From: Nonomuraea cavernae
GTDB taxonomy: Bacteria; Actinomycetota; Actinomycetes; Streptosporangiales; Streptosporangiaceae
Length of the DNA stretch: 64,000 bases
NCBI RefSeq assembly: GCF_014646355.1
Contig: NZ_BMNH01000022.1
Span: 62,001 to 126,000 of the forward strand
Direction of reading: 5' to 3'
This document shows, one piece after another, positions 1-64,000 of this stretch. The notes beneath the pieces were generated by a model. That model was not told the origin of the DNA, did not search any database, and saw only the letters and a list, made by a program, of their open reading frames with translations. Each line of letters begins with the position of its first letter. The stretch's first letter is position 1. Position numbers and translations under genes: made by a program.

Positions 1-1991
<1,991 letters not shown>

Positions 1992-2025
1992 GGCGGTTGT
2001 CCTTCTGGTTTGACTTCGGACCCAT

Positions 2026-2055
2026 AAGAAAACCCCTCGCGCGCGTGACGAGGGG
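2026..2055 (-). terminator. intrinsic terminator in the leuS leader
   Basis: On the minus strand CCCCTCG (2055-2049) and CGAGGGG (2039-2033) form a 7-bp GC stem with a 9-nt loop, followed directly by TTTTCTT. It lies only about 35 nt before the leuS start, so it can work only as a conditional terminator (attenuator). Confidence 0.75.
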
Positions 2056-2058
2056 CAG

Positions 2059-2091
2059 CCGCGACGGCGAGCTCTCTCAGAGCCGTCGCGG
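2059..2091 (-). promoter_or_regulatory. leader hairpin preceding the leuS terminator
   Basis: CCGCGACGGC and GCCGTCGCGG form a perfect 10-bp stem around a 13-nt loop. The 5' arm is the last codons of the leader peptide. The GGG just before that arm can pair with the CCC of the following terminator stem, so an extended form of this hairpin would compete with the terminator. It is a plausible antiterminator, but no folding calculation was run. Confidence 0.55.
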
Positions 2092-2121
2092 CCCGCTAAG
2101 AAGCAGGGTCGCGGAACGCAT
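2077..2121 (-). CDS. leuL: leucine-rich leader peptide of leuS (14 aa)
   Basis: A short ORF encoding [14 protein letters not shown], with three consecutive leucine codons (CTG CTT CTT, codons 6-8) and a fourth before the TGA stop. It ends inside a strong hairpin that is followed by an intrinsic terminator and then leuS. There is no Shine-Dalgarno sequence; instead a TAGGCT -10 box sits exactly at -12 to -7 of the ATG, as expected for a leaderless transcript. Leucine leader peptides are known before leuA-type genes in actinobacteria. Assigning the role to leuS here is inferred from position and codon content. Confidence 0.65.
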
Positions 2122-2127
2122 AGGTCA

Positions 2128-2133
2128 AGCCTA
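2128..2133 (-). promoter_or_regulatory. -10 box for the leuS leader transcript
   Basis: TAGGCT on the minus strand ends 6 nt before the leader ATG, so the predicted first transcribed base is the A of ATG. No convincing -35 hexamer is seen at 17-18 nt. Confidence 0.45.
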
Positions 2134-2192
2134 GCGCACCTCTTCAATGGAATGCCGATACTCGACCGTGGTAGCCGGGCACAATGGGCACT

Positions 2193-2212
2193 TCAGGTCT
2201 GGTGAGACCTGA
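2193..2212. promoter_or_regulatory. perfect inverted repeat between divergent transcripts
   Basis: TCAGGTCT-GGTG-AGACCTGA is a perfect 8-bp inverted repeat. It lies between the leuS leader and the promoter-like sequence of the gene at 2446, and could be an operator or a hairpin. The rest of the 2122-2445 intergenic stretch shows only that promoter. Confidence 0.4.
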
Positions 2213-2226
2213 TGGTGATGTATCCG

Positions 2227-2253
2227 TTGTGACCTCATATGTCCCTTTAGAAT
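2227..2253 (+). promoter_or_regulatory. candidate promoter of the proline-rich membrane protein
   Basis: TTGTGA and TAGAAT hexamers with a 15-bp spacer, inside a locally AT-richer stretch. The predicted start near 2260 would leave a leader of about 185 nt before the ATG at 2446. Confidence 0.35.
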
Positions 2254-2445
2254 ACTCTCGTCGCCGTGGTGTACCCAGCTGAGCCCGAACGATCGATGGA
2301 CGGCCTGCCGATGCAGGACCCGCCCACCGATCCGCACGGCTTCGCCCGTTTCCCTGCGGAACTCGCTGGGTCTCCTGGAAAATCCCATGAGATCACGCCC
2401 GATGCGTCAAATGCGGACATAACACCACCAGGAGGTATGGCAGCA

Positions 2446-4119
2446 ATGGCAACGGAGAATTCCGGAGCACCACACCTGCCACAGTCCTGGCCCGAAGTGC
2501 CGCCGCAGGAGGCTCCTCAGCGCGACGTGCCCCCCTCGTGGCCGGCCGGCGGCCACGCGGACGTCCCCATGTCCTGGCCCGACGCCACCTCCCCGGCGCA
2601 GCGAGCCGACGCCTCCCGCCAGCCCTCCTGGCCCGACACCGCTCCGCCGTCACAGCCGTCCTGGCCGGACGCCACGCCGCCCCCGCGGCAACCGTCGTGG
2701 CCCGACGCCACCCGGCCCGGACAACCGGCCCAGCGACCGGGCGCCGCACCGGCACAGCAGCCGTCCTGGCCCGACGCCACCTCCCCGTCCCAGCCGTCCT
2801 GGCCCGACAGCCAGCGCTACGAGCAGCCGTCCTGGCCGGACGCGACGGCGCCGTCGCAGCAGCCGGCCCGGCCGGAGCCGAGCCGGCAGGATCCGGTCCC
2901 CGCCTGGCAGGAGGCGCCTCCCGCCGCGACCGGCTGGGCCAACCTCAGCTCCCCCGCTCCCTGGCCGCAGGCCGACCAGGCCCGCCAGGCCGCACCCTCC
3001 GGACCGGAGACCCGGGCGCCGCAGGGCGGGCAGGTCGGCGCTGCGCCGTTCGACGAGCGCACCATGCAACAGCCCGCCTTCGACGAGCGCACCATGCAGC
3101 AATCCGCCTTCGACGGACGCGCCGCGCAGCAGGCCCCCTACGGCGGGGGGACGCCGCTGGACGAGCGGGCGATGCCGCAGGGACCGCCGCAGCCCGCGGG
3201 CGAGCGGCCGGGCGGCGAGCAGCAGGCGCGGCACGGCAGGCCGGGCGCCAACCTGAGCCGCGACCCCTCCGACCCCGACCGGCCGTTCGTGACGGCCGGC
3301 CAGATCAGCGGCTCGCGCACCCCTCCGCCGGAGCGCCAGCAGCAGCTCTGGGACACCGTCTTCGGCGACGACTACCAGTCCATGGACGAGCCGGATTCGC
3401 TGGACGACACGGGCAAGCCCATCTGGATCTACGCTCTGGCCGGATCGGTGGGGGTGGCCCTCGTCGGCGCCCTGCTCTGGGCGTTCCTGGCGGGCCCCCT
3501 GGCGGGTGACGGCGCGGACGACCCGGTGGCCCAGCCGAGCGCGTCGGCCAGCGCCACCGCCCCCAAGAAGACGTCCAACTCGATCGGCCGCCTGCGCACC
3601 TACGCCGGCACCGCCGCCCCGGTCGTCGGCGTCGTGCAGAGCCCCACGGCGGGCGTCTCGGTGCCGCGGCTCGGCGGCACCTGGCAGCTCGACCAGCGCG
3701 CCACGGTCCAGGCCACGTACGGCTTCGAGACCCGCCAGCACGCCAGGGTCGGCGACACCCAGGCCGAGCTGCTCACGGGCCCGCTGCCGCAGCGGATGGC
3801 GTCGGCCTACACCTCCGGCGACGATCTCGAACCGGTGATCAAGGCGGTCGTGGTGAACGCCCGTAAGCGGTTCTTCCCGCCCGGCAACCAGGTCCGCAAG
3901 ATCGCTCAGCAGCCGATCAAGGTGGGCGACGCCACCGGCCGCCTGATCGCCTACTCGCTGACGTCGGACACGCAGAAGGCGACGATCGTCACCATCGCCG
4001 TCAACAGCGGCAACGACCTGCCGGCGATCGTGTACATGTCGGTGCCGTCCACCGGCAAGCAGTTGCTGCCCGACATCAACACCGTGGTCAAGCAGTTGAA
4101 GGTCACCGCGCAGTCGTAG
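2446..4119 (+). CDS. proline-rich single-pass membrane protein with SWPD repeats
   Basis: A 557-residue protein of unknown function. The N-terminal half is low-complexity and proline-rich, with nine SWP[DEA] units within about the first 140 residues and three FDERTMQQ-type units further on. One transmembrane helix lies near residues 326-352. An extracytoplasmic C-terminal domain of about 190 residues follows a Ser/Ala/Thr linker and contains VPRLGGTW near residue 405. The start was chosen because AGGAGG (2430-2435) precedes it; an ATG at 2437 is too close to that site. The same topology and a VPRLGG-W motif recur in the protein at 31975-32898, so the two probably share a domain. No enzymatic motif was recognised. 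Confidence 0.8.
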   Translation: MATENSGAPHLPQSWPEVPPQEAPQRDVPPSWPAGGHADVPMSWPDATSPAQRADASRQPSWPDTAPPSQPSWPDATPPPRQPSWPDATRPGQPAQRPGAAPAQQPSWPDATSPSQPSWPDSQRYEQPSWPDATAPSQQPARPEPSRQDPVPAWQEAPPAATGWANLSSPAPWPQADQARQAAPSGPETRAPQGGQVGAAPFDERTMQQPAFDERTMQQSAFDGRAAQQAPYGGGTPLDERAMPQGPPQPAGERPGGEQQARHGRPGANLSRDPSDPDRPFVTAGQISGSRTPPPERQQQLWDTVFGDDYQSMDEPDSLDDTGKPIWIYALAGSVGVALVGALLWAFLAGPLAGDGADDPVAQPSASASATAPKKTSNSIGRLRTYAGTAAPVVGVVQSPTAGVSVPRLGGTWQLDQRATVQATYGFETRQHARVGDTQAELLTGPLPQRMASAYTSGDDLEPVIKAVVVNARKRFFPPGNQVRKIAQQPIKVGDATGRLIAYSLTSDTQKATIVTIAVNSGNDLPAIVYMSVPSTGKQLLPDINTVVKQLKVTAQS

Positions 4120-4140
4120 CCCGGCCGCGCGGTGGCCGCC

Positions 4141-4171
4141 GCGCTAGCCGTCGCGCTAGCCGTCGCGCTAG
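4141..4171. repeat. 12-bp tandem repeat at a gene 3' end
   Basis: GCGCTAGCCGTC occurs twice followed by GCGCTAG. Each unit contains the CTAG that includes the stop codon of the P450 at 4168. It looks like slippage duplication of the gene end. Confidence 0.75.
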
Positions 4172-5406
4172 AAGGTGCACTCCATGTGCTTGATGCCGTT
4201 GATGAAGCTGCTGTGGAGCCGGTCGGGCTTGCCGCCCTCGATCTGCGGGACGCGGCGCAGCAGCTCGCGGAACATGAGCGTGATCTCGCGCCGGGCCAGG
4301 TGCGCCCCGAGGCAGAAGTGCGGCCCGGGCCCGCCGAAGCCCACGTGCGGGTTGGGGCTGCGGGTGATGTCGAAGGCGTACGGCGAGTCGAACACTTCGG
4401 GGTCGCGGTTGGCCGCCCAGTAGTAGAGGACGACCTTCTCGCCCTTGCGGTAGAGGTGACCGTTCATCTCGTGGTCCCTGGTCACCTTGCGGCGCATGAA
4501 GTTGACCGGCGAGGCGAGCCGGACGATCTCCTCGACCGCGCCGGGCGCGCGGCCGTCGATGTCCTCCAGCCACAGCGCCCGCTGGTCGGGGTTCTGGGTG
4601 AGCAGCCGGAGTCCGTACGAGATCGCGTTGCGGGTGGTCTCGTTGCCCGCCACCACCAGCAGGATGAAGAACGACCCCAGCTCCTGCATGGTCAGCCGCT
4701 CGCCGTCGATGTTGGCGTTGACCAGGGACGACGTCAGGTCGTTCGTGGGGTTCTCGGCGCGGTGGGCGGCCAGGTCATGCACCAGTTGCTGGAGTTCCAT
4801 GCCCGCCGTGAGCAGCCGCTCGGCGATCTTGCTGACGTCGTCGCCGGCGTATTCGGGGTCGAACCCGCCCAGGATGATGTTGGAGCGGTCGAAGACGAAC
4901 CGGTAGTCCTGCTCGGCGATGCCCATCATGTCGCAGATGATCTTCAGCGGGAGCCGCGCGGCCACGTCGGTCACGAAGTCGCCGCCGGGGCCCTTGTCCA
5001 GCAGGTCGTCGACGATGCCCGACGCGGCGGTCTCCACGTCGGCCTCGAACTGCTTGATCATCTTGGGCGTGAAGGCCCGGGAGACGATCCGGCGGAGGCG
5101 GGCGTGACGGGGGTCGTCCATGTTGATCATGGAGCCGAAGTACTCGGCGAACTCGGCGGGCATGTCGGGGATGTTCGTCGCTCCCCCGTCGCCCGAGCAG
5201 AAGACCTCGGCGTTGCGGCTGGCTTCGACGACGTCGGCGTGCTTGGCCAACGCGTAGTATCCGGGCCCCTTCGGAATGAGGCCGATCTCCATCTCCTCGA
5301 AGAAGGCCGGCGTCTCAAGCGCGCGTAGCCGGTCGAACGCCTCCTCCCTCTCGGACATGGGCCGAGCCCAGAATCGTTGGTCGGAGAGGTCGAAGTCCAC
5401 GCTCAT
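4168..5406 (-). CDS. cytochrome P450
   Basis: A soluble bacterial P450 of 412 residues. The heme-ligand motif is FGGPGPHFCLGAHLAR with the cysteine at about residue 365. The oxygen-activating I helix reads AGNETT at about 253-258, and the K-helix ExxR is EIVR at about 293-296. The sequence around the heme loop resembles the actinobacterial CYP124/125/142 group that hydroxylates sterol and isoprenoid side chains, but the substrate is not known. The ATG at 5406 was chosen because the N-terminus then aligns with the paralogue at 7637-8890; no strong ribosome site is seen. A perfect palindrome lies 43 bp upstream. Confidence 0.93.
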   Translation of the reverse strand: MSVDFDLSDQRFWARPMSEREEAFDRLRALETPAFFEEMEIGLIPKGPGYYALAKHADVVEASRNAEVFCSGDGGATNIPDMPAEFAEYFGSMINMDDPRHARLRRIVSRAFTPKMIKQFEADVETAASGIVDDLLDKGPGGDFVTDVAARLPLKIICDMMGIAEQDYRFVFDRSNIILGGFDPEYAGDDVSKIAERLLTAGMELQQLVHDLAAHRAENPTNDLTSSLVNANIDGERLTMQELGSFFILLVVAGNETTRNAISYGLRLLTQNPDQRALWLEDIDGRAPGAVEEIVRLASPVNFMRRKVTRDHEMNGHLYRKGEKVVLYYWAANRDPEVFDSPYAFDITRSPNPHVGFGGPGPHFCLGAHLARREITLMFRELLRRVPQIEGGKPDRLHSSFINGIKHMECTF

Positions 5407-5448
5407 GAGGCAATCATTCAAAGCGACGACACTCACGTCAATGCTTTC

Positions 5449-5465
5449 GACGTACACCGTACGTC
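5449..5465. promoter_or_regulatory. perfect palindrome, candidate operator of the first P450
   Basis: GACGTAC-ACC-GTACGTC has perfect 7-bp arms and lies in the 228-bp region between the divergent P450 and methyltransferase genes. Its size and symmetry fit a TetR- or GntR-type site; no regulator gene is adjacent. Confidence 0.45.
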
Positions 5466-5634
5466 CATCTCTCGGAAAATCTGTCGCGCCCAAGATCCCA
5501 AAGCTTTAGGGTGGTGGCGTGTTCTTCTTCTTCCACCTGCGTTAGCGATCCGCCGGCGGGTCCGTGGACGACCCACCGCCGGCGATGCGGGACGGCCGAC
5601 CGCCGCCCCGGGTCGCGACGTGGGAGAAGGACAC

Positions 5635-6768
5635 GTGCGTACATATGCCGTGGCCAGGGCGGTGCGTGGCATCGAGCCCCTGGTGGCCGCGGAGATCAGC
5701 GGGCTGGGACGGGTGCGCGCGACGCGCCACCGTGAGGTGTGGTTCGAGACGGCGGAGCCGGGGCCCGGGCTCCTGGGCCTGCGGACGGCCGACGACGTGC
5801 TGCTGGTGGCGGCTGTTGTTGACGGCGTCGGGCGCGACCGGAGCGCCCTGGAGCGCCTCGGCAGGGCGGCCCGCGAGATCGACGCCCCGGGCCTGTTGCG
5901 GCTCAGACGGCGCATCACCGGGGCCGCTCGCCGGGCGGACGGAGAGGCACGGGAGCAGGGCGGCCCGTCTCCCCTGACGGGCGTGGAGGTGTCGGCCTCC
6001 TTCGTCGGACGCCGCAACTACACCCGTTTCGACCTCGAGGACAGCGTCGGCGCGGCGCTCGCCCGGCCGCTCGGGCTGCCCTATCACCCGCGCCGCGACG
6101 GCGGGGTGCCGCCCGGCGGGTCGCTGGCCTGGCGGGTCACGGTCGAGGACGACCAGGCGGTCATCGCGCTGCGGGTGGCCGACCGGCCGCTGCACCGCAG
6201 GCCGTACAAACTGGGCACGGTCGCCGGGACCCTGCACCCGCCGATGGCCGCCGCGATGGCGCGGCTGGCCGGGATCGGCGGAGCCGGCACGGTGCTGGAC
6301 CCGTGCTGCGGCGCGGGCACCACGCTCATCGAGGCGCACGCGCTCGCCCCGGGCGCGTGCCTGCTCGGCGTCGACCGCGACCCACTCGCGCTGCGCACGG
6401 CCGCCGCCAACGCCGCCCGGGCATCGTCCGGGCGGAGCGCCTTCGGGTGGGCGCTGGGGGACGCCGGTCGGCTGCCGGTGCCGGACGGCGGTGTGGAGCG
6501 GGTGCTGGTGAACCCGCCCTGGGGGCGGCAGGTGGCGCCGTCGGGGGCGCTGGCACGCGACGCCGGGCTGCTCTGGCGGGAGCTGTGGCGCGTGCTGGCG
6601 GGCGACGGGGTCGCGGTCGCGCTCCTGCACGAGGGCGCGCCGGGCGCGACCGGTGTGCCGCCCGGCTTCGAGGTGGAGCGGACGCTGGAGGTGAGCCTGG
6701 CGGGGCGCCACCCGGTGATCGCGGTGCTCAGGAAACGCCCCCGTCCCCGGCGCCGGCGAGACCGCTGA
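5635..6768 (+). CDS. Trm11/TrmN-like RNA methyltransferase
   Basis: A class I SAM-dependent methyltransferase of 377 residues. The N-terminal part (VRTYAVARAVRGIEPLVAAE) resembles THUMP-containing RNA methyltransferases. The SAM-binding motif is LDPCCGAGTT at about 221-230 and the catalytic motif is NPPW at about 293-296, which is typical of enzymes that methylate an exocyclic amino group of guanine or adenine. tRNA guanine N2-methylation is the likeliest activity, by family. The GTG start is preceded by GAAGGA. Its stop lies 3 bp from the stop of the convergent hydrolase gene. Confidence 0.82.
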   Translation: MRTYAVARAVRGIEPLVAAEISGLGRVRATRHREVWFETAEPGPGLLGLRTADDVLLVAAVVDGVGRDRSALERLGRAAREIDAPGLLRLRRRITGAARRADGEAREQGGPSPLTGVEVSASFVGRRNYTRFDLEDSVGAALARPLGLPYHPRRDGGVPPGGSLAWRVTVEDDQAVIALRVADRPLHRRPYKLGTVAGTLHPPMAAAMARLAGIGGAGTVLDPCCGAGTTLIEAHALAPGACLLGVDRDPLALRTAAANAARASSGRSAFGWALGDAGRLPVPDGGVERVLVNPPWGRQVAPSGALARDAGLLWRELWRVLAGDGVAVALLHEGAPGATGVPPGFEVERTLEVSLAGRHPVIAVLRKRPRPRRRRDR

Positions 6769-6771
6769 CGT

Positions 6772-7632
6772 TCAGGAGGGGGCGGGGCCGAGCCAGTCGA
6801 GGATGAGGCGGTTGACCTCGTCGGGGCGTTCGAGGTGGAGGAAGTGGCCCGCCTCGGCGACCAGCTCGGCCCTCGACCCCTCGGGCAGGTGGTCGAAGGC
6901 GCCCTTGGCCACCTCGGGCCCGAGGCAGCCGTCCTGGGCGCCGTGCAGGTAGAGGACCGGCCCGGTGGGGGTCGGAGAGGGCTCCGGGTAGCGGCCGGAC
7001 GGCGGCGTCGTGCCCAGCTCGGCACGGTAGTAGCCGAGGGCCGCCGCCAGGTTGGCGGGTTCGCCGATGCTGCGCCGGACGAACTCCACGTCCCGGCCGG
7101 CGTCGTAGCCGGGCGACCAGTCGGCCCAGAGCTTCTCCAGGAAGCCCGGCATCGCGACGGCGGTCTCGGCCAGGCCGGTCTGGAAGAGGAAGACGTAGAA
7201 CGACCGCTTGAGCTGGTCGTACTCCAGGAACGCGGGGAACAGCGTGCCCGAGGGAGGCACCGCCATGGCGACGGCCCGGCGGAAGCGGCCGGCCGTGGCG
7301 TAGACGGGGAACGCGCCCCAGTCGTGGCCGATGACGACGGCCCGCTCGTCCCCGCCGAGCGCCTCGCGCAGAGCGGCGACGTCGGCGGCGAGCGCCGCTC
7401 CCTCGTAGGCGCCGTCGGCGGGCACCTCGGTGGGGGCGTAGCCGCGCATGAACGGCGCCACCGCCCGGTAGCCGCGCTCGGCCAGGGCGGGCATCAGGTG
7501 CCGCCAGGTGTGCGCGGTGTCGGGGAAGCCGTGCAGGCACAGCGCCAGCGGTCCTTCCCCGACGGCCAGATACGCGAACTCCACCCCATTGGCGTGGATA
7601 GTTCTGATCTCCATGACTGCGAAACCTAGCAT
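6772..7632 (-). CDS. alpha/beta hydrolase, epoxide hydrolase/haloalkane dehalogenase type
   Basis: An alpha/beta-fold hydrolase of 286 residues. The oxyanion-hole region is HGFPD at 34-38, the nucleophile motif is GHDWG with Asp104, the acid is probably Asp234 and the general base His263 (AGHFLH). An aspartate nucleophile separates it from esterases and fits epoxide hydrolases or dehalogenases. It starts 4 nt after the stop of the upstream P450 and is probably cotranscribed with it; an in-frame ATG at 7614 is an equally possible start. Together with the P450 it could open an epoxide made during oxidation, which is inference. Confidence 0.88.
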   Translation of the reverse strand: MLGFAVMEIRTIHANGVEFAYLAVGEGPLALCLHGFPDTAHTWRHLMPALAERGYRAVAPFMRGYAPTEVPADGAYEGAALAADVAALREALGGDERAVVIGHDWGAFPVYATAGRFRRAVAMAVPPSGTLFPAFLEYDQLKRSFYVFLFQTGLAETAVAMPGFLEKLWADWSPGYDAGRDVEFVRRSIGEPANLAAALGYYRAELGTTPPSGRYPEPSPTPTGPVLYLHGAQDGCLGPEVAKGAFDHLPEGSRAELVAEAGHFLHLERPDEVNRLILDWLGPAPS

Positions 7633-7636
7633 TCGG

Positions 7637-8890
7637 TCAGTAGGTGTAGCGCAGGTGTTTGATGCCGTTGATGAAGTTGGACAGCAGGAAGTCGGGCTCC
7701 GCGGTGGCTCTGATGTCCGGCAGCCGGGTGAACAGCTCGCGGAACATCACGGTCATCTCCCTGCGCGCGAGGTGGGCGCCCAGGCAGTAGTGCGGACCGG
7801 GGCCGCCGAAGCCGACATGCGGGTTGGGGTCGCGGGTGATGTCGAACGCGTCGGGGTCGGCGAAAACTGATTCGTCGCGGTTGGCGGAGTTGTAGAAGAG
7901 CAGCACCTTGTCGCCCTTCCGGTAGTTCACGCCGTTCATCTCGTGGTCGCGGGTGAGGGTGCGGCGGAACTGGATCACCGGGGTGGCGTAGCGGACGATC
8001 TCGTCGCAGGCCTTGCCGATGCGGCCGTCGAAGTCCGCCAGCAGCAGCTCGCGCTGGTCCGGGTGGTCGGTGAGGAGCTTGAGCCCGTACGCGATCGCGT
8101 TGCGGGTCGTCTCGCTGCCGGCCACCACGAGGAGGATGAAGAACGAGCCCAGCTCCTGCGAGGTGAGCCGTTCCTCGCCGTTGACCAGCAGGCTCACCAG
8201 GTCGCCCGTGGGGCGTTCGCGCCGCTCGTCGCCCAGGCGGGCGGCCAGGCGGTTCAGCGAGAAGCCGGCGTGCAGCAGCTTGACCAGGCCGCGGGCCACG
8301 TTGACCCGGCTGAAGTCGGGGGACAGGCCGGTGTACTCGGGGTCGGCGTTGCCGAGGATCACGTTGGTCCGGCGTAACACCATGTCATGAAATTTCGCCG
8401 GAATCCCCATCATGTCGCAGATGACACGTACGGGAAGCTTCGCGGCGATTTGGGGGACGAAGTCCCCGGGCCCTTCCTCGATCGCCTGGTCCACGATCTC
8501 GGCGGCGGCCCTGGCCAGGTCCTCCTCCATCTTGGACAGGATGCGCGGGGTGAACGCCCGGGAGACGATCCGGCGCAGCCGCGCGTGCCTCGGGTCGTCC
8601 ATGTTGATCATCGAGCCGAAGTACACGGCCAGCCAGCGGGGCATGTCGGGGATGCTGTTGGAGCAGGGCTCACTGCTGAAGACGGCGGCGTTGCGGCTGG
8701 CCTCGGTCACGTCCGCGTGGCGCACCAGCGCGTAGTAGCCGGGGCCGCCCCCGATGAACGGCACCTGCTGCTCGGGCACGAACACGGGCCTGTCGAGCGC
8801 GCGCAGCCGCCGGAAGGCGGCCATCCGCTCAGCCTGGGGCAACGCCCAGAACGGGATCTGCGACAGGTCCGTGTCCAAGGAGAGCGTCAT
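7637..8890 (-). CDS. cytochrome P450
   Basis: A P450 of 417 residues, closely similar to the one at 4168-5406 throughout (N-terminal TDLSQIPFWALPQAERMAAFRRLRAL, I-helix AGSETT, heme motif FGGPGPHYCLGAHLAR with Cys at about 369). The two are likely a duplicated pair with related substrates. It is second in a minus-strand unit: GMC oxidoreductase, this P450, hydrolase. A palindromic site overlaps the 28-bp gap upstream. Confidence 0.95.
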   Translation of the reverse strand: MTLSLDTDLSQIPFWALPQAERMAAFRRLRALDRPVFVPEQQVPFIGGGPGYYALVRHADVTEASRNAAVFSSEPCSNSIPDMPRWLAVYFGSMINMDDPRHARLRRIVSRAFTPRILSKMEEDLARAAAEIVDQAIEEGPGDFVPQIAAKLPVRVICDMMGIPAKFHDMVLRRTNVILGNADPEYTGLSPDFSRVNVARGLVKLLHAGFSLNRLAARLGDERRERPTGDLVSLLVNGEERLTSQELGSFFILLVVAGSETTRNAIAYGLKLLTDHPDQRELLLADFDGRIGKACDEIVRYATPVIQFRRTLTRDHEMNGVNYRKGDKVLLFYNSANRDESVFADPDAFDITRDPNPHVGFGGPGPHYCLGAHLARREMTVMFRELFTRLPDIRATAEPDFLLSNFINGIKHLRYTY

Positions 8891-8906
8891 ACTCCACGAC
8901 CTTCAC

Positions 8907-8922
8907 GCAAGTGTTCACTTAC
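8907..8922. promoter_or_regulatory. candidate operator GCAAGT-N4-ACTTAC
   Basis: GCAAGTGTTCACTTAC overlaps the stop codon of the GMC oxidoreductase and lies 17 bp upstream of the P450 start. A related site lies upstream of the GMC gene, which suggests control by one regulator encoded elsewhere. Confidence 0.5.
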
Positions 8923-10472
8923 GTCAAGGCCTGCTCCGGCAGGATGAGATCCGCCGCCTTCTCACCGATCATGACGGCCGGCGCGTGGGTGTGGCCGCGG
9001 TTGACCGTCGGCATGATCGACACGTCCACGACCCGGAGCCCCTCGACGCCGCGCACCCTCAGCGAGGGGTCGACGACCGACTCGGCGTCGGCGCCCATCC
9101 GGCAGGTGCCGACCGGGTGGTAGAGCGTCTCCCCTCTGTCGCGGATCCACTGCACGAACTCCTCGTCGCTCTCGGGGAACGTGTAGGGCGGCAGCGGACC
9201 GTCGGCGAAGGGCTTCATCGCGTCCGTGGCGAAGACCTGCTTGGCCGTCTTCAGCCCGGCGACCAGCCGCCGGACGTCGGCCTCCTCGGTCAGGTAGCCG
9301 GGGTCGATCACCACGTCGCGCCCGCTCAGCCCGACCCGGCCGCGGCTCTCCGGCTGCAGCAGCACGACGCCCACGGTCATCCCGTGGTCGGTGGGCGGCG
9401 TGAGCCCGTGGTCGATGAACGGTCCCGGCGCGAAGACCAGCTCGATGTCCGGCGCCGGCTCCTCCGGTGAGGTCCTGATGAACGCGACCGCCTCGCCGAC
9501 GTTCGTGGTGAGCATGCCGGAACGCGCCACGACGTAGCGCAGCAGGTTGCCCAGCGACTCGGCCTTGGTCAGCGTCACCGGCTGCTTGCACCGCACGAGC
9601 ACCCCGCTGGTGAGATGGTCCTGCAGGTTGCGGCCGACCGCCGGCAGCTCGTGCACGACCGGGACGCTCGCCTCGCGCAGCTCCTCGGCCGAGCCCACGC
9701 CCGAACGCAGCAGCAGGTACGGCGAGCCGATCGCGCCCGCCGACAGGATGACCTCGCGCCTGGCCCTGACCTTGGCACCTCCGTCGTGTTCGACGCCCGT
9801 GGCGCGCCGGCCGTCGAACAGCACCCGGTCGACGGTCGCGCCGGTGATCACCGTCAGGTTGGGCCGCTTCAGCGCGGGCCGCAGGTAGGCGTCGGCGGCG
9901 CTCCACCGGCGGCCGCGCCGCTGGGTGACGGGCGTGGGGCTGAAGCCCTCGTTGGACCGGCCGTTGAGCTCGGCCAGCCGTTGCATGCCCATCTCCTCGC
10001 AGGCCCTGAGGAAGGCGGCGGTGGTGACGTTGGGGCTGCGCAGCTCGGAGATGTACAGCGGCCCGGTGGAGCCGTACACGTCGCCTCGGTTGCTGCCGAC
10101 CCGGCGCTCGGCCTTGTTGAAGTACGGCAGGACCTCGTCGTAGGACCAGCCGGGCACGTCCCACTGGTCGTAGTCGCGCTGGCAGCCGCGCACCCACATC
10201 TGGGCGTTGAGCGAGGACGAGCCGCCGATCACCTTGCCGCGCGGCCAGTAGAGCTCCCTGTCCCCCATCTCGGCCTGCTTGGCGGTCGTGTAGTCCCAGT
10301 CGGCGTCGGTCTTGAACAGCTTGGCGAACCCGGCGGGCATCCGGATCTCCAGCTTGTCGTCCTGGCCGCCCGCCTCCACCAGCGCCACGGACACCCCTGG
10401 ATCGGCCGACAGCCTGTTGGCCAGCACGCATCCGGCCGACCCCGCCCCGACGATCACGTAGTCGTACTCCAT
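8919..10472 (-). CDS. GMC-family FAD oxidoreductase
   Basis: A glucose-methanol-choline family flavoenzyme of 517 residues that oxidises an alcohol to a carbonyl. The N-terminal FAD-binding motif is DYVIVGAGSAGCVLANRL, the second GMC signature is near RGKVIGGSSSLNAQMWVRG, and the C-terminus has YHPVGTCRMG followed by PTVNRGHTHAPAVMIGE, which carries the catalytic histidine region. GGGAGGGG precedes the ATG. It is the first gene of the unit leading to the P450 and hydrolase, divergent from an acyl-CoA ligase. Oxidation of a hydroxylated lipid or terpenoid alcohol fits the context; the substrate is unknown. Confidence 0.93.
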   Translation of the reverse strand: MEYDYVIVGAGSAGCVLANRLSADPGVSVALVEAGGQDDKLEIRMPAGFAKLFKTDADWDYTTAKQAEMGDRELYWPRGKVIGGSSSLNAQMWVRGCQRDYDQWDVPGWSYDEVLPYFNKAERRVGSNRGDVYGSTGPLYISELRSPNVTTAAFLRACEEMGMQRLAELNGRSNEGFSPTPVTQRRGRRWSAADAYLRPALKRPNLTVITGATVDRVLFDGRRATGVEHDGGAKVRARREVILSAGAIGSPYLLLRSGVGSAEELREASVPVVHELPAVGRNLQDHLTSGVLVRCKQPVTLTKAESLGNLLRYVVARSGMLTTNVGEAVAFIRTSPEEPAPDIELVFAPGPFIDHGLTPPTDHGMTVGVVLLQPESRGRVGLSGRDVVIDPGYLTEEADVRRLVAGLKTAKQVFATDAMKPFADGPLPPYTFPESDEEFVQWIRDRGETLYHPVGTCRMGADAESVVDPSLRVRGVEGLRVVDVSIMPTVNRGHTHAPAVMIGEKAADLILPEQALT

Positions 10473-10486
10473 GGCCCCTCCCAGGG

Positions 10487-10510
10487 GTAAGTAACTTGGT
10501 ACTTGCTTAC
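10487..10510. promoter_or_regulatory. candidate operator between GMC oxidoreductase and acyl-CoA ligase
   Basis: The minus strand reads GCAAGT-ACCA-AGTTAC inside a longer imperfect palindrome with outer GTAAG and CTTAC arms. It matches the site at 8907-8922 (GCAAGT-N4-AsTTAC) and lies in the divergent promoter region. Confidence 0.5.
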
Positions 10511-10610
10511 TCCACGTGGTGGGCCGCGTCCATATCTCGTTGTGGCTGGCGTCACCTACCGGCCGGTATGTTCATACTGCGAGGATTGCCACGGAAAGGG
10601 AGAACGCACC

Positions 10611-12146
10611 ATGCTCAACCTGTCGATCGTCCTGGAGGACAGCGCCCGCAAGGCCCCCGACAGGACCGCGGTCGTCTTCGGCGACCTGCGCCTGCCGTAC
10701 TCCATGATCGACACTGTGGCGCGGCAGGTCGCCGCCCTGCTGGTCTCGCGCGGCGTCGGCAAGGGCGACAAGGTGGCGCTGGCCTGTCCCAATGTGCCGT
10801 ACTTCCCGTTCGTCTACTTCGGCATCCTGAAGGCCGGGGCGACCGTGGTGCCGCTGAACGTGCTGTTGCAGGGCCGTGAGATCGCCTACCACCTGGACGA
10901 CAGCGACGCCAAGGCGCTCTTCTGCTTCGAGGGCACGCCCGAGCTGCCGCTCGGCGAGCGCGGCAGGGCCGGCTTCGAGGCCGCCGAGGGCTGCGAGCAC
11001 TTCTTCGTGCTGCCGGCCACCCCGCTGGCCACCGAGTCCGAGTACGGCGAGTCGTTCTGGGCGGCGATCGACGGGATGCCGGCGGAGTTCGAGACCGTGC
11101 AGACCGACCCCGACGACACCGCGGTGATCCTCTACACCTCCGGCACCACCGGCCAGCCCAAGGGCGCCGAGCTGAGCCACCAGAACATGCTGATGAACGC
11201 CGTGGTCTCGGACGAGATGTTCCCCAGGGCCGAGGGCGGCGACGTGTCGCTGGCGGTGCTGCCGCTGTTCCACTCCTTCGGGCAGACCACCGTCATGAAC
11301 AGCGGCTTCCGCCGGTGCTCCACCCTGGTGCTGATGCCGCGCTTCGAGCCGGGCGAGGCTCTGGAGCTGATGCGCAAGGAGGGCGTCACCCTGTTCGCCG
11401 GGGTGCCGACGATGTACTGGGCCATGCTGACGAAGATCCACGCGGAGGGCGCGGAGGTGCCGCGCTCCCTGCGGGTCGCGGTCGCGGGCGGCGCCTCGTC
11501 GCCGGTCGAGGTGCTGCGGGACTTCGAGGAGACGTTCGGCATCGGCATCCTCGAGGGCTACGGCCTGTCGGAGACCTCTCCCGTGGCCAGCTTCAACCAG
11601 CTCGGCCGGCCCACCAAGCCCGGCACGATCGGCACCCCCATCTGGGGCGTGGAGATGAAGCTGATCGACAGTGACTGGAAGACGATCGACGGCGAGGGGC
11701 CCGGCGAGATCGCGGTCCGCGGCCACAACGTCATGAAGGGCTACTACGGGCGGCCGGAGGCCACGGCCGAGGTCATGCGCGACGGCTGGTTCCGCACCGG
11801 CGACATCGCCACCCGCGACGAGGACGGCTACTACGCGATCGTCGACCGGGCCAAGGACATGATCATTCGCGGCGGGTTCAACGTGTACCCGCGGGAGATC
11901 GAGGAGGTGCTGATGACGCACGAGGCGGTCTCGCTCGCCGCGGTCGTCGGCGTGTCGCACGACTCCCACGGCGAGGAGATCAAGGCGTACGTCATCCGCA
12001 CGCCGGGCGCGACGCTCACCGAGCAGGAGCTGATCGGCTGGGCCCGGGAGAACATGGCGGCCTACAAGTATCCGCGCGTCGTGGAGTTCCGCGACGCCCT
12101 GCCCATGACCGCCACGGGCAAGATCCTCAAGCGCGAGCTTCGCTGA
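10611..12146 (+). CDS. acyl-CoA synthetase (AMP-forming)
   Basis: An adenylate-forming ligase of 511 residues that activates a carboxylic acid to its CoA thioester. The P-loop motif is YTSGTTGQPKG at about 175-185, followed by the family motif YGLSETSP, the hinge region YYAIVDRAKDMIIRGG, and a C-terminal TATGKILKREL with the catalytic lysine. The ATG follows AAGGGAG. It is divergent from the GMC unit and shares the operator-like region with it. A long-chain or branched acyl substrate is plausible. A strong hairpin follows the gene. Confidence 0.93.
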   Translation: MLNLSIVLEDSARKAPDRTAVVFGDLRLPYSMIDTVARQVAALLVSRGVGKGDKVALACPNVPYFPFVYFGILKAGATVVPLNVLLQGREIAYHLDDSDAKALFCFEGTPELPLGERGRAGFEAAEGCEHFFVLPATPLATESEYGESFWAAIDGMPAEFETVQTDPDDTAVILYTSGTTGQPKGAELSHQNMLMNAVVSDEMFPRAEGGDVSLAVLPLFHSFGQTTVMNSGFRRCSTLVLMPRFEPGEALELMRKEGVTLFAGVPTMYWAMLTKIHAEGAEVPRSLRVAVAGGASSPVEVLRDFEETFGIGILEGYGLSETSPVASFNQLGRPTKPGTIGTPIWGVEMKLIDSDWKTIDGEGPGEIAVRGHNVMKGYYGRPEATAEVMRDGWFRTGDIATRDEDGYYAIVDRAKDMIIRGGFNVYPREIEEVLMTHEAVSLAAVVGVSHDSHGEEIKAYVIRTPGATLTEQELIGWARENMAAYKYPRVVEFRDALPMTATGKILKRELR

Positions 12147-12152
12147 CCCGCC

Positions 12153-12190
12153 GTCACGGGTGAGGGGCCGCGAGACCCCTCACCCGTGAC
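12153..12190. terminator. bidirectional terminator hairpin
   Basis: Perfect 15-bp stem (12153-12167 with 12176-12190) and an 8-nt loop between the convergent acyl-CoA ligase and methyltransferase genes. There is no U-tract, as is common in high-GC actinobacteria. Confidence 0.8.
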
Positions 12191-12192
12191 CG

Positions 12193-13452
12193 TCAGGGCC
12201 AGTCGCGCGACGGGCGCAGCGGGACACCCGAGTGGCCCGCGTCGTCCAGCTTGACGCCGAGGACCTGGTGCAGCTGCACCTTGTTGCGCTCGAAGCCGAC
12301 GATGCAGCCCGCCATGTACAGCGCCCACACCCGGGCGGTGCCCATGCCGACCTCCTGCACCGCGTCCTCCCAGGTGGCGTCGAGGTTGGCGCACCAGTGG
12401 CGGAGCGTCTCGGCGTAGTGCTCGCGGAGGTTCTCCTCGTGGCGGATCTCGAAGCCGAGGTCCTCCATCTGCCTGATCAGGTGGCCCACCGACTCCAGCT
12501 CCCCGTCGGGGAAGACGTAGCGGTTGATGAAACCGCCCTTGTTGAACGTCTTCTCCGTGCCGGTCGGCCGGGTGATGCAGTGGTTGAGCAGCCGGCCGCC
12601 CGGCTTGAGCTTGCCGTACAGGAACGCGAAGTAGGACGACAGGTTGGCCGCGCCGATGTGCTCGGTCAGGCCGATGGAGCTCACCGCGTCGAAACCGGTC
12701 TCGGTGACGTCGCGGTAGTCCATGAACCGGACCTCGGCGAGGTCCTGCAGCCCCGCCTCGGCGATGGCCTTCTGCGCCCACTCGGCCTGCTGCCTGCTGA
12801 GCGTGACCCCGAGGACCTGGACGCCGTAGTGCTCGGCCGCGTGCAGCGCCATGCCGCCCCAGCCGCAGCCCACGTCGAGCAGCCGCATCCCCGGTTTCAG
12901 GCCCAGCTTGCGGGCCACCAGGTCGAACTTGGCGAACTGGGCCTCCTCAAGGGAGGCGTCCTCGGACGGGAAGACCGCGCAGGTGTAGGCCATGGACGGG
13001 CCGAGCACCCACGCGTAGAAGCGGTTGGACACGTCGTAGTGGTGGTGGATGACCTCGGCGTCACGCTGCTTGGCGTGCCGCGAGCCCATCCGGGCCAGCA
13101 TGCTCTGCCGCATCTCCTGCGGAGGCGGCGGCACCCGCATGAGCAGTGGCTTCATCCCGAGCGAGCGGACCGCGGCGAGTTTCTCGGCCGTGGAGAGGTC
13201 GTTGGTGGTGATGTTCCACATGCGGTCGAGCAGGGTGTACATGTCGCCGTGGATGTCGATGTGACCCGACACGTAGGCCCTGGCGAGACCGAGCTCACCG
13301 GGCGCCTGCGCGAGATAGGCCACCGCGATCGGAGACTTCACTTCCAGGCAGACGTCCGCCCCGTCGGGACCTGCCTTGCTGCCGTCGTATGCCATGAACG
13401 CGATGTTCGCCTCAGGGCCGACGATCTTCTCAAAGATGGATGCCAGTGCCAT
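12193..13452 (-). CDS. tmsB: SAM-dependent fatty acyl methyltransferase of 10-methyl fatty acid synthesis
   Basis: A cyclopropane-fatty-acid-synthase family enzyme of 419 residues. It has HHHYDVSNRFY at about 136-146, the SAM-binding LLDVGCGWGG at about 191-200, and the downstream GLTEHIG segment typical of the family. It methylates the double bond of phospholipid-bound oleate-type chains. Because it follows a DHCR24-like flavoprotein by 3 nt, the product is probably the 10-methylene intermediate of tuberculostearic-type acid rather than a cyclopropane (family knowledge plus context). 10-methyl acids are common in Streptosporangiales membranes. Confidence 0.85.
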   Translation of the reverse strand: MALASIFEKIVGPEANIAFMAYDGSKAGPDGADVCLEVKSPIAVAYLAQAPGELGLARAYVSGHIDIHGDMYTLLDRMWNITTNDLSTAEKLAAVRSLGMKPLLMRVPPPPQEMRQSMLARMGSRHAKQRDAEVIHHHYDVSNRFYAWVLGPSMAYTCAVFPSEDASLEEAQFAKFDLVARKLGLKPGMRLLDVGCGWGGMALHAAEHYGVQVLGVTLSRQQAEWAQKAIAEAGLQDLAEVRFMDYRDVTETGFDAVSSIGLTEHIGAANLSSYFAFLYGKLKPGGRLLNHCITRPTGTEKTFNKGGFINRYVFPDGELESVGHLIRQMEDLGFEIRHEENLREHYAETLRHWCANLDATWEDAVQEVGMGTARVWALYMAGCIVGFERNKVQLHQVLGVKLDDAGHSGVPLRPSRDWP

Positions 13453-13455
13453 CTG

Positions 13456-14817
13456 TCACCTTCCCCGCACACACTTGTCGTACAGGTCCAGCAGGCGACC
13501 GCTCGGGTCGTATTCCCGCTTGACCGGCCAGTAGGCATCGCCGTTGTAGAGCCGCCAGAACTGCTCACGGGCGTAGAAGGAGGTCGAGTAGAGGGACTTG
13601 TGCCCGTCGAGCGCGTGCACAGAGTTCTCGATGAGCCGGTTGTAGTAGCCGTCGAACTGTCCCCGTGGCAACGGCACCATGCCCCAGAAGCCGAAGTTCA
13701 CGTACAGCTTGCCCGGTTCCAGTGGATAGAGCGGCCAGCGCGAGGAGGACCGCAGCGGGCACATCCACACCGGCGTCATGCCGACCTTGTCATGGAAGAA
13801 TTCGAGGAACTCGGCCCCTCTCTCGACCGGCGTCTCGACGTCCTGGATGACCGACTCCTGCACGGGCTGACCGCGCCACCGGTCGATCCGGGCGGTCAGG
13901 CCGTACTTACGGTCGAGCGAGACGAGCTTGCGGTAGACGTCGGACCGCATCCAGCGGCGCGGCATCAGCGAACGCACCACCGGCTGCTGCACGCCGAAGG
14001 CGCGCGAGCACCAGAACCAGTCGGTGTCCCAGCGCCACAGGTAGTCGCGGACCGTCAGCCAGTCGCGGTTGCGCTGGGTGATCGACTGGTAGTAGATCCG
14101 CATGCCGGTGTAGTCGGAGACGTAGGGAGCGCGCTCGGCGAAACGGCCGACCGTGATGTACATCTCCTGCGGGCCGAAGTAGACGCCGTCGACGAAGTCG
14201 ACCGGCTCGCCGTCGTGCTCCATGCCGTCGCAGATCTCCTGCATGGCCAGCATGCACTTGTCGGCGTCGGTGAACTTCACGTGGGTGAGCCGGACGTACG
14301 GCTGGACCTGTCTGAGCTTGATCCTGATGCGCAGCGCGTAGCCGAGCGTGCCGTAGGAGTTGGGGAACGCCCGGAACAGGTCGCGGTGCTCGTTGTCGTC
14401 GCGGGCCACGATGACGCGGCCGTCGCCGGTGAGGATCTCGAGCTCCTCGACCGACTCGTGCGGCAGGCCGTCGCGGAAGCTGGTCGACTCGATGCCGAGC
14501 CCGGTCACGGCCCCGCCCAGCGTGATGGTCTTGAGCTGTGGGACGACGTACGGCATGAGCCCGTGCGGCAGGGTGGCGTCCACCAGGTGCTCGTAGGTGG
14601 TCATCCCCTGGACCTCGGCGGTCATGGCGACGGGGTCGACGCTGATCACCTCGGCGAGGTCGCGCGCCGACAGCTTGGCCGTCTTGCCCTGGTCACGGAA
14701 CCTGAAGAGGTTGGACGTGGCCTTGGCCAGCCGAGGCGCGGCATCGCCGGGGATCTCCGCGTAGGACCGCCGGATCTCCTCTACTGCCCGTCGGTGTGTC
14801 GACATCGTCGTCGTCAC
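13456..14817 (-). CDS. tmsA: FAD-dependent reductase of 10-methyl fatty acid synthesis
   Basis: A DHCR24-like FAD/PCMH-type flavoprotein of 453 residues, similar to mycobacterial Rv0449c and TmsA/BfaA proteins. The FAD-binding region includes the LGGAVTGLGIES segment and the following EELEILTGDG. It would reduce the 10-methylene chain made by the next gene to the 10-methyl product with NADPH. The GTG start at 14817 is chosen because AAAGGGGG lies 8 nt upstream; an ATG at 14805 has no such site. The 118 bp upstream hold its promoter region. Confidence 0.85.
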   Translation of the reverse strand: MTTTMSTHRRAVEEIRRSYAEIPGDAAPRLAKATSNLFRFRDQGKTAKLSARDLAEVISVDPVAMTAEVQGMTTYEHLVDATLPHGLMPYVVPQLKTITLGGAVTGLGIESTSFRDGLPHESVEELEILTGDGRVIVARDDNEHRDLFRAFPNSYGTLGYALRIRIKLRQVQPYVRLTHVKFTDADKCMLAMQEICDGMEHDGEPVDFVDGVYFGPQEMYITVGRFAERAPYVSDYTGMRIYYQSITQRNRDWLTVRDYLWRWDTDWFWCSRAFGVQQPVVRSLMPRRWMRSDVYRKLVSLDRKYGLTARIDRWRGQPVQESVIQDVETPVERGAEFLEFFHDKVGMTPVWMCPLRSSSRWPLYPLEPGKLYVNFGFWGMVPLPRGQFDGYYNRLIENSVHALDGHKSLYSTSFYAREQFWRLYNGDAYWPVKREYDPSGRLLDLYDKCVRGR

Positions 14818-14935
14818 CTGCGGCACCCCCTTTGAGCTGGTAGAGATCGTCCGTAGAAACGTATCTCCCGGGGCTGACATCGAACAGAGCGGGGTCGTTA
14901 AAGACACGAAAACTTCGCGGTTCGCGGTGGGACCG

Positions 14936-15919
14936 TTACGAAGGAGCCGAATCGGCGGGTTTCCGGCGCACGACGGGTGAGACGGAGTTCAGCACGTTGG
15001 CCACCTCACGACCGTCCAGAGCGGCGCCGAGGTTGTCCAGCGTGGCCGCCAGCAGGCGTCCGGTGGACTCCGGCGTCACCCCGGCGGCGTGCGGCGACAG
15101 CAGCACCCCGGCCACCTCGCGCAACGGGTCGCCGGCCGGCAGCGGCTCGGTCTCGAACACGTCGAGCGCCGCGCCGCCGAGCCGGCCCGCACGCAGCGCG
15201 GCGACCAGCGCGGCCTGGTCCACCACGCCGCCCCGCGCGGCGTTGACCAGCAGCGCGCCCGGCTTCATCCGGGCCGGGTCGATCAGACCGCGCGTCTCGT
15301 CGCTCAGCGCGATCACCACGACCAGCACGTCGGAGGTCGCCACGAGCGTCTCCAGATCGGTGTGGCCGGGCTCGTCGCGGGGGGTGCGCGTCCAGTAGGA
15401 CACCTGGCAGCCGAACGCGCGGAACAGCCGGGCGCAGGAGACGCCGATCGGCCCGAACCCGACGATGCCCACCCGCTGCCCGTGCAGCTCGCGCGGCTGG
15501 AGCCCCTGCTGCGGCCACTCCCCCGCGCGGACCGCGGCGTCGGCGGCGGCGAGCCGGCGGGTCAGCGACAGCGCGGCGGCCACGCACCACTCCGACACCG
15601 CGACGGCGCTGACGCCCGCGGTGTTGGCCAGCGGGACCCCGGCGGCGGTCAGCGCGGTCAGGTCGTGGCCGTCGACACCGACCGACGGCTGCTGGACGAA
15701 GGCCAGCCGGGGCGCGGCCGCGACCGCCTCGGCGTCGAGCGCGAGCAGGCCCGTCCAGTCGCCCAGCACGATCTCCGCGTCGGGCAGGGCGTCGAGCAGC
15801 GCGGCCCGCTCGCGGGCGGCGGGCACCCGCACGTCCACCCGGTCGCCCAGCGGGGCGAGCAGGCTGCGCAGCACCTCCTCGGGAAGGGGCGGGAGGGCAA
15901 GGAGGTTCCAGGGTGTCAT
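14936..15919 (-). CDS. D-isomer-specific 2-hydroxyacid dehydrogenase
   Basis: An NAD(P)-dependent 2-hydroxyacid dehydrogenase of 327 residues. The Rossmann motif is VGIVGFGPIG near 150-159; the catalytic residues are Arg229 (NAARGG), Glu256 (DVFETEP) and His277 (LSPHAAG). It interconverts a 2-keto acid and a D-2-hydroxy acid, or acts on a phosphoglycerate-like substrate; the specific substrate cannot be read. Its ATG overlaps the kinase TGA (ATGA), so the two are translationally coupled. Confidence 0.93.
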   Translation of the reverse strand: MTPWNLLALPPLPEEVLRSLLAPLGDRVDVRVPAARERAALLDALPDAEIVLGDWTGLLALDAEAVAAAPRLAFVQQPSVGVDGHDLTALTAAGVPLANTAGVSAVAVSEWCVAAALSLTRRLAAADAAVRAGEWPQQGLQPRELHGQRVGIVGFGPIGVSCARLFRAFGCQVSYWTRTPRDEPGHTDLETLVATSDVLVVVIALSDETRGLIDPARMKPGALLVNAARGGVVDQAALVAALRAGRLGGAALDVFETEPLPAGDPLREVAGVLLSPHAAGVTPESTGRLLAATLDNLGAALDGREVANVLNSVSPVVRRKPADSAPS

Positions 15920-17460
15920 CCGCCCACCGTAAAGCTGCCGATCACCTGCCGCATCAGCCGGGTCTCGCGGTTCCAGTGGGCCTCGGCGACCGTCCAGCTG
16001 AGCATGTACGCCGTGTCGCCGGCCACGAGGGCGCGCCGTACCTCGCGGTAGCGCGCGCCCGGGGTGGCCCACGGCGCGCTCCCCTGCGCGCCGGCCGTGT
16101 AGGCGAACTCCCATTCCACCGCCCGCGTGCCACGGTGGGCGACCACCCTGCGGCCCAGGACCTCCAGGTCGGTGGTGTTCTCCCGGAGCACCTCCTCGGC
16201 GTCCCTGATGATCTGGTAGGCGTCGACGTTGGCGTAGATGGCCTCGACGCCCAGGTGCGCGGTCCCGTTGCGGCGCGTCCACTCGGTGTAGGCCTCCGCG
16301 CGTGCGCCCCGCCAGCCGGTGGGGCGCACGATCGACCAGCCGTCGGGCGAGTTCCAGGCACGCACGGCCGGCACGAACCTGGACGGCGTCGGTGTCGGCG
16401 TCGCGCTGGGCGTGGGCGTCGCGGTGGGGGTGGGCGTGGTGGTCCGCGGGGTGGCGGGCAGCGGGCTGGTCGCGGCGCGCCCGGCGAGGCGCGGGGTGCC
16501 CTCGGCGGGCGTGGCGGTCTGGAGGTAGACGACGGCGCCGCCGGCGACCAGGAGCACGGCCGTCAGCGCGACCGCGAGGAGGGCCCGGCCGGCCCGCCGC
16601 GGGCCGGCCTCCTCCACATCGCGGTCGGCGCCGGCGGGCCTGCTGGCGGCGATCTCGGCGAGCAGCCGGTCGGCCTCCTCGGCGCTCACCCGGTCCTCCG
16701 GCTCCTTGCGCAGCAGGCCCTTCAGGATCGGGTGCATGATCGGGGGGATCCGACGGTAGTCGGGCTCGTCGTTGAGCAGCGCGTTGAGGGTGGCCATGGG
16801 CTCGCCTCGTTCGAAGGGCGAGCGGCCCACGAGGGTGGCGTAGAGCGTGGCGCCCAGCGACCACAGGTCGGAGGCCGGGCCCGCCTCGGCGGCGCGGACC
16901 CGTTCGGGGGCCAGGAAGCTCGGCGACCCGGTGACCATGCCGGTCTGGGTGAGCGAGGCGTCGCCCTCGGCCGTGGCGATGCCGAAGTCGGTGAGCACGG
17001 CCCTGCCGTCGTCGGCGAGCAGGATGTTGCTCGGCTTGACGTCGCGGTGCAGGATGCCGGCCTCGTGGGCGGCGCACAGCGCGGACAGCACCTGCCTGCC
17101 CACGTCGGCCGCCTGCCGTACGGGCAGGGCTCCGCTCGTGGCGACGACCTCCTCGACAGAGGGGTGGCGGACCAGCTCCATGATGATCCAGGGGCGGCCG
17201 TCCTCCTCCACGACGTCGTAGATCGCGACGACCGACGGGTGGTTCAGCCGGGCCGCCGTCCGGGCCTCGCGGGCCGTACGGAGCAGCTGGCGCTCCTGGT
17301 CGGCGCGCGGCAGCCCCTCCGGGAGGAGCACCTCCTTGACCGCGATCTGCCGGTTGAGCAGCGTGTCGCGGCCTTCCCAGACCACCCCCATGCCGCCGCG
17401 GCCCAGCTCGCGCAGTAACTGGTAGCGCCTGGCGATCAGCGGCGTACTATCCGAAACCAT
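15916..17460 (-). CDS. PknB-type Ser/Thr protein kinase with extracytoplasmic domain
   Basis: A receptor-like kinase of 514 residues. The glycine loop is ELGRGGMGVVWEG, the catalytic lysine is Lys42, HRDVKPSN begins at about 138 and DFG is at 158-160. A transmembrane helix at about 293-313 is followed by a Thr/Pro-rich linker and an extracytoplasmic domain of about 150 residues (from about VRAWNSPDGWSIVRPTGWRG) of unknown ligand. It does not carry PASTA repeats. It overlaps the downstream dehydrogenase by four bases, so the two proteins may act together. Confidence 0.95.
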   Translation of the reverse strand: MVSDSTPLIARRYQLLRELGRGGMGVVWEGRDTLLNRQIAVKEVLLPEGLPRADQERQLLRTAREARTAARLNHPSVVAIYDVVEEDGRPWIIMELVRHPSVEEVVATSGALPVRQAADVGRQVLSALCAAHEAGILHRDVKPSNILLADDGRAVLTDFGIATAEGDASLTQTGMVTGSPSFLAPERVRAAEAGPASDLWSLGATLYATLVGRSPFERGEPMATLNALLNDEPDYRRIPPIMHPILKGLLRKEPEDRVSAEEADRLLAEIAASRPAGADRDVEEAGPRRAGRALLAVALTAVLLVAGGAVVYLQTATPAEGTPRLAGRAATSPLPATPRTTTPTPTATPTPSATPTPTPSRFVPAVRAWNSPDGWSIVRPTGWRGARAEAYTEWTRRNGTAHLGVEAIYANVDAYQIIRDAEEVLRENTTDLEVLGRRVVAHRGTRAVEWEFAYTAGAQGSAPWATPGARYREVRRALVAGDTAYMLSWTVAEAHWNRETRLMRQVIGSFTVGG

Positions 17461-17606
17461 GTCCTACCCCTGTAGACCACCCGATCAGTGGGCAAGTTTC
17501 CCATACCTCTCCCCGCTTCGCGGGAAGGTCGGAGACGCTGCTTGCCACAGCTCACCGAATGTTGTTCTACTGAGGCTGGTTGAACGTCCGAGTCGAGGAG
17601 TCACAG

Positions 17607-18728
17607 ATGTCTGAAGCCCGCCAGGGGCCGCTGGCCGGAGTGCGCGTTCTGGAGCTCGCCGGGCTGGCCCCCGGCCCGTTCGCCGGGATGATGCTGGCCG
17701 ACCACGGCGCCGAGGTGCTGCGGGTCGATCGCGTGTCCGCCGTCACCGACCGGCCGCGTACGGACGTCATGGACCGCGGCAAGCGCACGATCGGGCTAGA
17801 CCTGAAGTCACCCGAGGGCGTGGCGGCCTTCAAGGACCTGGTGGCGAACGCTGACGTGGTGATCGAGGTCTTCCGCCCCGGCGTCGCCGAACGGCTCGGC
17901 ATCGGGCCCGAGGACCTGCACGCGGTGAACGAGCGGCTCGTCTACGGCCGGATGACCGGATGGGGACAGGACGGCCCGCTGGCCCCGACCGCCGGGCACG
18001 ACATCGACTACATCGCCATCTCGGGTGTGCTGTCGATGCTCGGCCGCGAGGACGAGAAGCCCACCCCGCCGATCAACATCATCGGCGACTTCGCCGGCGG
18101 CGGTCTCATGCTCGCCTACGGCGTGCTGCTCGCCCTGCTGGAGCGCGAGCGCACCGGCAAGGGCCGGGTCATCGACGCCGCCATGGTCGACGGGGCCGCG
18201 CTGCTGTTCTCGATGTTCTACCACGGCGTGCAGTCCGGCTACTGGGGCCCGCGCGGCACCAACCTGCTCGACACCGGCGCCCCCATGTACGACACGTACG
18301 AGACCGCCGACGGGGGGTTCCTCGCCGTCGGCTCGCTGGAGCCGCAGTTCTGGAACACGATGGTGACGCTGATGGGCCTGACGGACCTGCCGGACCGTGA
18401 CGACCGGAGCCAGTGGCCCGCCCTGAAGGCCCGCCTGGCCGAGGAGTTCAGGTCCAGGACACGGGCCGAGTGGGAGGCCGTGTTCGAGGGCTCCGACGCG
18501 TGCGTCTCGCCCGTGCTGTCGATGCCGGAGGCGACCACCCACCCGCACAACGTGGCCCGCGGCGCCTTCACCGAGGTCGGCGGCCTCACCCAGCCGATGC
18601 CCGCGCCGCGACTGCTCGGCACGCCCGACCCCGACCTGTCCCCCGCGACCCGGCTCGACGACCTGTCGGCCTGGGGCCTGCCGGCCGACGTGGCCGCGAA
18701 ACTCCGATCCCAAGGGGTGCTCGCCTGA
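17607..18728 (+). CDS. mcr: alpha-methylacyl-CoA racemase, CaiB/BaiF family
   Basis: A family III CoA-transferase/racemase of 373 residues. His131 (AGHDIDY), Asp161 (IGDFAGG) and Glu245 match in position and context the catalytic residues of mycobacterial alpha-methylacyl-CoA racemase, which favours 2-methylacyl-CoA epimerisation over CoA transfer. That reaction is needed for beta-oxidation of methyl-branched chains such as sterol side chains. GAGGAG lies 7 nt before the ATG. The downstream P450 starts one base after its stop, so they are cotranscribed. Confidence 0.9.
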   Translation: MSEARQGPLAGVRVLELAGLAPGPFAGMMLADHGAEVLRVDRVSAVTDRPRTDVMDRGKRTIGLDLKSPEGVAAFKDLVANADVVIEVFRPGVAERLGIGPEDLHAVNERLVYGRMTGWGQDGPLAPTAGHDIDYIAISGVLSMLGREDEKPTPPINIIGDFAGGGLMLAYGVLLALLERERTGKGRVIDAAMVDGAALLFSMFYHGVQSGYWGPRGTNLLDTGAPMYDTYETADGGFLAVGSLEPQFWNTMVTLMGLTDLPDRDDRSQWPALKARLAEEFRSRTRAEWEAVFEGSDACVSPVLSMPEATTHPHNVARGAFTEVGGLTQPMPAPRLLGTPDPDLSPATRLDDLSAWGLPADVAAKLRSQGVLA

Positions 18729-18729
18729 C

Positions 18730-19902
18730 ATGGACCTCGACTTACTCGACCTGCTCGACGGCGACCTCTACGCCGGTGACCCGGACCCCGTCTACGCCCG
18801 GCTCCGGGAGCACTCGCCCGTTCACTTCGACGCGGCCAACGGGCTGTGGGGCATCTCCCGCCACGCCGACATCACGGCCATCGAGCGGGACGCGAAGCTG
18901 TGGACCAGCACCGGCGGCTACCGCCCCCAACTGCCCTCCGACCCGTCGATGATCGGCGTGGACGACCCCGAGCACGCCGAGCGCCGGCGGCTGGTCTACC
19001 GCCGGTTCACGCCGCGCCACGTGCACGAGCGCTACGCCGGCCGGATCCGGGAGGTGGTGGTCGAGCTGATCGAGCGGGCCCTGGCGGCGGGCACCGTGGA
19101 CGTGGTGCCCGCGCTGGCCGCGCCGCTGCCCGCGCGCATGATCGGGTGGCTGCTCGGCTTCGCCGACGAGGACTGGCCGAGGCTCGTGCACTGGTCGGAG
19201 ACGACGATCCCGGCGGGCGGCGGCCTGCGGTACGTCACCCACGACGCCGCCGTGGCCGCCGGCGAGTACGGCGAGGCCGTGCTGGCCTTGGCCGCCGAGC
19301 GCCGCTCCTGCCCGCGCGACGACCTCGTGTCGCTCTGGTCGGCCGACCCCGGCTACGACGACGAACGCCTGGCCGGCGACGCGCTGCTGCTGCTCGACGG
19401 CGGCGCCGAGACCACCCGCACGGTCATCGCCACCACGATCGCCGCGCTGATCCGCCACCCCGGCCAGTGGGACCTGCTGCGCCGCGACCCGTCGCTGATC
19501 GAGAACGCCGTGGAGGAGTTCATCCGCTGGACCACGCCGGTCCTGAACATGTGCCGGGCCGCCACCCGCGACACCGAGCTGCACGGACGGCACATCCGCC
19601 AGGGGCAGCAGGTCCTGCTCATGTACGGCTCCGCGAACCGGGACCCGGAGGTGTTCGACGACCCAGGCCGCTTCGACGTGACGCGAAGGCCCGGCGGTCA
19701 CATCGCCTTCGGCTTCGGCACCCACTTCTGCCTGGGCGCCGCGCTGGCCCGGCTGGAGCTGCGGATCTTCTTCGAGGAGTGGGTGGCCCGCGTGGGCTCC
19801 GCCGCCTGGGCGGACCCGGCCGGCCCGCGCATGCTGCCCAACGCGTTCGTGCGGGGAATCACGTCGTTCCCGATCGAGCTGCGAGCCAACCGCCCGGAAT
19901 GA
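18730..19902 (+). CDS. cytochrome P450
   Basis: A P450 of 390 residues. The heme motif is FGFGTHFCLGAALAR with Cys334, the I helix reads GGAETT, and the K-helix ExxR is in EEFIRW. It is more distant from the other two P450s (FGFG rather than FGGP), but again belongs to the class I soluble actinobacterial type that needs a ferredoxin; no ferredoxin gene is in the window. Cotranscription with the racemase suggests action on the same methyl-branched or sterol-like substrate. The gene end abuts a truncated monooxygenase on the other strand. Confidence 0.94.
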   Translation: MDLDLLDLLDGDLYAGDPDPVYARLREHSPVHFDAANGLWGISRHADITAIERDAKLWTSTGGYRPQLPSDPSMIGVDDPEHAERRRLVYRRFTPRHVHERYAGRIREVVVELIERALAAGTVDVVPALAAPLPARMIGWLLGFADEDWPRLVHWSETTIPAGGGLRYVTHDAAVAAGEYGEAVLALAAERRSCPRDDLVSLWSADPGYDDERLAGDALLLLDGGAETTRTVIATTIAALIRHPGQWDLLRRDPSLIENAVEEFIRWTTPVLNMCRAATRDTELHGRHIRQGQQVLLMYGSANRDPEVFDDPGRFDVTRRPGGHIAFGFGTHFCLGAALARLELRIFFEEWVARVGSAAWADPAGPRMLPNAFVRGITSFPIELRANRPE

Positions 19903-19920
19903 GCGGCGGGTCTGGCGACT

Positions 19921-20220
19921 GATCCTTTCGTGGGCGGAGTAGTTCTTGACCACGATCGAGTCGTGCAATCTCGCGTCGCCGCCCAGCTTGCTCGCGGCCC
20001 GGGTGAGCGAGGGAGGTAGGTGACCGATCAGGCGCAGGGTCCCCGTCACCGTCCACAGGTCGAGGCGGCTGCGAGGCACCAGGCGCCTGGCCGCTTTGAC
20101 GGCGAAGACGCGGCTGCGCCGTACATAGTCGCCGATTTCGGTCTCATAAGCAGGAAAGGCCCGCTCGTGGTCGCCGCCGGCCGCGGCGAGCTCGCCCGCC
20201 AGGACGTGCGCGACGTTCCT
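19921..20220 (-). pseudogene. C-terminal remnant of an FAD-dependent monooxygenase
   Basis: On the minus strand this stretch reads without stops through VLAGELAAAGGDHERAFPAY, then YVRRSR and, near the end, LHDSIVVKNY, which is the usual C-terminal pattern of PHBH/TetX-type FAD monooxygenases. The N-terminal 300 or so residues, including the FAD-binding fold, are absent, there is no start codon or ribosome site, and the frame runs on into the P450 without its own stop. It is a truncated gene; the upstream edge coincides with a short tandem repeat. Confidence 0.6.
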
Positions 20221-20264
20221 AGACCGCGACGTTCCTGAACCGCGACGTTCCTAGACCGCGACGT
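20209..20264. repeat. 16-bp tandem repeat at a gene 3' end
   Basis: CGCGACGTTCCTAGAC, CGCGACGTTCCTGAAC and CGCGACGTTCCTAGAC, then a partial CGCGACGT. The last copy contains the TAG stop of the gene at 20251, so the end of that gene has been duplicated downstream. Confidence 0.8.
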
Positions 20265-20721
20265 AGAGGTCGGCGCCGCCCGGGTGGTGCACCTCCAGGT
20301 CGGTGGTGAACACCCGCGACGGCGTGCCCCCGGCCTCGGTGTGCTTCCACACCTGCTGCCACGCCTCCATGACCGCCTGCGGCATCGGCCCGCGCGCCTC
20401 GATCCGCAGCGTCCTGGCCGCCGGCACCCGCACCGCGACCATGCCCTCGGGCAGCCTGGGCACCGTGCGCACGCCGATGCCCACGACCTGCGTGTAGGCG
20501 CCGTGATGGTCGCTCTCGTAGTCGGTGAGCACGGCGTACAGCCGCTCATCGATCCGGCCGGGCACGTGCGCGAAGGCCCCCGGCGCTCCCGCCCGCTGCC
20601 AGAGCACCGGCAGCCTCGCCCGCGTGGGATCCATCTCCTCGGCGTTGGTGGTGCGCACGGCGAAGCCCACCACCGTCAGCTCCTCGCGGTCTGTGATGTC
20701 CACAGCCCCTCCATCCCCCAT
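20251..20721 (-). CDS. GyrI/Cass2-like effector-binding domain protein
   Basis: A stand-alone small-molecule-binding domain of 156 residues, of the type found at the C-terminus of AraC/MerR regulators (LYAVLTDYESDHHGAYTQVVGIGV and WQQVWKHTEAGGTPSRVFTTDLEVH are typical). There is no DNA-binding domain. Such proteins bind hydrophobic cations or drugs; the ligand here is unknown. The first ATG was chosen; a GTG seven codons in, close to GGAGGGG, is an alternative. It is convergent with the P450 and divergent from guaB1. Confidence 0.72.
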   Translation of the reverse strand: MGDGGAVDITDREELTVVGFAVRTTNAEEMDPTRARLPVLWQRAGAPGAFAHVPGRIDERLYAVLTDYESDHHGAYTQVVGIGVRTVPRLPEGMVAVRVPAARTLRIEARGPMPQAVMEAWQQVWKHTEAGGTPSRVFTTDLEVHHPGGADLYVAV

Positions 20722-20773
20722 GAGTATCCCGGCCGATCATAAGCCCCCGGGAATCAGGGCAAACCATTGTTGA

Positions 20774-22240
<1,467 letters not shown>

Positions 22241-22393
22241 CCCCCTCAGCCCGTCCGGACACGGCTCCCGGACGGGCCGGCGCGGCTCTACGCGCGATCG
22301 ATCCCATCGGGGAAACGGCCACGCCATGGACGTCGGCGATATCCCGACGGCATAGAGTCGTCGGGTCCATTCACTCGTCATCAGGAGCACTTC

Positions 22394-22768
22394 GTGGCAC
22401 TGGAGAAGCCGGAAATCGACTTCCCGGAGGGCAACCCGCCCACCGACCTGGAGATCGTCGACGTCGTCGAGGGCGACGGCCCGGAGGCCAAGCCCGGCCA
22501 GAGCGTCAAGGTCCACTACGTGGGCGTGGCGTTCTCGTCCGGAGAGGAGTTCGACGCGTCGTGGAACCGCGGCGAGGCGTTCGAGTTCCCGCTGGGCGGC
22601 GGGCGCGTCATCGCGGGCTGGGACCAGGGGGTCGCGGGCATGAAGGTGGGCGGCCGGCGCAAGCTCGTCATCCCGCCGCATCTCGGCTACGGCAGCCGCG
22701 GCGCCGGCGCCAGCATCAAGCCCAACGAGACCCTGATCTTCGTGGTCGACCTGCTGGGGGTTCGCTGA
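22394..22768 (+). CDS. FKBP-type peptidyl-prolyl isomerase
   Basis: A single-domain FKBP of 124 residues with the conserved core: VKVHYVGVAFSSGEEFDASW, FPLGGGRVIAGWDQGVAGMKVGG, and IPPHLGYGSRGAG. There is no signal peptide, so it is cytoplasmic. The GTG start has AGGAG 6 nt upstream, and a TAGAGT -10-like box lies further up. A perfect hairpin follows. Confidence 0.95.
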   Translation: MALEKPEIDFPEGNPPTDLEIVDVVEGDGPEAKPGQSVKVHYVGVAFSSGEEFDASWNRGEAFEFPLGGGRVIAGWDQGVAGMKVGGRRKLVIPPHLGYGSRGAGASIKPNETLIFVVDLLGVR

Positions 22769-22772
22769 CGTT

Positions 22773-22796
22773 CGGGTGGGCCCGCGGGCCCACCCG
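22773..22796. terminator. terminator hairpin after the FKBP gene
   Basis: A perfect 24-bp palindrome (arms CGGGTGGGCCCG and CGGGCCCACCCG) 4 bp after the stop, without a U-tract. Confidence 0.7.
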
Positions 22797-22855
22797 TTCA
22801 GCACGCTGACCGCGCGCGGTGGGAAGTGTCGGCGCGGTGCGGCACGATAGGGCTT

Positions 22856-24382
22856 GTGCTACTGATCGACGTGGTCCGGGTCTCCGAGGCGGTGACGCGG
22901 ACTTCCGCGCGCCTGGGCAAGATCGGTCATCTGGCGGAGCTGCTCGGCCGGGTCGGGGCCGGCGAGGCGGAGATCGCCATCGCCTACCTGTCCGGCGAGC
23001 TGCCGCAGCGCCAGATCGGCGTCGGCTGGCGCAGCCTTCAGGACCTCCCCCAGCCCAAGCTGGCCGCGACCGCCACGCTCACCGAGGTCGACGAGCTGCT
23101 GAGCACGATCAAGGCGGTCTCCGGGCAGGGCTCGCAGGCGGCCCGCAAGGCGCTCGTGAGCCGGCTGTTCGCCGGGCTGACCCGCCAGGAGCAGGCGTTC
23201 ATGCTGCGGCTGCTCGGCGGCGAGCTGCGGCAGGGCGCGCTCGACGGGGTGATGATCGAGGCGGTCGCCAAGGCGTCGGGAGCGCCGTCCGCCGACGTGC
23301 GGCGGGCGCTGACACTGCGCGGCTGGCTGCCCGCGGTCGGCGCGGCGGCGCTGACGGGCGGGGTGCCGGCGTTGCGGGCGTTCCGGCTGGAGGTCGGGCG
23401 GGCGGTGTCGCCGATGCTCGCCGGCAGCGCGCCCAACGTCGTGACCGCCCTGGCCAAGGCGGGCGCGCCGGCGTCGCTGGAGTGGAAACTCGACGGCATC
23501 CGGGTCCAGGTCCATCGCAGCGGCGGCGAGGTCAAGGTGTTCACCCGCACCCTCGACGACATCACGGGCCGGTTGCCCGAGCTGGTCGAGGCCGTTCTCG
23601 AGCTGCCGTCCGACGATCTCGTGCTCGACGGCGAGGTGATCGCGCTGCGTCCCGACGGGCGCCCGCACCCGTTCCAGGTGACGGCGAGCCGCGCCTCCAG
23701 CAAGGTCGACGTGGCACGGCTGCGCGAGCAGACGCCGCTGAGCGTGTTCTTCTTCGACCTGCTGCGGGTCGACGGCGCCGACCTGCTCGACCTGCCCTAC
23801 TCCGATCGGCAGGAGGCGCTCGGCCGTGCGGTCCCGCCGGGCCTGCTCACGCCACGGCTGGTCACGGACGAGGTGGCGCAGGCGGAGAAGTTCTTCACCG
23901 ACGTGGTCAGGGCCGGGCACGAGGGCCTGGTGGTCAAGTCGCTCTCCTCTCCCTACGCGGCCGGGCGCAGGGGCGCCGGCTGGGTGAAGGTGAAGCCCCG
24001 GCACACCCTCGATCTCGTCGTGCTGGCCGCCGAGTGGGGGCACGGGCGTCGCCAGGGCAAGCTGTCCAACCTGCATCTCGGCGCTCGCGACCCGGAGGGC
24101 GGCGGGTTCGTGATGCTCGGCAAGACGTTCAAGGGCCTGACCGACGAGCTGCTGGCCTGGCAGACCGAGCGCTTCCTGGAGTTGGCCGAGGGGCCGGCCG
24201 ACGAGCTGACCGTGAGGGTGCGGCCGGAGCTGGTGGTCGAGATCGCCTTCGACGGGGTGCAGCGCTCACCGCGCTATCCGGGGGGCATGGCCCTGCGGTT
24301 CGCCCGCGTCCTGCGCTATCGGCCTGACAAGCGGGCCGAGGACGCCGACACGATGGAGACCGTACGATCTCTGATGCTCTGA
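22856..24382 (+). CDS. ligB: ATP-dependent DNA ligase
   Basis: A 508-residue ATP-dependent DNA ligase with an N-terminal helical DNA-binding domain. The adenylation motif I is [10 protein letters not shown] with Lys211 as nucleophile; motif III/IIIa ([12 protein letters not shown]), motif IV (HEGLVVKS) and motif V ([10 protein letters not shown]) follow in order, then an OB-fold with [10 protein letters not shown]. It resembles mycobacterial LigB, a single-polypeptide repair ligase without polymerase or nuclease domains. The GTG start was chosen from the [11 protein letters not shown]-terminus. Confidence 0.93.
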
Positions 24383-24388
24383 TGTGTG

Positions 24389-24405
24389 GATATTGATCCA
24401 ATATC
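24389..24405. promoter_or_regulatory. AT-rich inverted repeat after the ligase gene
   Basis: GATATTG-ATC-CAATATC, perfect 7-bp arms, 6 bp after the ligase stop in an unusually AT-rich stretch. It could terminate transcription or bind a regulator. Confidence 0.35.
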
Positions 24406-24424
24406 TAGATGACCTTGTAACCAA

Positions 24425-24440
24425 AGTGAGATATGTCACT
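24425..24440. promoter_or_regulatory. CRP/GlxR-type binding site
   Basis: AGTGAGATATGTCACT is a perfect GTGA-N6-TCAC palindrome, the core of CRP-family sites. It lies about 165 bp before the RlpA-like gene. Downstream, 24490-24560 can form GC-rich hairpins (GCGGGG/CCCCGC) in the untranslated leader. Confidence 0.55.
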
Positions 24441-24603
24441 GGTTAAGGCATTAACTTGCCTTTACCCACTCTTTGTCGCATATGTTCGTCCAGGTCCGCG
24501 GGGAACCCCACCCCGCACACGGGATCGGCCGGCGTGCGCCCCCCCTCACCTTCCCGGTCTGGCCTTTCCCGGTTCTTTCCCCTAGCTAGGACTGTGGTTT
24601 ACC

Positions 24604-25350
24604 TTGGGCCAGCATTCGCACAAGCCGTCCCTCCCCAACCCGCCGAGGCGTACGACCTCTCCGGCCAGGCGCCGCTGGGTCACCGTCGCGGCCGGAGCAG
24701 CCGTCGTCGCAGCCGCCTCCACCACCGCGTGGGCCGCCGTCGCCAACGACGACCCGAGAGCCTCGGCCCTGTCCCCCGAGCCGAGCCCCTCCCCGTCGGG
24801 GTCGTCCGCCGGATCACCCGGCGCGTCACCGGCGCTTTCGCCGACCGTTTCGCCCACCGGGCCGGTCGGAGGACCGGCCACCGGCGAGACCTCCGCCCCG
24901 GCCGGCGCCAAGGCCACGCCGAACACACCCGCGCCGTCCGGCACGCCGGTCACCGTCAAGTCGCCTTCCACCAAGTCGCCTTCCGCCAAGCCGGTCGCCA
25001 CCTCCCAGCCGAAGACCGACAAGAAGCCCGCTGCCAAGACGAAGACGAAGCCCTCCCGCGTGCTCGCCAGCGGTAGGTGCGGCGCGTCCTTCTACGCCGA
25101 GGGCCAGATGACGGCCAACGGCGAACGCTTCAATCCGTCGGCGATGACCGCGGCGCACAAGACCCTCCCGTTCGGCAGCAGGGTCCGCGTCACCAACCCG
25201 GCCAACGGCAAGTCGGTGACGGTCCGCATCAACGACCGCGGCCCGTTCATCGGCGGCCGCTGCCTCGACCTGTCCCGGGCCGCCTTCGCCGCCATCGGCA
25301 ACACGGGCGCGGGCGTGATGAGCGTCAAGTACGCGGTCCTGTCGCGCTGA
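24604..25350 (+). CDS. membrane-anchored or secreted RlpA-like double-psi beta-barrel protein
   Basis: A 248-residue protein. A basic N-terminus and hydrophobic segment ([20 protein letters not shown], about 25-44) export or anchor it; a Ser/Thr/Pro/Lys-rich linker spans about 50-150; the C-terminal 95 residues are an RlpA/expansin-like domain ([45 protein letters not shown]). Such domains bind or cleave peptidoglycan; the conserved histidine and aspartate of RlpA are present. The TTG start is the only one placing the signal segment near the N-terminus, so the exact start is uncertain. Confidence 0.83.
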
Positions 25351-25404
25351 CCGCCCTCCCAGCCGAGCATGGTCGTGGCCCGCGCCCGGCCGACGGCGTC
25401 AGAG

Positions 25405-25500
25405 ACGGCACCCCTCAGCGGGGCATCGGCATTACAAACGGCAACCCGCAGCGGGACATCCGCGTCACAGACGGCAACCCGCAGCGGGACGTCGGCCTCC
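25405..25500. repeat. 33-bp tandem repeat, about three copies
   Basis: Units begin at 25405, 25438 and 25471 with ACGGCA; copies 2 and 3 are nearly identical and contain the small palindrome CCCGCAGCGGG. It lies between two convergent genes. Read on the minus strand it would encode ADVPLRVAVC-type units, but no gene is supported. Confidence 0.8.
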
Positions 25501-25526
25501 TTGGTCATCGACCGGCGAGAAGGGGC

Positions 25527-26123
25527 TTATTTGACCAGGCGAATCGTCAGCGGGTAGTCGAACCACCGCTTCTCCGAGAGTGCCGAGATGCCGCCGATCA
25601 CGGACAGGACGAAGCCACCCATCCAGAGCACCGGGACGACCACGAGGCCGATGATCGTCAGCGACAGCAGGATCGTCGCGCCGAGCACGGTGAGCTGGAA
25701 GTTGAGCGCCTCGACCGCGTGCCGCCGGATGTAGGGCGAGGTCTTGCCGCCCGTGAGCATGAGAATCAACGGGCCGGCGATCGGGATGCCGACGAGCATC
25801 AGCAGATGGGCCGCCGAGGCGACGAGGAGCTCGTTGCTGTTCGGGACCGTCTGGGGACGGATCGGCGCGGGCATCGGGCGGTGCGGGGGAACCGGATGGG
25901 TGCCGTAGAGCTCGGTCATGATGGGCATCAGGTCACCGTGGGTACGGGCCGTCATCGCTCGATCGAGCCGATCGTCGAACTCGAGCTTGTCGAAGCGCCC
26001 CTCGGCGTAGGCGGCTTTGACATGCTCCACCACGTGCTCGCGGTCCTGGTCGGTGACGCGCAGGTGGGCCGGCGGCACCTGTCCCGGGCCCGGGGATGTG
26101 GGTACCCCAGCCATCACAGCCAT
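25527..26123 (-). CDS. DUF1707 and DUF4870 membrane protein
   Basis: A 198-residue protein with an N-terminal DUF1707 domain (LRVTDQDREHVVEHVKAAYA, then EGRFDKLEFDDRL) and a C-terminal DUF4870/Tic20-like domain with two to three membrane segments (HLLMLVGIPIAGPLILMLTG, LTVLGATILLSLTIIGLVVV, GGFVLSVIGGISAL). The function of either domain is not established. The start at 26123 has GAGGAG upstream. Confidence 0.85.
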   Translation of the reverse strand: MAVMAGVPTSPGPGQVPPAHLRVTDQDREHVVEHVKAAYAEGRFDKLEFDDRLDRAMTARTHGDLMPIMTELYGTHPVPPHRPMPAPIRPQTVPNSNELLVASAAHLLMLVGIPIAGPLILMLTGGKTSPYIRRHAVEALNFQLTVLGATILLSLTIIGLVVVPVLWMGGFVLSVIGGISALSEKRWFDYPLTIRLVK

Positions 26124-26257
26124 GCCTCTCCTCAGATCGAAAACAGTCATTTCCATACTGCATCCTGGCGAGACGGCGTGGCCATCGGGAGGATCCCGGA
26201 TGTGTCCCTTAGATCTCCCCCGACGCGCGCGGCACTTTGGCGGTATAAAAAGGACTC

Positions 26258-26602
26258 ATGAGATGGCGAGACCGCTACGGTATCCGGCGTCTGCGCGGCC
26301 CCAAGATCGCGAAGTTCGACAGGGAGGCGACGGACGCCGACATTGAAGCGCTCATCGCCTTCGCCCGGTCACGGCGTGGCGTGGAGTTCTACGTCGAGCC
26401 CGAGACGTTCGCCACCGACACCACCGCCGTCGCCGTGGCCGACGACGGCGAATGGACCCGGCGAAGGGTCGGGTCCCCCGCAGTGATCCACAAAGTAGCC
26501 CGTGACCTGGCATTACCGGTGTACGACGTCCAGCTCACCGGCTATCCGCAGCGGATGCGCGCCTACAACGAGCGCCGCCGCCGCGAGGACGGCGGGCTCT
26601 GA
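26258..26602 (+). CDS. small conserved actinobacterial protein
   Basis: A 114-residue soluble, strongly basic protein with no recognised catalytic motif. It has a preceding AAAGGA ribosome site and ends RAYNERRRREDGGL. It resembles small uncharacterised proteins conserved across actinomycetes. The last 40 bases overlap the 3' end of the convergent DUF4192 gene. Confidence 0.7.
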   Translation: MRWRDRYGIRRLRGPKIAKFDREATDADIEALIAFARSRRGVEFYVEPETFATDTTAVAVADDGEWTRRRVGSPAVIHKVARDLALPVYDVQLTGYPQRMRAYNERRRREDGGL

Positions 26603-27690
26603 CCAGCCTCGGCCGTCAGCGCGGACGCCGCCTGCTCCTCGCCGTCGAGCACGTCGAGCAAGGGGAAGAGCCAGCTCGCGCGGGCCGCCCCCATGGCGGT
26701 GTCGAGGTCGGCCGGAGTGGGCATCCGACCGCGGAGCATGCCCGGCGACAGCAGGTTGCGCAGGGCGTGCATGAGCAGGTTGGCCATGGAGTAGCCCGGA
26801 TGGGTGGCCAGCACGCGTTCGAGGGCGATGGTGGCGAGGACGCAGTCACCCGACCGCCAGGAGCCCATGGCGAACAGTGACGCGGCGGGCGGCACGAACC
26901 CGGGCTCCAGTCTGCGCATGACGTCTTTCCACAGACCGACGTGACCGTCTTCCATCAGGGTCCAGGCTTCGTCTCGCACTCTGACCACGGCCAGGTCAAG
27001 GCCCAGCCGGGCCGCCTCTGCGTCGTCGACGCGCCCGCCGGCGGCGTGGACGGCCAGCGCCGCGCGGACTCGCACGAGCCCGCGGGCGACGAACTCCCGG
27101 GCGAACGCGTCGGGGTCGGCGGCGGCGGCGAACCCGGCGCGAAATCCGGCGACCGCCTCGGCGGTCGCCCGGCGCATCGCCATCCGCACCGGGCCGGTGA
27201 CGGGGGCGATCGTGTCTTCGAGAGTCCGCCGGTCGGGCAGGGCGACCATGCCGTGCACCGTCGCCTCGGCCGCGATCGGGCTGGCGACGGGGTCGAACGG
27301 CGTGCCGCCCGGCGGGCAGCAGTGGGCGACGTCGCAGACATAGGACCAGTAGCGCCCGTCGTGGGCCCGGAGCGCCTCATCGACCTGCACCCCGGCCTTG
27401 GCGGCGAACGCCCTGGCCTCGTCGACGGCCGAGGTCACCCGCTCTCCCGGGCCGTAACCGACCACGATGATCCGCGTGATGCCCTCGCGCTCGCACAGCT
27501 GGGGGAGCGGCGCCAGCGTGCCGGGCGGGAACGGAAGGCCCCACCTGGCGGCCACCTTGACCTGGCCGCGGGCGAGCCCGATCACGATGAGGCTGTCGGC
27601 GGGGTGGAAGCCCACCAGGTAGGGGACCGCGGCCAGGATGTCGGCCGGACCGGCCAGGGTGAGGCTGGGCGCGGAGGTGTTGGTCGTCAT
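26563..27690 (-). CDS. DUF4192 domain-containing protein
   Basis: A 375-residue soluble protein typical of DUF4192 (LAGPADILAAVPYLVGFHPA near the N-terminus, ALVVIGLARG-type segment, YVCDVAHCCPPGGTPFDP in the middle, and a C-terminal GDCVLATIALERVLATHPGY helical region). The family is widespread in actinobacteria and has no assigned function. The ATG at 27690 starts MTTNTSAPSLTLAGP. Confidence 0.85.
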   Translation of the reverse strand: MTTNTSAPSLTLAGPADILAAVPYLVGFHPADSLIVIGLARGQVKVAARWGLPFPPGTLAPLPQLCEREGITRIIVVGYGPGERVTSAVDEARAFAAKAGVQVDEALRAHDGRYWSYVCDVAHCCPPGGTPFDPVASPIAAEATVHGMVALPDRRTLEDTIAPVTGPVRMAMRRATAEAVAGFRAGFAAAADPDAFAREFVARGLVRVRAALAVHAAGGRVDDAEAARLGLDLAVVRVRDEAWTLMEDGHVGLWKDVMRRLEPGFVPPAASLFAMGSWRSGDCVLATIALERVLATHPGYSMANLLMHALRNLLSPGMLRGRMPTPADLDTAMGAARASWLFPLLDVLDGEEQAASALTAEAGQSPPSSRRRRSL

Positions 27691-27792
27691 GAGGCATGAG
27701 GGTGCCGGACCGCCGAAGTCTCCGAGCTGCCGAAACTCGTTCTGTGGATGACCGGCGAGGTCCGCCCTCCGCCTGTGGACGACCACCCGCGG

Positions 27793-28016
27793 GCGTCAGA
27801 CTTCGAACGCGAGCAGGCCACGATCGGGATCGCCCCGCGAGCGTCAGACTTTGAACGTGAGCAGGCCGCGAACGGGATCGCCCCCGGAACGTCAGGCCCG
27901 ACGGGCAGCGTCTCGCCGAACGTGCATGCCCAACAGGCAGAGCCCTACGGAGCGTCAGGCCCAAGAGCGGCGTCTCGCCCAAGGCCGGATCCCGACGGGC
28001 GGAGCCTCATGGAAGG
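27793..28016. repeat. 48-bp tandem repeat and related degenerate units
   Basis: Two 48-bp copies (27793-27840, 27841-27888) sharing GCGTCAGACTT-GAACG-GAGCAGGCC and GGGATCGCCCC are followed by two diverged units of about 62 bp beginning CGTCAGGCCC at 27890 and 27953. They fill the 326-bp gap between the DUF4192 and EI24 genes; no gene is supported there. Confidence 0.7.
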
Positions 28017-28772
28017 TCAGGTGTGGACCCGGGGAGCCTCGGCGCCCGGGGCCAGCCGGGTGCGGACGAGCAGGGCGGCGCCCGCCACCGCGGCGGGCAT
28101 CGCCAGGACCGCCACGAAGGGCACCAGGAACAGCACGAACACCGCGACGCCGAACCCCAGCGCGGCCGGCTTGCTGCCTCTCAACAGGGCGAACCGCTGC
28201 TTGCGGGCCATCCCGCGCCGCTCCAGCGCCAGCGTGGTCAGCTCCACCGTGAGGAAGAACCCGGAGATGGCCGCGCCCAGCACCGGCACCACCGTCTGCC
28301 CCACCACCGGGATGAACCCGAGGAAGAACAGCGGGACGGTGAACATCAGCACGAAGCCCAGCGTCACCAGACTGTCCTTGATCGACCGCGGCAGGGTGCG
28401 CCACCAGGGCTGCTCCTCATCCCCGTCGACCGGGTCGACGGTGCCGGACAGCTTCTCGTAGAACGGCTCGCCGATGGCCAGGGTCAGCGCCGTGAAGGTC
28501 AGCACCGCCAGTGCCAGGCCGCCCAGGAAGAGCGCGACGCCCACCATCGCCCGGAAGGTGTCACGCCACCCCCACGTGTCGGCGAACGGGGTCAGGAACT
28601 CGGCCAAATCGGTGGCGTTGGTGCCGAGGAAGACGAGCGCCACCACGTAGACGGCGAACGCGATCAGCGCGGGGATCAGCCCGAACAGCCACCATCGCCC
28701 ATTGCGGGCGACCCAGCCGACACCTTGGAAGAAGAACCCCACGCCGGCCAGGAAATCGCGCACAGATCGCAT
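28017..28772 (-). CDS. EI24/CysZ-family membrane protein
   Basis: A 251-residue integral membrane protein with about five hydrophobic segments. The family pattern (DFLAGVGFFFQGVGWVARNG near the N-terminus, FGLIPALIAFAVYVVAL, then GEPFYEKLSG) is that of EI24/CysZ (PF07264). CysZ of enterobacteria imports sulfate, but actinobacterial members are not characterised. It starts 10 nt after the Maf gene and is probably in one operon with it. Confidence 0.83.
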   Translation of the reverse strand: MRSVRDFLAGVGFFFQGVGWVARNGRWWLFGLIPALIAFAVYVVALVFLGTNATDLAEFLTPFADTWGWRDTFRAMVGVALFLGGLALAVLTFTALTLAIGEPFYEKLSGTVDPVDGDEEQPWWRTLPRSIKDSLVTLGFVLMFTVPLFFLGFIPVVGQTVVPVLGAAISGFFLTVELTTLALERRGMARKQRFALLRGSKPAALGFGVAVFVLFLVPFVAVLAMPAAVAGAALLVRTRLAPGAEAPRVHT

Positions 28773-28782
28773 GCCCGGCAGG

Positions 28783-29364
28783 CTAGCGCCAGAACGACGT
28801 CACCGTGTAGCCCAGCTCCTCGAACAGCCGCCGGGTGAGGGGCAGTGAGATGCCGAGCACATTGCCGTGGTCACCGTCGATGCCGTCGACGAACCATCCG
28901 CCGCGCCCCTCGATGCTGAACGCGCCGGCCAGGCCGAGCGGCTCACCGGTGGCGGTGTAGGCGGCGATCTCGTCATCGGACGGCTGGCCGAAGTGGATCA
29001 CGGTGGTGGCCACCTCGGCCGCCTGCCGGCCCGCGGCCACGTCGATGACGCAGTGACCGGTGACCAGGCGGCCCGTCCGGCCGCGCAGGACGCGCCAGCG
29101 CTCCGCGGCCTCCTCGTTGGTGGCCGGCTTGCCGTAGGGGCGGCCGTCGAGCTCCAGGATGGAGTCACAACCGATGACCAGCCCCTCGTCCAGCCCGCCC
29201 GCCACCGCGGACGCCTTGGCCTTGGCGAGGTCGAGGCTGAGCGCCGCGGGCGAGTAGGCGGAGAAGGACTCCTCGTCGACCCCGCTCACGATCACCTTGG
29301 GGTCGAGACCGGCACCGCGCAGCAGGGCGAGACGGGCGGGAGAAGCCGAGGCGAGAACGATCAC
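28783..29364 (-). CDS. maf: Maf-family nucleoside triphosphate pyrophosphatase
   Basis: A 193-residue Maf protein that hydrolyses non-canonical or modified nucleoside triphosphates to monophosphates. The hallmark N-terminus [17 protein letters not shown], the conserved ESFS, the catalytic [15 protein letters not shown] and the [17 protein letters not shown] segment are all present. The GTG start is the first possible codon. It lies 16 nt after the preceding gene. Confidence 0.95.
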
Positions 29365-29380
29365 CGCTCCAGCTTACCGG

Positions 29381-29932
29381 TCACCAATCCCCCTGCGTGC
29401 GGGCCTGCTGGGGCACCGTCTCGCCGAAGATCCCGGCCAGCATTCCGGCGAGCACCTCGCCGAGCTCGCCGGGCAGGGTCGACTGCTCGCGGACGAGTTC
29501 CGCGGCGACGGCGGCGGCGTCCAGGTCCCGCTCGCTCGCGCGGTCGGCCAGCAGCGACATGATCATGGGGGCGATCAGGGGCAGCAGCTTCGTGAGGATG
29601 CCCGTGTCGACGTCGGCGAGACGGGCGAGCCCGGCCGCGGCCTGCTCGGTGCCTTGGCCGCCGAGCACATGGCCGAGGATGCTCTGCCCGTCGCGCGTCA
29701 GGGAGGCGATGTCGCCGTTGAACGGATCGGCGTCGATGTGCTCGTCCAACGCGCCTCGCAGGGCCTCGGCACCGTCGGGGTCCTCGACGTTGCGGACCAG
29801 GCCGCCGACGATGGTGCCCGACACCGCCTGGAGAACGGTCCGCGCGGTCGCCACGTCGGTGCCCAGCATCCCGGCGATCTGCTCCAGGCCGGGATCTCCC
29901 AGCCCGGCGAGAAGCTCGTCGTTCAGAGTCAT
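29381..29932 (-). CDS. DUF937-like protein
   Basis: A 183-residue soluble alpha-helical protein with the DUF937 pattern (MTLNDELLAGLGDPGLEQIA, LGTDVATARTVLQAV, GQSILGHVLGG, ILTKLLPLIAPMIMSLLADR). The function is unknown; YidB-type members are related. GGGGGA precedes the ATG. It heads the tight unit with maf and the EI24 gene. Confidence 0.75.
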   Translation of the reverse strand: MTLNDELLAGLGDPGLEQIAGMLGTDVATARTVLQAVSGTIVGGLVRNVEDPDGAEALRGALDEHIDADPFNGDIASLTRDGQSILGHVLGGQGTEQAAAGLARLADVDTGILTKLLPLIAPMIMSLLADRASERDLDAAAVAAELVREQSTLPGELGEVLAGMLAGIFGETVPQQARTQGDW

Positions 29933-30015
29933 GGCAGTCCCCCGTCCATCCTTCCGGGAGACTTTCCCCACGCTAAACCCAGCTATATCCCGACTTGCCC
30001 TAAGTCTCGGGAAAG

Positions 30016-31956
<1,941 letters not shown>

Positions 31957-31974
31957 CACCGCATGAGCAAGCCT

Positions 31975-32898
31975 CTACTTGAGGACACGCACTCCCGAGG
32001 CCGCGCGGGTGACGTCGGCCCATCGACTGCGTTGCGTGTCCGGCACCGAAGCAAACGCCAAACCAGGTTTCGCCATTCCCCCGTCAACTACGGCGACCGC
32101 CGAGCGCGCGCTGCGCTTGCCGTACTTGACCTGGTAAACCAGCATCCAACCGCCCTTTACCGGCTGCGAGGCGATCCAGCTGATCTTGGCGCCCTTGGGG
32201 TGGTGGTTGAGGGTCCAGCGGGCGGCGAGCAACGCGGTGTCGCGCGGCTCGGCCTGCTCCTCGATGGGCAGCGGGCAGGTGACGAAGACACCGCGCCGGG
32301 TCGAGCCGCGCTTGATCGGCAGCACCTGCTTGGTGGTGAACGGCGCCGCTCCGTGCCTCTTCCACTGCCCGCCCAGCCTGGGCACGGCGAGCCCCGACCG
32401 GGTGTCCTCGATCACACGCTTGCCGGGCGCCCGGAGCGCGAGGCGTTTGGGCCTGGCCGGCAGCCTGGGCACCCGGATGTCGGCGTACAGGGCTTCCATG
32501 GCCGTGTAGCCCGGGGCCAGCGAGGTACCCGGCGTCGGCGTCGGCCGGGGAGTGGCCGCGGCGAGCGACTCGGTCGGCGAGGGAGACGGGGACGCGGAGG
32601 GCGAGGCCGGCGGGCTGGGCGAGGGCGCGGGACCGGACGAGGCCGGCACGGCAGATGGCGCGGCGATCTGCCCTGCGACGACCTCGTCCGACCGCGACGG
32701 GAGCACGAACACGAGCCCCACGGCGGCGACCGCCACCGCGGCGACCACGGCGCACCCGCGGTAAATCACCCGCATCGGCAGATCGCCGATGCGGGAGCGC
32801 CTTGGCGAAGAGGCGGGGAGTCCCGATCTGTCTGCCGTCTTCACATCGGAACCCACGGTCCCGTCATCCCCATCGAGCACGACGGGAGCGTACGACAA
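31975..32898 (-). CDS. single-pass membrane protein with VPRLGG domain
   Basis: A 307-residue protein of unknown function. A cytoplasmic N-terminus of about 41 residues, one transmembrane helix (CAVVAAVAVAAVGLVFVLP, about 49-67), a Pro/Ser linker (about 77-125) and an extracytoplasmic domain of about 180 residues with GLAVPRLGGQWKRHG. The layout and this motif match the protein at 2446-4119. It ends 18 nt before ftsH, so the two may be cotranscribed. The TTG start at 32898 is tentative; in-frame GTG codons follow within 15 codons. Confidence 0.72.
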   Translation of the reverse strand: MSYAPVVLDGDDGTVGSDVKTADRSGLPASSPRRSRIGDLPMRVIYRGCAVVAAVAVAAVGLVFVLPSRSDEVVAGQIAAPSAVPASSGPAPSPSPPASPSASPSPSPTESLAAATPRPTPTPGTSLAPGYTAMEALYADIRVPRLPARPKRLALRAPGKRVIEDTRSGLAVPRLGGQWKRHGAAPFTTKQVLPIKRGSTRRGVFVTCPLPIEEQAEPRDTALLAARWTLNHHPKGAKISWIASQPVKGGWMLVYQVKYGKRSARSAVAVVDGGMAKPGLAFASVPDTQRSRWADVTRAASGVRVLK

Positions 32899-33046
32899 AT
32901 CCCGCCATTCCGCTCATGAAGCAGCCGAAGTGTCATCAGGCCTGTACCGAACAGGTGGAGCTCCGGATCCGCCGCCACCGGTGGGCGCGCCCGATGGCCC
33001 CGTAGCGGGACTCACCGGCGGACGCCCAGTGACTCCGATCAGCGGT

Positions 33047-33808
33047 TCATCGGCGGACGCGCCCGTACAGCCAGGGGGCCTCCGCGACGAACGTGCACGA
33101 GCCCGGCTCGATCTCGGTGAACCCGGCGTCGCGCACCACGGGCAGGCCCGCCGCGACCTTCGCCGCGAAGTCGGCCGGCGCGGCGGTGCGCACCGACACC
33201 GGCAGGCCGGCCTCCCGCCAGGCGTCGCGTTCGGAGCGGTCGCTGGCCCACCAGGCGAGCTGCGCGGCGTGCCCGGCCTGGGCCATCGCCTTGCCCGCCG
33301 ACATGGCGAGGCCCGGATTGGCCCACAGGATCGGCTCCCGCGCCGGCGGCAGGTCGCGCGTGTCGGTCAGCTCGGTGCCGGACACCTGCAGCCGCGCGAG
33401 GTCGCGCGGCCAGTCGTCGAGCGGCACGGGCGGGTGCACGCGCACCTCGGCGGTGCGGTGCCCGATCGTACGGCCGGGCAGCGCGACCGCCCGGCGCCAC
33501 TCGGCGCCCCGGGCCCTGCGGACCACCTTGCGGATCTTGCCGGTGGACTGCCAGGCCGCCAGCTCGGCGGCCCACTCGCCCGGGTCGTCGAGGAGGCTCA
33601 GCACGGCCTTGGCCGCCGCTTCGAGCGCGTCGGCGCGTTCGGGGGGCTCGGCCCTCTCGATCCTGACGACCAGGGGCAGGACCATCAGCTCGGCGTCGTT
33701 CGCGTAAGAGTCGTGTGGGTGGGAGTCGTGTGGGTGGGAGTCGTGTGGGTGGGAGTCGTGTGGGTGGGAGTCGTGTGGGTGGGAGTCGTTCGGCTGGGAG
33801 TCGTTCAT
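33047..33808 (-). CDS. peptidyl-tRNA hydrolase Pth2-family protein with N-terminal HPHDS repeats
   Basis: A 253-residue protein whose C-terminal half matches the archaeal/eukaryotic-type Pth2 fold (ANPGLAMSAGKAMAQAGHAAQ, with the conserved lysine and histidine, and GSCTFVAEAPW near the end). Pth2 enzymes release peptides from peptidyl-tRNA; whether this larger actinobacterial version does so is not shown. The N-terminus has five HPHDS repeats encoded by a 15-bp tandem repeat. The ATG at 33808 overlaps the TGA of the upstream MFS gene (ATGA), which supports translation of the repeats; homologous sequence begins only at MVLPLVVRIE. Confidence 0.75.
   Translation of the reverse strand: MNDSQPNDSHPHDSHPHDSHPHDSHPHDSHPHDSYANDAELMVLPLVVRIERAEPPERADALEAAAKAVLSLLDDPGEWAAELAAWQSTGKIRKVVRRARGAEWRRAVALPGRTIGHRTAEVRVHPPVPLDDWPRDLARLQVSGTELTDTRDLPPAREPILWANPGLAMSAGKAMAQAGHAAQLAWWASDRSERDAWREAGLPVSVRTAAPADFAAKVAAGLPVVRDAGFTEIEPGSCTFVAEAPWLYGRVRR
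33711..33800. repeat. 15-bp tandem repeat, five perfect copies plus one diverged
   Basis: TCGTGTGGGTGGGAG is repeated five times (33711-33785), followed by the diverged TCGTTCGGCTGGGAG. The length is a multiple of three and the repeat is in frame with the Pth2-like gene on the minus strand. Confidence 0.95.
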
Positions 33809-35076
33809 CGCCGTCCAGCATGCCTGATCGCCAGGGACATGCCGGTGGCCAGGAGGCAGAGCAGGCCGGAGCCATACCACGCGAGGTCGTAGGCACCCAG
33901 ATGGTCACGGGTGAGCCCGGCGCCGAAGGCCGCGATCGCGGCGCCCACCTGGTGCGAGCCGAACACCCAGCCGAACACCACGGCCCCGTCGGCGCCGTAG
34001 ATCCGCCGGCACAGCGCCACCGTCGGGGGCACGGTCGCCACCCAGTCGAGCCCGTAGAACACGATGAAGATCAGCATGCTGGGCTCGGCGGTGGCCGCGA
34101 ACAGGCTGGGCAGGATCATCAGCGACACCCCGCGCAGCCCGTAGTAGACGGCGAGCAACACCCTGGGGTCGATCCGGTCGCTGAGCCACCCGGAGGCGAT
34201 CGTGCCGGCGATGTCGAAGATCCCGATGATCGCGAGCAGTCCGGCCGCCATCGGCTCCGCCATGCCGTGGTCGTGCGCGGCCGGGATGAAGTGGGTGCCG
34301 ACCAGGCCGTTGGTGCTGGCGCCGCAGATGGCGAAGCCGCCCACGAGATACCAGAACGGGCGGGTTCGCGCCGCCGACCTGAGCACCGTGACCGCCCTGA
34401 CGGCCGCGTTGGCGGTGCTGGGTTCGGGACGGCTCGCGCCAGGCTCGGCTCCGAGCGCGGTGGTGCCCACGTCCTCGGGACGGTCGCGCAGCAGCCACCA
34501 CACGAACGGCGCCACGGCCAGCGCGGCCGCCGCCACGGTCAGCGAGGCGACCCGCCAGCCGGGGCCCTCGGCCAGCCAGGCCAGCACGGGCAGGAAGATG
34601 AGCTGGCCGGTGGCGCCGGCCGCGGTCAGCACGCCGGTGACGAGCCCGCGGTGCCGTACGAACCAGCGGTCGGTGACCGTGGCCACGAACACCAGCGCCA
34701 TCGAGCCGGTGCCGAGCCCGACCAGCACGCCCCAGAGCAGCAGCAGGTGCCAGCTCGCGGTCATGAGCACGGTCAGCCCGCTGCCCGCGGCCACCAGCAG
34801 CAGCGCCAGCGTGACGACGCGGCGCATGCCGAAGCGGTCCATCAGAGCGGCGGCGAAGGGGGCGGTCAGCCCGTAGAGCACCAGGTTGATCGACACGGCC
34901 AGCGAGATCGTGCCCGTGCTCCAGCCGAACTCCGCGTGGAGCGGGTTGATCAGCACGCCCGGGGTGGCGCGGAAGCCGGCCGCGCCCAGGATGGCCACGA
35001 AGGCGACGGCCGCGACGAACCAGGCTCGGTGCAGGCGCACGCGGCGGCGGGTGGCGCTCAAGGTCATGGGGACCAT
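33805..35076 (-). CDS. MFS transporter
   Basis: A 423-residue major facilitator with about 12 hydrophobic helices, of the monocarboxylate/oxalate-formate antiporter-like type (PGVLINPLHAEFGWSTGTIS after helix 1, FGMRRVV in the loop between helices 2 and 3, and a shorter RIDPRVL loop in the second half). The substrate is unknown. The ATG at 35076 has GGAG 7 nt upstream. It overlaps the downstream Pth2 gene and is divergent from a GlxA-type regulator 63 bp away, which probably controls it. Confidence 0.87.
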   Translation of the reverse strand: MVPMTLSATRRRVRLHRAWFVAAVAFVAILGAAGFRATPGVLINPLHAEFGWSTGTISLAVSINLVLYGLTAPFAAALMDRFGMRRVVTLALLLVAAGSGLTVLMTASWHLLLLWGVLVGLGTGSMALVFVATVTDRWFVRHRGLVTGVLTAAGATGQLIFLPVLAWLAEGPGWRVASLTVAAAALAVAPFVWWLLRDRPEDVGTTALGAEPGASRPEPSTANAAVRAVTVLRSAARTRPFWYLVGGFAICGASTNGLVGTHFIPAAHDHGMAEPMAAGLLAIIGIFDIAGTIASGWLSDRIDPRVLLAVYYGLRGVSLMILPSLFAATAEPSMLIFIVFYGLDWVATVPPTVALCRRIYGADGAVVFGWVFGSHQVGAAIAAFGAGLTRDHLGAYDLAWYGSGLLCLLATGMSLAIRHAGRR

Positions 35077-35139
35077 CGTGAGGCTCCACCGGGTGCGCGG
35101 GCGAGTGACCGGGTAGCCAACATCTGAAAGAATCCGGCC

Positions 35140-36096
35140 ATGGCCCATCGGATCGCGGTCGTCGTCCTCGACCACTTCGCCCCGCTCGACCTGGGCGTGC
35201 CGGGGCAGGTGTTCTGGGCGGCGGAGTCGGCCGCGGGCGAGAAGCTCTACGAGGTGGTGACCTGCTCACCCGGCCGCGCGCCCGTACGCTGCTCGGCGGG
35301 CTACACCGTGCTGCCCGACCACGACCTCGACGTGCTCGACACCGCCGACACCGTGCTGGTGCCGGGCATCCACGCGGGGCGCGCGCTGCTGAACGGCACG
35401 ATCAACGACACCCTGGCCGCCGCGCTCCAGGGCCGCCCGCGGGTGATGTCGATCTGCACCGGCGCGTACGTGCTGGCCGCCGCCGGCCTGCTCGACGGCC
35501 GCCCGGCCACCACCCACTGGCGCGACGCCGACCACTTCAGGAGGTTGTTCCCCAAGGTCAGGCTCGATCCCGACGTCCTGTTCGTCGACGACGGCGACGT
35601 TCTCACCTCGGCGGGCGTGGCGGCCGGCCTCGACCTGTGCTTCCACGTGGTCAGGCGCGACCACGGCAGCGAGGTGGCCAACCGGGCGGCGCGCCGCTGC
35701 GTCATGCCCCCGTGGCGGGAGGGCGGTCAGGCCCAGTACATCGAGCGCCCGCTCCCTCCGTCCACCGACACCGGCACGGCCGCCACCCGCGACTGGATGC
35801 TGGCCAACCTCGACGCCCCGCTGGACCTGGCGGCCCTGGCCGAGCACGCCAACATGAGCGTGCGCACCTTCACCAGGCGCTTCCGCGAGGAGACCGGCCT
35901 GAGCCCGGCCCGCTGGCTCATCCGGCAGCGGGTCGAGCGCGCCCGCCATCTGCTGGAGACGACCGACCTGCCGGTGGACCAGGTGGCCCGCCGCGCGGGC
36001 TTCGGCACCGCGGTCTCCCTGCGCCAGCACCTGCACTCGGCCGTGGGCGTGTCGCCGCTCGCCTACCGCCACACCTTCCGCCGGCCCGTGGGCTGA
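35140..36096 (+). CDS. GlxA-type AraC-family transcriptional regulator
   Basis: A 318-residue regulator. The N-terminal DJ-1/PfpI-like domain contains VMSICTGAYVLAAAGLLDGR, where the cysteine occupies the nucleophile elbow position, and ATTHW. The C-terminal 100 residues are two helix-turn-helix motifs of the AraC type (LAALAEHANMSVRTFTRRFR and PVDQVARRAGFGTAVSLRQH). It likely controls the divergent MFS gene; the effector is unknown. Confidence 0.92.
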   Translation: MAHRIAVVVLDHFAPLDLGVPGQVFWAAESAAGEKLYEVVTCSPGRAPVRCSAGYTVLPDHDLDVLDTADTVLVPGIHAGRALLNGTINDTLAAALQGRPRVMSICTGAYVLAAAGLLDGRPATTHWRDADHFRRLFPKVRLDPDVLFVDDGDVLTSAGVAAGLDLCFHVVRRDHGSEVANRAARRCVMPPWREGGQAQYIERPLPPSTDTGTAATRDWMLANLDAPLDLAALAEHANMSVRTFTRRFREETGLSPARWLIRQRVERARHLLETTDLPVDQVARRAGFGTAVSLRQHLHSAVGVSPLAYRHTFRRPVG

Positions 36097-36100
36097 CCGG

Positions 36101-36429
36101 TCACTCGAAGAGGTCGGGTTGTTCGCGGGTGATCTGGTCGTGCAGGGGCTGGTAGTTGATCCAGCCGACCAGGTCGTTGCCGATCTGCCGGTGGGTGAGG
36201 GCGGCGTTGGCCGGTTCGATCGGGATGACCTGGCCCGCCGCCTTGGCCACGAGCTGCACCTGGGCCGAGCGCTCCATGGTGATGAACCACCAGGCCGCCG
36301 CGTCCACCGAGTCGCCGACCGTCAGGAGGCCGTGGTTGCGCACTCGTTGACGGGGTGGCGGCCCTCGACGACCTTGCCGCCGTGGTCGACGAGGATGAGG
36401 TCGGAGACCCGGATGTGCTTGAACGACAT
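36101..36429 (-). pseudogene. class II aldolase/adducin-family remnant
   Basis: Two pieces of a class II aldolase-type protein remain. The 5' piece, from the ATG at 36429, reads MSFKHIRVSDLILVDHGGK, then VVEGRHPVN; the 3' piece, in another frame, reads RNHGLLTVGDSVDAAAWWF, MERSAQVQLVAKAAG and ends DQITREQPDLFE. Roughly 70-80 residues between them, including the histidine zinc ligands, are missing, and the join changes frame. The N-terminal region before the first piece is also absent. Confidence 0.7.
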
Positions 36430-36442
36430 GCTCCCCAGCGGT

Positions 36443-36459
36443 CTAGAATGGCGTTCTAG
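36443..36459. promoter_or_regulatory. palindrome upstream of the aldolase remnant
   Basis: CTAGAA-TGGCG-TTCTAG, perfect 6-bp arms, 14 bp before the ATG of the remnant. It has the appearance of a TetR-family operator left behind by the lost gene. Confidence 0.5.
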
Positions 36460-36553
36460 CCACCCTAGCGCCGTACAGGTGCCTCGAACCACCTCGCGCT
36501 CCCGCGCGAGTCTTGCCGACCCCCTCCGAGATCACGTCCTCAGCGGGCGGTCG

Positions 36554-36559
36554 TAGGGT
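36554..36559 (+). promoter_or_regulatory. -10 box of the giant-protein locus
   Basis: TAGGGT lies exactly at -12 to -7 of the ATG at 36566, which has no clear ribosome site, so the first transcript of the locus is probably leaderless. No -35 hexamer is evident. Confidence 0.45.
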
Positions 36560-36565
36560 GCACGC

Positions 36566-37456
36566 ATGGAGGGGTGGGGGGCGAGAAGTCCGTTCGAGGA
36601 AGAGCTGGAAGCCGCGCACGCGGCCGGAGACCTGGCCCGCTGTCTGTCCCTGTTACGCGAGGCCGACTTCGCGCTGCCGATCAGCGCCGAAGCGGCGGCC
36701 GGGCTGGAGCGGCCCGCGTGGGCGACCGTGACCGATGACGAGCGCACCTGGGTGGCGGCCTTCACCTCGGTCGAGGCGATGCGGGCTGTCACCGGCGTCA
36801 CCACGTACCGGGTCACCTCGCTCGCGGAGCTCGCCGCCGGCTGGCCGGATCCGCACTGGGGCCTGGCGGTCAACCCTGGGCTCCCGGTCGCCTTCCCGCT
36901 CGAATCGGGGACGGTCGCCAGGCTCGCGGTCCCGTCCATGGCGCAGGATCTCGTCCTCGACCCCGGATCGGGGCTGCCGGTCGTCCAGAAACTGCTGCGG
37001 CCGTCCGCCATCCACGCTCTCCTGGTGGACGGCGAGGCGCGGGTGTCCGGCTACTGCCACCACGCGCTGGACGTCGCGCACATCGCCACCCCCTCCGTGC
37101 TGGCCGAAGCCCTGGGTGAGCCCGACGTGGTGACGGACGACGGATCGGTCAACATCCTGCGCTGGCATGCCGCCGGGCCCGCCCTCTATCGCACGCCGTA
37201 CGGCGGGGTGGACGAGGACACCATGGCGGCGGTGGCCGGCTGGGTGGTGGAGGAGCCGCCCTTCATCGGCCTGGGGCTCGTGCCGAACGTCAACCAGGTG
37301 ATCCGCGAATACAAGATCGACGGAGTGGGGCTGACGCACGGCGCCGTGATCGTCGAGCTCACGCCGGAGGGGGTCGAGCGGCGGCGCGCCGTCTATGACG
37401 GCGATGCCGGACGATGGCTGCTGGTGCATGTCGTGCCTCGCGAGGATGTCGTATGA
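36566..37456 (+). CDS. SseB-like protein, first gene of the giant-protein locus
   Basis: A 296-residue cytoplasmic protein. Its middle part resembles the SseB N-terminal domain found in actinobacterial type VII secretion and polymorphic toxin loci (WATVTDDERTWVAAFTSVEA, then VTTYRVTSLAELAAGWPD, WGLAVNPGLPVAFPLESGTV). The remainder is not recognised. There are no membrane segments. It overlaps the next gene by four bases (ATGA). By neighbourhood it may be a chaperone or adaptor for secretion. Confidence 0.78.
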   Translation: MEGWGARSPFEEELEAAHAAGDLARCLSLLREADFALPISAEAAAGLERPAWATVTDDERTWVAAFTSVEAMRAVTGVTTYRVTSLAELAAGWPDPHWGLAVNPGLPVAFPLESGTVARLAVPSMAQDLVLDPGSGLPVVQKLLRPSAIHALLVDGEARVSGYCHHALDVAHIATPSVLAEALGEPDVVTDDGSVNILRWHAAGPALYRTPYGGVDEDTMAAVAGWVVEEPPFIGLGLVPNVNQVIREYKIDGVGLTHGAVIVELTPEGVERRRAVYDGDAGRWLLVHVVPREDVV

Positions 37457-37842
37457 CCTGGTACGGCTACCGGGCCCGCTGGCAGGGCGTGGAGTACGCG
37501 GCCAACCCTGACCCGCGTCCCGACGGTCTGTGGATGCGACTGCGCAGCCCGGTGCCCGCCGAGGGGTTCGAAGAGGTGGAACCAGGGTGTTTCGTACGGC
37601 CCGTCCGGGCCGACGCGTGCGAGGAGGCCGTCTTCGTCACTACGGTCTGCGTGTGGCGTGGTGAGCCGTTCCAGGTGGTGGGCGGGATCGACGACGAGTT
37701 GCTGCTCGAATACATCGGCGGACGGGTCACGGTCGCCAGGCGGCTGGAGCTGGAGCGGGTCGAGCGGGGTGTCCACCGTTGCCGGGTCTCGCTCGCCGAG
37801 GTCGTCGACCTACATGAGCACGTGGAATCTCTTCTGTGCTAG
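37453..37842 (+). CDS. small protein of the giant-protein locus, unknown function
   Basis: A 129-residue protein (starts MTWYGYRARWQGVEYAANP, ends VVDLHEHVESLLC) without signal peptide, membrane segment or recognised domain. It is predicted to be rich in beta strands and acidic. Its start overlaps the SseB-like gene stop, so the two are coupled. A role as immunity or accessory protein is possible from position only. Confidence 0.7.
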   Translation: MTWYGYRARWQGVEYAANPDPRPDGLWMRLRSPVPAEGFEEVEPGCFVRPVRADACEEAVFVTTVCVWRGEPFQVVGGIDDELLLEYIGGRVTVARRLELERVERGVHRCRVSLAEVVDLHEHVESLLC

Positions 37843-37908
37843 AAGTTCTTTCTGTTCACCTCTTGTGCCCAATGTGAAATTTATGGAAAATCTTGCTCAA
37901 AGTGGGCG

Positions 37909-38337
37909 ATGTTACCTGTGCGTATCGGGGTGAACGTGGAGTTCGGGTCGGCTGAGGCCGCGGGCATGCAAGCCTACGCGGAGGAGCTGCGCACCACGTT
38001 CATGCGGATGCAGGACGAGGCGCTGGAGCTGCACGCGCAGGCGCGCGCCGTACGCGTGACGGAGACGTCGGCCGATGCCCTGGTCTCGGCCACCGTGGGC
38101 GCGCGCGGAGAGCTGATCCGGCTGGACCTCGACCCTCGCATCTACCGCCGCCCCGACTCCCGGCAACTGGCCGACACGATCACCGAGACCGTCGGCCGCG
38201 CCGCCGCCAAGGCGCGTGAACGCGTCGTGGAGATCTTCGCCCCCCTGATCCCGCCCGACCAGATGGAAGCCCATATCGAAGGCGACGTCGAGACCGCGAT
38301 GCGGCAGCTGGCAGACCGGATGACCGGGAAGGGATGA
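37909..38337 (+). CDS. YbaB/EbfC-family protein
   Basis: A 142-residue YbaB-like protein (MRMQDEALELHAQARAVRVTET-type helix, then the strand segment VSATVGARGELIRLDLDPRIY and the helix LADTITETVGRAAAKARE). YbaB-like proteins with this pattern are common just upstream of WXG100-like and polymorphic toxin genes in actinobacteria, where they are thought to be secretion partners rather than nucleoid proteins. The ATG has no strong ribosome site; in-frame GTG codons at 37918 and 37930 are alternatives. Confidence 0.82.
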   Translation: MLPVRIGVNVEFGSAEAAGMQAYAEELRTTFMRMQDEALELHAQARAVRVTETSADALVSATVGARGELIRLDLDPRIYRRPDSRQLADTITETVGRAAAKARERVVEIFAPLIPPDQMEAHIEGDVETAMRQLADRMTGKG

Positions 38338-38346
38338 CGTGATCTC

Positions 38347-38682
38347 ATGCACAACGGGGTGCGCTTCAGCGAACGGACCGTGGCCGCGGGCATCGGCGTC
38401 TGGAAAGACATGGCCGGCGTCCTGAAGAAGGAATGGGACTCGGCAGCCTCCGAGATCGAGGACCACATGTCGGCCGCTCCCTGGGGACAGGGAATGGAGG
38501 GCTTGCAGTTCCAGGCGGCGCTCATGCGGAGCGGCGGCCCCCTGCAGATGGTCAGATCCGGACGCGAGATCATCGACCAGATCGTCCAGGCGGGCTCGAC
38601 CCTGCACCTCACCATCAGCAACTCGGTCGCCACCGACCAGGCAGAGGCGGCGCGCATCAACAGGTTGCTCACCGAGATCTGA
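38347..38682 (+). CDS. WXG100-like small helical protein
   Basis: A 111-residue protein with two long helices broken by APWGQGMEG, a W-G turn where ESAT-6/WXG100 proteins have W-X-G. It has no signal peptide. Size, turn position and location between a YbaB-like gene and a giant protein gene fit a type VII secretion substrate or co-substrate. The sequence match to classical WXG100 is weak, so this is inference from pattern and context. Confidence 0.7.
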   Translation: MHNGVRFSERTVAAGIGVWKDMAGVLKKEWDSAASEIEDHMSAAPWGQGMEGLQFQAALMRSGGPLQMVRSGREIIDQIVQAGSTLHLTISNSVATDQAEAARINRLLTEI

Positions 38683-38747
38683 CACCTGCCGGACCGCCCA
38701 TCGGGCGGCGAGCGGAAACCGGCAGGTGACAAGAACCCGGGGGGGAC

Positions 38748-41700
38748 ATGGCCGGCGGGCCCGTAGACGTCAACACCAGCACCTCTGGCGGCCTGCCGTC
38801 CGCTGGAGAAGGTGGGACGTCGTCCACCGACATCCGGCCCGTCTGGGAGACCGAGTCCTTCCCTGACTGGGTCAACTACGTCCTGATCCCCCTGCTGGCC
38901 TCCGGGCAGTCCTGGCCGAAGGCCAGTGAGAGCGGCCTGTGGGCGATGGCCAAGCCCCACGAGCGGACGATGAACGCCATGGTCACCGCCTTCGATCCGA
39001 CGGCGCAGTCGGTCAAGCTGGTCCTCTCCGGCTGGCAGGCGCCCGCGACACCCGGCTACCTCAGGCAGGTCACCCAGCTGTTCGGGGAGAACACGGGAGC
39101 CGGCGCGCTGGCGAAACAGTCCGACGGCTACTACCGGCAGATCGACGCCTTCGCCCGGGAGACTCAATACTCGAAGATCTCGATCAATGTGGCCTTCTAC
39201 ATCGCCCTCATCGCCGCGTTCATCGCGCTGCTGGCCGCCTTCTTCTCAGCGGGCTCCACCGCCTGGCTGGTGGGCCCGTACGCCGCCGCGGCTCGCAGGG
39301 CCGTCGCCCGCATCCTGGAACTGCTCGCCATCAACGCCGGACGAGGCTTCGTCGCGTCATCGGTGGGCCGGGTGACCGCCCTGGCCGGCCTCTCCCGGTT
39401 GGTCGCCTCGCCGATAGCCCGCGAACGGGTCGAAGAGGTCGGCGAAGAGGTCTACATCGACTACAAATCCCAGGAAGAGCAGCGGAAGATGGGCACTCGG
39501 GAGGGGACGGACTGGAGGAAAATGGCGGCCGCGGCCGTCGGCGCGCTCTTCGGCGCGGACGTCGGCATGAGGCTCGCCAACCGGACCTCCAGACTCGCCG
39601 ACTCGATCCCGGGCATCTCACAGCTGAACCGGATGGCCGGTGACTCGCCCGGCTTCAGCAACGCCCTTCTCCGCTTCCCCGGCCGGGCCATGAGCACCGG
39701 TCTCAACAACACGATCGCCTCACCGGTCGGCAGCCTGGCGGCCAACGCGCTGGTGTACGGGCAGGTGGCGATGCCGGGCACGGACGCGTTCGTCGGCGGG
39801 TTCATGGGCGGTGTCGGCCGTACCGGGACGATCAGCCCGTTCAACCCCGACGTGGCCCTGGCCCTGTCCAACCCGAGCGCGGCGCTCGCCCAGGCCACCG
39901 ACGCGGCGAACCGCACCGACGTGGCCAGGGCGGTCGACCAGGCCATGGCCAACCGTCCCGCCCCAGCCACCGGCCCCACCCCCTCCACGCCGTCGCCGGC
40001 GGGTGTGACGCCTGTGGGGGTGACCCCGGCCGGCCTTCCGGTCCCGTCCGCCTCGCCGACCCCCGCCCCGGCCGCCCCTCAGGCGCCCGGCTCGGTGCCC
40101 CGCCAGACCGGACCGCAACTCCAGCCCGGCCAGCAGCCGGACGCGGCGGCCACGCAGGCCGCTCCCACCGCGCGCACTCCGGCCCAGCCGGCGACGCCGA
40201 GTGTTCAGTCGGGCCCGCAGCCGGCACCCGACCCGGCCACGCAGCCGGACCCGGCCAAGCCCGCCCCCAGCGCCCGGCCGGCGCAGACCGCGCAACCGGA
40301 TCAGACCGCGCGTCAGGATCAGCAGGTCTGGCCGCCTCGCGGCACGGAGAACGCCCCGCTCGTCCAGCCCACGGAGAACCCTCGGCCCGTCCAGCTCACC
40401 GAGAACCTCCAGCCAGGCCAGGACGGACAGACCACAGCCAACCCCCACACCACGGAGAGCCCCCAGACCGCACCGAGCATCCCGCCGGACCAAGCCACCG
40501 CCCAGCCTTCCCCCTGGGCACCGCCCGATCCGGGTATGGCGCCGCAGGCCCCGGTCAACGCGGCGCCCGACCCGGCCGCCCAGCCCACGACCTCCGCCGG
40601 CAGTACCACGACGGCCGGCGGCACCACGGCGCCGACGGCGCCCAACACGCTGTCGGCCGTGATGGCCCAGGCAGCCGTCACGGAGGCGCAGCGCCTGGCC
40701 TTTCCCCATGCGATCCCGCTGCAGGACGGCGGCGTCTTCCTCACCGATGCCAGGGGACGGTCGGTCAGTCTGTCACCGGAGGCGCTGCGACGTACCGAGG
40801 AGCGGCTGACGTCGCGAGCCGCGAACGGCGCGACCGCGAAGCAGCTGGTGGCGGAGGCGGCGGCCGCCCTGGGCGCCGAGATCGCGATCGCGGGCGGCAG
40901 GCCGGCGACCGAGGGCGCCCTTGAGGGCCTCGATCAGCTCGCCGACGCCGATCCGGGCACCGCGCCCGACGCCGCCGACCACAGCCGCGCCTGGAACGAC
41001 GACGTGGAGCACGCGGAGCAGGTCGCCAGCCGGTTGTCTGCCAGGGCTCTCGGTCCCGACGCCGCCGTCCGCGCGGGCTTCTACGACATCGCGGCCCAGG
41101 AGATCATGGACCGGCTGGCGGCTCTCGGCACGCAGCAGGCCACCTCCCCCTCCCCCGCCCCCGAGACCGGCGGCCCGCGGACCGTGCCCGCGCAGCAGAT
41201 CGAGAACTCGCTGTTCCAGCCTCAGCGCCGGCGTCCCGCGCACCACGGCGCGGTGACGGACACGGAGATCCGGGCGGCGATCACGACGGATCTCGACCTG
41301 ACGGACTTCGGCGGCGAGGTGCTGAGCCTGACCTGGGCGGACCCGTCCTCCACCACGATGCTGGTCGAGACCCGCACGCACGGCACCCTGCACTACCGGA
41401 TCAGGATCGGCGGCGTCAGCGGCGACAACGTGGCCGAGTCGGAGATCCGCACGGGCTCGGTCACCGACCCGATCGTCATCAAGATCGCGCCGCGCGCGTC
41501 GAACGAGTCCCTGTACCGGGCGGTGGTGCACGAGATCTCACACGGCGGCCAGACGCGAGCGGCCGCGGCGACGCGGTCGGAGCAGGGCACGGTGCGGCGC
41601 TGGCTGTCGAGGACACGTCCCGTCGAGGGCGTCGACGAGTGCGTCGCGCCGCGGCTCAACGAATTCCGCTTCCTGACCAGGAAGTGGCGCGCGGCCGGCT

Positions 41701-44700
41701 CCATGGACGAGAAGCAGCGCTGGGCGCACGAGATCGACCAGTTGCTCGCCGACCTGCGTGACCGCGGCCAGTCGCCGCCCCTGCCGCCGTGGTCGAGCGG
41801 CAGCGCCGCCGCGCCGCCCCCTGTGACCACACCGCACGCCGACCTGGTCGCGTACGTCCGCCGAACCGTCGATTCGCTCACCGAGACCATCGCCGGATTG
41901 GAGGCACGGTACAACGCCAAGGAGGCGAGCCAGGCAGCGGCCAAGGCGGCGGCCAAGGTGGCGGCGGAACAGGCCCACACAGCCGATGGGCAGAAGGATC
42001 ATGGCGCGCCGGAACGCGCACGGAAGGCGAGAGTCAACGAGGCCAACGAACGCATCATGCTCGAACGGCACCGGCGCATCGCGGAGGCGTACGACACGGC
42101 AGGCGAGTACGCGGACTACGCGCGGAAGGCGTACGAGCTGTTGCTGGCCGAGCTCGAACGGGGCGCCTCGGCCGCCCAGGCCGCCCCGCTGGCAGTGCAG
42201 GCCAAGAGCTGGCTGGACGACTTCCAGCTGGCACTGACCGCGGCGCTGCCCTCGCTGGCGGCCCTGCCCAGCTTCGTCCCGGCGGGCCGGCTGCCGCATC
42301 TGAACAGGCTCACCGAGACGGTCAACGACCTGCTCCAGGAGCGCGGCATCGACGAGATCTTCACCCCCGCCGAGCTGGGCCGCAGGTTGTCCACGGAGTT
42401 CAGCCGGGTCCTGTCGGCCGACGGCGCGTTGATCCGGGTGGGGCGCGACGTGCCCGGCGAGATCCTGATCAAGCTGTCGGTCACCGACCTCGTGGAGGTG
42501 CTCGACCCCGGCAAGATCGCCTCCGAGATCATGCAAGGCGTGCTTCCGCAGGGCGGCCAGACCATCGGCGCCACGGCCAACGCCAACCGCGGCGCCAATG
42601 CGGGTCTCAGGCTGGACCCGTTGATCGCGGCGCTGCCCGACAGCCAGCTCAAGAAGTTCCTTGAGCATCTGGAAATGAGCGCCACGTACAACACAGGCTT
42701 CACGAGCTCGGTGACCGGCAACGCCACCGATTTCGCGCTGGACGGCGCGGTCGAGGACAACCGGGGCGAGTCGGTCCAGTATGACGGCAGGGCCCGATGG
42801 AGTGTCCAGGCCCGCACCTCGTCCAGGGACGGCTGGTCGCCCGAGGCCGTCGTAGACCACGGCTACCACGACGACGTCGGCAGCCTGCGAGCTTACGTGT
42901 CGCACGCGTACATGGACAGCCCGCCGATGAACCCGTTGCGGCTGCCCGCGGACCAGCGCCGGCAGGAGTTCCCCGAACACGTCGTCCTCGGCCTGACCGG
43001 GATGCTCAAGCTCGCCGAGGACACGATGAAGGCTCTGGGCGAGAAGAACTTCCCGCCGGGCAGCGTCGCCCGCCAGCAGGTCCTGACCGCCTTCGTCGAC
43101 GACTTCTACAGCCGCATGGAACACGCGGTGAACGATCCACAGGGTGTCCCCCGGATCATCCACGTGAACGGCCGCCCGTTCGCCCAGTTGTCGTTCCGGG
43201 CCGTGCCCCGGGTGGACACGGCAGAGCCCGTCGGCGCGCCCAGCCGCTCGCACTGGCAGGAGCGGCTGCGCGTCGGGGTCACCAGTGCCACGGGCAACCA
43301 GTCGTTCAGCCGATCCGGGGGCGTGGGCGGCTCGCTCGGCCTCAGGGTGGTGCCGGAGCTCGACGCCGTTCGCGGCGACGACGAGTACACGGTCGCGTCG
43401 GGGCCGAACTTCCGGGGCTCCGCCGGCGCCTCCGCCGCCGACGGGCTGAGCGTGAACGGCGTCACCTACCACCCGAGCGTCCAGCGGTACACCGGTTACA
43501 CCCAGGGTGTGGCGCTGGAGTTCGACTACGAGGTCACGGCTCACCTGATCGATGCCGACAAGCAGCTCGGCCCGATCAGAGGCGAAGGCGGCGGACTGTT
43601 CCGATTCGCGGAGTCGGACGCCTACTGGTACGGCCTGCCCGTCGCCCAGAAGGCCGTTGAGGTCCGCGAGGACGGCACGGTGGTGCATCGCGACGACCCT
43701 GATCCCAAGCCTCCGAAGGGCCGCAAGGGCGAGCTGCCGAGCTTCTACGGCAACGAACCCGGCAAGCTGCGCGGCGCGGGCCCCGCGCTCGTCCGGGGCA
43801 TCGACGACGCCGACCGGCTCCGGAAGGAGACCGAGGACAAGCTGCGCGCCATGGGCGTGCTGGCCCCGCTCGATCCCGAGACCGGAGAGCCGATCTACTC
43901 CTCCGATCTGCTGGAACGGTGGAGCCAGATGGTCAACGAGCGCGAGATCGCCGATCAGCTGGTCAAGCACCGCCTGCAGAGCGGCTACGACCAGGCCGCG
44001 CAGGACGGCATCATGATCGACCTGATAACCCTGCGCAGTGGGCGGGCGCCACGGCACCTCACGCTCCGTGTCACACTCAACCAGCACTTCACCGACGAGC
44101 ATGGCAGGCCGAGATCCAAGTTCGGGGGCATCACCACGGCATACGCCGACGTCAACCTGGACATCGGCTCCGACACCAACGTGTGGTCGCACGCACGCAG
44201 TGAGAACGTGTCAGGCGGCCTGGGTTACGGCGCCAACCATCAAGTGCCCAAGGGGCAGGAGGGAGTCAGCCCCAACGCCGGCGTGGGCGGCGGCCGTGAC
44301 TATTCGCGCACCCTCTCCCACACCATCGGTCTCACGATCAACGGGGTGCAGCTCAACGAGGCCACCGTCCCCCTGGCGATCTTCGACATCCCGCACACCG
44401 CCCGGGTCGAGTTGCTCCATGCCAACGGCGACGTGGAGCAGCTGGCAAGCGTGGACGGGAGTGCCCGGCTGCTGATCTCCAGTGACTCCCTTCCCGAGGA
44501 CGGCACGGAACGGCCCCTGCCTCCGCCGTCCGCGCCGACGCCGACCCCCGACGAGATAATGCGGTACGCGACGATCCAGCACATGGACGTGCCAAACCTC
44601 CTGGACGTGGCCCGGGAGCTGCTTCCGCGAGCAGCACGTCCGGACTCACCCGCCTTCCATCATCTCGCCGAGTTTCTCAACGTCCGCAGCCTCATCGCCC

Positions 44701-47700
44701 ACCCGGAGATGCTTCGCACCCCATATGGCACGGAGCTTGTGATCAGACCCCAGGGCGCCGCGCCGACCAAGGCGTCGATCTCCGTACAGGTCAGAGTGGG
44801 GAAGATGGTGTTCCTGGGTGCGAACAACAACGTCAAAGGCGACATCAACCTCACGCTGTACAGCATGGGCGTCACGGCCGGCCGATCGTCCGGCGGAAAG
44901 GTCGAAGGCTCGGCGGGTGCGAATCTCCAGGACGCCGACGGCTCCGGGGAAGGCGGCAAGGTCGGCGCCGGCCACTCCGGCGGGGAGTCACGATCGCAGT
45001 ACGACCTGTCCATCTACGGCATGGAACGGCTCGGGATCGGGCTGGGCAAGCAGTACGAGTTCCTGACCGATATCGAACTGGACCTCACCGGAGTGGAGGG
45101 GGACGGAACGCAGGTCACCAGGACGGTCGACGGGACCATGCTCTACACGGTGCCGGAGCGTGTCGCCCTGCGCATGTACGCCAAGGGGAGCCTCGATCTG
45201 CCTCTGTACCAGGTGGCGGACGTGGTCGAACGGTTCCTCGACCGCACCTTGCGGCTTGACCGTAGCGTGGCCGTACCACTCGTCAAGCGCTACCTGTCCG
45301 AGTTGTCACAGTCCACGGACTGGATCCCGCTGGCGGCCAGGCATACGCCGGCCGTGCTGATCGGCGGGCTGAAGACGGTCGTGAACGCCGGATCCACGCT
45401 GACGAAGGTGGACGACTTCCTGACCAGGGCCACCGAACTGATCGCTATCCCGCGTGAGGTGGAAATCCCTCGGTGGTTGATGAAATCGATAGGAATCACC
45501 CTCATCGAGGACATCCGCCTGGCACGCGAAGGCACGGACATCGAGCTGCTCAACGCCGTCCGCGACGCCATCGAGGCGGTCGCTCCGGACGTCCTCCAGG
45601 ACCGGGTGATAGCGGACAGCCTCCGCAAGATCTTTGGGGGGACGCGCTGGTGGGGGCCGATCGACAACATCTTCAGCGCGGACGGCCTGCCGCCGCTGCG
45701 CTACTACACCCCCTACGACGAGCTCGGCCGACGAGACAAGGTCGTGGTGACGGTCCGGGCCGAGTTCACCGGCAGGGCCGAGCTCACCGACAGGGCCGAG
45801 CTCGACACGTCGGCGGAACTGCTCGAGACCACGGACGAAGTCGGCAACATCATCCAGGCCTACACCTACAAGGAGCAGGGCAGGTCGGAGACTCGCTGGG
45901 CGTCCAACTCGGTGCACGCCGGCATCGACGTCTCCGGCGAGGGGCACGGCCACAGCCCCGGCGGCAATACCGATCGCAGCCTCTCCAGCAGCGGTTCTTT
46001 CAGCGAGCAGGACACCGGGCTCCAGGGCTACGCCGTTTTCAACGGCATGGACCTGGTCCAGCAACGGATGAAGCTCGTGATCGAGGTTGAGCGGACCCGT
46101 CAGCAGGCACGCGCGGTCGGGCTCACCCCGCTGGAGGAGCCTGCGGGGAAGGTCACCGTCGAGCTCACCGGCCACATGGACCGGTGGATCCAGACCGGGC
46201 TGACCAGGCCCGTGGGGACTCAGCCCGCGGAGCCGGGCAGGACCTTCGACCCCCGGCAGGTGCCTACGATCCACAGCTTCATGGCCAACTCGGTCAAGAC
46301 TGACCTGTACCAGAGGATCAGCGAAGCGCTCAGGAACCCGCGGCTGTTCGGTGAGGCGGTCGAGGTGCTCGACGTGGAGCTGCGCAACCAGCTGTCGGAG
46401 ATGGCGACCACCGCTCTGTTCGAGCGGATGACCGGCGAGCGCGGCCACCCGATCCGGCTTCCCGTGATCGGACTGCGCAATCGCGAGGTGGACGTCTGGG
46501 TCAAGGCGGTGCAGTCCAACCTCCAGGTCCTGGCCCGCGGCCTGCAAGGAGTGGAGATCAGGCAGGTCTATCGTTTCCAGCGGTTGACCGGCTCGTCGTC
46601 CAGCGGCGGTATGGCGTTCCCGGTCGGCGGGAGTTTTGGTCTCTCCGACCCCTCCGGCCTGAACGGCGGCGTCTCCGTCGGTGAGCAGTCCTCGGTCAGC
46701 AGGGCGAACGCCGGGGGCAACCGCAGGGAGATGAGCCGCTTCGAGAGGGACAACGCGGTCATCGTCCAGCTCACCACGGACTATGACCTGACCTTCACCA
46801 GGCAGGCGCTCACCCCTGAAGGGACGAAGTACGAGGCGATGCCCATCCACCTGCCCCGCGCCGCCACGGGCGAGGTGGTCGCCATCATGTCCGAAACCGA
46901 CTACGAGGCGCTGGTAGCGGCCATGGAGGCCGGAGCTCCCCTCGGTCCCGAATGGGAACTCATCCCGGAACCCGCGGTCTCCTGGGGGCCACAGACCAGC
47001 ACGGCGCCGCCGGAGCAGGCGGACCCGGCCAGGCCGTGGGGCTCGCTGATGGACGCCCGGATCAAGGCCAGCCGCTCGGGCACGGACATCAGCATCGACG
47101 TCACCGGACCGGACGGCCGCACGTACACCTACCACATCTCCCCCGACGGGTCGCTGCGCAGCGAGGACGCCAACCGCGCCTTCGCGGAGGCGTTCGCCAC
47201 CCTGTCGCCCGCGTTGGTGGAGCTCGCCGACCGAGCGGGCCTCGACCTGCGCGACCTCTTCGACAACCCCCGAACCCAGGCCACCTTCGCCGACCGGATC
47301 CGCACCGAACTGGCCGCCCGGGGCGTGGACCTGGCCACGCTGGAGGCGCCCACGGTCTGGCCGTCGCGGCCCGTCCTGGTCGGCGAGACCGCGAGCGGCG
47401 GCCGCTCCATGGGCTCGACGGGCGGGGTGGGCGCGCCGGAGGTCGCCGGCTCCGCGTTCATCGCCGACGGCAGAGCGCCGCACCTGCCGGACGCGACGCT
47501 CGACGAGCTCAAGGAGGCGACGGCACGCGATCTGAGGATCTCCGACTTCGGCGGGAAGCTGCTCGGTCTCTCCTGGTCTGGATCGACGCTGACGGTGGAG
47601 ACCCAGGCGTGGGGGACACTCACCTTCCAGGTCGAGGTCGGCGAGGTACCGCCGGGCCGGGTGGCCATGACGGACCCCAAGACGGGCCGCATGGTGGTGT

Positions 47701-49886
47701 CCGCCCGGACCGCGAACGACCAGCTCGCCCGCGCGGTGCTGCACGAGATCTCACACGCCGGGCAGGCCATGGCCGCCAGGGCGCAGCCGAGCGTGGTGCG
47801 CCGCCTGATCTCCCGCGCGAAGTCGATCGTGGGCCACGACCATTGCGTGTCGGCCCACTTCGACGAGTTCCGCCACCTGGCGCGCAGGTGGGCCGCCGCG
47901 AAGGCGGCCCACGACCTGGACCCCACCCCCGAGAGGGAGGACGAGGCACGCAAGTGGCGGCACGAGCTGCAGGCCCTGGACGCCCGGCTCCGCACTCTGG
48001 GTCACACACCTCCGTCGTTCCCGTGGACGACCGGCCGGTCGGCGACCCCCGGCTTCCACACCGGCGCCGTCGCCGCCCTGCCCACGACGGCGGCGGGTCT
48101 CGGCACGCTCGCGGACCTGTCCGGAGTCGGGGCCATCGCGCCCACCGGCTCCCCGAGGACCGCGACCACACCTGCCGGGCAGCCGAGCACGTTCACCGTC
48201 ACCTCGCCCGCCGGACAGCTCACCCTGGAGGTCTCCGAGGCCGACCTGCCCCCCGGCACGGTGGAGGTGCGGGCGTCGAGCCCGGGGGCGCTCTCCGTCG
48301 CCGTGTCCCCCTCCGACGGCGGGAGCGTCCGGATGCGGCTCGCCGAGCTGATCGCGCAGGCCGTCGCCGACCAGATGGGCATGGAAGCCGGGCATGCGCT
48401 GCGCCCCGGGCCGCTGAGCTCCGTCCCCGACCTGCGGCGCGGCGACGCCGCGACGCTCGTCCGCGTCAGGGCGCTGATCGAGGCCCGCGCCGCGGCCTCA
48501 CCCTTTGAGCGCGGCGCCATCGAGGACCGGCTCCGTGCCGAACTGAGAGACGCGGGGCTGACGCCCGGCACCGAGGGCGCGACGGCCAGGCAGGTGAGCG
48601 CCGCCCGCGCGGGCCTGCTGCCGGCCGCGCACCTGGACCTCATCAACGAGCTGTCCGGCCGGACCGTGCACCCCACCGCCACGGCCATCGTCGCCGCCAT
48701 CACCCGCACCGCCGCCCTCCTCGGGGCCACGACCAGCAGGTACGGTTCCACGCTGGTCGACGTCACGCTGCCCGATGGGACGTCGATACCGGTGGAGGTG
48801 CGGGCGGATTCCACCTCCACGGGCCAGTCGCTCGAGCTCACCACCGACCAGGGGGTGCACACGTTGACCGTGGACCTCGGCTGGCCTGTGCCGGCGCTCG
48901 AGCGCAGCGTGGCCGGCAGCATGGTGAGCGCGATCCTCACCGCGTCGGGCGTGCCCGAGGACCAGCCCGTGCCGGTCCCCAGCGCTCCGGGCGGCACCCT
49001 TACCAGGAGGGAGGTCTATCTGGCCATCGAGCTCCAGGAACTGCTCAACCAGGTGCGGACCGCGACCCCTCAGCAGCGTCCCGGCCGATTCGCCCTGCTC
49101 GTCCACATGGCAGAGCTCAGGGGGCTCGGCAAGCGTTCCCCCGACCGCGACGCCAATCGGGCCCTCCTGCCGTACCCCATCGGCGCGGAGCTCACCGAGA
49201 TGCTGGACCACAGCATCGAGGGCGAGTCCCCGCGCGCGTTCTGGGAGCGAATGCGCAAGATCGCCAACGGCACCGGCTGGTACCCCCCGGAGGAGTACGA
49301 GGAACGCCGCCCCGTCCCGGAGCAGTCGGACGACAACCAGGAGCGGGGGACCTGGGACCAGGAGGGCCGGGAGCGGGAGGATCGGGAGCGGGAGAGCCGG
49401 AAGTCCGCTGAACCCACCCCCACATCCGCCGCACCGCATGCCACCTACACCGCACCTCCCAACCCTGGTGCTGTTTACACCGCACCTCCCAACCCCAGTG
49501 CCGTGTACCCCGCACCTCCCGACCCGGGTACCGGGGACACCGAGACCACCCCTGCGTCCCCCAGCCCCACACCGACCACCCCTGCGTCCCCCAGCCCCAC
49601 ACCGACCAACCCTGCCCCCACGCCCAGCCAGCCCACGCCCAGCACCCCCGCACCCTCAAACCCGGCACCCACACCGACCCCAACCCCAACCCCAACACCC
49701 ACACCGACACCAAGCGGCCCCGATCCGACACCCACCCCATCCAGCCCCGAAACCACCGATCCGACACCCACACCTAGCAATTCGACACCTGCGCCTTCGA
49801 GCACACCGACATCACGGCCCACCCCCAGCTCCACCCCCACTCCGGAACAATCCGCGGACGAACCCGGGGTTGAGGTCCCGGCATGA
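38748..49886 (+). CDS. giant type VII-associated protein with duplicated HEISH metallopeptidase-like modules
   Basis: A 3712-residue protein starting at an ATG behind GGGGGG. Residues 28-200 form a helical WXG100-like N-terminal domain (FPDWVNYVLIPLLASGQSWP) with a hydrophobic helix at about 146-168, then a helical region, and a Pro-rich linker at about 405-630. Module A (about 836-1015) contains VVHEISHGGQ (His928, Glu929, His932) and CVAPRLNEFRFL (Glu972). A charged, probably coiled-coil region spans about 1035-1190. About 1300-2760 is a long region of Gly/Ser-rich strand-like repeats. Module B (about 2915-3095) repeats module A with VLHEISHAGQ (His2999-His3003) and CVSAHFDEFRHL (Glu3040). 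The last 155 residues are Pro/Thr/Ser repeats. Zinc proteolysis and type VII export are inferred. Confidence 0.85.
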   Translation: MAGGPVDVNTSTSGGLPSAGEGGTSSTDIRPVWETESFPDWVNYVLIPLLASGQSWPKASESGLWAMAKPHERTMNAMVTAFDPTAQSVKLVLSGWQAPATPGYLRQVTQLFGENTGAGALAKQSDGYYRQIDAFARETQYSKISINVAFYIALIAAFIALLAAFFSAGSTAWLVGPYAAAARRAVARILELLAINAGRGFVASSVGRVTALAGLSRLVASPIARERVEEVGEEVYIDYKSQEEQRKMGTREGTDWRKMAAAAVGALFGADVGMRLANRTSRLADSIPGISQLNRMAGDSPGFSNALLRFPGRAMSTGLNNTIASPVGSLAANALVYGQVAMPGTDAFVGGFMGGVGRTGTISPFNPDVALALSNPSAALAQATDAANRTDVARAVDQAMANRPAPATGPTPSTPSPAGVTPVGVTPAGLPVPSASPTPAPAAPQAPGSVPRQTGPQLQPGQQPDAAATQAAPTARTPAQPATPSVQSGPQPAPDPATQPDPAKPAPSARPAQTAQPDQTARQDQQVWPPRGTENAPLVQPTENPRPVQLTENLQPGQDGQTTANPHTTESPQTAPSIPPDQATAQPSPWAPPDPGMAPQAPVNAAPDPAAQPTTSAGSTTTAGGTTAPTAPNTLSAVMAQAAVTEAQRLAFPHAIPLQDGGVFLTDARGRSVSLSPEALRRTEERLTSRAANGATAKQLVAEAAAALGAEIAIAGGRPATEGALEGLDQLADADPGTAPDAADHSRAWNDDVEHAEQVASRLSARALGPDAAVRAGFYDIAAQEIMDRLAALGTQQATSPSPAPETGGPRTVPAQQIENSLFQPQRRRPAHHGAVTDTEIRAAITTDLDLTDFGGEVLSLTWADPSSTTMLVETRTHGTLHYRIRIGGVSGDNVAESEIRTGSVTDPIVIKIAPRASNESLYRAVVHEISHGGQTRAAAATRSEQGTVRRWLSRTRPVEGVDECVAPRLNEFRFLTRKWRAAGSMDEKQRWAHEIDQLLADLRDRGQSPPLPPWSSGSAAAPPPVTTPHADLVAYVRRTVDSLTETIAGLEARYNAKEASQAAAKAAAKVAAEQAHTADGQKDHGAPERARKARVNEANERIMLERHRRIAEAYDTAGEYADYARKAYELLLAELERGASAAQAAPLAVQAKSWLDDFQLALTAALPSLAALPSFVPAGRLPHLNRLTETVNDLLQERGIDEIFTPAELGRRLSTEFSRVLSADGALIRVGRDVPGEILIKLSVTDLVEVLDPGKIASEIMQGVLPQGGQTIGATANANRGANAGLRLDPLIAALPDSQLKKFLEHLEMSATYNTGFTSSVTGNATDFALDGAVEDNRGESVQYDGRARWSVQARTSSRDGWSPEAVVDHGYHDDVGSLRAYVSHAYMDSPPMNPLRLPADQRRQEFPEHVVLGLTGMLKLAEDTMKALGEKNFPPGSVARQQVLTAFVDDFYSRMEHAVNDPQGVPRIIHVNGRPFAQLSFRAVPRVDTAEPVGAPSRSHWQERLRVGVTSATGNQSFSRSGGVGGSLGLRVVPELDAVRGDDEYTVASGPNFRGSAGASAADGLSVNGVTYHPSVQRYTGYTQGVALEFDYEVTAHLIDADKQLGPIRGEGGGLFRFAESDAYWYGLPVAQKAVEVREDGTVVHRDDPDPKPPKGRKGELPSFYGNEPGKLRGAGPALVRGIDDADRLRKETEDKLRAMGVLAPLDPETGEPIYSSDLLERWSQMVNEREIADQLVKHRLQSGYDQAAQDGIMIDLITLRSGRAPRHLTLRVTLNQHFTDEHGRPRSKFGGITTAYADVNLDIGSDTNVWSHARSENVSGGLGYGANHQVPKGQEGVSPNAGVGGGRDYSRTLSHTIGLTINGVQLNEATVPLAIFDIPHTARVELLHANGDVEQLASVDGSARLLISSDSLPEDGTERPLPPPSAPTPTPDEIMRYATIQHMDVPNLLDVARELLPRAARPDSPAFHHLAEFLNVRSLIAHPEMLRTPYGTELVIRPQGAAPTKASISVQVRVGKMVFLGANNNVKGDINLTLYSMGVTAGRSSGGKVEGSAGANLQDADGSGEGGKVGAGHSGGESRSQYDLSIYGMERLGIGLGKQYEFLTDIELDLTGVEGDGTQVTRTVDGTMLYTVPERVALRMYAKGSLDLPLYQVADVVERFLDRTLRLDRSVAVPLVKRYLSELSQSTDWIPLAARHTPAVLIGGLKTVVNAGSTLTKVDDFLTRATELIAIPREVEIPRWLMKSIGITLIEDIRLAREGTDIELLNAVRDAIEAVAPDVLQDRVIADSLRKIFGGTRWWGPIDNIFSADGLPPLRYYTPYDELGRRDKVVVTVRAEFTGRAELTDRAELDTSAELLETTDEVGNIIQAYTYKEQGRSETRWASNSVHAGIDVSGEGHGHSPGGNTDRSLSSSGSFSEQDTGLQGYAVFNGMDLVQQRMKLVIEVERTRQQARAVGLTPLEEPAGKVTVELTGHMDRWIQTGLTRPVGTQPAEPGRTFDPRQVPTIHSFMANSVKTDLYQRISEALRNPRLFGEAVEVLDVELRNQLSEMATTALFERMTGERGHPIRLPVIGLRNREVDVWVKAVQSNLQVLARGLQGVEIRQVYRFQRLTGSSSSGGMAFPVGGSFGLSDPSGLNGGVSVGEQSSVSRANAGGNRREMSRFERDNAVIVQLTTDYDLTFTRQALTPEGTKYEAMPIHLPRAATGEVVAIMSETDYEALVAAMEAGAPLGPEWELIPEPAVSWGPQTSTAPPEQADPARPWGSLMDARIKASRSGTDISIDVTGPDGRTYTYHISPDGSLRSEDANRAFAEAFATLSPALVELADRAGLDLRDLFDNPRTQATFADRIRTELAARGVDLATLEAPTVWPSRPVLVGETASGGRSMGSTGGVGAPEVAGSAFIADGRAPHLPDATLDELKEATARDLRISDFGGKLLGLSWSGSTLTVETQAWGTLTFQVEVGEVPPGRVAMTDPKTGRMVVSARTANDQLARAVLHEISHAGQAMAARAQPSVVRRLISRAKSIVGHDHCVSAHFDEFRHLARRWAAAKAAHDLDPTPEREDEARKWRHELQALDARLRTLGHTPPSFPWTTGRSATPGFHTGAVAALPTTAAGLGTLADLSGVGAIAPTGSPRTATTPAGQPSTFTVTSPAGQLTLEVSEADLPPGTVEVRASSPGALSVAVSPSDGGSVRMRLAELIAQAVADQMGMEAGHALRPGPLSSVPDLRRGDAATLVRVRALIEARAAASPFERGAIEDRLRAELRDAGLTPGTEGATARQVSAARAGLLPAAHLDLINELSGRTVHPTATAIVAAITRTAALLGATTSRYGSTLVDVTLPDGTSIPVEVRADSTSTGQSLELTTDQGVHTLTVDLGWPVPALERSVAGSMVSAILTASGVPEDQPVPVPSAPGGTLTRREVYLAIELQELLNQVRTATPQQRPGRFALLVHMAELRGLGKRSPDRDANRALLPYPIGAELTEMLDHSIEGESPRAFWERMRKIANGTGWYPPEEYEERRPVPEQSDDNQERGTWDQEGREREDRERESRKSAEPTPTSAAPHATYTAPPNPGAVYTAPPNPSAVYPAPPDPGTGDTETTPASPSPTPTTPASPSPTPTNPAPTPSQPTPSTPAPSNPAPTPTPTPTPTPTPTPSGPDPTPTPSSPETTDPTPTPSNSTPAPSSTPTSRPTPSSTPTPEQSADEPGVEVPA

Positions 49887-49924
49887 TGGTCAGCGGAACC
49901 AGCGACGTAGGAAGGGAGCACGCG

Positions 49925-50449
49925 ATGCCATTCGCCATAGCACGCACGAGGGACGAGGCGCATCTGTACCTCGACCTGCACCCGTGCGCCTGCGGTTCGG
50001 TCGAGACGACCTGGGACACCGCGCTGGTGACCGCCGGCGGTGAGCTGACCTCACGCTATTCGGGCGCCTGCGATGACTGCGGCACGGAGCGGGAGTTCCT
50101 GTTCGGCCTGCCCGAGCGCGAGACGATGACCGGTGACTTTCCCAACTTCGGCGGCGGCGAGCCCTCCCAACTGCTCGACGCCGGCGAATGGCTCTGGGTG
50201 GCCGACCTGACGGCGGGCAACGTCCCGACCGACGACGAGGCCGCCGCCCGTCAGGCGCTGACGATCGCCACGGCGGCGGTCGAGGAGGTGGTCAAGTTCA
50301 TCCCGGCGGGCCAGGACAGGGTGCCCGACCATGCCTTCTGGTCGGCCCAGGGCCGCGACACGCGCGACGCCGAGCCGGGCAGGTTCTCCCTCGACCGGCT
50401 GCTCATCGTCCGCGACACCTACCGCGAGCTGGCGGCCGCCCATGCCTGA
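49925..50449 (+). CDS. small protein with CxC/CxxC zinc-ribbon-like motif
   Basis: A 174-residue protein beginning MPFAIARTRDEAHLYLDLHP. The pairs in HPCACG and GACDDCG, 25 residues apart, look like a structural zinc ribbon. The C-terminal half (DAGEWLWVADL, AVEEVVKFIPAGQD, AFWSAQGRDTRDAEPGRFSL) is shared with the next gene. GGAAGGGAG precedes the ATG; a start at 49883 overlapping the giant gene stop lacks a better site. Proteins of this kind accompany large actinobacterial toxin-like genes; the function is unknown and could be immunity or chaperone. Confidence 0.78.
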   Translation: MPFAIARTRDEAHLYLDLHPCACGSVETTWDTALVTAGGELTSRYSGACDDCGTEREFLFGLPERETMTGDFPNFGGGEPSQLLDAGEWLWVADLTAGNVPTDDEAAARQALTIATAAVEEVVKFIPAGQDRVPDHAFWSAQGRDTRDAEPGRFSLDRLLIVRDTYRELAAAHA

Positions 50450-50969
50450 GGCCAGGACGATCGCCGAGGCGTACGTGCACATCGGCCTCACCGTCCAGGG
50501 CGAAGAGCTGGGGCGCAACCCCGACTACAGCCGCTGGAGCACCCTCACGGAGGGCGGCGACTCCTGGACGCTGGTCTTCGACCACGCCGGCCACCACATC
50601 GTGCTCCGCGTCCCCTACCAGACGGAGTACGACGCCAGGCGCGACGGTCTCCACTTCGGCACCGGCACCTCGACCCTGGTCGATGCGGGCCAGTGGGTCC
50701 TGGTCTCCGCCGCCTACGCCCGGATGGCCGTGGAGGACGACATCCTGTCCTCCCCTGACGCCGCCGACGGCTGGGAGCTGGCCAGGGACGCCGCGGTGGA
50801 GGCGGTCAAGTTCATCCCCGAGGGCGACGAGGAGCCGCCACCGGGCGCGTTCTGGACCGCCCTCGGCACGCAGGCCCGCGCGCAGGAGCCCGAGCGCTTC
50901 ACTCTGCGGCGGCTGCGCGACGACATCGACTTCTACCAGGAGAGCCTCGACCGCCTGCGGCCCGGATAA
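50442..50969 (+). CDS. paralogue of the preceding protein, without the zinc ribbon
   Basis: A 175-residue protein (MPEARTIAEAYVHIGLTVQG). The C-terminal half aligns with the previous gene (DAGQWVLVSAAYA, AAVEAVKFIPEGDE, AFWTALGTQARAQEPERFTL), while the cysteine motif is lacking. It overlaps that gene by 8 bp, so the pair is cotranslated and may form a heteromer. Function not recognised. Confidence 0.78.
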   Translation: MPEARTIAEAYVHIGLTVQGEELGRNPDYSRWSTLTEGGDSWTLVFDHAGHHIVLRVPYQTEYDARRDGLHFGTGTSTLVDAGQWVLVSAAYARMAVEDDILSSPDAADGWELARDAAVEAVKFIPEGDEEPPPGAFWTALGTQARAQEPERFTLRRLRDDIDFYQESLDRLRPG

Positions 50970-51037
50970 CCGGTTGCCCGGCCGGACGGCCACCTGCTGC
51001 ACTACGGGGTGACAGCCGCCGGCCAAGGAGCGAGAAC

Positions 51038-51148
51038 ATGCGAGGAACGTTCATGTCCACCCGGGAAAGGATCATCAGCCTCACAAAGGACATGACGCTT
51101 CGTGCGAACGCTCAACTTGGGGATCCTGGCGCATGTAGACGCCGGTAA
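51038..51148 (+). CDS. 36-codon upstream ORF overlapping the ribosomal protection gene
   Basis: An ORF of 36 codons (begins MRGTFMSTRERI, ends GACRRR) with a strong AAGGAG site 7 nt before its ATG. It overlaps the first 47 bases of the downstream GTPase gene in another frame. The arrangement resembles the leader peptides of Tet(M)-class resistance genes, whose translation controls expression of the resistance gene. Whether it is translated is not known. Confidence 0.45.
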   Translation: MRGTFMSTRERIISLTKDMTLRANAQLGDPGACRRR

Positions 51149-53087
51149 GACGAGCCTGACCGAGCGGCTGCTGCACGCCGCCGGTGTCATCGACGAGATC
51201 GGCAGCGTCGACGACGGCAGCACCCAGACCGACTCCCTGGCGCTGGAACGACGGCGGGGCATCACGATCAAGTCCGCCGTGGTGTCGTTCGTGGTCGGCG
51301 ACGTCGCGGTCAACCTGATCGACACCCCTGGTCACCCTGACTTCATCGCCGAGGTCGAACGCGTGCTCAACGTGCTCGACGGCGCGGTGCTGGTCGTGTC
51401 GGCGGTGGAGGGGGTGCAGCCGCAGACCCGCGTGCTGATGCGCGCGCTGCGACGGCTGCGCATCCCGACGCTCGTCTTCGTGAACAAGATCGACCGTCGC
51501 GGCGCGCGTGACGCCGGCCTGCTGCGGAGCATGTCCGAGAAGCTGTCCCCGTCGATCGTCGCTATGGGTTCGGCCCGCGCCCTGGGCACCGCTCGCGCCG
51601 CCTTCACGCCGCACGCTCCGGACGACCCCTGCCTCGCCGCCGCGCTGGCCGATCTGCTCACCGGCCACGACGACACGCTGCTGGCGGCGTACCTCGACGA
51701 CGAGCGGGCCCTCACCCATGAGCGGCTGCGCCGCGAGCTCGCGGCGCAGACCGGGCGGGCGCTGGTGCACCCGGTGTTCTTCGGCTCGGCGATCACGGGC
51801 GCGGGCGTGCACGCGCTGATCGCCGGCGTCCGCGAGCTGCTGCCCGCTGCCGGGGGCGACGCCGCCGGACCGGTCTCGGGCACCGTCTTCAAGGTCGAAC
51901 GCGGCCCGTCGGGCGAGAAGATCGCCTACGTCCGACTCTTCTCGGGCACGGTACGCCTGCGGGACCGGCTGCCGTTCGGTCACCACGGCGAGGGGAAGGT
52001 CACCGCGATCAGCGTCTTCGACCACGGCTCGGACGTCCGCAGCGCGTCGGTGTCGGCGGGACGGATCGGCAGGATCTGGGGGCTCGACGACATCCGCATC
52101 GGTGACCGGGTCGGCGAGCCCCGCGCCACGTCCGATGACCACCACTTCGCCCCGCCGACGCTGGAGACCGTCGTCGTGCCCCTCGACCCGGCCGGCAGGG
52201 GCGCGCTGCACGCCGCGCTCGCCCGGCTCGCCGAGCAGGACCCGCTGATCGACCTACGGCAGGACGACGTCCGGCAGGAGCTCTCCGTCTCCCTGTACGG
52301 CGAGGTGCAGAAGGAGGTCATCCAGGCGACGCTGGCGGAGGAGTTCGGCGTCGACGTCACCTTCCGCGAGACGACGACCATCTGCGTCGAACGCCCGGCC
52401 GGCACCGGCGAGGCCGTCGAGGTGATCGCCAAGGAGCCCAACCCGTTCCTGGCGACCGTCGGGCTCCGCGTCGACCCGGCCCCCGTCGGCTCGGGCGTGC
52501 GCTTCGTGCTGGAGATCGAGCTCGGCTCGCTGCCGTCGGCGTTCCTCAGGGCGATCGAGGAGACCGTGCGCGAGACGCTGCGCCAGGGCCTGCGCGGCTG
52601 GCAGGTCACCGACTGTGCGGTCACGCTGACCCGGTCGGGCTACTGGGCGCGGCAGAGCCACTCGGGCGGGGTGTTCGACGCGAGCATGTCGAGCACCGCC
52701 GGAGACTTCCGGCACCTGACGCCGCTGATCCTGATGAGCGCGCTCAGCCGGGCGGGCACCCGGGTGTACGAGCCCATGCACCGCTTCCACCTCGATGTCC
52801 CGGCCGAGTCGGTAGGGGTGGTCATGCCCGTCCTGGCGGGCCTGCGCGCCGTGCCCCGCGACTCGGTGGCGCGCGGCTCCTCGTACGTGCTGGAGGGCGA
52901 CCTTCCGGCGGCCCACGTGCACGCGCTGCAGCGGCGGCTGCCGTCGCTGACCGGCGGCGAGGGCATCCTGGACTGCGCCTTCGACCACTACCAGGAGGTG
53001 ACCGGCACTCCCCCGGCCCGGCCGCGCACCGACCACAACCCGCTCGACCGCAAGGAGTATCTGCTGCACGTCATGCGCTCCGTCTAG
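51102..53087 (+). CDS. Tet(M)/Otr(A)-like ribosomal protection GTPase
   Basis: An EF-G-like translational GTPase of 661 residues that, by family, removes tetracyclines from the ribosome. G1 is AHVDAGKT, the switch I threonine is in RRRGITIKS, G3 is DTPGHPDF, G4 is NKID and G5 is near PVFFGSAITG. Domains III-V follow, including the tip region LTRSGYWARQSHSGGVFDASMSSTAGDFRHL. It is closer to actinomycete Otr(A)-type proteins than to EF-G. The GTG start has AAAGGA 11 nt upstream; the longer upstream ORF is in another frame. Self-resistance or intrinsic resistance is likely. Confidence 0.9.
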   Translation: MRTLNLGILAHVDAGKTSLTERLLHAAGVIDEIGSVDDGSTQTDSLALERRRGITIKSAVVSFVVGDVAVNLIDTPGHPDFIAEVERVLNVLDGAVLVVSAVEGVQPQTRVLMRALRRLRIPTLVFVNKIDRRGARDAGLLRSMSEKLSPSIVAMGSARALGTARAAFTPHAPDDPCLAAALADLLTGHDDTLLAAYLDDERALTHERLRRELAAQTGRALVHPVFFGSAITGAGVHALIAGVRELLPAAGGDAAGPVSGTVFKVERGPSGEKIAYVRLFSGTVRLRDRLPFGHHGEGKVTAISVFDHGSDVRSASVSAGRIGRIWGLDDIRIGDRVGEPRATSDDHHFAPPTLETVVVPLDPAGRGALHAALARLAEQDPLIDLRQDDVRQELSVSLYGEVQKEVIQATLAEEFGVDVTFRETTTICVERPAGTGEAVEVIAKEPNPFLATVGLRVDPAPVGSGVRFVLEIELGSLPSAFLRAIEETVRETLRQGLRGWQVTDCAVTLTRSGYWARQSHSGGVFDASMSSTAGDFRHLTPLILMSALSRAGTRVYEPMHRFHLDVPAESVGVVMPVLAGLRAVPRDSVARGSSYVLEGDLPAAHVHALQRRLPSLTGGEGILDCAFDHYQEVTGTPPARPRTDHNPLDRKEYLLHVMRSV

Positions 53088-53099
53088 CAGCGGGAGTCT

Positions 53100-53708
53100 T
53101 CACACCGGCAGCGCGGTCGAGGACATCAGCAGGAGCGCGACTCCCAGGCCGACGTCGAGCACGAAGCACGCTTCGGTGAGCGAGCGGCTGACGACCTTGT
53201 CGCGGACGAAGTGGATCACGTCCCAGATCGCGTGTCCGATTGCGGCGACGGCCGCCAGGAATACGGCCAACGCCGGACTGGACATCATGGCCGTCAGGGC
53301 GATGGCGCTGAAGCCCACGAATCCCAGCACTTGCACTCCGACTTCCCGGCGATCGACCCCGGTGCCGCGAAGGAACCCGAAGATCGCGAAGCCTGCGCCC
53401 ATGACGAGCAGCGTCGCGGTCGGATCGAGTCCCGTGAGGCGGGCAAGGACGACCGCGACGCTCGCGACGCCCACCATCACCCAGACGCTTCGCCGCGATC
53501 CGACAGCGGCGGCGGCGAGGTAGCACATCGCTGCCAGCATGATGATCATCGCGGTCACATGCGGATCCGCTCCGTTCGCGATATTGGCGATCAGCGCCAG
53601 CAGACCGAGGACGGACGGCCAGCGTGCGAGGAGGTGATGTCCGACAGCCGCGGCGCGGCCGGACGGATGACGGTGTGCGTGGGTGTCGAGATTCGTGGTG
53701 TTGTTCAT
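53100..53708 (-). CDS. multi-pass membrane protein, unknown function
   Basis: A 202-residue protein with about six hydrophobic helices (PSVLGLLALIANIAN, HVTAMIIMLAAMCYLAAAAVG, VWVMVGVASVAVVLARLTG, ATLLVMGAGFAIFGFL, VGVQVLGFVGFSAIALTAMM, ALAVFLAAVAAIGHAIWD). It has no recognised family. The N-terminus is His-rich. The next gene upstream is a response regulator of the same orientation 82 nt away, so this is a likely target of that two-component system. An ATG at 53759 is an alternative start. Confidence 0.72.
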   Translation of the reverse strand: MNNTTNLDTHAHRHPSGRAAAVGHHLLARWPSVLGLLALIANIANGADPHVTAMIIMLAAMCYLAAAAVGSRRSVWVMVGVASVAVVLARLTGLDPTATLLVMGAGFAIFGFLRGTGVDRREVGVQVLGFVGFSAIALTAMMSSPALAVFLAAVAAIGHAIWDVIHFVRDKVVSRSLTEACFVLDVGLGVALLLMSSTALPV

Positions 53709-53790
53709 ACTCGACAGCCTCTGCTCGGTCCCCGCCGGGTGGACCCGTGCATCTGTCATGAAAAGTCCGTGCACCCTGAAGAGCCTGACG

Positions 53791-54405
53791 TCAGACCCAC
53801 CCGTTCTCGCGTGCGATCCGGTAGGCCTCTGAGCGGGTGTCCGCTCCGAGTTTGTGGGTGACGATGGCGAGGTAGTTGCGTACGGTTCCTGGCGAGAGGA
53901 AGAGCTCCCGTGCGACCTCCCGGACTGGCCGGTCCGCCTGCGCGGCCAGAAGCACTTCGGTCTCGCGTGGCGTCAGCGGTGTCGGCGGCATGGTGAGCGC
54001 ATCTGCGGCGAGTACGGGATCGACGTAGCGCCGTCCTTCGTGTACACGACGCACGACGTCGGCCAGCGCGGTGCCGGGGGCGCCCTTCGCGAGGAATCCC
54101 CGCGCTCCGGACGACAGTGCCTGGCGCAGCACGTAGGGATGACCGTGGCCGGTGAGTATCACCCCGGCGCACTCGGGTAGCACTCGGCTGAGTTCCACGA
54201 TGACGCCTAAACCGTCGAGTTTCGGCATCTGTAGGTCGACAACCGCGACATCTGGTCGGTATGTCACTGCCTGTTCGACCGCCTGCCGACCGTCACTGGC
54301 GACGCTCACGACCTTGATGTCCGGCTCGCGCTCCAAGAGCCCGACGAGCGCCTCTCGAATCAACTCATCGTCCTCGGCCAGGAGGACCCGGATCGGCGAG
54401 CTCAT
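53791..54405 (-). CDS. NarL/LuxR-type response regulator
   Basis: A 204-residue response regulator. The receiver domain has acidic AEDDE near the N-terminus, phosphoacceptor Asp in VAVVDLQMPKLDG, and conserved Lys in FLAKGAPG. The C-terminal LuxR helix-turn-helix reads LTPRETEVLLAAQADRPVRE, then LFLSPGTVRNYLAIVTHKLGA. The ATG overlaps the kinase stop (ATGA). It probably controls the membrane protein gene downstream or unseen targets. Confidence 0.93.
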   Translation of the reverse strand: MSSPIRVLLAEDDELIREALVGLLEREPDIKVVSVASDGRQAVEQAVTYRPDVAVVDLQMPKLDGLGVIVELSRVLPECAGVILTGHGHPYVLRQALSSGARGFLAKGAPGTALADVVRRVHEGRRYVDPVLAADALTMPPTPLTPRETEVLLAAQADRPVREVARELFLSPGTVRNYLAIVTHKLGADTRSEAYRIARENGWV

Positions 54406-55568
54406 CGGGACCGACCCGCATCGTGTCGGCATTCCACTTTTACCTCAAAACGGTTCTTATCGGCCTGGCGATCGACGATCAGATGGGCGCCCATGGCGGT
54501 GCAGCGGGCCGAAAGCGTCGCCAGACCGCTGCCGCCGGACACCTCACTCCGCGCGGCCTCGCGGACTCCGTCATTCACGACGATCAGCCTGATAAGCGGT
54601 TCGGTGTCCGCAACGGTGATCGACGCATGCCGTGCGTCACTGTGTCGCAGCACGTTCGTGACCGCCTCTCGGACCACCGCCGCCAGGAGGCGTGACAGCG
54701 CCTGGGGGATACGTGGAAGAACTTCTTGGTCGGCATCGATGCTCGCCTCGATTCCGGCCGAACGGAGCACGAGGTCGGCGGCCTGGAGCTGGGTCGCGAG
54801 GTCAGCGGTCGTCTCGCCGTGGATCGCCCGCCGGACTTCGACGAGCGTATCGTTTGCGAGCTCGCGGATCCCCTCGCTTTCCATGGCTGCCTGGGCGGGG
54901 TCACGGCGGGTGAGGTCCGCGGCCAGTTCTGCTTTGAGAGCGATGATGCCGAGGCGGTGCCCGAGCACGTCGTGGAGGTCACGGCTGACGCGCAGGCGCT
55001 CCTCGGCGATCGCGAGTTCCGCCTGTGCCTCCCGCCCGGCCTGCGCCGCCCACAGCAGCCGCAGCAGCCACACGAATGCTTGGCACATCGCCCATACCAC
55101 CAGGCCGCAACCGAGCGTTATCAGGACACCTGCGGCGATTGAGGTATCGAACACGATGCCACCGATCGAAGCCGCGGTTCCCAAGACCACCGCCGCCACG
55201 ATTCCCGTCTGCCACGTGATCAGCGCACAGGCGGCGATCGCGAAGCCCGCTAACCATGCCCACGGTTGCTCTCCACGCTCCGCCCACCCGTACGTTGGTG
55301 CCCACAACGCCAATGAGACGGCCAAGAGGAGTGCGGTCCTCCACCATGCGGCGCCGAGGGCAGGACTCGGGCTTACCGCGACCCATAACACCAGCATCAT
55401 GGTGGCACCGAATATGGCCAGCCCGGTCATGAAGACCGCGGCAAGCAATATGCTCGGAGGCGTCGTCAAGGACATCGGGATGATCAGCGCCCACGCAAAG
55501 CAGGCCATCAGGACGCCGAGCACGATCAAGCGAGGACCTGGTCGATTCACCGATCTTGGATCATCCAT
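54402..55568 (-). CDS. DesK-like sensor histidine kinase
   Basis: A 388-residue HisKA_3 kinase. The N-terminal half has five or six transmembrane helices and almost no extracytoplasmic loop, so it probably senses the membrane. The phosphoacceptor motif is VSRDLHDVLGHRLGIIALKAEL, the N box is REAVTNVLRHSDA, and the G region is GGSGLATLSARCTAMGAHL. It is paired with the overlapping response regulator. Confidence 0.93.
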   Translation of the reverse strand: MDDPRSVNRPGPRLIVLGVLMACFAWALIIPMSLTTPPSILLAAVFMTGLAIFGATMMLVLWVAVSPSPALGAAWWRTALLLAVSLALWAPTYGWAERGEQPWAWLAGFAIAACALITWQTGIVAAVVLGTAASIGGIVFDTSIAAGVLITLGCGLVVWAMCQAFVWLLRLLWAAQAGREAQAELAIAEERLRVSRDLHDVLGHRLGIIALKAELAADLTRRDPAQAAMESEGIRELANDTLVEVRRAIHGETTADLATQLQAADLVLRSAGIEASIDADQEVLPRIPQALSRLLAAVVREAVTNVLRHSDARHASITVADTEPLIRLIVVNDGVREAARSEVSGGSGLATLSARCTAMGAHLIVDRQADKNRFEVKVECRHDAGRSR

Positions 55569-55652
55569 TGATTGCTTCTTTCGTTGACTCGACCGACATC
55601 CCGTCGAAAAGAGCTGGGCGTCGGGGCTTTCCCTTGAGTGCGGACACCGATC

Positions 55653-55787
55653 TCAAGCAGCGGCCTTCAGGCTATCTGCCGTCTTCTCGTCGTCGATCGA
55701 GCTCAGCCGGCCGAGGCGGGAGTGCCGCCTGACCGTGTGGTGTCGGGTGATCCATCGGGACACCGCCAGGCGGACGGTCTGGGGTCG
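55653..55787 (-). pseudogene. C-terminal remnant of an IS3-family transposase
   Basis: The minus strand reads AVSRWITRHHTVRRHSRLG, then SIDDEKTADSLKAAA and a stop. This matches the integrase C-terminus of IS3 OrfB proteins (W-I-..YN-RRRHS-LG..SPIDYE...AA). The catalytic DDE part is absent. The rest of the 55569-55858 region shows no gene. Confidence 0.5.
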
Positions 55788-55858
55788 GGTCAGCGGTGCG
55801 CGCCCTGAAGCGTGTCGCTTCGCCACGATCCTCAGCGTCACGAGCAGCCGGCGCAACG

Positions 55859-55896
55859 AAAAGAGCCTTGCCCCACGATCACGCGGGGCAAGGCTC
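55859..55896 (-). terminator. intrinsic terminator of tRNA-Ala
   Basis: Perfect 12-bp stem GAGCCTTGCCCC / GGGGCAAGGCTC with a 10-nt loop, followed on the minus strand by TTTT. It lies 18 bp after the tRNA. Confidence 0.9.
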
Positions 55897-55913
55897 GAAC
55901 GTTGATGATGGGG

Positions 55914-55986
55914 TGGAGCTATGGGGATTCGAACCCCAGACCTCCTCCATGCCATGGAGGCGCGCTACCAACTGCGCCATAGCCCC
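55914..55986 (-). tRNA. tRNA-Ala(GGC)
   Basis: A 73-nt cloverleaf: acceptor GGGGCTA/TAGCTCC, D stem GCGC/GCGC, anticodon stem CCTCC/GGAGG with loop ATGGCAT (anticodon GGC), T arm TGGGG-TTCGAAT-CCCCA, discriminator A. The CCA end is not encoded. Confidence 0.97.
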
Positions 55987-56077
55987 TTGCTGCGTGAACC
56001 AGTGTATCGGACTCCGCAGACGGTCAAGCACCCCCAAACCGCGTACGGCACAGGGGCGCCGACGTCACGGGCGAGGG

Positions 56078-57544
56078 TCAACCGGCGGCGCGGGCCCGTT
56101 CGATGAGGCCGGCGAGCTCGGTCACCATCGGGTCCTCCGCGGCGCCGGCCAGGCGGCCGGCGTGCTCCGCGAGCGCGGGGAGGTCGAGGCCGAAGGCCTC
56201 GCGGTCGCGCAGGTAGAGGGCGAAGGCGGCGGCGACTACGTCCACCTGGAGCCGGAGGGGGGCGTCCGACCAGACCGAGTCCGCGAGGGCGCCCGCGTCG
56301 ACCGACTTGCTCGCCTCGGCGGGGCTCCTCGTGTCGGGGTCCTGCCAGCGCACCGTGGCCTGGGCGAGCTGGCCGGTCGCGCCCGGCCTGAGGCGCACGG
56401 AGTAGAGGGCGGTCACCGCGTGGCCGGGGCCGATCTCGCCGCCGTCACGGCTGTCGTCCCTGAACTCCTCGGCCTTCAGCGCGCGGTTCTCGTAGCCGAC
56501 GAGCTGGAAGCTCTCGACCACGGACGGGTTGAACACCACCTGCGCCTTGGCGTCGCGGGCACGCAGCTCGATGGTGGCGGGGAGTTGCCTGACGAAGACC
56601 TTGTCGGCCTCCTCCTGGCTGCTGACGTAGACGGCGGCGCCGTCGCCGTTGTCGGCCAGTTGCTCCATCAGCTCGTCGCCGTACTCACGGCCGACGCCGA
56701 CGGTGAGAAGGGCGATCTGCCGGCCGGCGTGTTCCTTGACCCGGTCGAGGATGGTCTGCCATGCGGTGCTGCCCTGGTTGGCCAGACCGTCGGAGAGCAG
56801 GATGACCCGGTTCGTGGCTGCGGGACGGAAGGCCTTGGCCGCCTCCTGGTAGCCGGCGACCAGGCCGGACTCGAGGTCCGTGCCGCCCTGGACGGTGAGT
56901 TCGTCCACCGCGCGGTGCAGGTCGGCGCGGGCGGCGAGCGGGGTCATGGAGGCGAGCAGCCGGGCCTCGTCGCTGAAGGACACGATCGACACCTGGTCGC
57001 CGGGAGCGAGCTGGTCGAGCAGCGTGTGCAGGGCCTGCTTGACCAGGTCGAGCCGGCCGGTCTCGGCCATCGAGCCCGACACGTCGACCACGAACGTGAG
57101 GTTGGCCGGGCGCCGGGCGGCGGCAGAGGAGCCACGGGTCTGCAGCCCCACGCGCAGGACCGCCTTGTCGCGGGTCATCCGCGCGCCGTCGAGGTGGACG
57201 GTGAACCCGTCGTCCGGGGGCTCCACGTAGTCCTGCCTGAAGGAGTTGACGAACTCTTCCGGCCGGATCTGCCCAGGTTCGGGCCAGCGCCCTTCCTGGA
57301 GCGTACGACGGGCGTAGCCGTACGAGGCGGTGTCCACGTCGAGGGCGAAGGTGGAGATCTGGGTCTCGGCCGGGGCCTTCTCGCTCCTGAGGGGCGAGGG
57401 CTTGGCGGTCGGGACCGGTTGCCGGTGCTCGCTGCTGGGGGCGCGCTCCCCGGAGTCGCCGGAGCCTTCAGGACCGCCACCGCACGCGGCGAGCACGAGC
57501 ACTCCAACAAGCCCGACACCTATAGCTAAAGGACGAAATTTCAC
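56078..57544 (-). CDS. von Willebrand factor A domain lipoprotein
   Basis: A 488-residue lipoprotein. The signal peptide ends in LVLAACGGG, a lipobox with the cysteine near residue 21. The N-terminal domain is of the YfbK-type vWF_N family (TFALDVDTASYGYARRTLQE, PEEFVNSFRQDY), and the vWA domain carries a complete MIDAS motif FVVDVSGSM with the downstream threonine (GGTDL) and aspartate (LLSDGLAN). A C-terminal DUF3520-like region follows. The GTG start has GGAGGT 7 nt upstream. The binding partner is unknown. Confidence 0.92.
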   Translation of the reverse strand: MKFRPLAIGVGLVGVLVLAACGGGPEGSGDSGERAPSSEHRQPVPTAKPSPLRSEKAPAETQISTFALDVDTASYGYARRTLQEGRWPEPGQIRPEEFVNSFRQDYVEPPDDGFTVHLDGARMTRDKAVLRVGLQTRGSSAAARRPANLTFVVDVSGSMAETGRLDLVKQALHTLLDQLAPGDQVSIVSFSDEARLLASMTPLAARADLHRAVDELTVQGGTDLESGLVAGYQEAAKAFRPAATNRVILLSDGLANQGSTAWQTILDRVKEHAGRQIALLTVGVGREYGDELMEQLADNGDGAAVYVSSQEEADKVFVRQLPATIELRARDAKAQVVFNPSVVESFQLVGYENRALKAEEFRDDSRDGGEIGPGHAVTALYSVRLRPGATGQLAQATVRWQDPDTRSPAEASKSVDAGALADSVWSDAPLRLQVDVVAAAFALYLRDREAFGLDLPALAEHAGRLAGAAEDPMVTELAGLIERARAAG

Positions 57545-57666
57545 TGCAAGCACCTCCACGCCGTATGACGGCACTGGTGGACGGGTGGCCGGGCCGGTGA
57601 CGTAAGCGAGCGCAAACCGCGACCGCCGCGTGATCGGTTGTGGCAAAGCGGTCATATCCGGTAGGC

Positions 57667-59448
57667 ATGGGTGCCGTGCGCGTCTATTTGGGCTTGGCCG
57701 CGAAGCGGCAGGACATCCCGGCCCGTGTCCTCGACCGGGTTCGAGCCGTCGTCGAAACCGCTTTCCCCGTGCCCGCCGACGTGATCCGCGGCAGAGAGTG
57801 GCACGGCAGGGGCGTGTCCCTGTTCGGGTGGACCAACGAGCCCGACGACTCGCGGCAGCCTCCGCTGATCTCCGAGGAGACCGGCCGGGTCCTCGGGCTG
57901 AACGGTCACCTGGCCGATCCGGCCGACGCCGCGCGGCTGCCCGGCGACACCGTGGGCGGTTGCTTCTCGGCCTGGATCGCCCGTGACGGCGAGCTGACCG
58001 CGAGCACCGCGATCAACCGGGTCTGCCCGGTCTTCTACGCCGAGACGCCCGACCTGCACGTCGTGGGCAGCCGCGCCCTGCTCGTGCACCTGGCCGCCCA
58101 GCAGGTGGACCGGATCGACCACGACCTGATGGCCCTGCAGACGATGATCAGGCAGGGCTTCTTCCTGTCGGACGAGACCCCGTACAAGGGGGTGTCGGCG
58201 CTGCGTCCCAGCTCGCGGATCGACCTCCGGGGCGGGAGCCGGACGATCACCGAGACCCCGCTGCCGGAGGCGGCGCCCGCGCCCACGTCGGCGCGGCGCA
58301 AGCGGGCGGCCGTCGACGAGCTGGCCGACGCGCTGCTGGCCACGGTCGCGCCGCTGCGCGAGGCCGGCGAACCGGTGAACCTGGCGCTGACCGGCGGGCG
58401 CGACACCCGCATCCTGGCGGCGTTGCTGCACGCGGCGCGGGTGCCGTTCCGGGTGACGACGAACGGGCTCGACACGCACCCCGACGTGATCCTCGCCCGG
58501 CAGATCGCGGCCAGGCTCAAGGTCGAGCACACGGTCATCGCGCCGCCGCAGACCGCGGCGAAGGACGCGGTGATCGTGGAGCACCCGCTGAGCCGGGCGT
58601 GGGAGACGCTGCGCACCTGTGAGGGGATGACCTCGGCGTACGAGTCGATCGTGAGCTACCTTCCCTACTCCGGCAAGCCGACCATGTCCGGGCAGAGCGG
58701 TGAGACCCTCAGGGCCGGCAGCCTCAACCTGCTCCAGACCGACCTCGGCGACAAGGCACTGCTCCGGCGGATCAACAACACGTTCTACAAGGACGAGAAG
58801 CTGTTCACCGCCGAGGCGAACGCGCACGCGCGGGAGCTGGCCAAGCCGTGGCAGGCCCGGCCGAACCGGCTGGAGGCGCTGGACCACATCTACATCTGGT
58901 ACAAGGTGGGCCGCTGGCAGGCCAGTGCACGGGCGGGCTCGCTGCGCCGGGGCGACCCGGTCCGGCCGTTCCTGGACAACCGGGTGGTGCGAGCGGCGTT
59001 GAGCCTGGACCAGGGCTGGCGACTCTCCGAAGAGGTGATTTATTCGCTTATTTTGCGCTTTGCCCCCGAGCTGCGGGACGTCCCGATCGAGGGGAAGCCG
59101 TGGCGGTTCGCGGAGGCGATGGCGGCGCGCCGGCCGCGCTGGTTCGAGCGGACGCACGTGCCGCCCGCGCATATGCCGACCCCCAGGACCGGCGGCGGGT
59201 GGAGCTGGCGCACCAGCCCGGGCCCGGCGCTGACGGACGTGCTGCGCGAGCAGGTGCTCGGCGGCCTCGACGCGCTCACCCCGATCGTCAACCCGGACGA
59301 GGTGCGCGCGCTGTTCGCCGATCCCGTGGTCAAGAAGCCCGCCCTGGCCTGGCACCTCTACACGGTCAGCACGCTGCTCACCGGCCTCTACCCCGGCAAG
59401 GAGCCCGAGGGCCTGGATGCGATCAGCGTCTCCCGGCCAGGAGCCTGA
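57667..59448 (+). CDS. asparagine-synthase-like protein
   Basis: A 593-residue AsnB-related protein. The C-terminal synthetase domain has a modified PP-loop, NLALTGGRDTRILAALLHA (about 238-254), where asparagine synthetases have SGGLDS; the ATP-binding role is probably kept. The N-terminal region resembles the glutaminase fold but does not start with the catalytic Cys2, so glutamine hydrolysis is unlikely. Such proteins amidate other substrates or form amide bonds (lasso cyclases, beta-lactam synthetases); the substrate here is unknown. A GTG at 57640 is an alternative start. The 3' end overlaps the convergent MFS gene by 61 bp. Confidence 0.85.
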   Translation: MGAVRVYLGLAAKRQDIPARVLDRVRAVVETAFPVPADVIRGREWHGRGVSLFGWTNEPDDSRQPPLISEETGRVLGLNGHLADPADAARLPGDTVGGCFSAWIARDGELTASTAINRVCPVFYAETPDLHVVGSRALLVHLAAQQVDRIDHDLMALQTMIRQGFFLSDETPYKGVSALRPSSRIDLRGGSRTITETPLPEAAPAPTSARRKRAAVDELADALLATVAPLREAGEPVNLALTGGRDTRILAALLHAARVPFRVTTNGLDTHPDVILARQIAARLKVEHTVIAPPQTAAKDAVIVEHPLSRAWETLRTCEGMTSAYESIVSYLPYSGKPTMSGQSGETLRAGSLNLLQTDLGDKALLRRINNTFYKDEKLFTAEANAHARELAKPWQARPNRLEALDHIYIWYKVGRWQASARAGSLRRGDPVRPFLDNRVVRAALSLDQGWRLSEEVIYSLILRFAPELRDVPIEGKPWRFAEAMAARRPRWFERTHVPPAHMPTPRTGGGWSWRTSPGPALTDVLREQVLGGLDALTPIVNPDEVRALFADPVVKKPALAWHLYTVSTLLTGLYPGKEPEGLDAISVSRPGA

Positions 59449-60659
59449 CCCGCGCGGGCCCGGCGCCAGGCGAGCGCGGCCGGCACGCCGGCGGCCAGCC
59501 CCGCCGCCCCCGCGACGCCCAGCGCGCCCGCCACACCTATGTTCGTGGCCAGCAGCCCGCCCACGATCATGCCGATGCCCTGGACGGCGACCAGGGCGGA
59601 GGAGGCGATCCCCAGCACCTGGCCGCGCCGCTCAGTGGGGACGATCCGAACGAACTCCGCGTTCGCCGTCACCTGGTAGGCGCCGAGCGCCCCCACGAGC
59701 GCCCACAGGAGCAGCGCCGCGACCGGACCCGGGACCACCGCCGAGACCAGCAGCGGCACGCTCGCGGCGCACGCCAGCGGTCCGAGCAGCCGCAGCCGCG
59801 TCTCAGTGGGGCAGAACCGGGTGAAGAGGAACACGCCCAGCACGTTCCCCACCGGCATCGCGGCCATGAGCAGGCCCACCATCACGGTGCCCTGGCCGAG
59901 CCCGGCGGCGTAGGGGGCGGCCAGCGCCTCCGGCACCACCTGGAACCCGGCGAGCATGGCGAGTGCCAACAGGCCGCGTAACCGGTGGTCGGAGACGAGC
60001 AGGCGCAGCCCCTCCAGCGGCCCGCCGCGCCGCCCCTGGCCGTCCCCCGCGGCCCCCGCGTCCCCCGCGGCGGGGTGCGGCCGGACGCCGCGCAGCACGA
60101 TCAGCGCGGCCAGCGCGAACGCCACCGCGTTGATCGTCAGCGACCCGGTCGTGCCCACCGCCGCCACCAGCACGCCCCCCGCCGCGAACCCGGCCAGGCT
60201 GACGATCTGGGAGGTGAGGTGCTGGATGGCGATGCCCGACTGGTAGACGTCCTTGGGCAGGATGTCGGGCGTGAGCGCCATCTGGGCGGCCGCGGCCGGC
60301 GATTCGAGCAGCTGCGAGGCGAAGATCAGGGCGCACAGCACCGGCAGCGGGATCCCCGGCACGGCCACCAGCGCGATCAGCGCGGCCCGGGCCAGGCCGC
60401 AGACGACGATCAGCCCGCGGCGGGAGTGGCGGTCCGCCAGCCCGCCCAGCAGCGGCCCGCCGATCAGCGCCGGCACCAGGGTGAGTGCGTACACGAGCGC
60501 GGTCACCGCGGCGGACCCGGTGCGCTCGTAGGCGAGCACCGCCAGCGCCACCCGGCCCAGCTGGGTCCCCGCGCGCACGACGGCCATCGCGCCCCAGAGC
60601 GCCCTGAACTCCGTGACGGCGAACGCCCGGCGGAAGGTCCCCGCCCCACCGCTCCCCAT
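59388..60659 (-). CDS. MFS transporter, probable drug or product exporter
   Basis: A 423-residue MFS protein with about 12 hydrophobic helices, of the MFS_3/enterobactin-exporter-like type (FRRAFAVTEFRALWGAMAVV at the start, LGGLADRHSRRGLIV between helices 2 and 3, TERRGQVLGIASSALVAVQG in the second half). GGGAGG precedes the ATG. It is downstream of the SARP regulator on the same strand, with a strong hairpin between, so it may export a compound controlled by that regulator. Confidence 0.87.
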   Translation of the reverse strand: MGSGGAGTFRRAFAVTEFRALWGAMAVVRAGTQLGRVALAVLAYERTGSAAVTALVYALTLVPALIGGPLLGGLADRHSRRGLIVVCGLARAALIALVAVPGIPLPVLCALIFASQLLESPAAAAQMALTPDILPKDVYQSGIAIQHLTSQIVSLAGFAAGGVLVAAVGTTGSLTINAVAFALAALIVLRGVRPHPAAGDAGAAGDGQGRRGGPLEGLRLLVSDHRLRGLLALAMLAGFQVVPEALAAPYAAGLGQGTVMVGLLMAAMPVGNVLGVFLFTRFCPTETRLRLLGPLACAASVPLLVSAVVPGPVAALLLWALVGALGAYQVTANAEFVRIVPTERRGQVLGIASSALVAVQGIGMIVGGLLATNIGVAGALGVAGAAGLAAGVPAALAWRRARAGQAPGRETLIASRPSGSLPG

Positions 60660-60734
60660 CGCCGCCTCCCCTCAGCCGTTCGCGTCAGCCATTCTCTCGG
60701 CCGCTTGTCTCGGCCGCTTGTCGTAGCGCGGAGA

Positions 60735-60767
60735 CGGCCGGCGGCGCGCTGGAAGCGCCGCCGGCCG
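60735..60767. terminator. hairpin between the short peptide ORF and the MFS gene
   Basis: Perfect 13-bp stem CGGCCGGCGGCGC / GCGCCGCCGGCCG with a 7-nt loop, no U-tract. It may end the SARP transcript before the exporter gene. A 13-bp direct repeat TCTCGGCCGCTTG (two copies, 60695-60720) lies just beyond it. Confidence 0.6.
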
Positions 60768-60840
60768 CAAGGTGAGTCAAGGCCGTCCGGAGACCGGGAA
60801 CCGGCGCACGGTCCCCGTCCACCCGACCGGCCTGGTCCGC

Positions 60841-60864
60841 TCAGTTCCAGATGATGTCACGCAT
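60841..60864 (-). CDS. possible seven-codon peptide gene
   Basis: ATG CGT GAC ATC ATC TGG AAC TGA encodes MRDIIWN. GGAGG, within AAGGGGAGGTGGG, lies 11 nt upstream. It is in the 391-bp gap between the SARP regulator and the exporter and is followed by a strong hairpin. A GTG-started 61-codon ORF (60777-60962) overlaps it in another frame. Very short ORFs arise easily by chance, so this is tentative. Confidence 0.25.
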   Translation of the reverse strand: MRDIIWN

Positions 60865-61050
60865 CTCGAAACCCACCTCCCCTTCAGTGCCCCGTGGTTC
60901 TCGGTGCCCCCGTCGTCGTTCGGCTGATCCGCCCCAGTCGAAGCAGCGCAGAACTCCTCCACTTCCCCCGTTGGACCGCCCGCCGGACGGAGACGCGGGC
61001 TGTCGCCTCCCTTTCTGCCAGGCCGGGTTGATGCGCGAGCTATACGCCGG

Positions 61051-64000
61051 CTACACGCCTTTCCGCCACTCCGCGCCGGAGGCCGGCCCGGCCCCGTCTC
61101 CCCGGCCCTCGCGGACCCGCGCGAGCAGTTCCGCGGCCTCGGCCCGCATCAGCGGGGAGGCCAGGCTGTCGATCCGCGGCAGCAGACGCTCGATGGTCTC
61201 CCCGGCCTGCGCGAGATCCCCCAGGCGCAGCAGGGCGCCGCCGACCGCCAGGCCGATCTTGCAGAGCACCAGGGCCAGCTCGGAGCGTTCGGCGTGGTCG
61301 AGCGCCAGCGCGAGCTGGGTCCGGGCCTGCCGGTGGTCGTCCGCCTCGATGGCCACCTGGGCCAGGCCGAGCCGCGCGAACGCGCCTCCGGTGAAGTCGC
61401 CCACCCGGTCGGCCGCCTCCGCGACCGTGAGGAAGGCGTCCCGGGCCTCCCCCGCGCGTCCCACCCTCAGGTAGACCTCGCCCAGCCAGAACAGGGTGTT
61501 GAGCCGCTTCCAGTCGCCGCGGCTCTTCTCCGCGACGCGCACGGCCTCCTCCAGGTACCGCAGCGCCTCGGCCACGCGGCCCTCGACGAGGTGGATCTGC
61601 CCGATGGAGCGCAGGGTGTGGGCCTCTCCCGAGTGGTCGTCCAGGAGTCTGAAGGTCTCGCGTATCCGCTCGTAGCGGCGCAGGGCGACGGCATGCTCGC
61701 CGCGCGTGCGCTCCAGGTGGGCGAGCATCCGCCAGACCTCGGCCAGCCCGTGCTCGTCCCCGATCTCGACGAAGATCCGCTCGGCCGGCTCCAGGGTCAG
61801 CACGGCCTCCTCCAGGGCTCCGGTGAGCACGCCCAGCTCCGCGGAGAGCGCCGGCACGATGGCCTGGGCCCGGCGGTCTCCGGACTCCTCCGCCGCCCGG
61901 CCCGCGATCGACAGCATCTCCCGGTACTCACTCGCGCAGCACCGGATGTCGTACAGCCAGCCTCCCATCAGGGCGATCCGCCAGCACTCGTCGAAGAGCC
62001 CGTGGGCCGACGTCTGCCGCAGGACGCCGAAGACGGTGGCGGCCTCGGCCTCCAGCCAGTCCACGGCGTGCTCCGCCGCGTGCCGTACGATCTCCTCCTC
62101 CATGGGGACGACCAGCTCCTCGGCGAGCCGGGCGTAGTAGTCGTGGCCCCGGTTGGCGCCCCGGGCCTCGGCGGCGAGCCGGAGCAGGTGCCTGGCGGCC
62201 GACGAGAGCACCGACAGCGCCGTGTCCGCGGTCTCCTCCTCGGCCATCCGTTCCCGGCAGTAGGTGCGGACCAGGTCGTGCATCCCGTACCTGATCTGCC
62301 CGGTGCCGTCGACGCCGGTCACCCGCAGCAGGTGGATGTCCGTCAGGCCCTCCAGCATCTCCTCCGTGTCGGCCGGACGCTCGCCGCTGACCGCGATGGC
62401 CAGCCACGCCCCGGCCTCGGGCACGTCGAGGAAGGCCAACCGCCGCAGCAGGCGGCGCTCCGCCTCGCCGAGCGCCTGGTAGCTCAGATCGAGACCGGCC
62501 CGTACGGCGAGCCCCGAGTAGGACAGCTCGTCCAGGCGGCGCTGCTCGTCGGCGAGCCGCCTGGCCAGCTCCCCGATGCGGCGGTGGGGCCGCGCGGCGA
62601 GCCGTGACCCGGCGATGCGCAGCGCGAGCGGCAGCCCGCCGCAGAGCCGCGCCACCTCGCGGGCCTCCCGGTCCTCGGCCGCGACGCGCTCGCTCCCGGC
62701 GATACGGCCCAGCAGCTCGACCGACTCCTCCCCGTCGAAGGGGAGCAGTTCGACGGTGGTCTGCGCGCCGAGACCGGCCAGGCGTCTGCGGCTGGTCACG
62801 AGGACGGCGCAGGCGCCCGCGCCGGGCAGCAGCGGCCGTACCTGGCTCTCGTCGGTCGCGTTGTCGAGCACCACGAGCACCCGCCGGTCGGCGAGCATCG
62901 TCCGGTAGAGCGCGGACCGCTCGTCGCGGCCCTGCGGGATCTCCCTCCCGTCGACGCCCAGCGCGCGCAGGAAGCCGGACAGCGCCTCGGCCGGCGCGGC
63001 CGGCCTGCTGTCGGCCCCCCGGAGGTCCACGAAGAGCTGGCCGTCGGGGTAGCTTTCGCGGATCCGGTGCGCGGCGTGCACGGCGAACACGGTCTTGCCG
63101 ACCCCCGGCGGGCCGGTCACCGCGCAGATCGGCGGCGCGTTCCCCTGCTCGCCGGCCAGGACGGCCAGTACCGGCAGGGCCTGAGCCAGTTCCCGATCCC
63201 GCCCGGTGAAGTCGAAGGTGTCCGCCGGGAGCTGGGCGGGCGCGCCACTGTGCGCCCGCGCGGGTCCGGCGGTCACTGACCCGGACAGGAACCCGTTCGG
63301 CGGGGCGAGGGCCGGATCGGCGCGCAGGATGGCCTGCTCCAGCTCGATCACCGCCAGGCTCGGGTCGAGCCCGTGCTCCTCGACCAGCCTGTGGCGCAGG
63401 TCGCGGGAGAGGTCGAGGGCCTCGGTGCGGCGGCCATCGCGGTAGAGCGCGAGCATGAGTTGCGCGTGCAGCCGCTCCCGCAGCGGGTGCTCCGTCACCA
63501 GCCGCCGCAGCTCGCCGATCGCGTGGTGGTGCCGTCCGAGCGCGAGCTCGGCCTCGATCAGCCTCTCCACGCAGCCGAGCCGGGTCTCCTCCAGATGGGC
63601 GCGGACCGCCTCGACGTAGGCGCCGGACGCGTCGCTGAGCGCGGGGCCGCTCCAGAGGGCGAGGCCCCGGCGCAGCGACCGGACCACCTGCTCGGGCCGC
63701 TGCCCGGCCCCGGCCTGCCGGGCGCACTCCTCGAACAGGGCGAGATCCAGGTTCGCGGCGTCGGCCCGTAACGTGTAGCCGCCACGGGACGAGACCACCT
63801 CGTCGATGCCAAGGACACGCAGCTCCCGCCGGATGACGTGGATCCCCGAGTAGATCTGGGCGCGGGCCGACGTCGGGGGCGCGCCACCCCACAGCGCGTC
63901 GATCACCGCCTCCATGGTGACGACCCGGCCCGCGTTGAGCAGCAGGAAACCGAGCAGACCGCGCCGTTGGGACCGGCCGAGGGCGCTGACCGCGCCACCG
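61051..64000 (-). CDS. AfsR/SARP-type regulator (5' end beyond window)
   Basis: More than 980 residues are visible. The first visible residues (LGRSQRRGLLGFLLLNAGRV) belong to an OmpR-type DNA-binding domain, followed by the bacterial transcriptional activator domain (YVEAVRAHLEETRLGCVERL, LRERLHAQLMLALYRDGRR), an NB-ARC ATPase (Walker A VTGPPGVGKTVFAVHAAH, Walker B RVLVVLDNATD, GLPLALRIAGSRLA), and C-terminal TPR repeats from about residue 650 of the visible part. It is a likely activator of a biosynthetic or export function in the adjacent genes or beyond the right edge. Confidence 0.95.
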   Translation of the reverse strand, partial: GGAVSALGRSQRRGLLGFLLLNAGRVVTMEAVIDALWGGAPPTSARAQIYSGIHVIRRELRVLGIDEVVSSRGGYTLRADAANLDLALFEECARQAGAGQRPEQVVRSLRRGLALWSGPALSDASGAYVEAVRAHLEETRLGCVERLIEAELALGRHHHAIGELRRLVTEHPLRERLHAQLMLALYRDGRRTEALDLSRDLRHRLVEEHGLDPSLAVIELEQAILRADPALAPPNGFLSGSVTAGPARAHSGAPAQLPADTFDFTGRDRELAQALPVLAVLAGEQGNAPPICAVTGPPGVGKTVFAVHAAHRIRESYPDGQLFVDLRGADSRPAAPAEALSGFLRALGVDGREIPQGRDERSALYRTMLADRRVLVVLDNATDESQVRPLLPGAGACAVLVTSRRRLAGLGAQTTVELLPFDGEESVELLGRIAGSERVAAEDREAREVARLCGGLPLALRIAGSRLAARPHRRIGELARRLADEQRRLDELSYSGLAVRAGLDLSYQALGEAERRLLRRLAFLDVPEAGAWLAIAVSGERPADTEEMLEGLTDIHLLRVTGVDGTGQIRYGMHDLVRTYCRERMAEEETADTALSVLSSAARHLLRLAAEARGANRGHDYYARLAEELVVPMEEEIVRHAAEHAVDWLEAEAATVFGVLRQTSAHGLFDECWRIALMGGWLYDIRCCASEYREMLSIAGRAAEESGDRRAQAIVPALSAELGVLTGALEEAVLTLEPAERIFVEIGDEHGLAEVWRMLAHLERTRGEHAVALRRYERIRETFRLLDDHSGEAHTLRSIGQIHLVEGRVAEALRYLEEAVRVAEKSRGDWKRLNTLFWLGEVYLRVGRAGEARDAFLTVAEAADRVGDFTGGAFARLGLAQVAIEADDHRQARTQLALALDHAERSELALVLCKIGLAVGGALLRLGDLAQAGETIERLLPRIDSLASPLMRAEAAELLARVREGRGDGAGPASGAEWRKGV

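What the first reader, a model, noticed from the sequence alone, without database searches (positions are those of the whole stretch)
41253..48030. Two copies of a HEISH metallopeptidase-like module 2070 residues apart in one protein
Modules A and B align over about 180 residues: DFGG(E/K)(V/L)L-LSW, an internal GTL strand, (V/L)-HEISH-x-GQ, then after 37-40 residues CV-x5-EFR-x-L-x-R-x-W, and a final PP-x-PW. His, Glu, His and a downstream Glu are all kept in both, which fits a gluzincin-like zinc site. A pair of conserved active-site modules at both ends of a long strand-rich region is unusual and suggests self-processing or cleavage of bound targets.
Basis: partly seen in the sequence, partly recalled or inferred. 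Interest (0 to 1): 0.75.

Follow-up and report, generated by a model that had tools for sequence, protein, structure and literature searches.

The report
Giant secreted protein, paired metalloenzyme-like modules
A soil bacterium, probably a Nonomuraea, encodes a 3,712-residue protein, probably exported, with two copies of a previously unnamed metal-enzyme-like domain at either end of a repeated beta-strand region; the two-copy design is kept across a bacterial family, although the enzyme site has been lost in some lineages, so its job is open but testable.

Summary
Residues 836-1015 and 2915-3095 of one 3,712-aa ORF are homologous (39% identity, E 1e-37). Both carry HEISH, D-x-C and a downstream Glu. 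The pairing is no local accident: 30 related loci have an HExxD copy in front and an HExxH copy behind, about 2,100 residues apart. The family is confined to Streptosporangiaceae and sits in a conserved operon (SseB, 142-aa ORF, YbaB, WXG100-like, giant, d1, d2). A confident AlphaFold2 model of module A (pLDDT 89) puts HEISH on one helix and is nearest in fold to zincin-type HExxH enzymes. Where HExx[H/D/E] has been lost, the Cys is lost too (kept in 1 of 17) while the 'third-ligand' Glu stays (14 of 17), so the Cys, not the Glu, tracks the active site. Front-position modules are not one clade (AU p 9e-6): the window's two copies are sisters, so the pair was re-made or homogenised. The middle is about six divergent repeats predicted as very long beta-hairpins, loosely like pore-form MACPF proteins. 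Best reading: a type VII secretion-linked giant protein with two zincin-fold metallohydrolase modules. Peptidase activity and self-processing are inferred, not shown.

The parts
38748..49886 (+). giant ORF, 3,712 aa, carrying both modules
   Evidence: open frame with ATG; GC3 0.90; orthologues of 3.0-3.9 k aa in 10 genera
38883..39254 (+). WXG100_2 (PF25547) N-terminal domain, residues 46-169
   Evidence: Pfam E 9e-10, 39.1 bits, over the cut-off of 27
41253..41792 (+). module A, residues 836-1015
   Evidence: homologous to module B, E 1e-37; AF2 pLDDT 89
41529..41543 (+). HEISH of module A, residues 928-932
   Evidence: H928 128/131 and E929 127/131 in the family
41640..41642 (+). Cys965 of module A, which is lost together with HExx[H/D/E] in relatives
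   Evidence: 131/132 in intact modules, 1/17 in degenerate ones
41661..41663 (+).
   Evidence: 130/132 intact, 14/17 degenerate
42555..46907 (+). strand-rich middle, residues about 1270-2720: about six divergent repeats of roughly 230-295 aa
   Evidence: profile self-comparison, probabilities up to 95%; AF2 of residues 1490-2170 shows long beta-hairpins, pLDDT 75
47490..48032 (+). module B, residues 2915-3095
47742..47756 (+). HEISH of module B, residues 2999-3003
47844..47846 (+). Cys3033 of module B
36566..37456 (+). SseB-domain protein, first gene of the conserved operon
   Evidence: PF07179 E 4.5e-11; conserved order
37414..37842 (+). 142-aa protein of the conserved operon (start uncertain)
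   Evidence: conserved order
37909..38337 (+). YbaB/EbfC-family protein
   Evidence: PF02575 E 2e-14; conserved order
38347..38682 (+). small WXG100-like protein, 111 aa (by size, place and a PWGxG turn; no family hit)
   Evidence: conserved order; no Pfam or NCBIfam match
49883..50449 (+). d1, 188 aa, with CxCG...CxxCG cysteines; its start overlaps the end of the giant ORF
   Evidence: orthologue group d1; conserved downstream place
50442..50969 (+). d2, 175 aa, paralogue of d1 without the cysteines
   Evidence: orthologue group d2; conserved downstream place

Best explanation
The ORF encodes a giant protein tied to type VII secretion (WXG100_2 N-terminus, WXG100-like and YbaB partner genes). 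It carries two copies of a zincin-fold metalloenzyme module, one between the Pro-rich linker and a repeated beta-hairpin array, one after the array. In each module a metal is held by H928/H932 (or D/E at 932) with Cys965 as the likely further active-site residue and E929 as general base; the most likely chemistry is hydrolysis of a peptide or similar bond, outside the cytoplasm, with the rear HExxH copy as the main enzyme and the front HExxD copy a specialised or weaker one. In the window's lineage the front copy is a sister of the rear copy, which gives HEISH twice. Shown: homology, conservation, operon, predicted fold, co-loss of Cys. Inferred: export, metal binding, hydrolysis, and the division of labour.
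For: AF2 model with pLDDT 89 and HExxH on a helix. Top structural matches are HExxH enzymes: 8s5f, Foldseek probability 0.98, VIA Z 8.7 over 157 residues; then SjiH (Z 7.6), and M3 peptidases, Dcp, aminopeptidase N, lethal factor, ACE2, IrrE and selecase at Z about 5-5.8. H 128/131, E 127/131 and C 128/135 across 136 module hits, and position 932 is H, D or E in 129 of 131, that is, almost always a possible ligand. Cys and HExx[H/D/E] are lost together. Two-module layout in most loci. N-terminal WXG100_2, YbaB and SseB partners, EccB and an EccC-size multi-FtsK protein on one contig of the same genome. Copies are sisters in the window clade, 99/98 support; one clade of front modules rejected, p 8.7e-6.
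Against: No sequence family identifies the module as a peptidase: the best Pfam match is DUF6782, below its cut-off and over about 36 positions only. Z of 8.7 is only a little above the range that the tool calls common for unmatched folds, and the best single match is an oxygenase, not a peptidase. The closest relative of module A has HDISH. Nine of 81 loci have no module with every site residue; two of those nine (L070, L158) are near misses and one (L070) is cut by the contig end. Export is inferred from domain content.
Confidence: 0.45

Rival explanations
1. Self-processing: the modules cut the giant protein itself (for example in the Pro-rich linker or between repeats) after export, releasing parts, as the first reader proposed and as proposed for PVC-type metallopeptidase domains.
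For: Modules lie next to long Pro-rich, likely flexible stretches. PMC3482391 proposes N-terminal HExxHxxQ metallopeptidase domains as releasing peptidases and notes cases with a second copy at the C-terminus.
Against: No conserved cleavage site was looked for or found. In genus g5, module A is cleanly absent, and in L189-L191 module B lacks its catalytic half, yet the rest of the protein is kept. No variable C-terminal toxin follows that would need release; tails after B are short in several genera.
Confidence: 0.17
2. Antibacterial effector: the modules are the toxic enzyme and d1/d2 are immunity proteins encoded directly downstream.
For: Module B is C-terminal in many relatives and d1/d2 follow directly. 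In genus g5 module A and d2 are both absent. A d1 homologue sits next to a stand-alone module protein in another family, in L167.
Against: d1 and d2 persist where modules are eroded or truncated (d1 in L189-L191, both in L196-L198) and both persist in L148, where module B is absent. The A/d2 co-absence is one lineage. There is no variable C-terminus typical of polymorphic toxins; the whole protein is inherited as a unit.
Confidence: 0.16
3. Binding module, not an enzyme: the fold has been kept mainly as a structural or partner-binding element, and the HExxH-like site is a metal-stabilised or vestigial feature.
For: Degenerate modules keep the C-terminal helical hairpin and PPxPPW while the beta and HExxH half is gone. 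HDISH, HDLSH, REISD and HELSR variants exist.
Against: In 133 of 150 module hits the H, E/D and H/D/E letters are all kept, and the Cys follows them, across 10 genera; neutral decay would not keep a ligand set with only H, D or E in the third place.
Confidence: 0.15
4. Fe(II)/alpha-ketoglutarate-type HExxH oxygenase acting on the protein's own chain or a substrate.
For: The closest solved fold is the alpha-ketoglutarate-dependent HExxH domain of ChlB; such HEXXH proteins were first taken for metallopeptidases (PMC12636437).
Against: 12% identity; no sequence match to that family; the Cys and HExxD variants are not described there; an oxygenase outside the cell would lack alpha-ketoglutarate.
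Confidence: 0.07

Closest known systems
PVC-metallopeptidase / eCIS_core (PF13699) domains of polymorphic toxins (PMC3482391)
   Same: HExxHxxQ followed by a Glu on a later helix; one copy near the N-terminal side and, in some proteins, a second near the C-terminus; found in secreted multidomain proteins
   Different: No match to PF13699 in the window; HExxD and HExxE variants; a conserved Cys that tracks the motif; T7SS-type rather than contractile-injection context; no variable toxin domain. That PF13699 is the Pfam model of the PVC-metallopeptidase is from my own knowledge.
Gluzincin clan peptidases (M3, M1, M48/BepA, IrrE, selecase)
   Same: HExxH on a helix after a small beta-sheet, later helix with a conserved Glu; VIA Z about 5-5.8 to M3, Dcp, APN, IrrE, selecase; weak BepA sequence similarity around HEISH only
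   Different: Under 16% identity; the downstream Glu does not behave like a ligand in evolution; position 932 often Asp
ChlB alpha-ketoglutarate HExxH domain (8s5f)
   Same: Best solved-structure neighbour, Foldseek probability 0.98, Z 8.7, 157 residues aligned
   Different: 12% identity; RiPP enzyme; no shared sequence family
Peptide deformylase
   Same: HExxH with a Cys as the third metal ligand (PMC7683392)
   Different: Offered as a parallel for an H/H/C site only; no fold or sequence match was seen here
WXG100_2 (CpnT-like) type VII secretion-linked giant proteins
   Same: PF25547 N-terminus, WXG100-like and YbaB neighbours
   Different: Core of about six beta-hairpin repeats and paired HExxH modules, not a recombining C-terminal toxin
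MACPF pore proteins (perforin, perforin-2, C9)
   Same: Foldseek E 9e-6 to pore-form perforin for the middle region; very long beta-hairpins
   Different: TM-score about 0.12; VIA Z about 6 and no better than unrelated outer-membrane barrels; no consistent hydrophobic alternation

Membership tests
zincin superfamily (HExxH metalloenzymes) | HExxH on a helix, sheet before it | tested here: met
   AF2 model with HEISH in helix 92-114 after five strands, pLDDT over 90 there; window modules have HEISH
zincin superfamily (HExxH metalloenzymes) | fold similarity to solved members above background | tested here: inconclusive
   Foldseek probability 0.98 but E 0.055; VIA Z 8.7 to 8s5f, Z 5-5.8 to gluzincins
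gluzincin clan | Glu as third metal ligand | tested here: inconclusive
   Glu is conserved, but kept in 14/17 modules that lost the motif; distances not measurable with these tools
gluzincin clan | binds Zn and hydrolyses peptides | not testable with these tools
   needs purified protein
eCIS_core / PVC-metallopeptidase (PF13699) | sequence match to the family model | tested here: not met
   no match in the window up to E 10; none in Pfam scans
DUF6782 putative metallopeptidase (PF20573) | score over the curated cut-off | tested here: not met
   17.1 bits against 27, 36 positions; 9 of 33 relatives match, best E 4e-5
alpha-ketoglutarate HExxH oxygenases | sequence membership and alpha-ketoglutarate use | tested here: inconclusive
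   fold neighbour only; no such family among the NCBIfam or Pfam matches; cofactor not testable
WXG100_2 type VII secretion-linked proteins | PF25547 domain at the N-terminus | tested here: met
   E 9e-10, 39.1 bits over cut-off 27
type VII secretion substrate | secretion machinery in the genome | tested here: met
   EccB E 3e-85 and a 1,341-aa multi-FtsK protein on contig C47; not beside this operon
type VII secretion substrate | export depends on that machinery | not testable with these tools
   needs an eccC deletion
polymorphic toxins | variable C-terminal toxin domain with cognate immunity gene | tested here: not met
   C-termini of relatives are module B plus tails, not varied toxin domains; d1/d2 do not track the modules
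MACPF/CDC | MACPF fold | tested here: inconclusive
   Foldseek E 9e-6 to 7pag but TM 0.12; Z about 6

The most novel reading that the evidence does not exclude
A single-chain secreted machine of a new kind: about six fused beta-hairpin units form a channel-like or tube-like structure by themselves, with a metallohydrolase module of a new HExx(H/D)-Cys type guarding each end.
Probability: 0.1. Interest if true: 0.88.

Novelty: new variant of a known kind. Interest (0 to 1): 0.6.

Why it matters
It defines an unnamed, family-wide giant-protein operon in Streptosporangiaceae with a metalloenzyme-like domain that no library names. The co-loss pattern makes a sharp prediction (Cys, not Glu, goes with the HExxH site), and the repeated re-making of a two-copy layout suggests that having one module at each end of the beta array matters. 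Giant actinobacterial proteins of this size have few assigned functions, and this one offers point mutants and natural variants (HExxH, HExxD, HExxE, truncated) to test.

Tried and rejected
(1) Single-protein scan of genome contigs with module A: no relatives; solved with an alignment of rear modules. (2) Alignment of all modules was too diverse for that scan. (3) Pfam, NCBIfam and PDB sequence searches for the module: nothing over cut-off. (4) eCIS_core: no match in the window. (5) Degenerate extra copies before A and after B, suspected from reading: not supported by profile comparison (modA/pre1 0.1%, modA/post2 0.2%; post1 and post2 resemble each other at 64%). (6) d1/d2 as one-to-one immunity proteins for B and A: the A/d2 co-absence is one lineage and d genes persist without intact modules. 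(7) Membrane-spanning pattern in the long predicted strands: only 2 of 11 strands below p 0.05. (8) Viral contigs: no relatives. (9) Literature on 'HExxD' metallopeptidases and 'lonely Cys domain': no papers in the library.

Full report
WHAT IS THERE. The frame 38748-49886 (+) is a real gene: 3,712 aa without a stop, with strong third-position GC. Modules A (836-1015) and B (2915-3095) are homologous: 72/186 identities, E 1e-37. HEISH stands at 928-932 and 2999-3003, Cys at 965 and 3033, Glu at 972 and 3040.

WHO HAS IT. Module A found 2 places in the window's own genome and matches in 36 of 99 relatives, nearly all as two places about 6.3 kb apart in one ORF of 3.0-3.8 k codons. In 299 genomes of the order, 55 have it, all in the window's family, 10 genera; in 396 genomes of the phylum only 2. 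Public records with the rear module are Nonomuraea, Microtetraspora, Streptosporangium and [Actinomadura] parvosata. Handles of the same genus share contig lengths with Nonomuraea records (for example 140,299 bases), so the window is very probably from a Nonomuraea; this is inference.

SURROUNDINGS. The gene order SseB, a 142-aa ORF, YbaB, a 111-aa WXG100-like ORF, the giant, d1, d2 recurs through the family. d1 (with CxCG...CxxCG) and d2 (without) are two old paralogue groups. The giant begins with a WXG100_2 domain (E 9e-10) and a hydrophobic stretch. The genome has EccB and a 1,341-aa multi-FtsK protein on contig C47, so type VII machinery exists but not beside this operon.

THE METAL SITE. 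Across 136 module hits, H928 is H in 128 of 131 aligned, E929 is E in 127 of 131, and position 932 is D in 75, H in 51 and E in 3. A third position that changes almost only among H, D and E is what a ligand does. In 150 hits including eroded copies, 133 keep the motif (E929 counted as E or D); among these Cys is kept in 131 of 132 and Glu972 in 130 of 132. Among the 17 without it, Cys is kept in 1 and Glu in 14. Most eroded copies have lost the whole beta and HExxH half and keep the C-terminal helical hairpin, usually with Tyr in place of Cys; others are point-mutated. By my reading these represent roughly six to seven lineages, an estimate and not a formal count. The letters thus point to Cys, not Glu, as the companion of the HExxH site. 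Peptide deformylase is a known case of HExxH with a Cys ligand (PMC7683392). Whether Cys binds the metal here is not shown.

FOLD. AF2 on 52 sequences gave pLDDT 89.4 and pTM 0.84 for residues 828-1020: five strands, a helix with HEISH (model 92-114), a helix that starts just after C965 and carries E972 (model 139-155), and a last long helix. Foldseek ranks the ChlB alpha-ketoglutarate HExxH domain first (probability 0.98, E 0.055); VIA gives Z 8.7 over 157 residues, SjiH 7.6, and M3 peptidases, Dcp, aminopeptidase N, lethal factor, ACE2, IrrE and selecase about 5-5.8. The tool warns that Z under 8 is common, so a zincin-like fold is likely, not proven.

THE PAIR. Among loci with exactly two intact modules, front/rear third letters are D/H in 30, D/D in 12, H/H in 4, H/E in 2, H/D in 1. 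A maximum-likelihood tree rejects one clade of front modules (p-AU 8.7e-6); the window clade's A and B are sisters (99/98), as are those of L146/L147 (97/89). So the pair was re-made or homogenised at least twice. Either gene conversion or loss followed by duplication fits. Genomes with one module exist (L063, L154, L160 lack A; L148 lacks B), and giants with no intact module exist (L189-L191, L196-L199). L070 and L158 miss one letter or two.

THE MIDDLE. Profile self-comparison shows about six divergent repeats between residues 1270 and 2720 (probabilities up to 95%). AF2 of residues 1490-2170 (27 sequences; pLDDT 75, tips under 50) predicts very long hairpins. Foldseek ranks pore-form perforin first (E 9e-6, probability 1.00), with perforin-2, PlyB and complement pore chains near, but TM-scores are about 0.12 and VIA places outer-membrane barrels as high. 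Hydrophobic alternation is seen in only 2 of 11 strands. I take this as long beta-hairpins with an open function.

MECHANISM. Most likely (0.45): exported giant protein with two zincin-fold metallohydrolase modules, the rear one the main enzyme. Steps shown: homology, conservation, co-loss of Cys, predicted fold, operon. Steps inferred: export, metal, hydrolysis, substrate. Rivals are self-processing, antibacterial effector with d1/d2 as immunity, binding module, and oxygenase; reasons are in their sections. d1 and d2 stay where modules are eroded, so they are more likely partners of the giant protein as a whole (for example chaperones) than inhibitors of the modules.

KNOWN AND NEW. HExxHxxQ-E metallopeptidase domains at both the N-terminal side and C-terminus of secreted proteins were described for PVC toxins (PMC3482391); that is the closest precedent, but the family model PF13699 does not match. 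No library searched here names this module. I rate it a new variant of a known kind.

LIMITS. Genome samples are draws, not censuses; the first look of the search tool is loose, so absence outside the family is provisional. Several loci end at contig edges (for example L070, L142, L161). Gene starts upstream are approximate.

Noticed in passing
G695:C2:250039-252069; G659:C6:97585-98325: In one genus of the same family the beta-array relatives lie in open frames of 21,284 and 16,792 codons, which is very large for bacterial ORFs.
   Followed up: no
L167:9354-12672: In a genome of another family (same class), a d1 homologue is divergent from a 927-aa protein with an HELGE module, about 2 kb from a TraG/T4SS coupling protein: module and d1 occur together outside the giant protein.
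   Followed up: partly
L060, L064, L066, L067, L068: A sister family of longer giants (3.9-5.5 k codons in the stretches read; some run off the end) has mostly HExxD modules and a d1-type gene reversed upstream of SseB instead of downstream.
   Followed up: partly
L065 and L068: One locus carries five HEISD/HEVSD modules in two overlapping giant frames; another has two nearly identical modules about 880 residues apart.
   Followed up: no
L045:6726-17583: The giant gene of the N. dietziae record is split into overlapping frames of 2,568 and 1,124 codons, and its module A reads RQITD: a pseudogene or a sequencing frameshift.
   Followed up: no
window 49883-50969: d1 and d2 are tightly packed (d1 starts inside the last codons of the giant, d2 inside the end of d1), which suggests coupled translation.
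   Followed up: no
window 48198-49187 (residues 3150-3480): Two stretches after module B resemble each other (64% profile probability) and are present only in some relatives.
   Followed up: no
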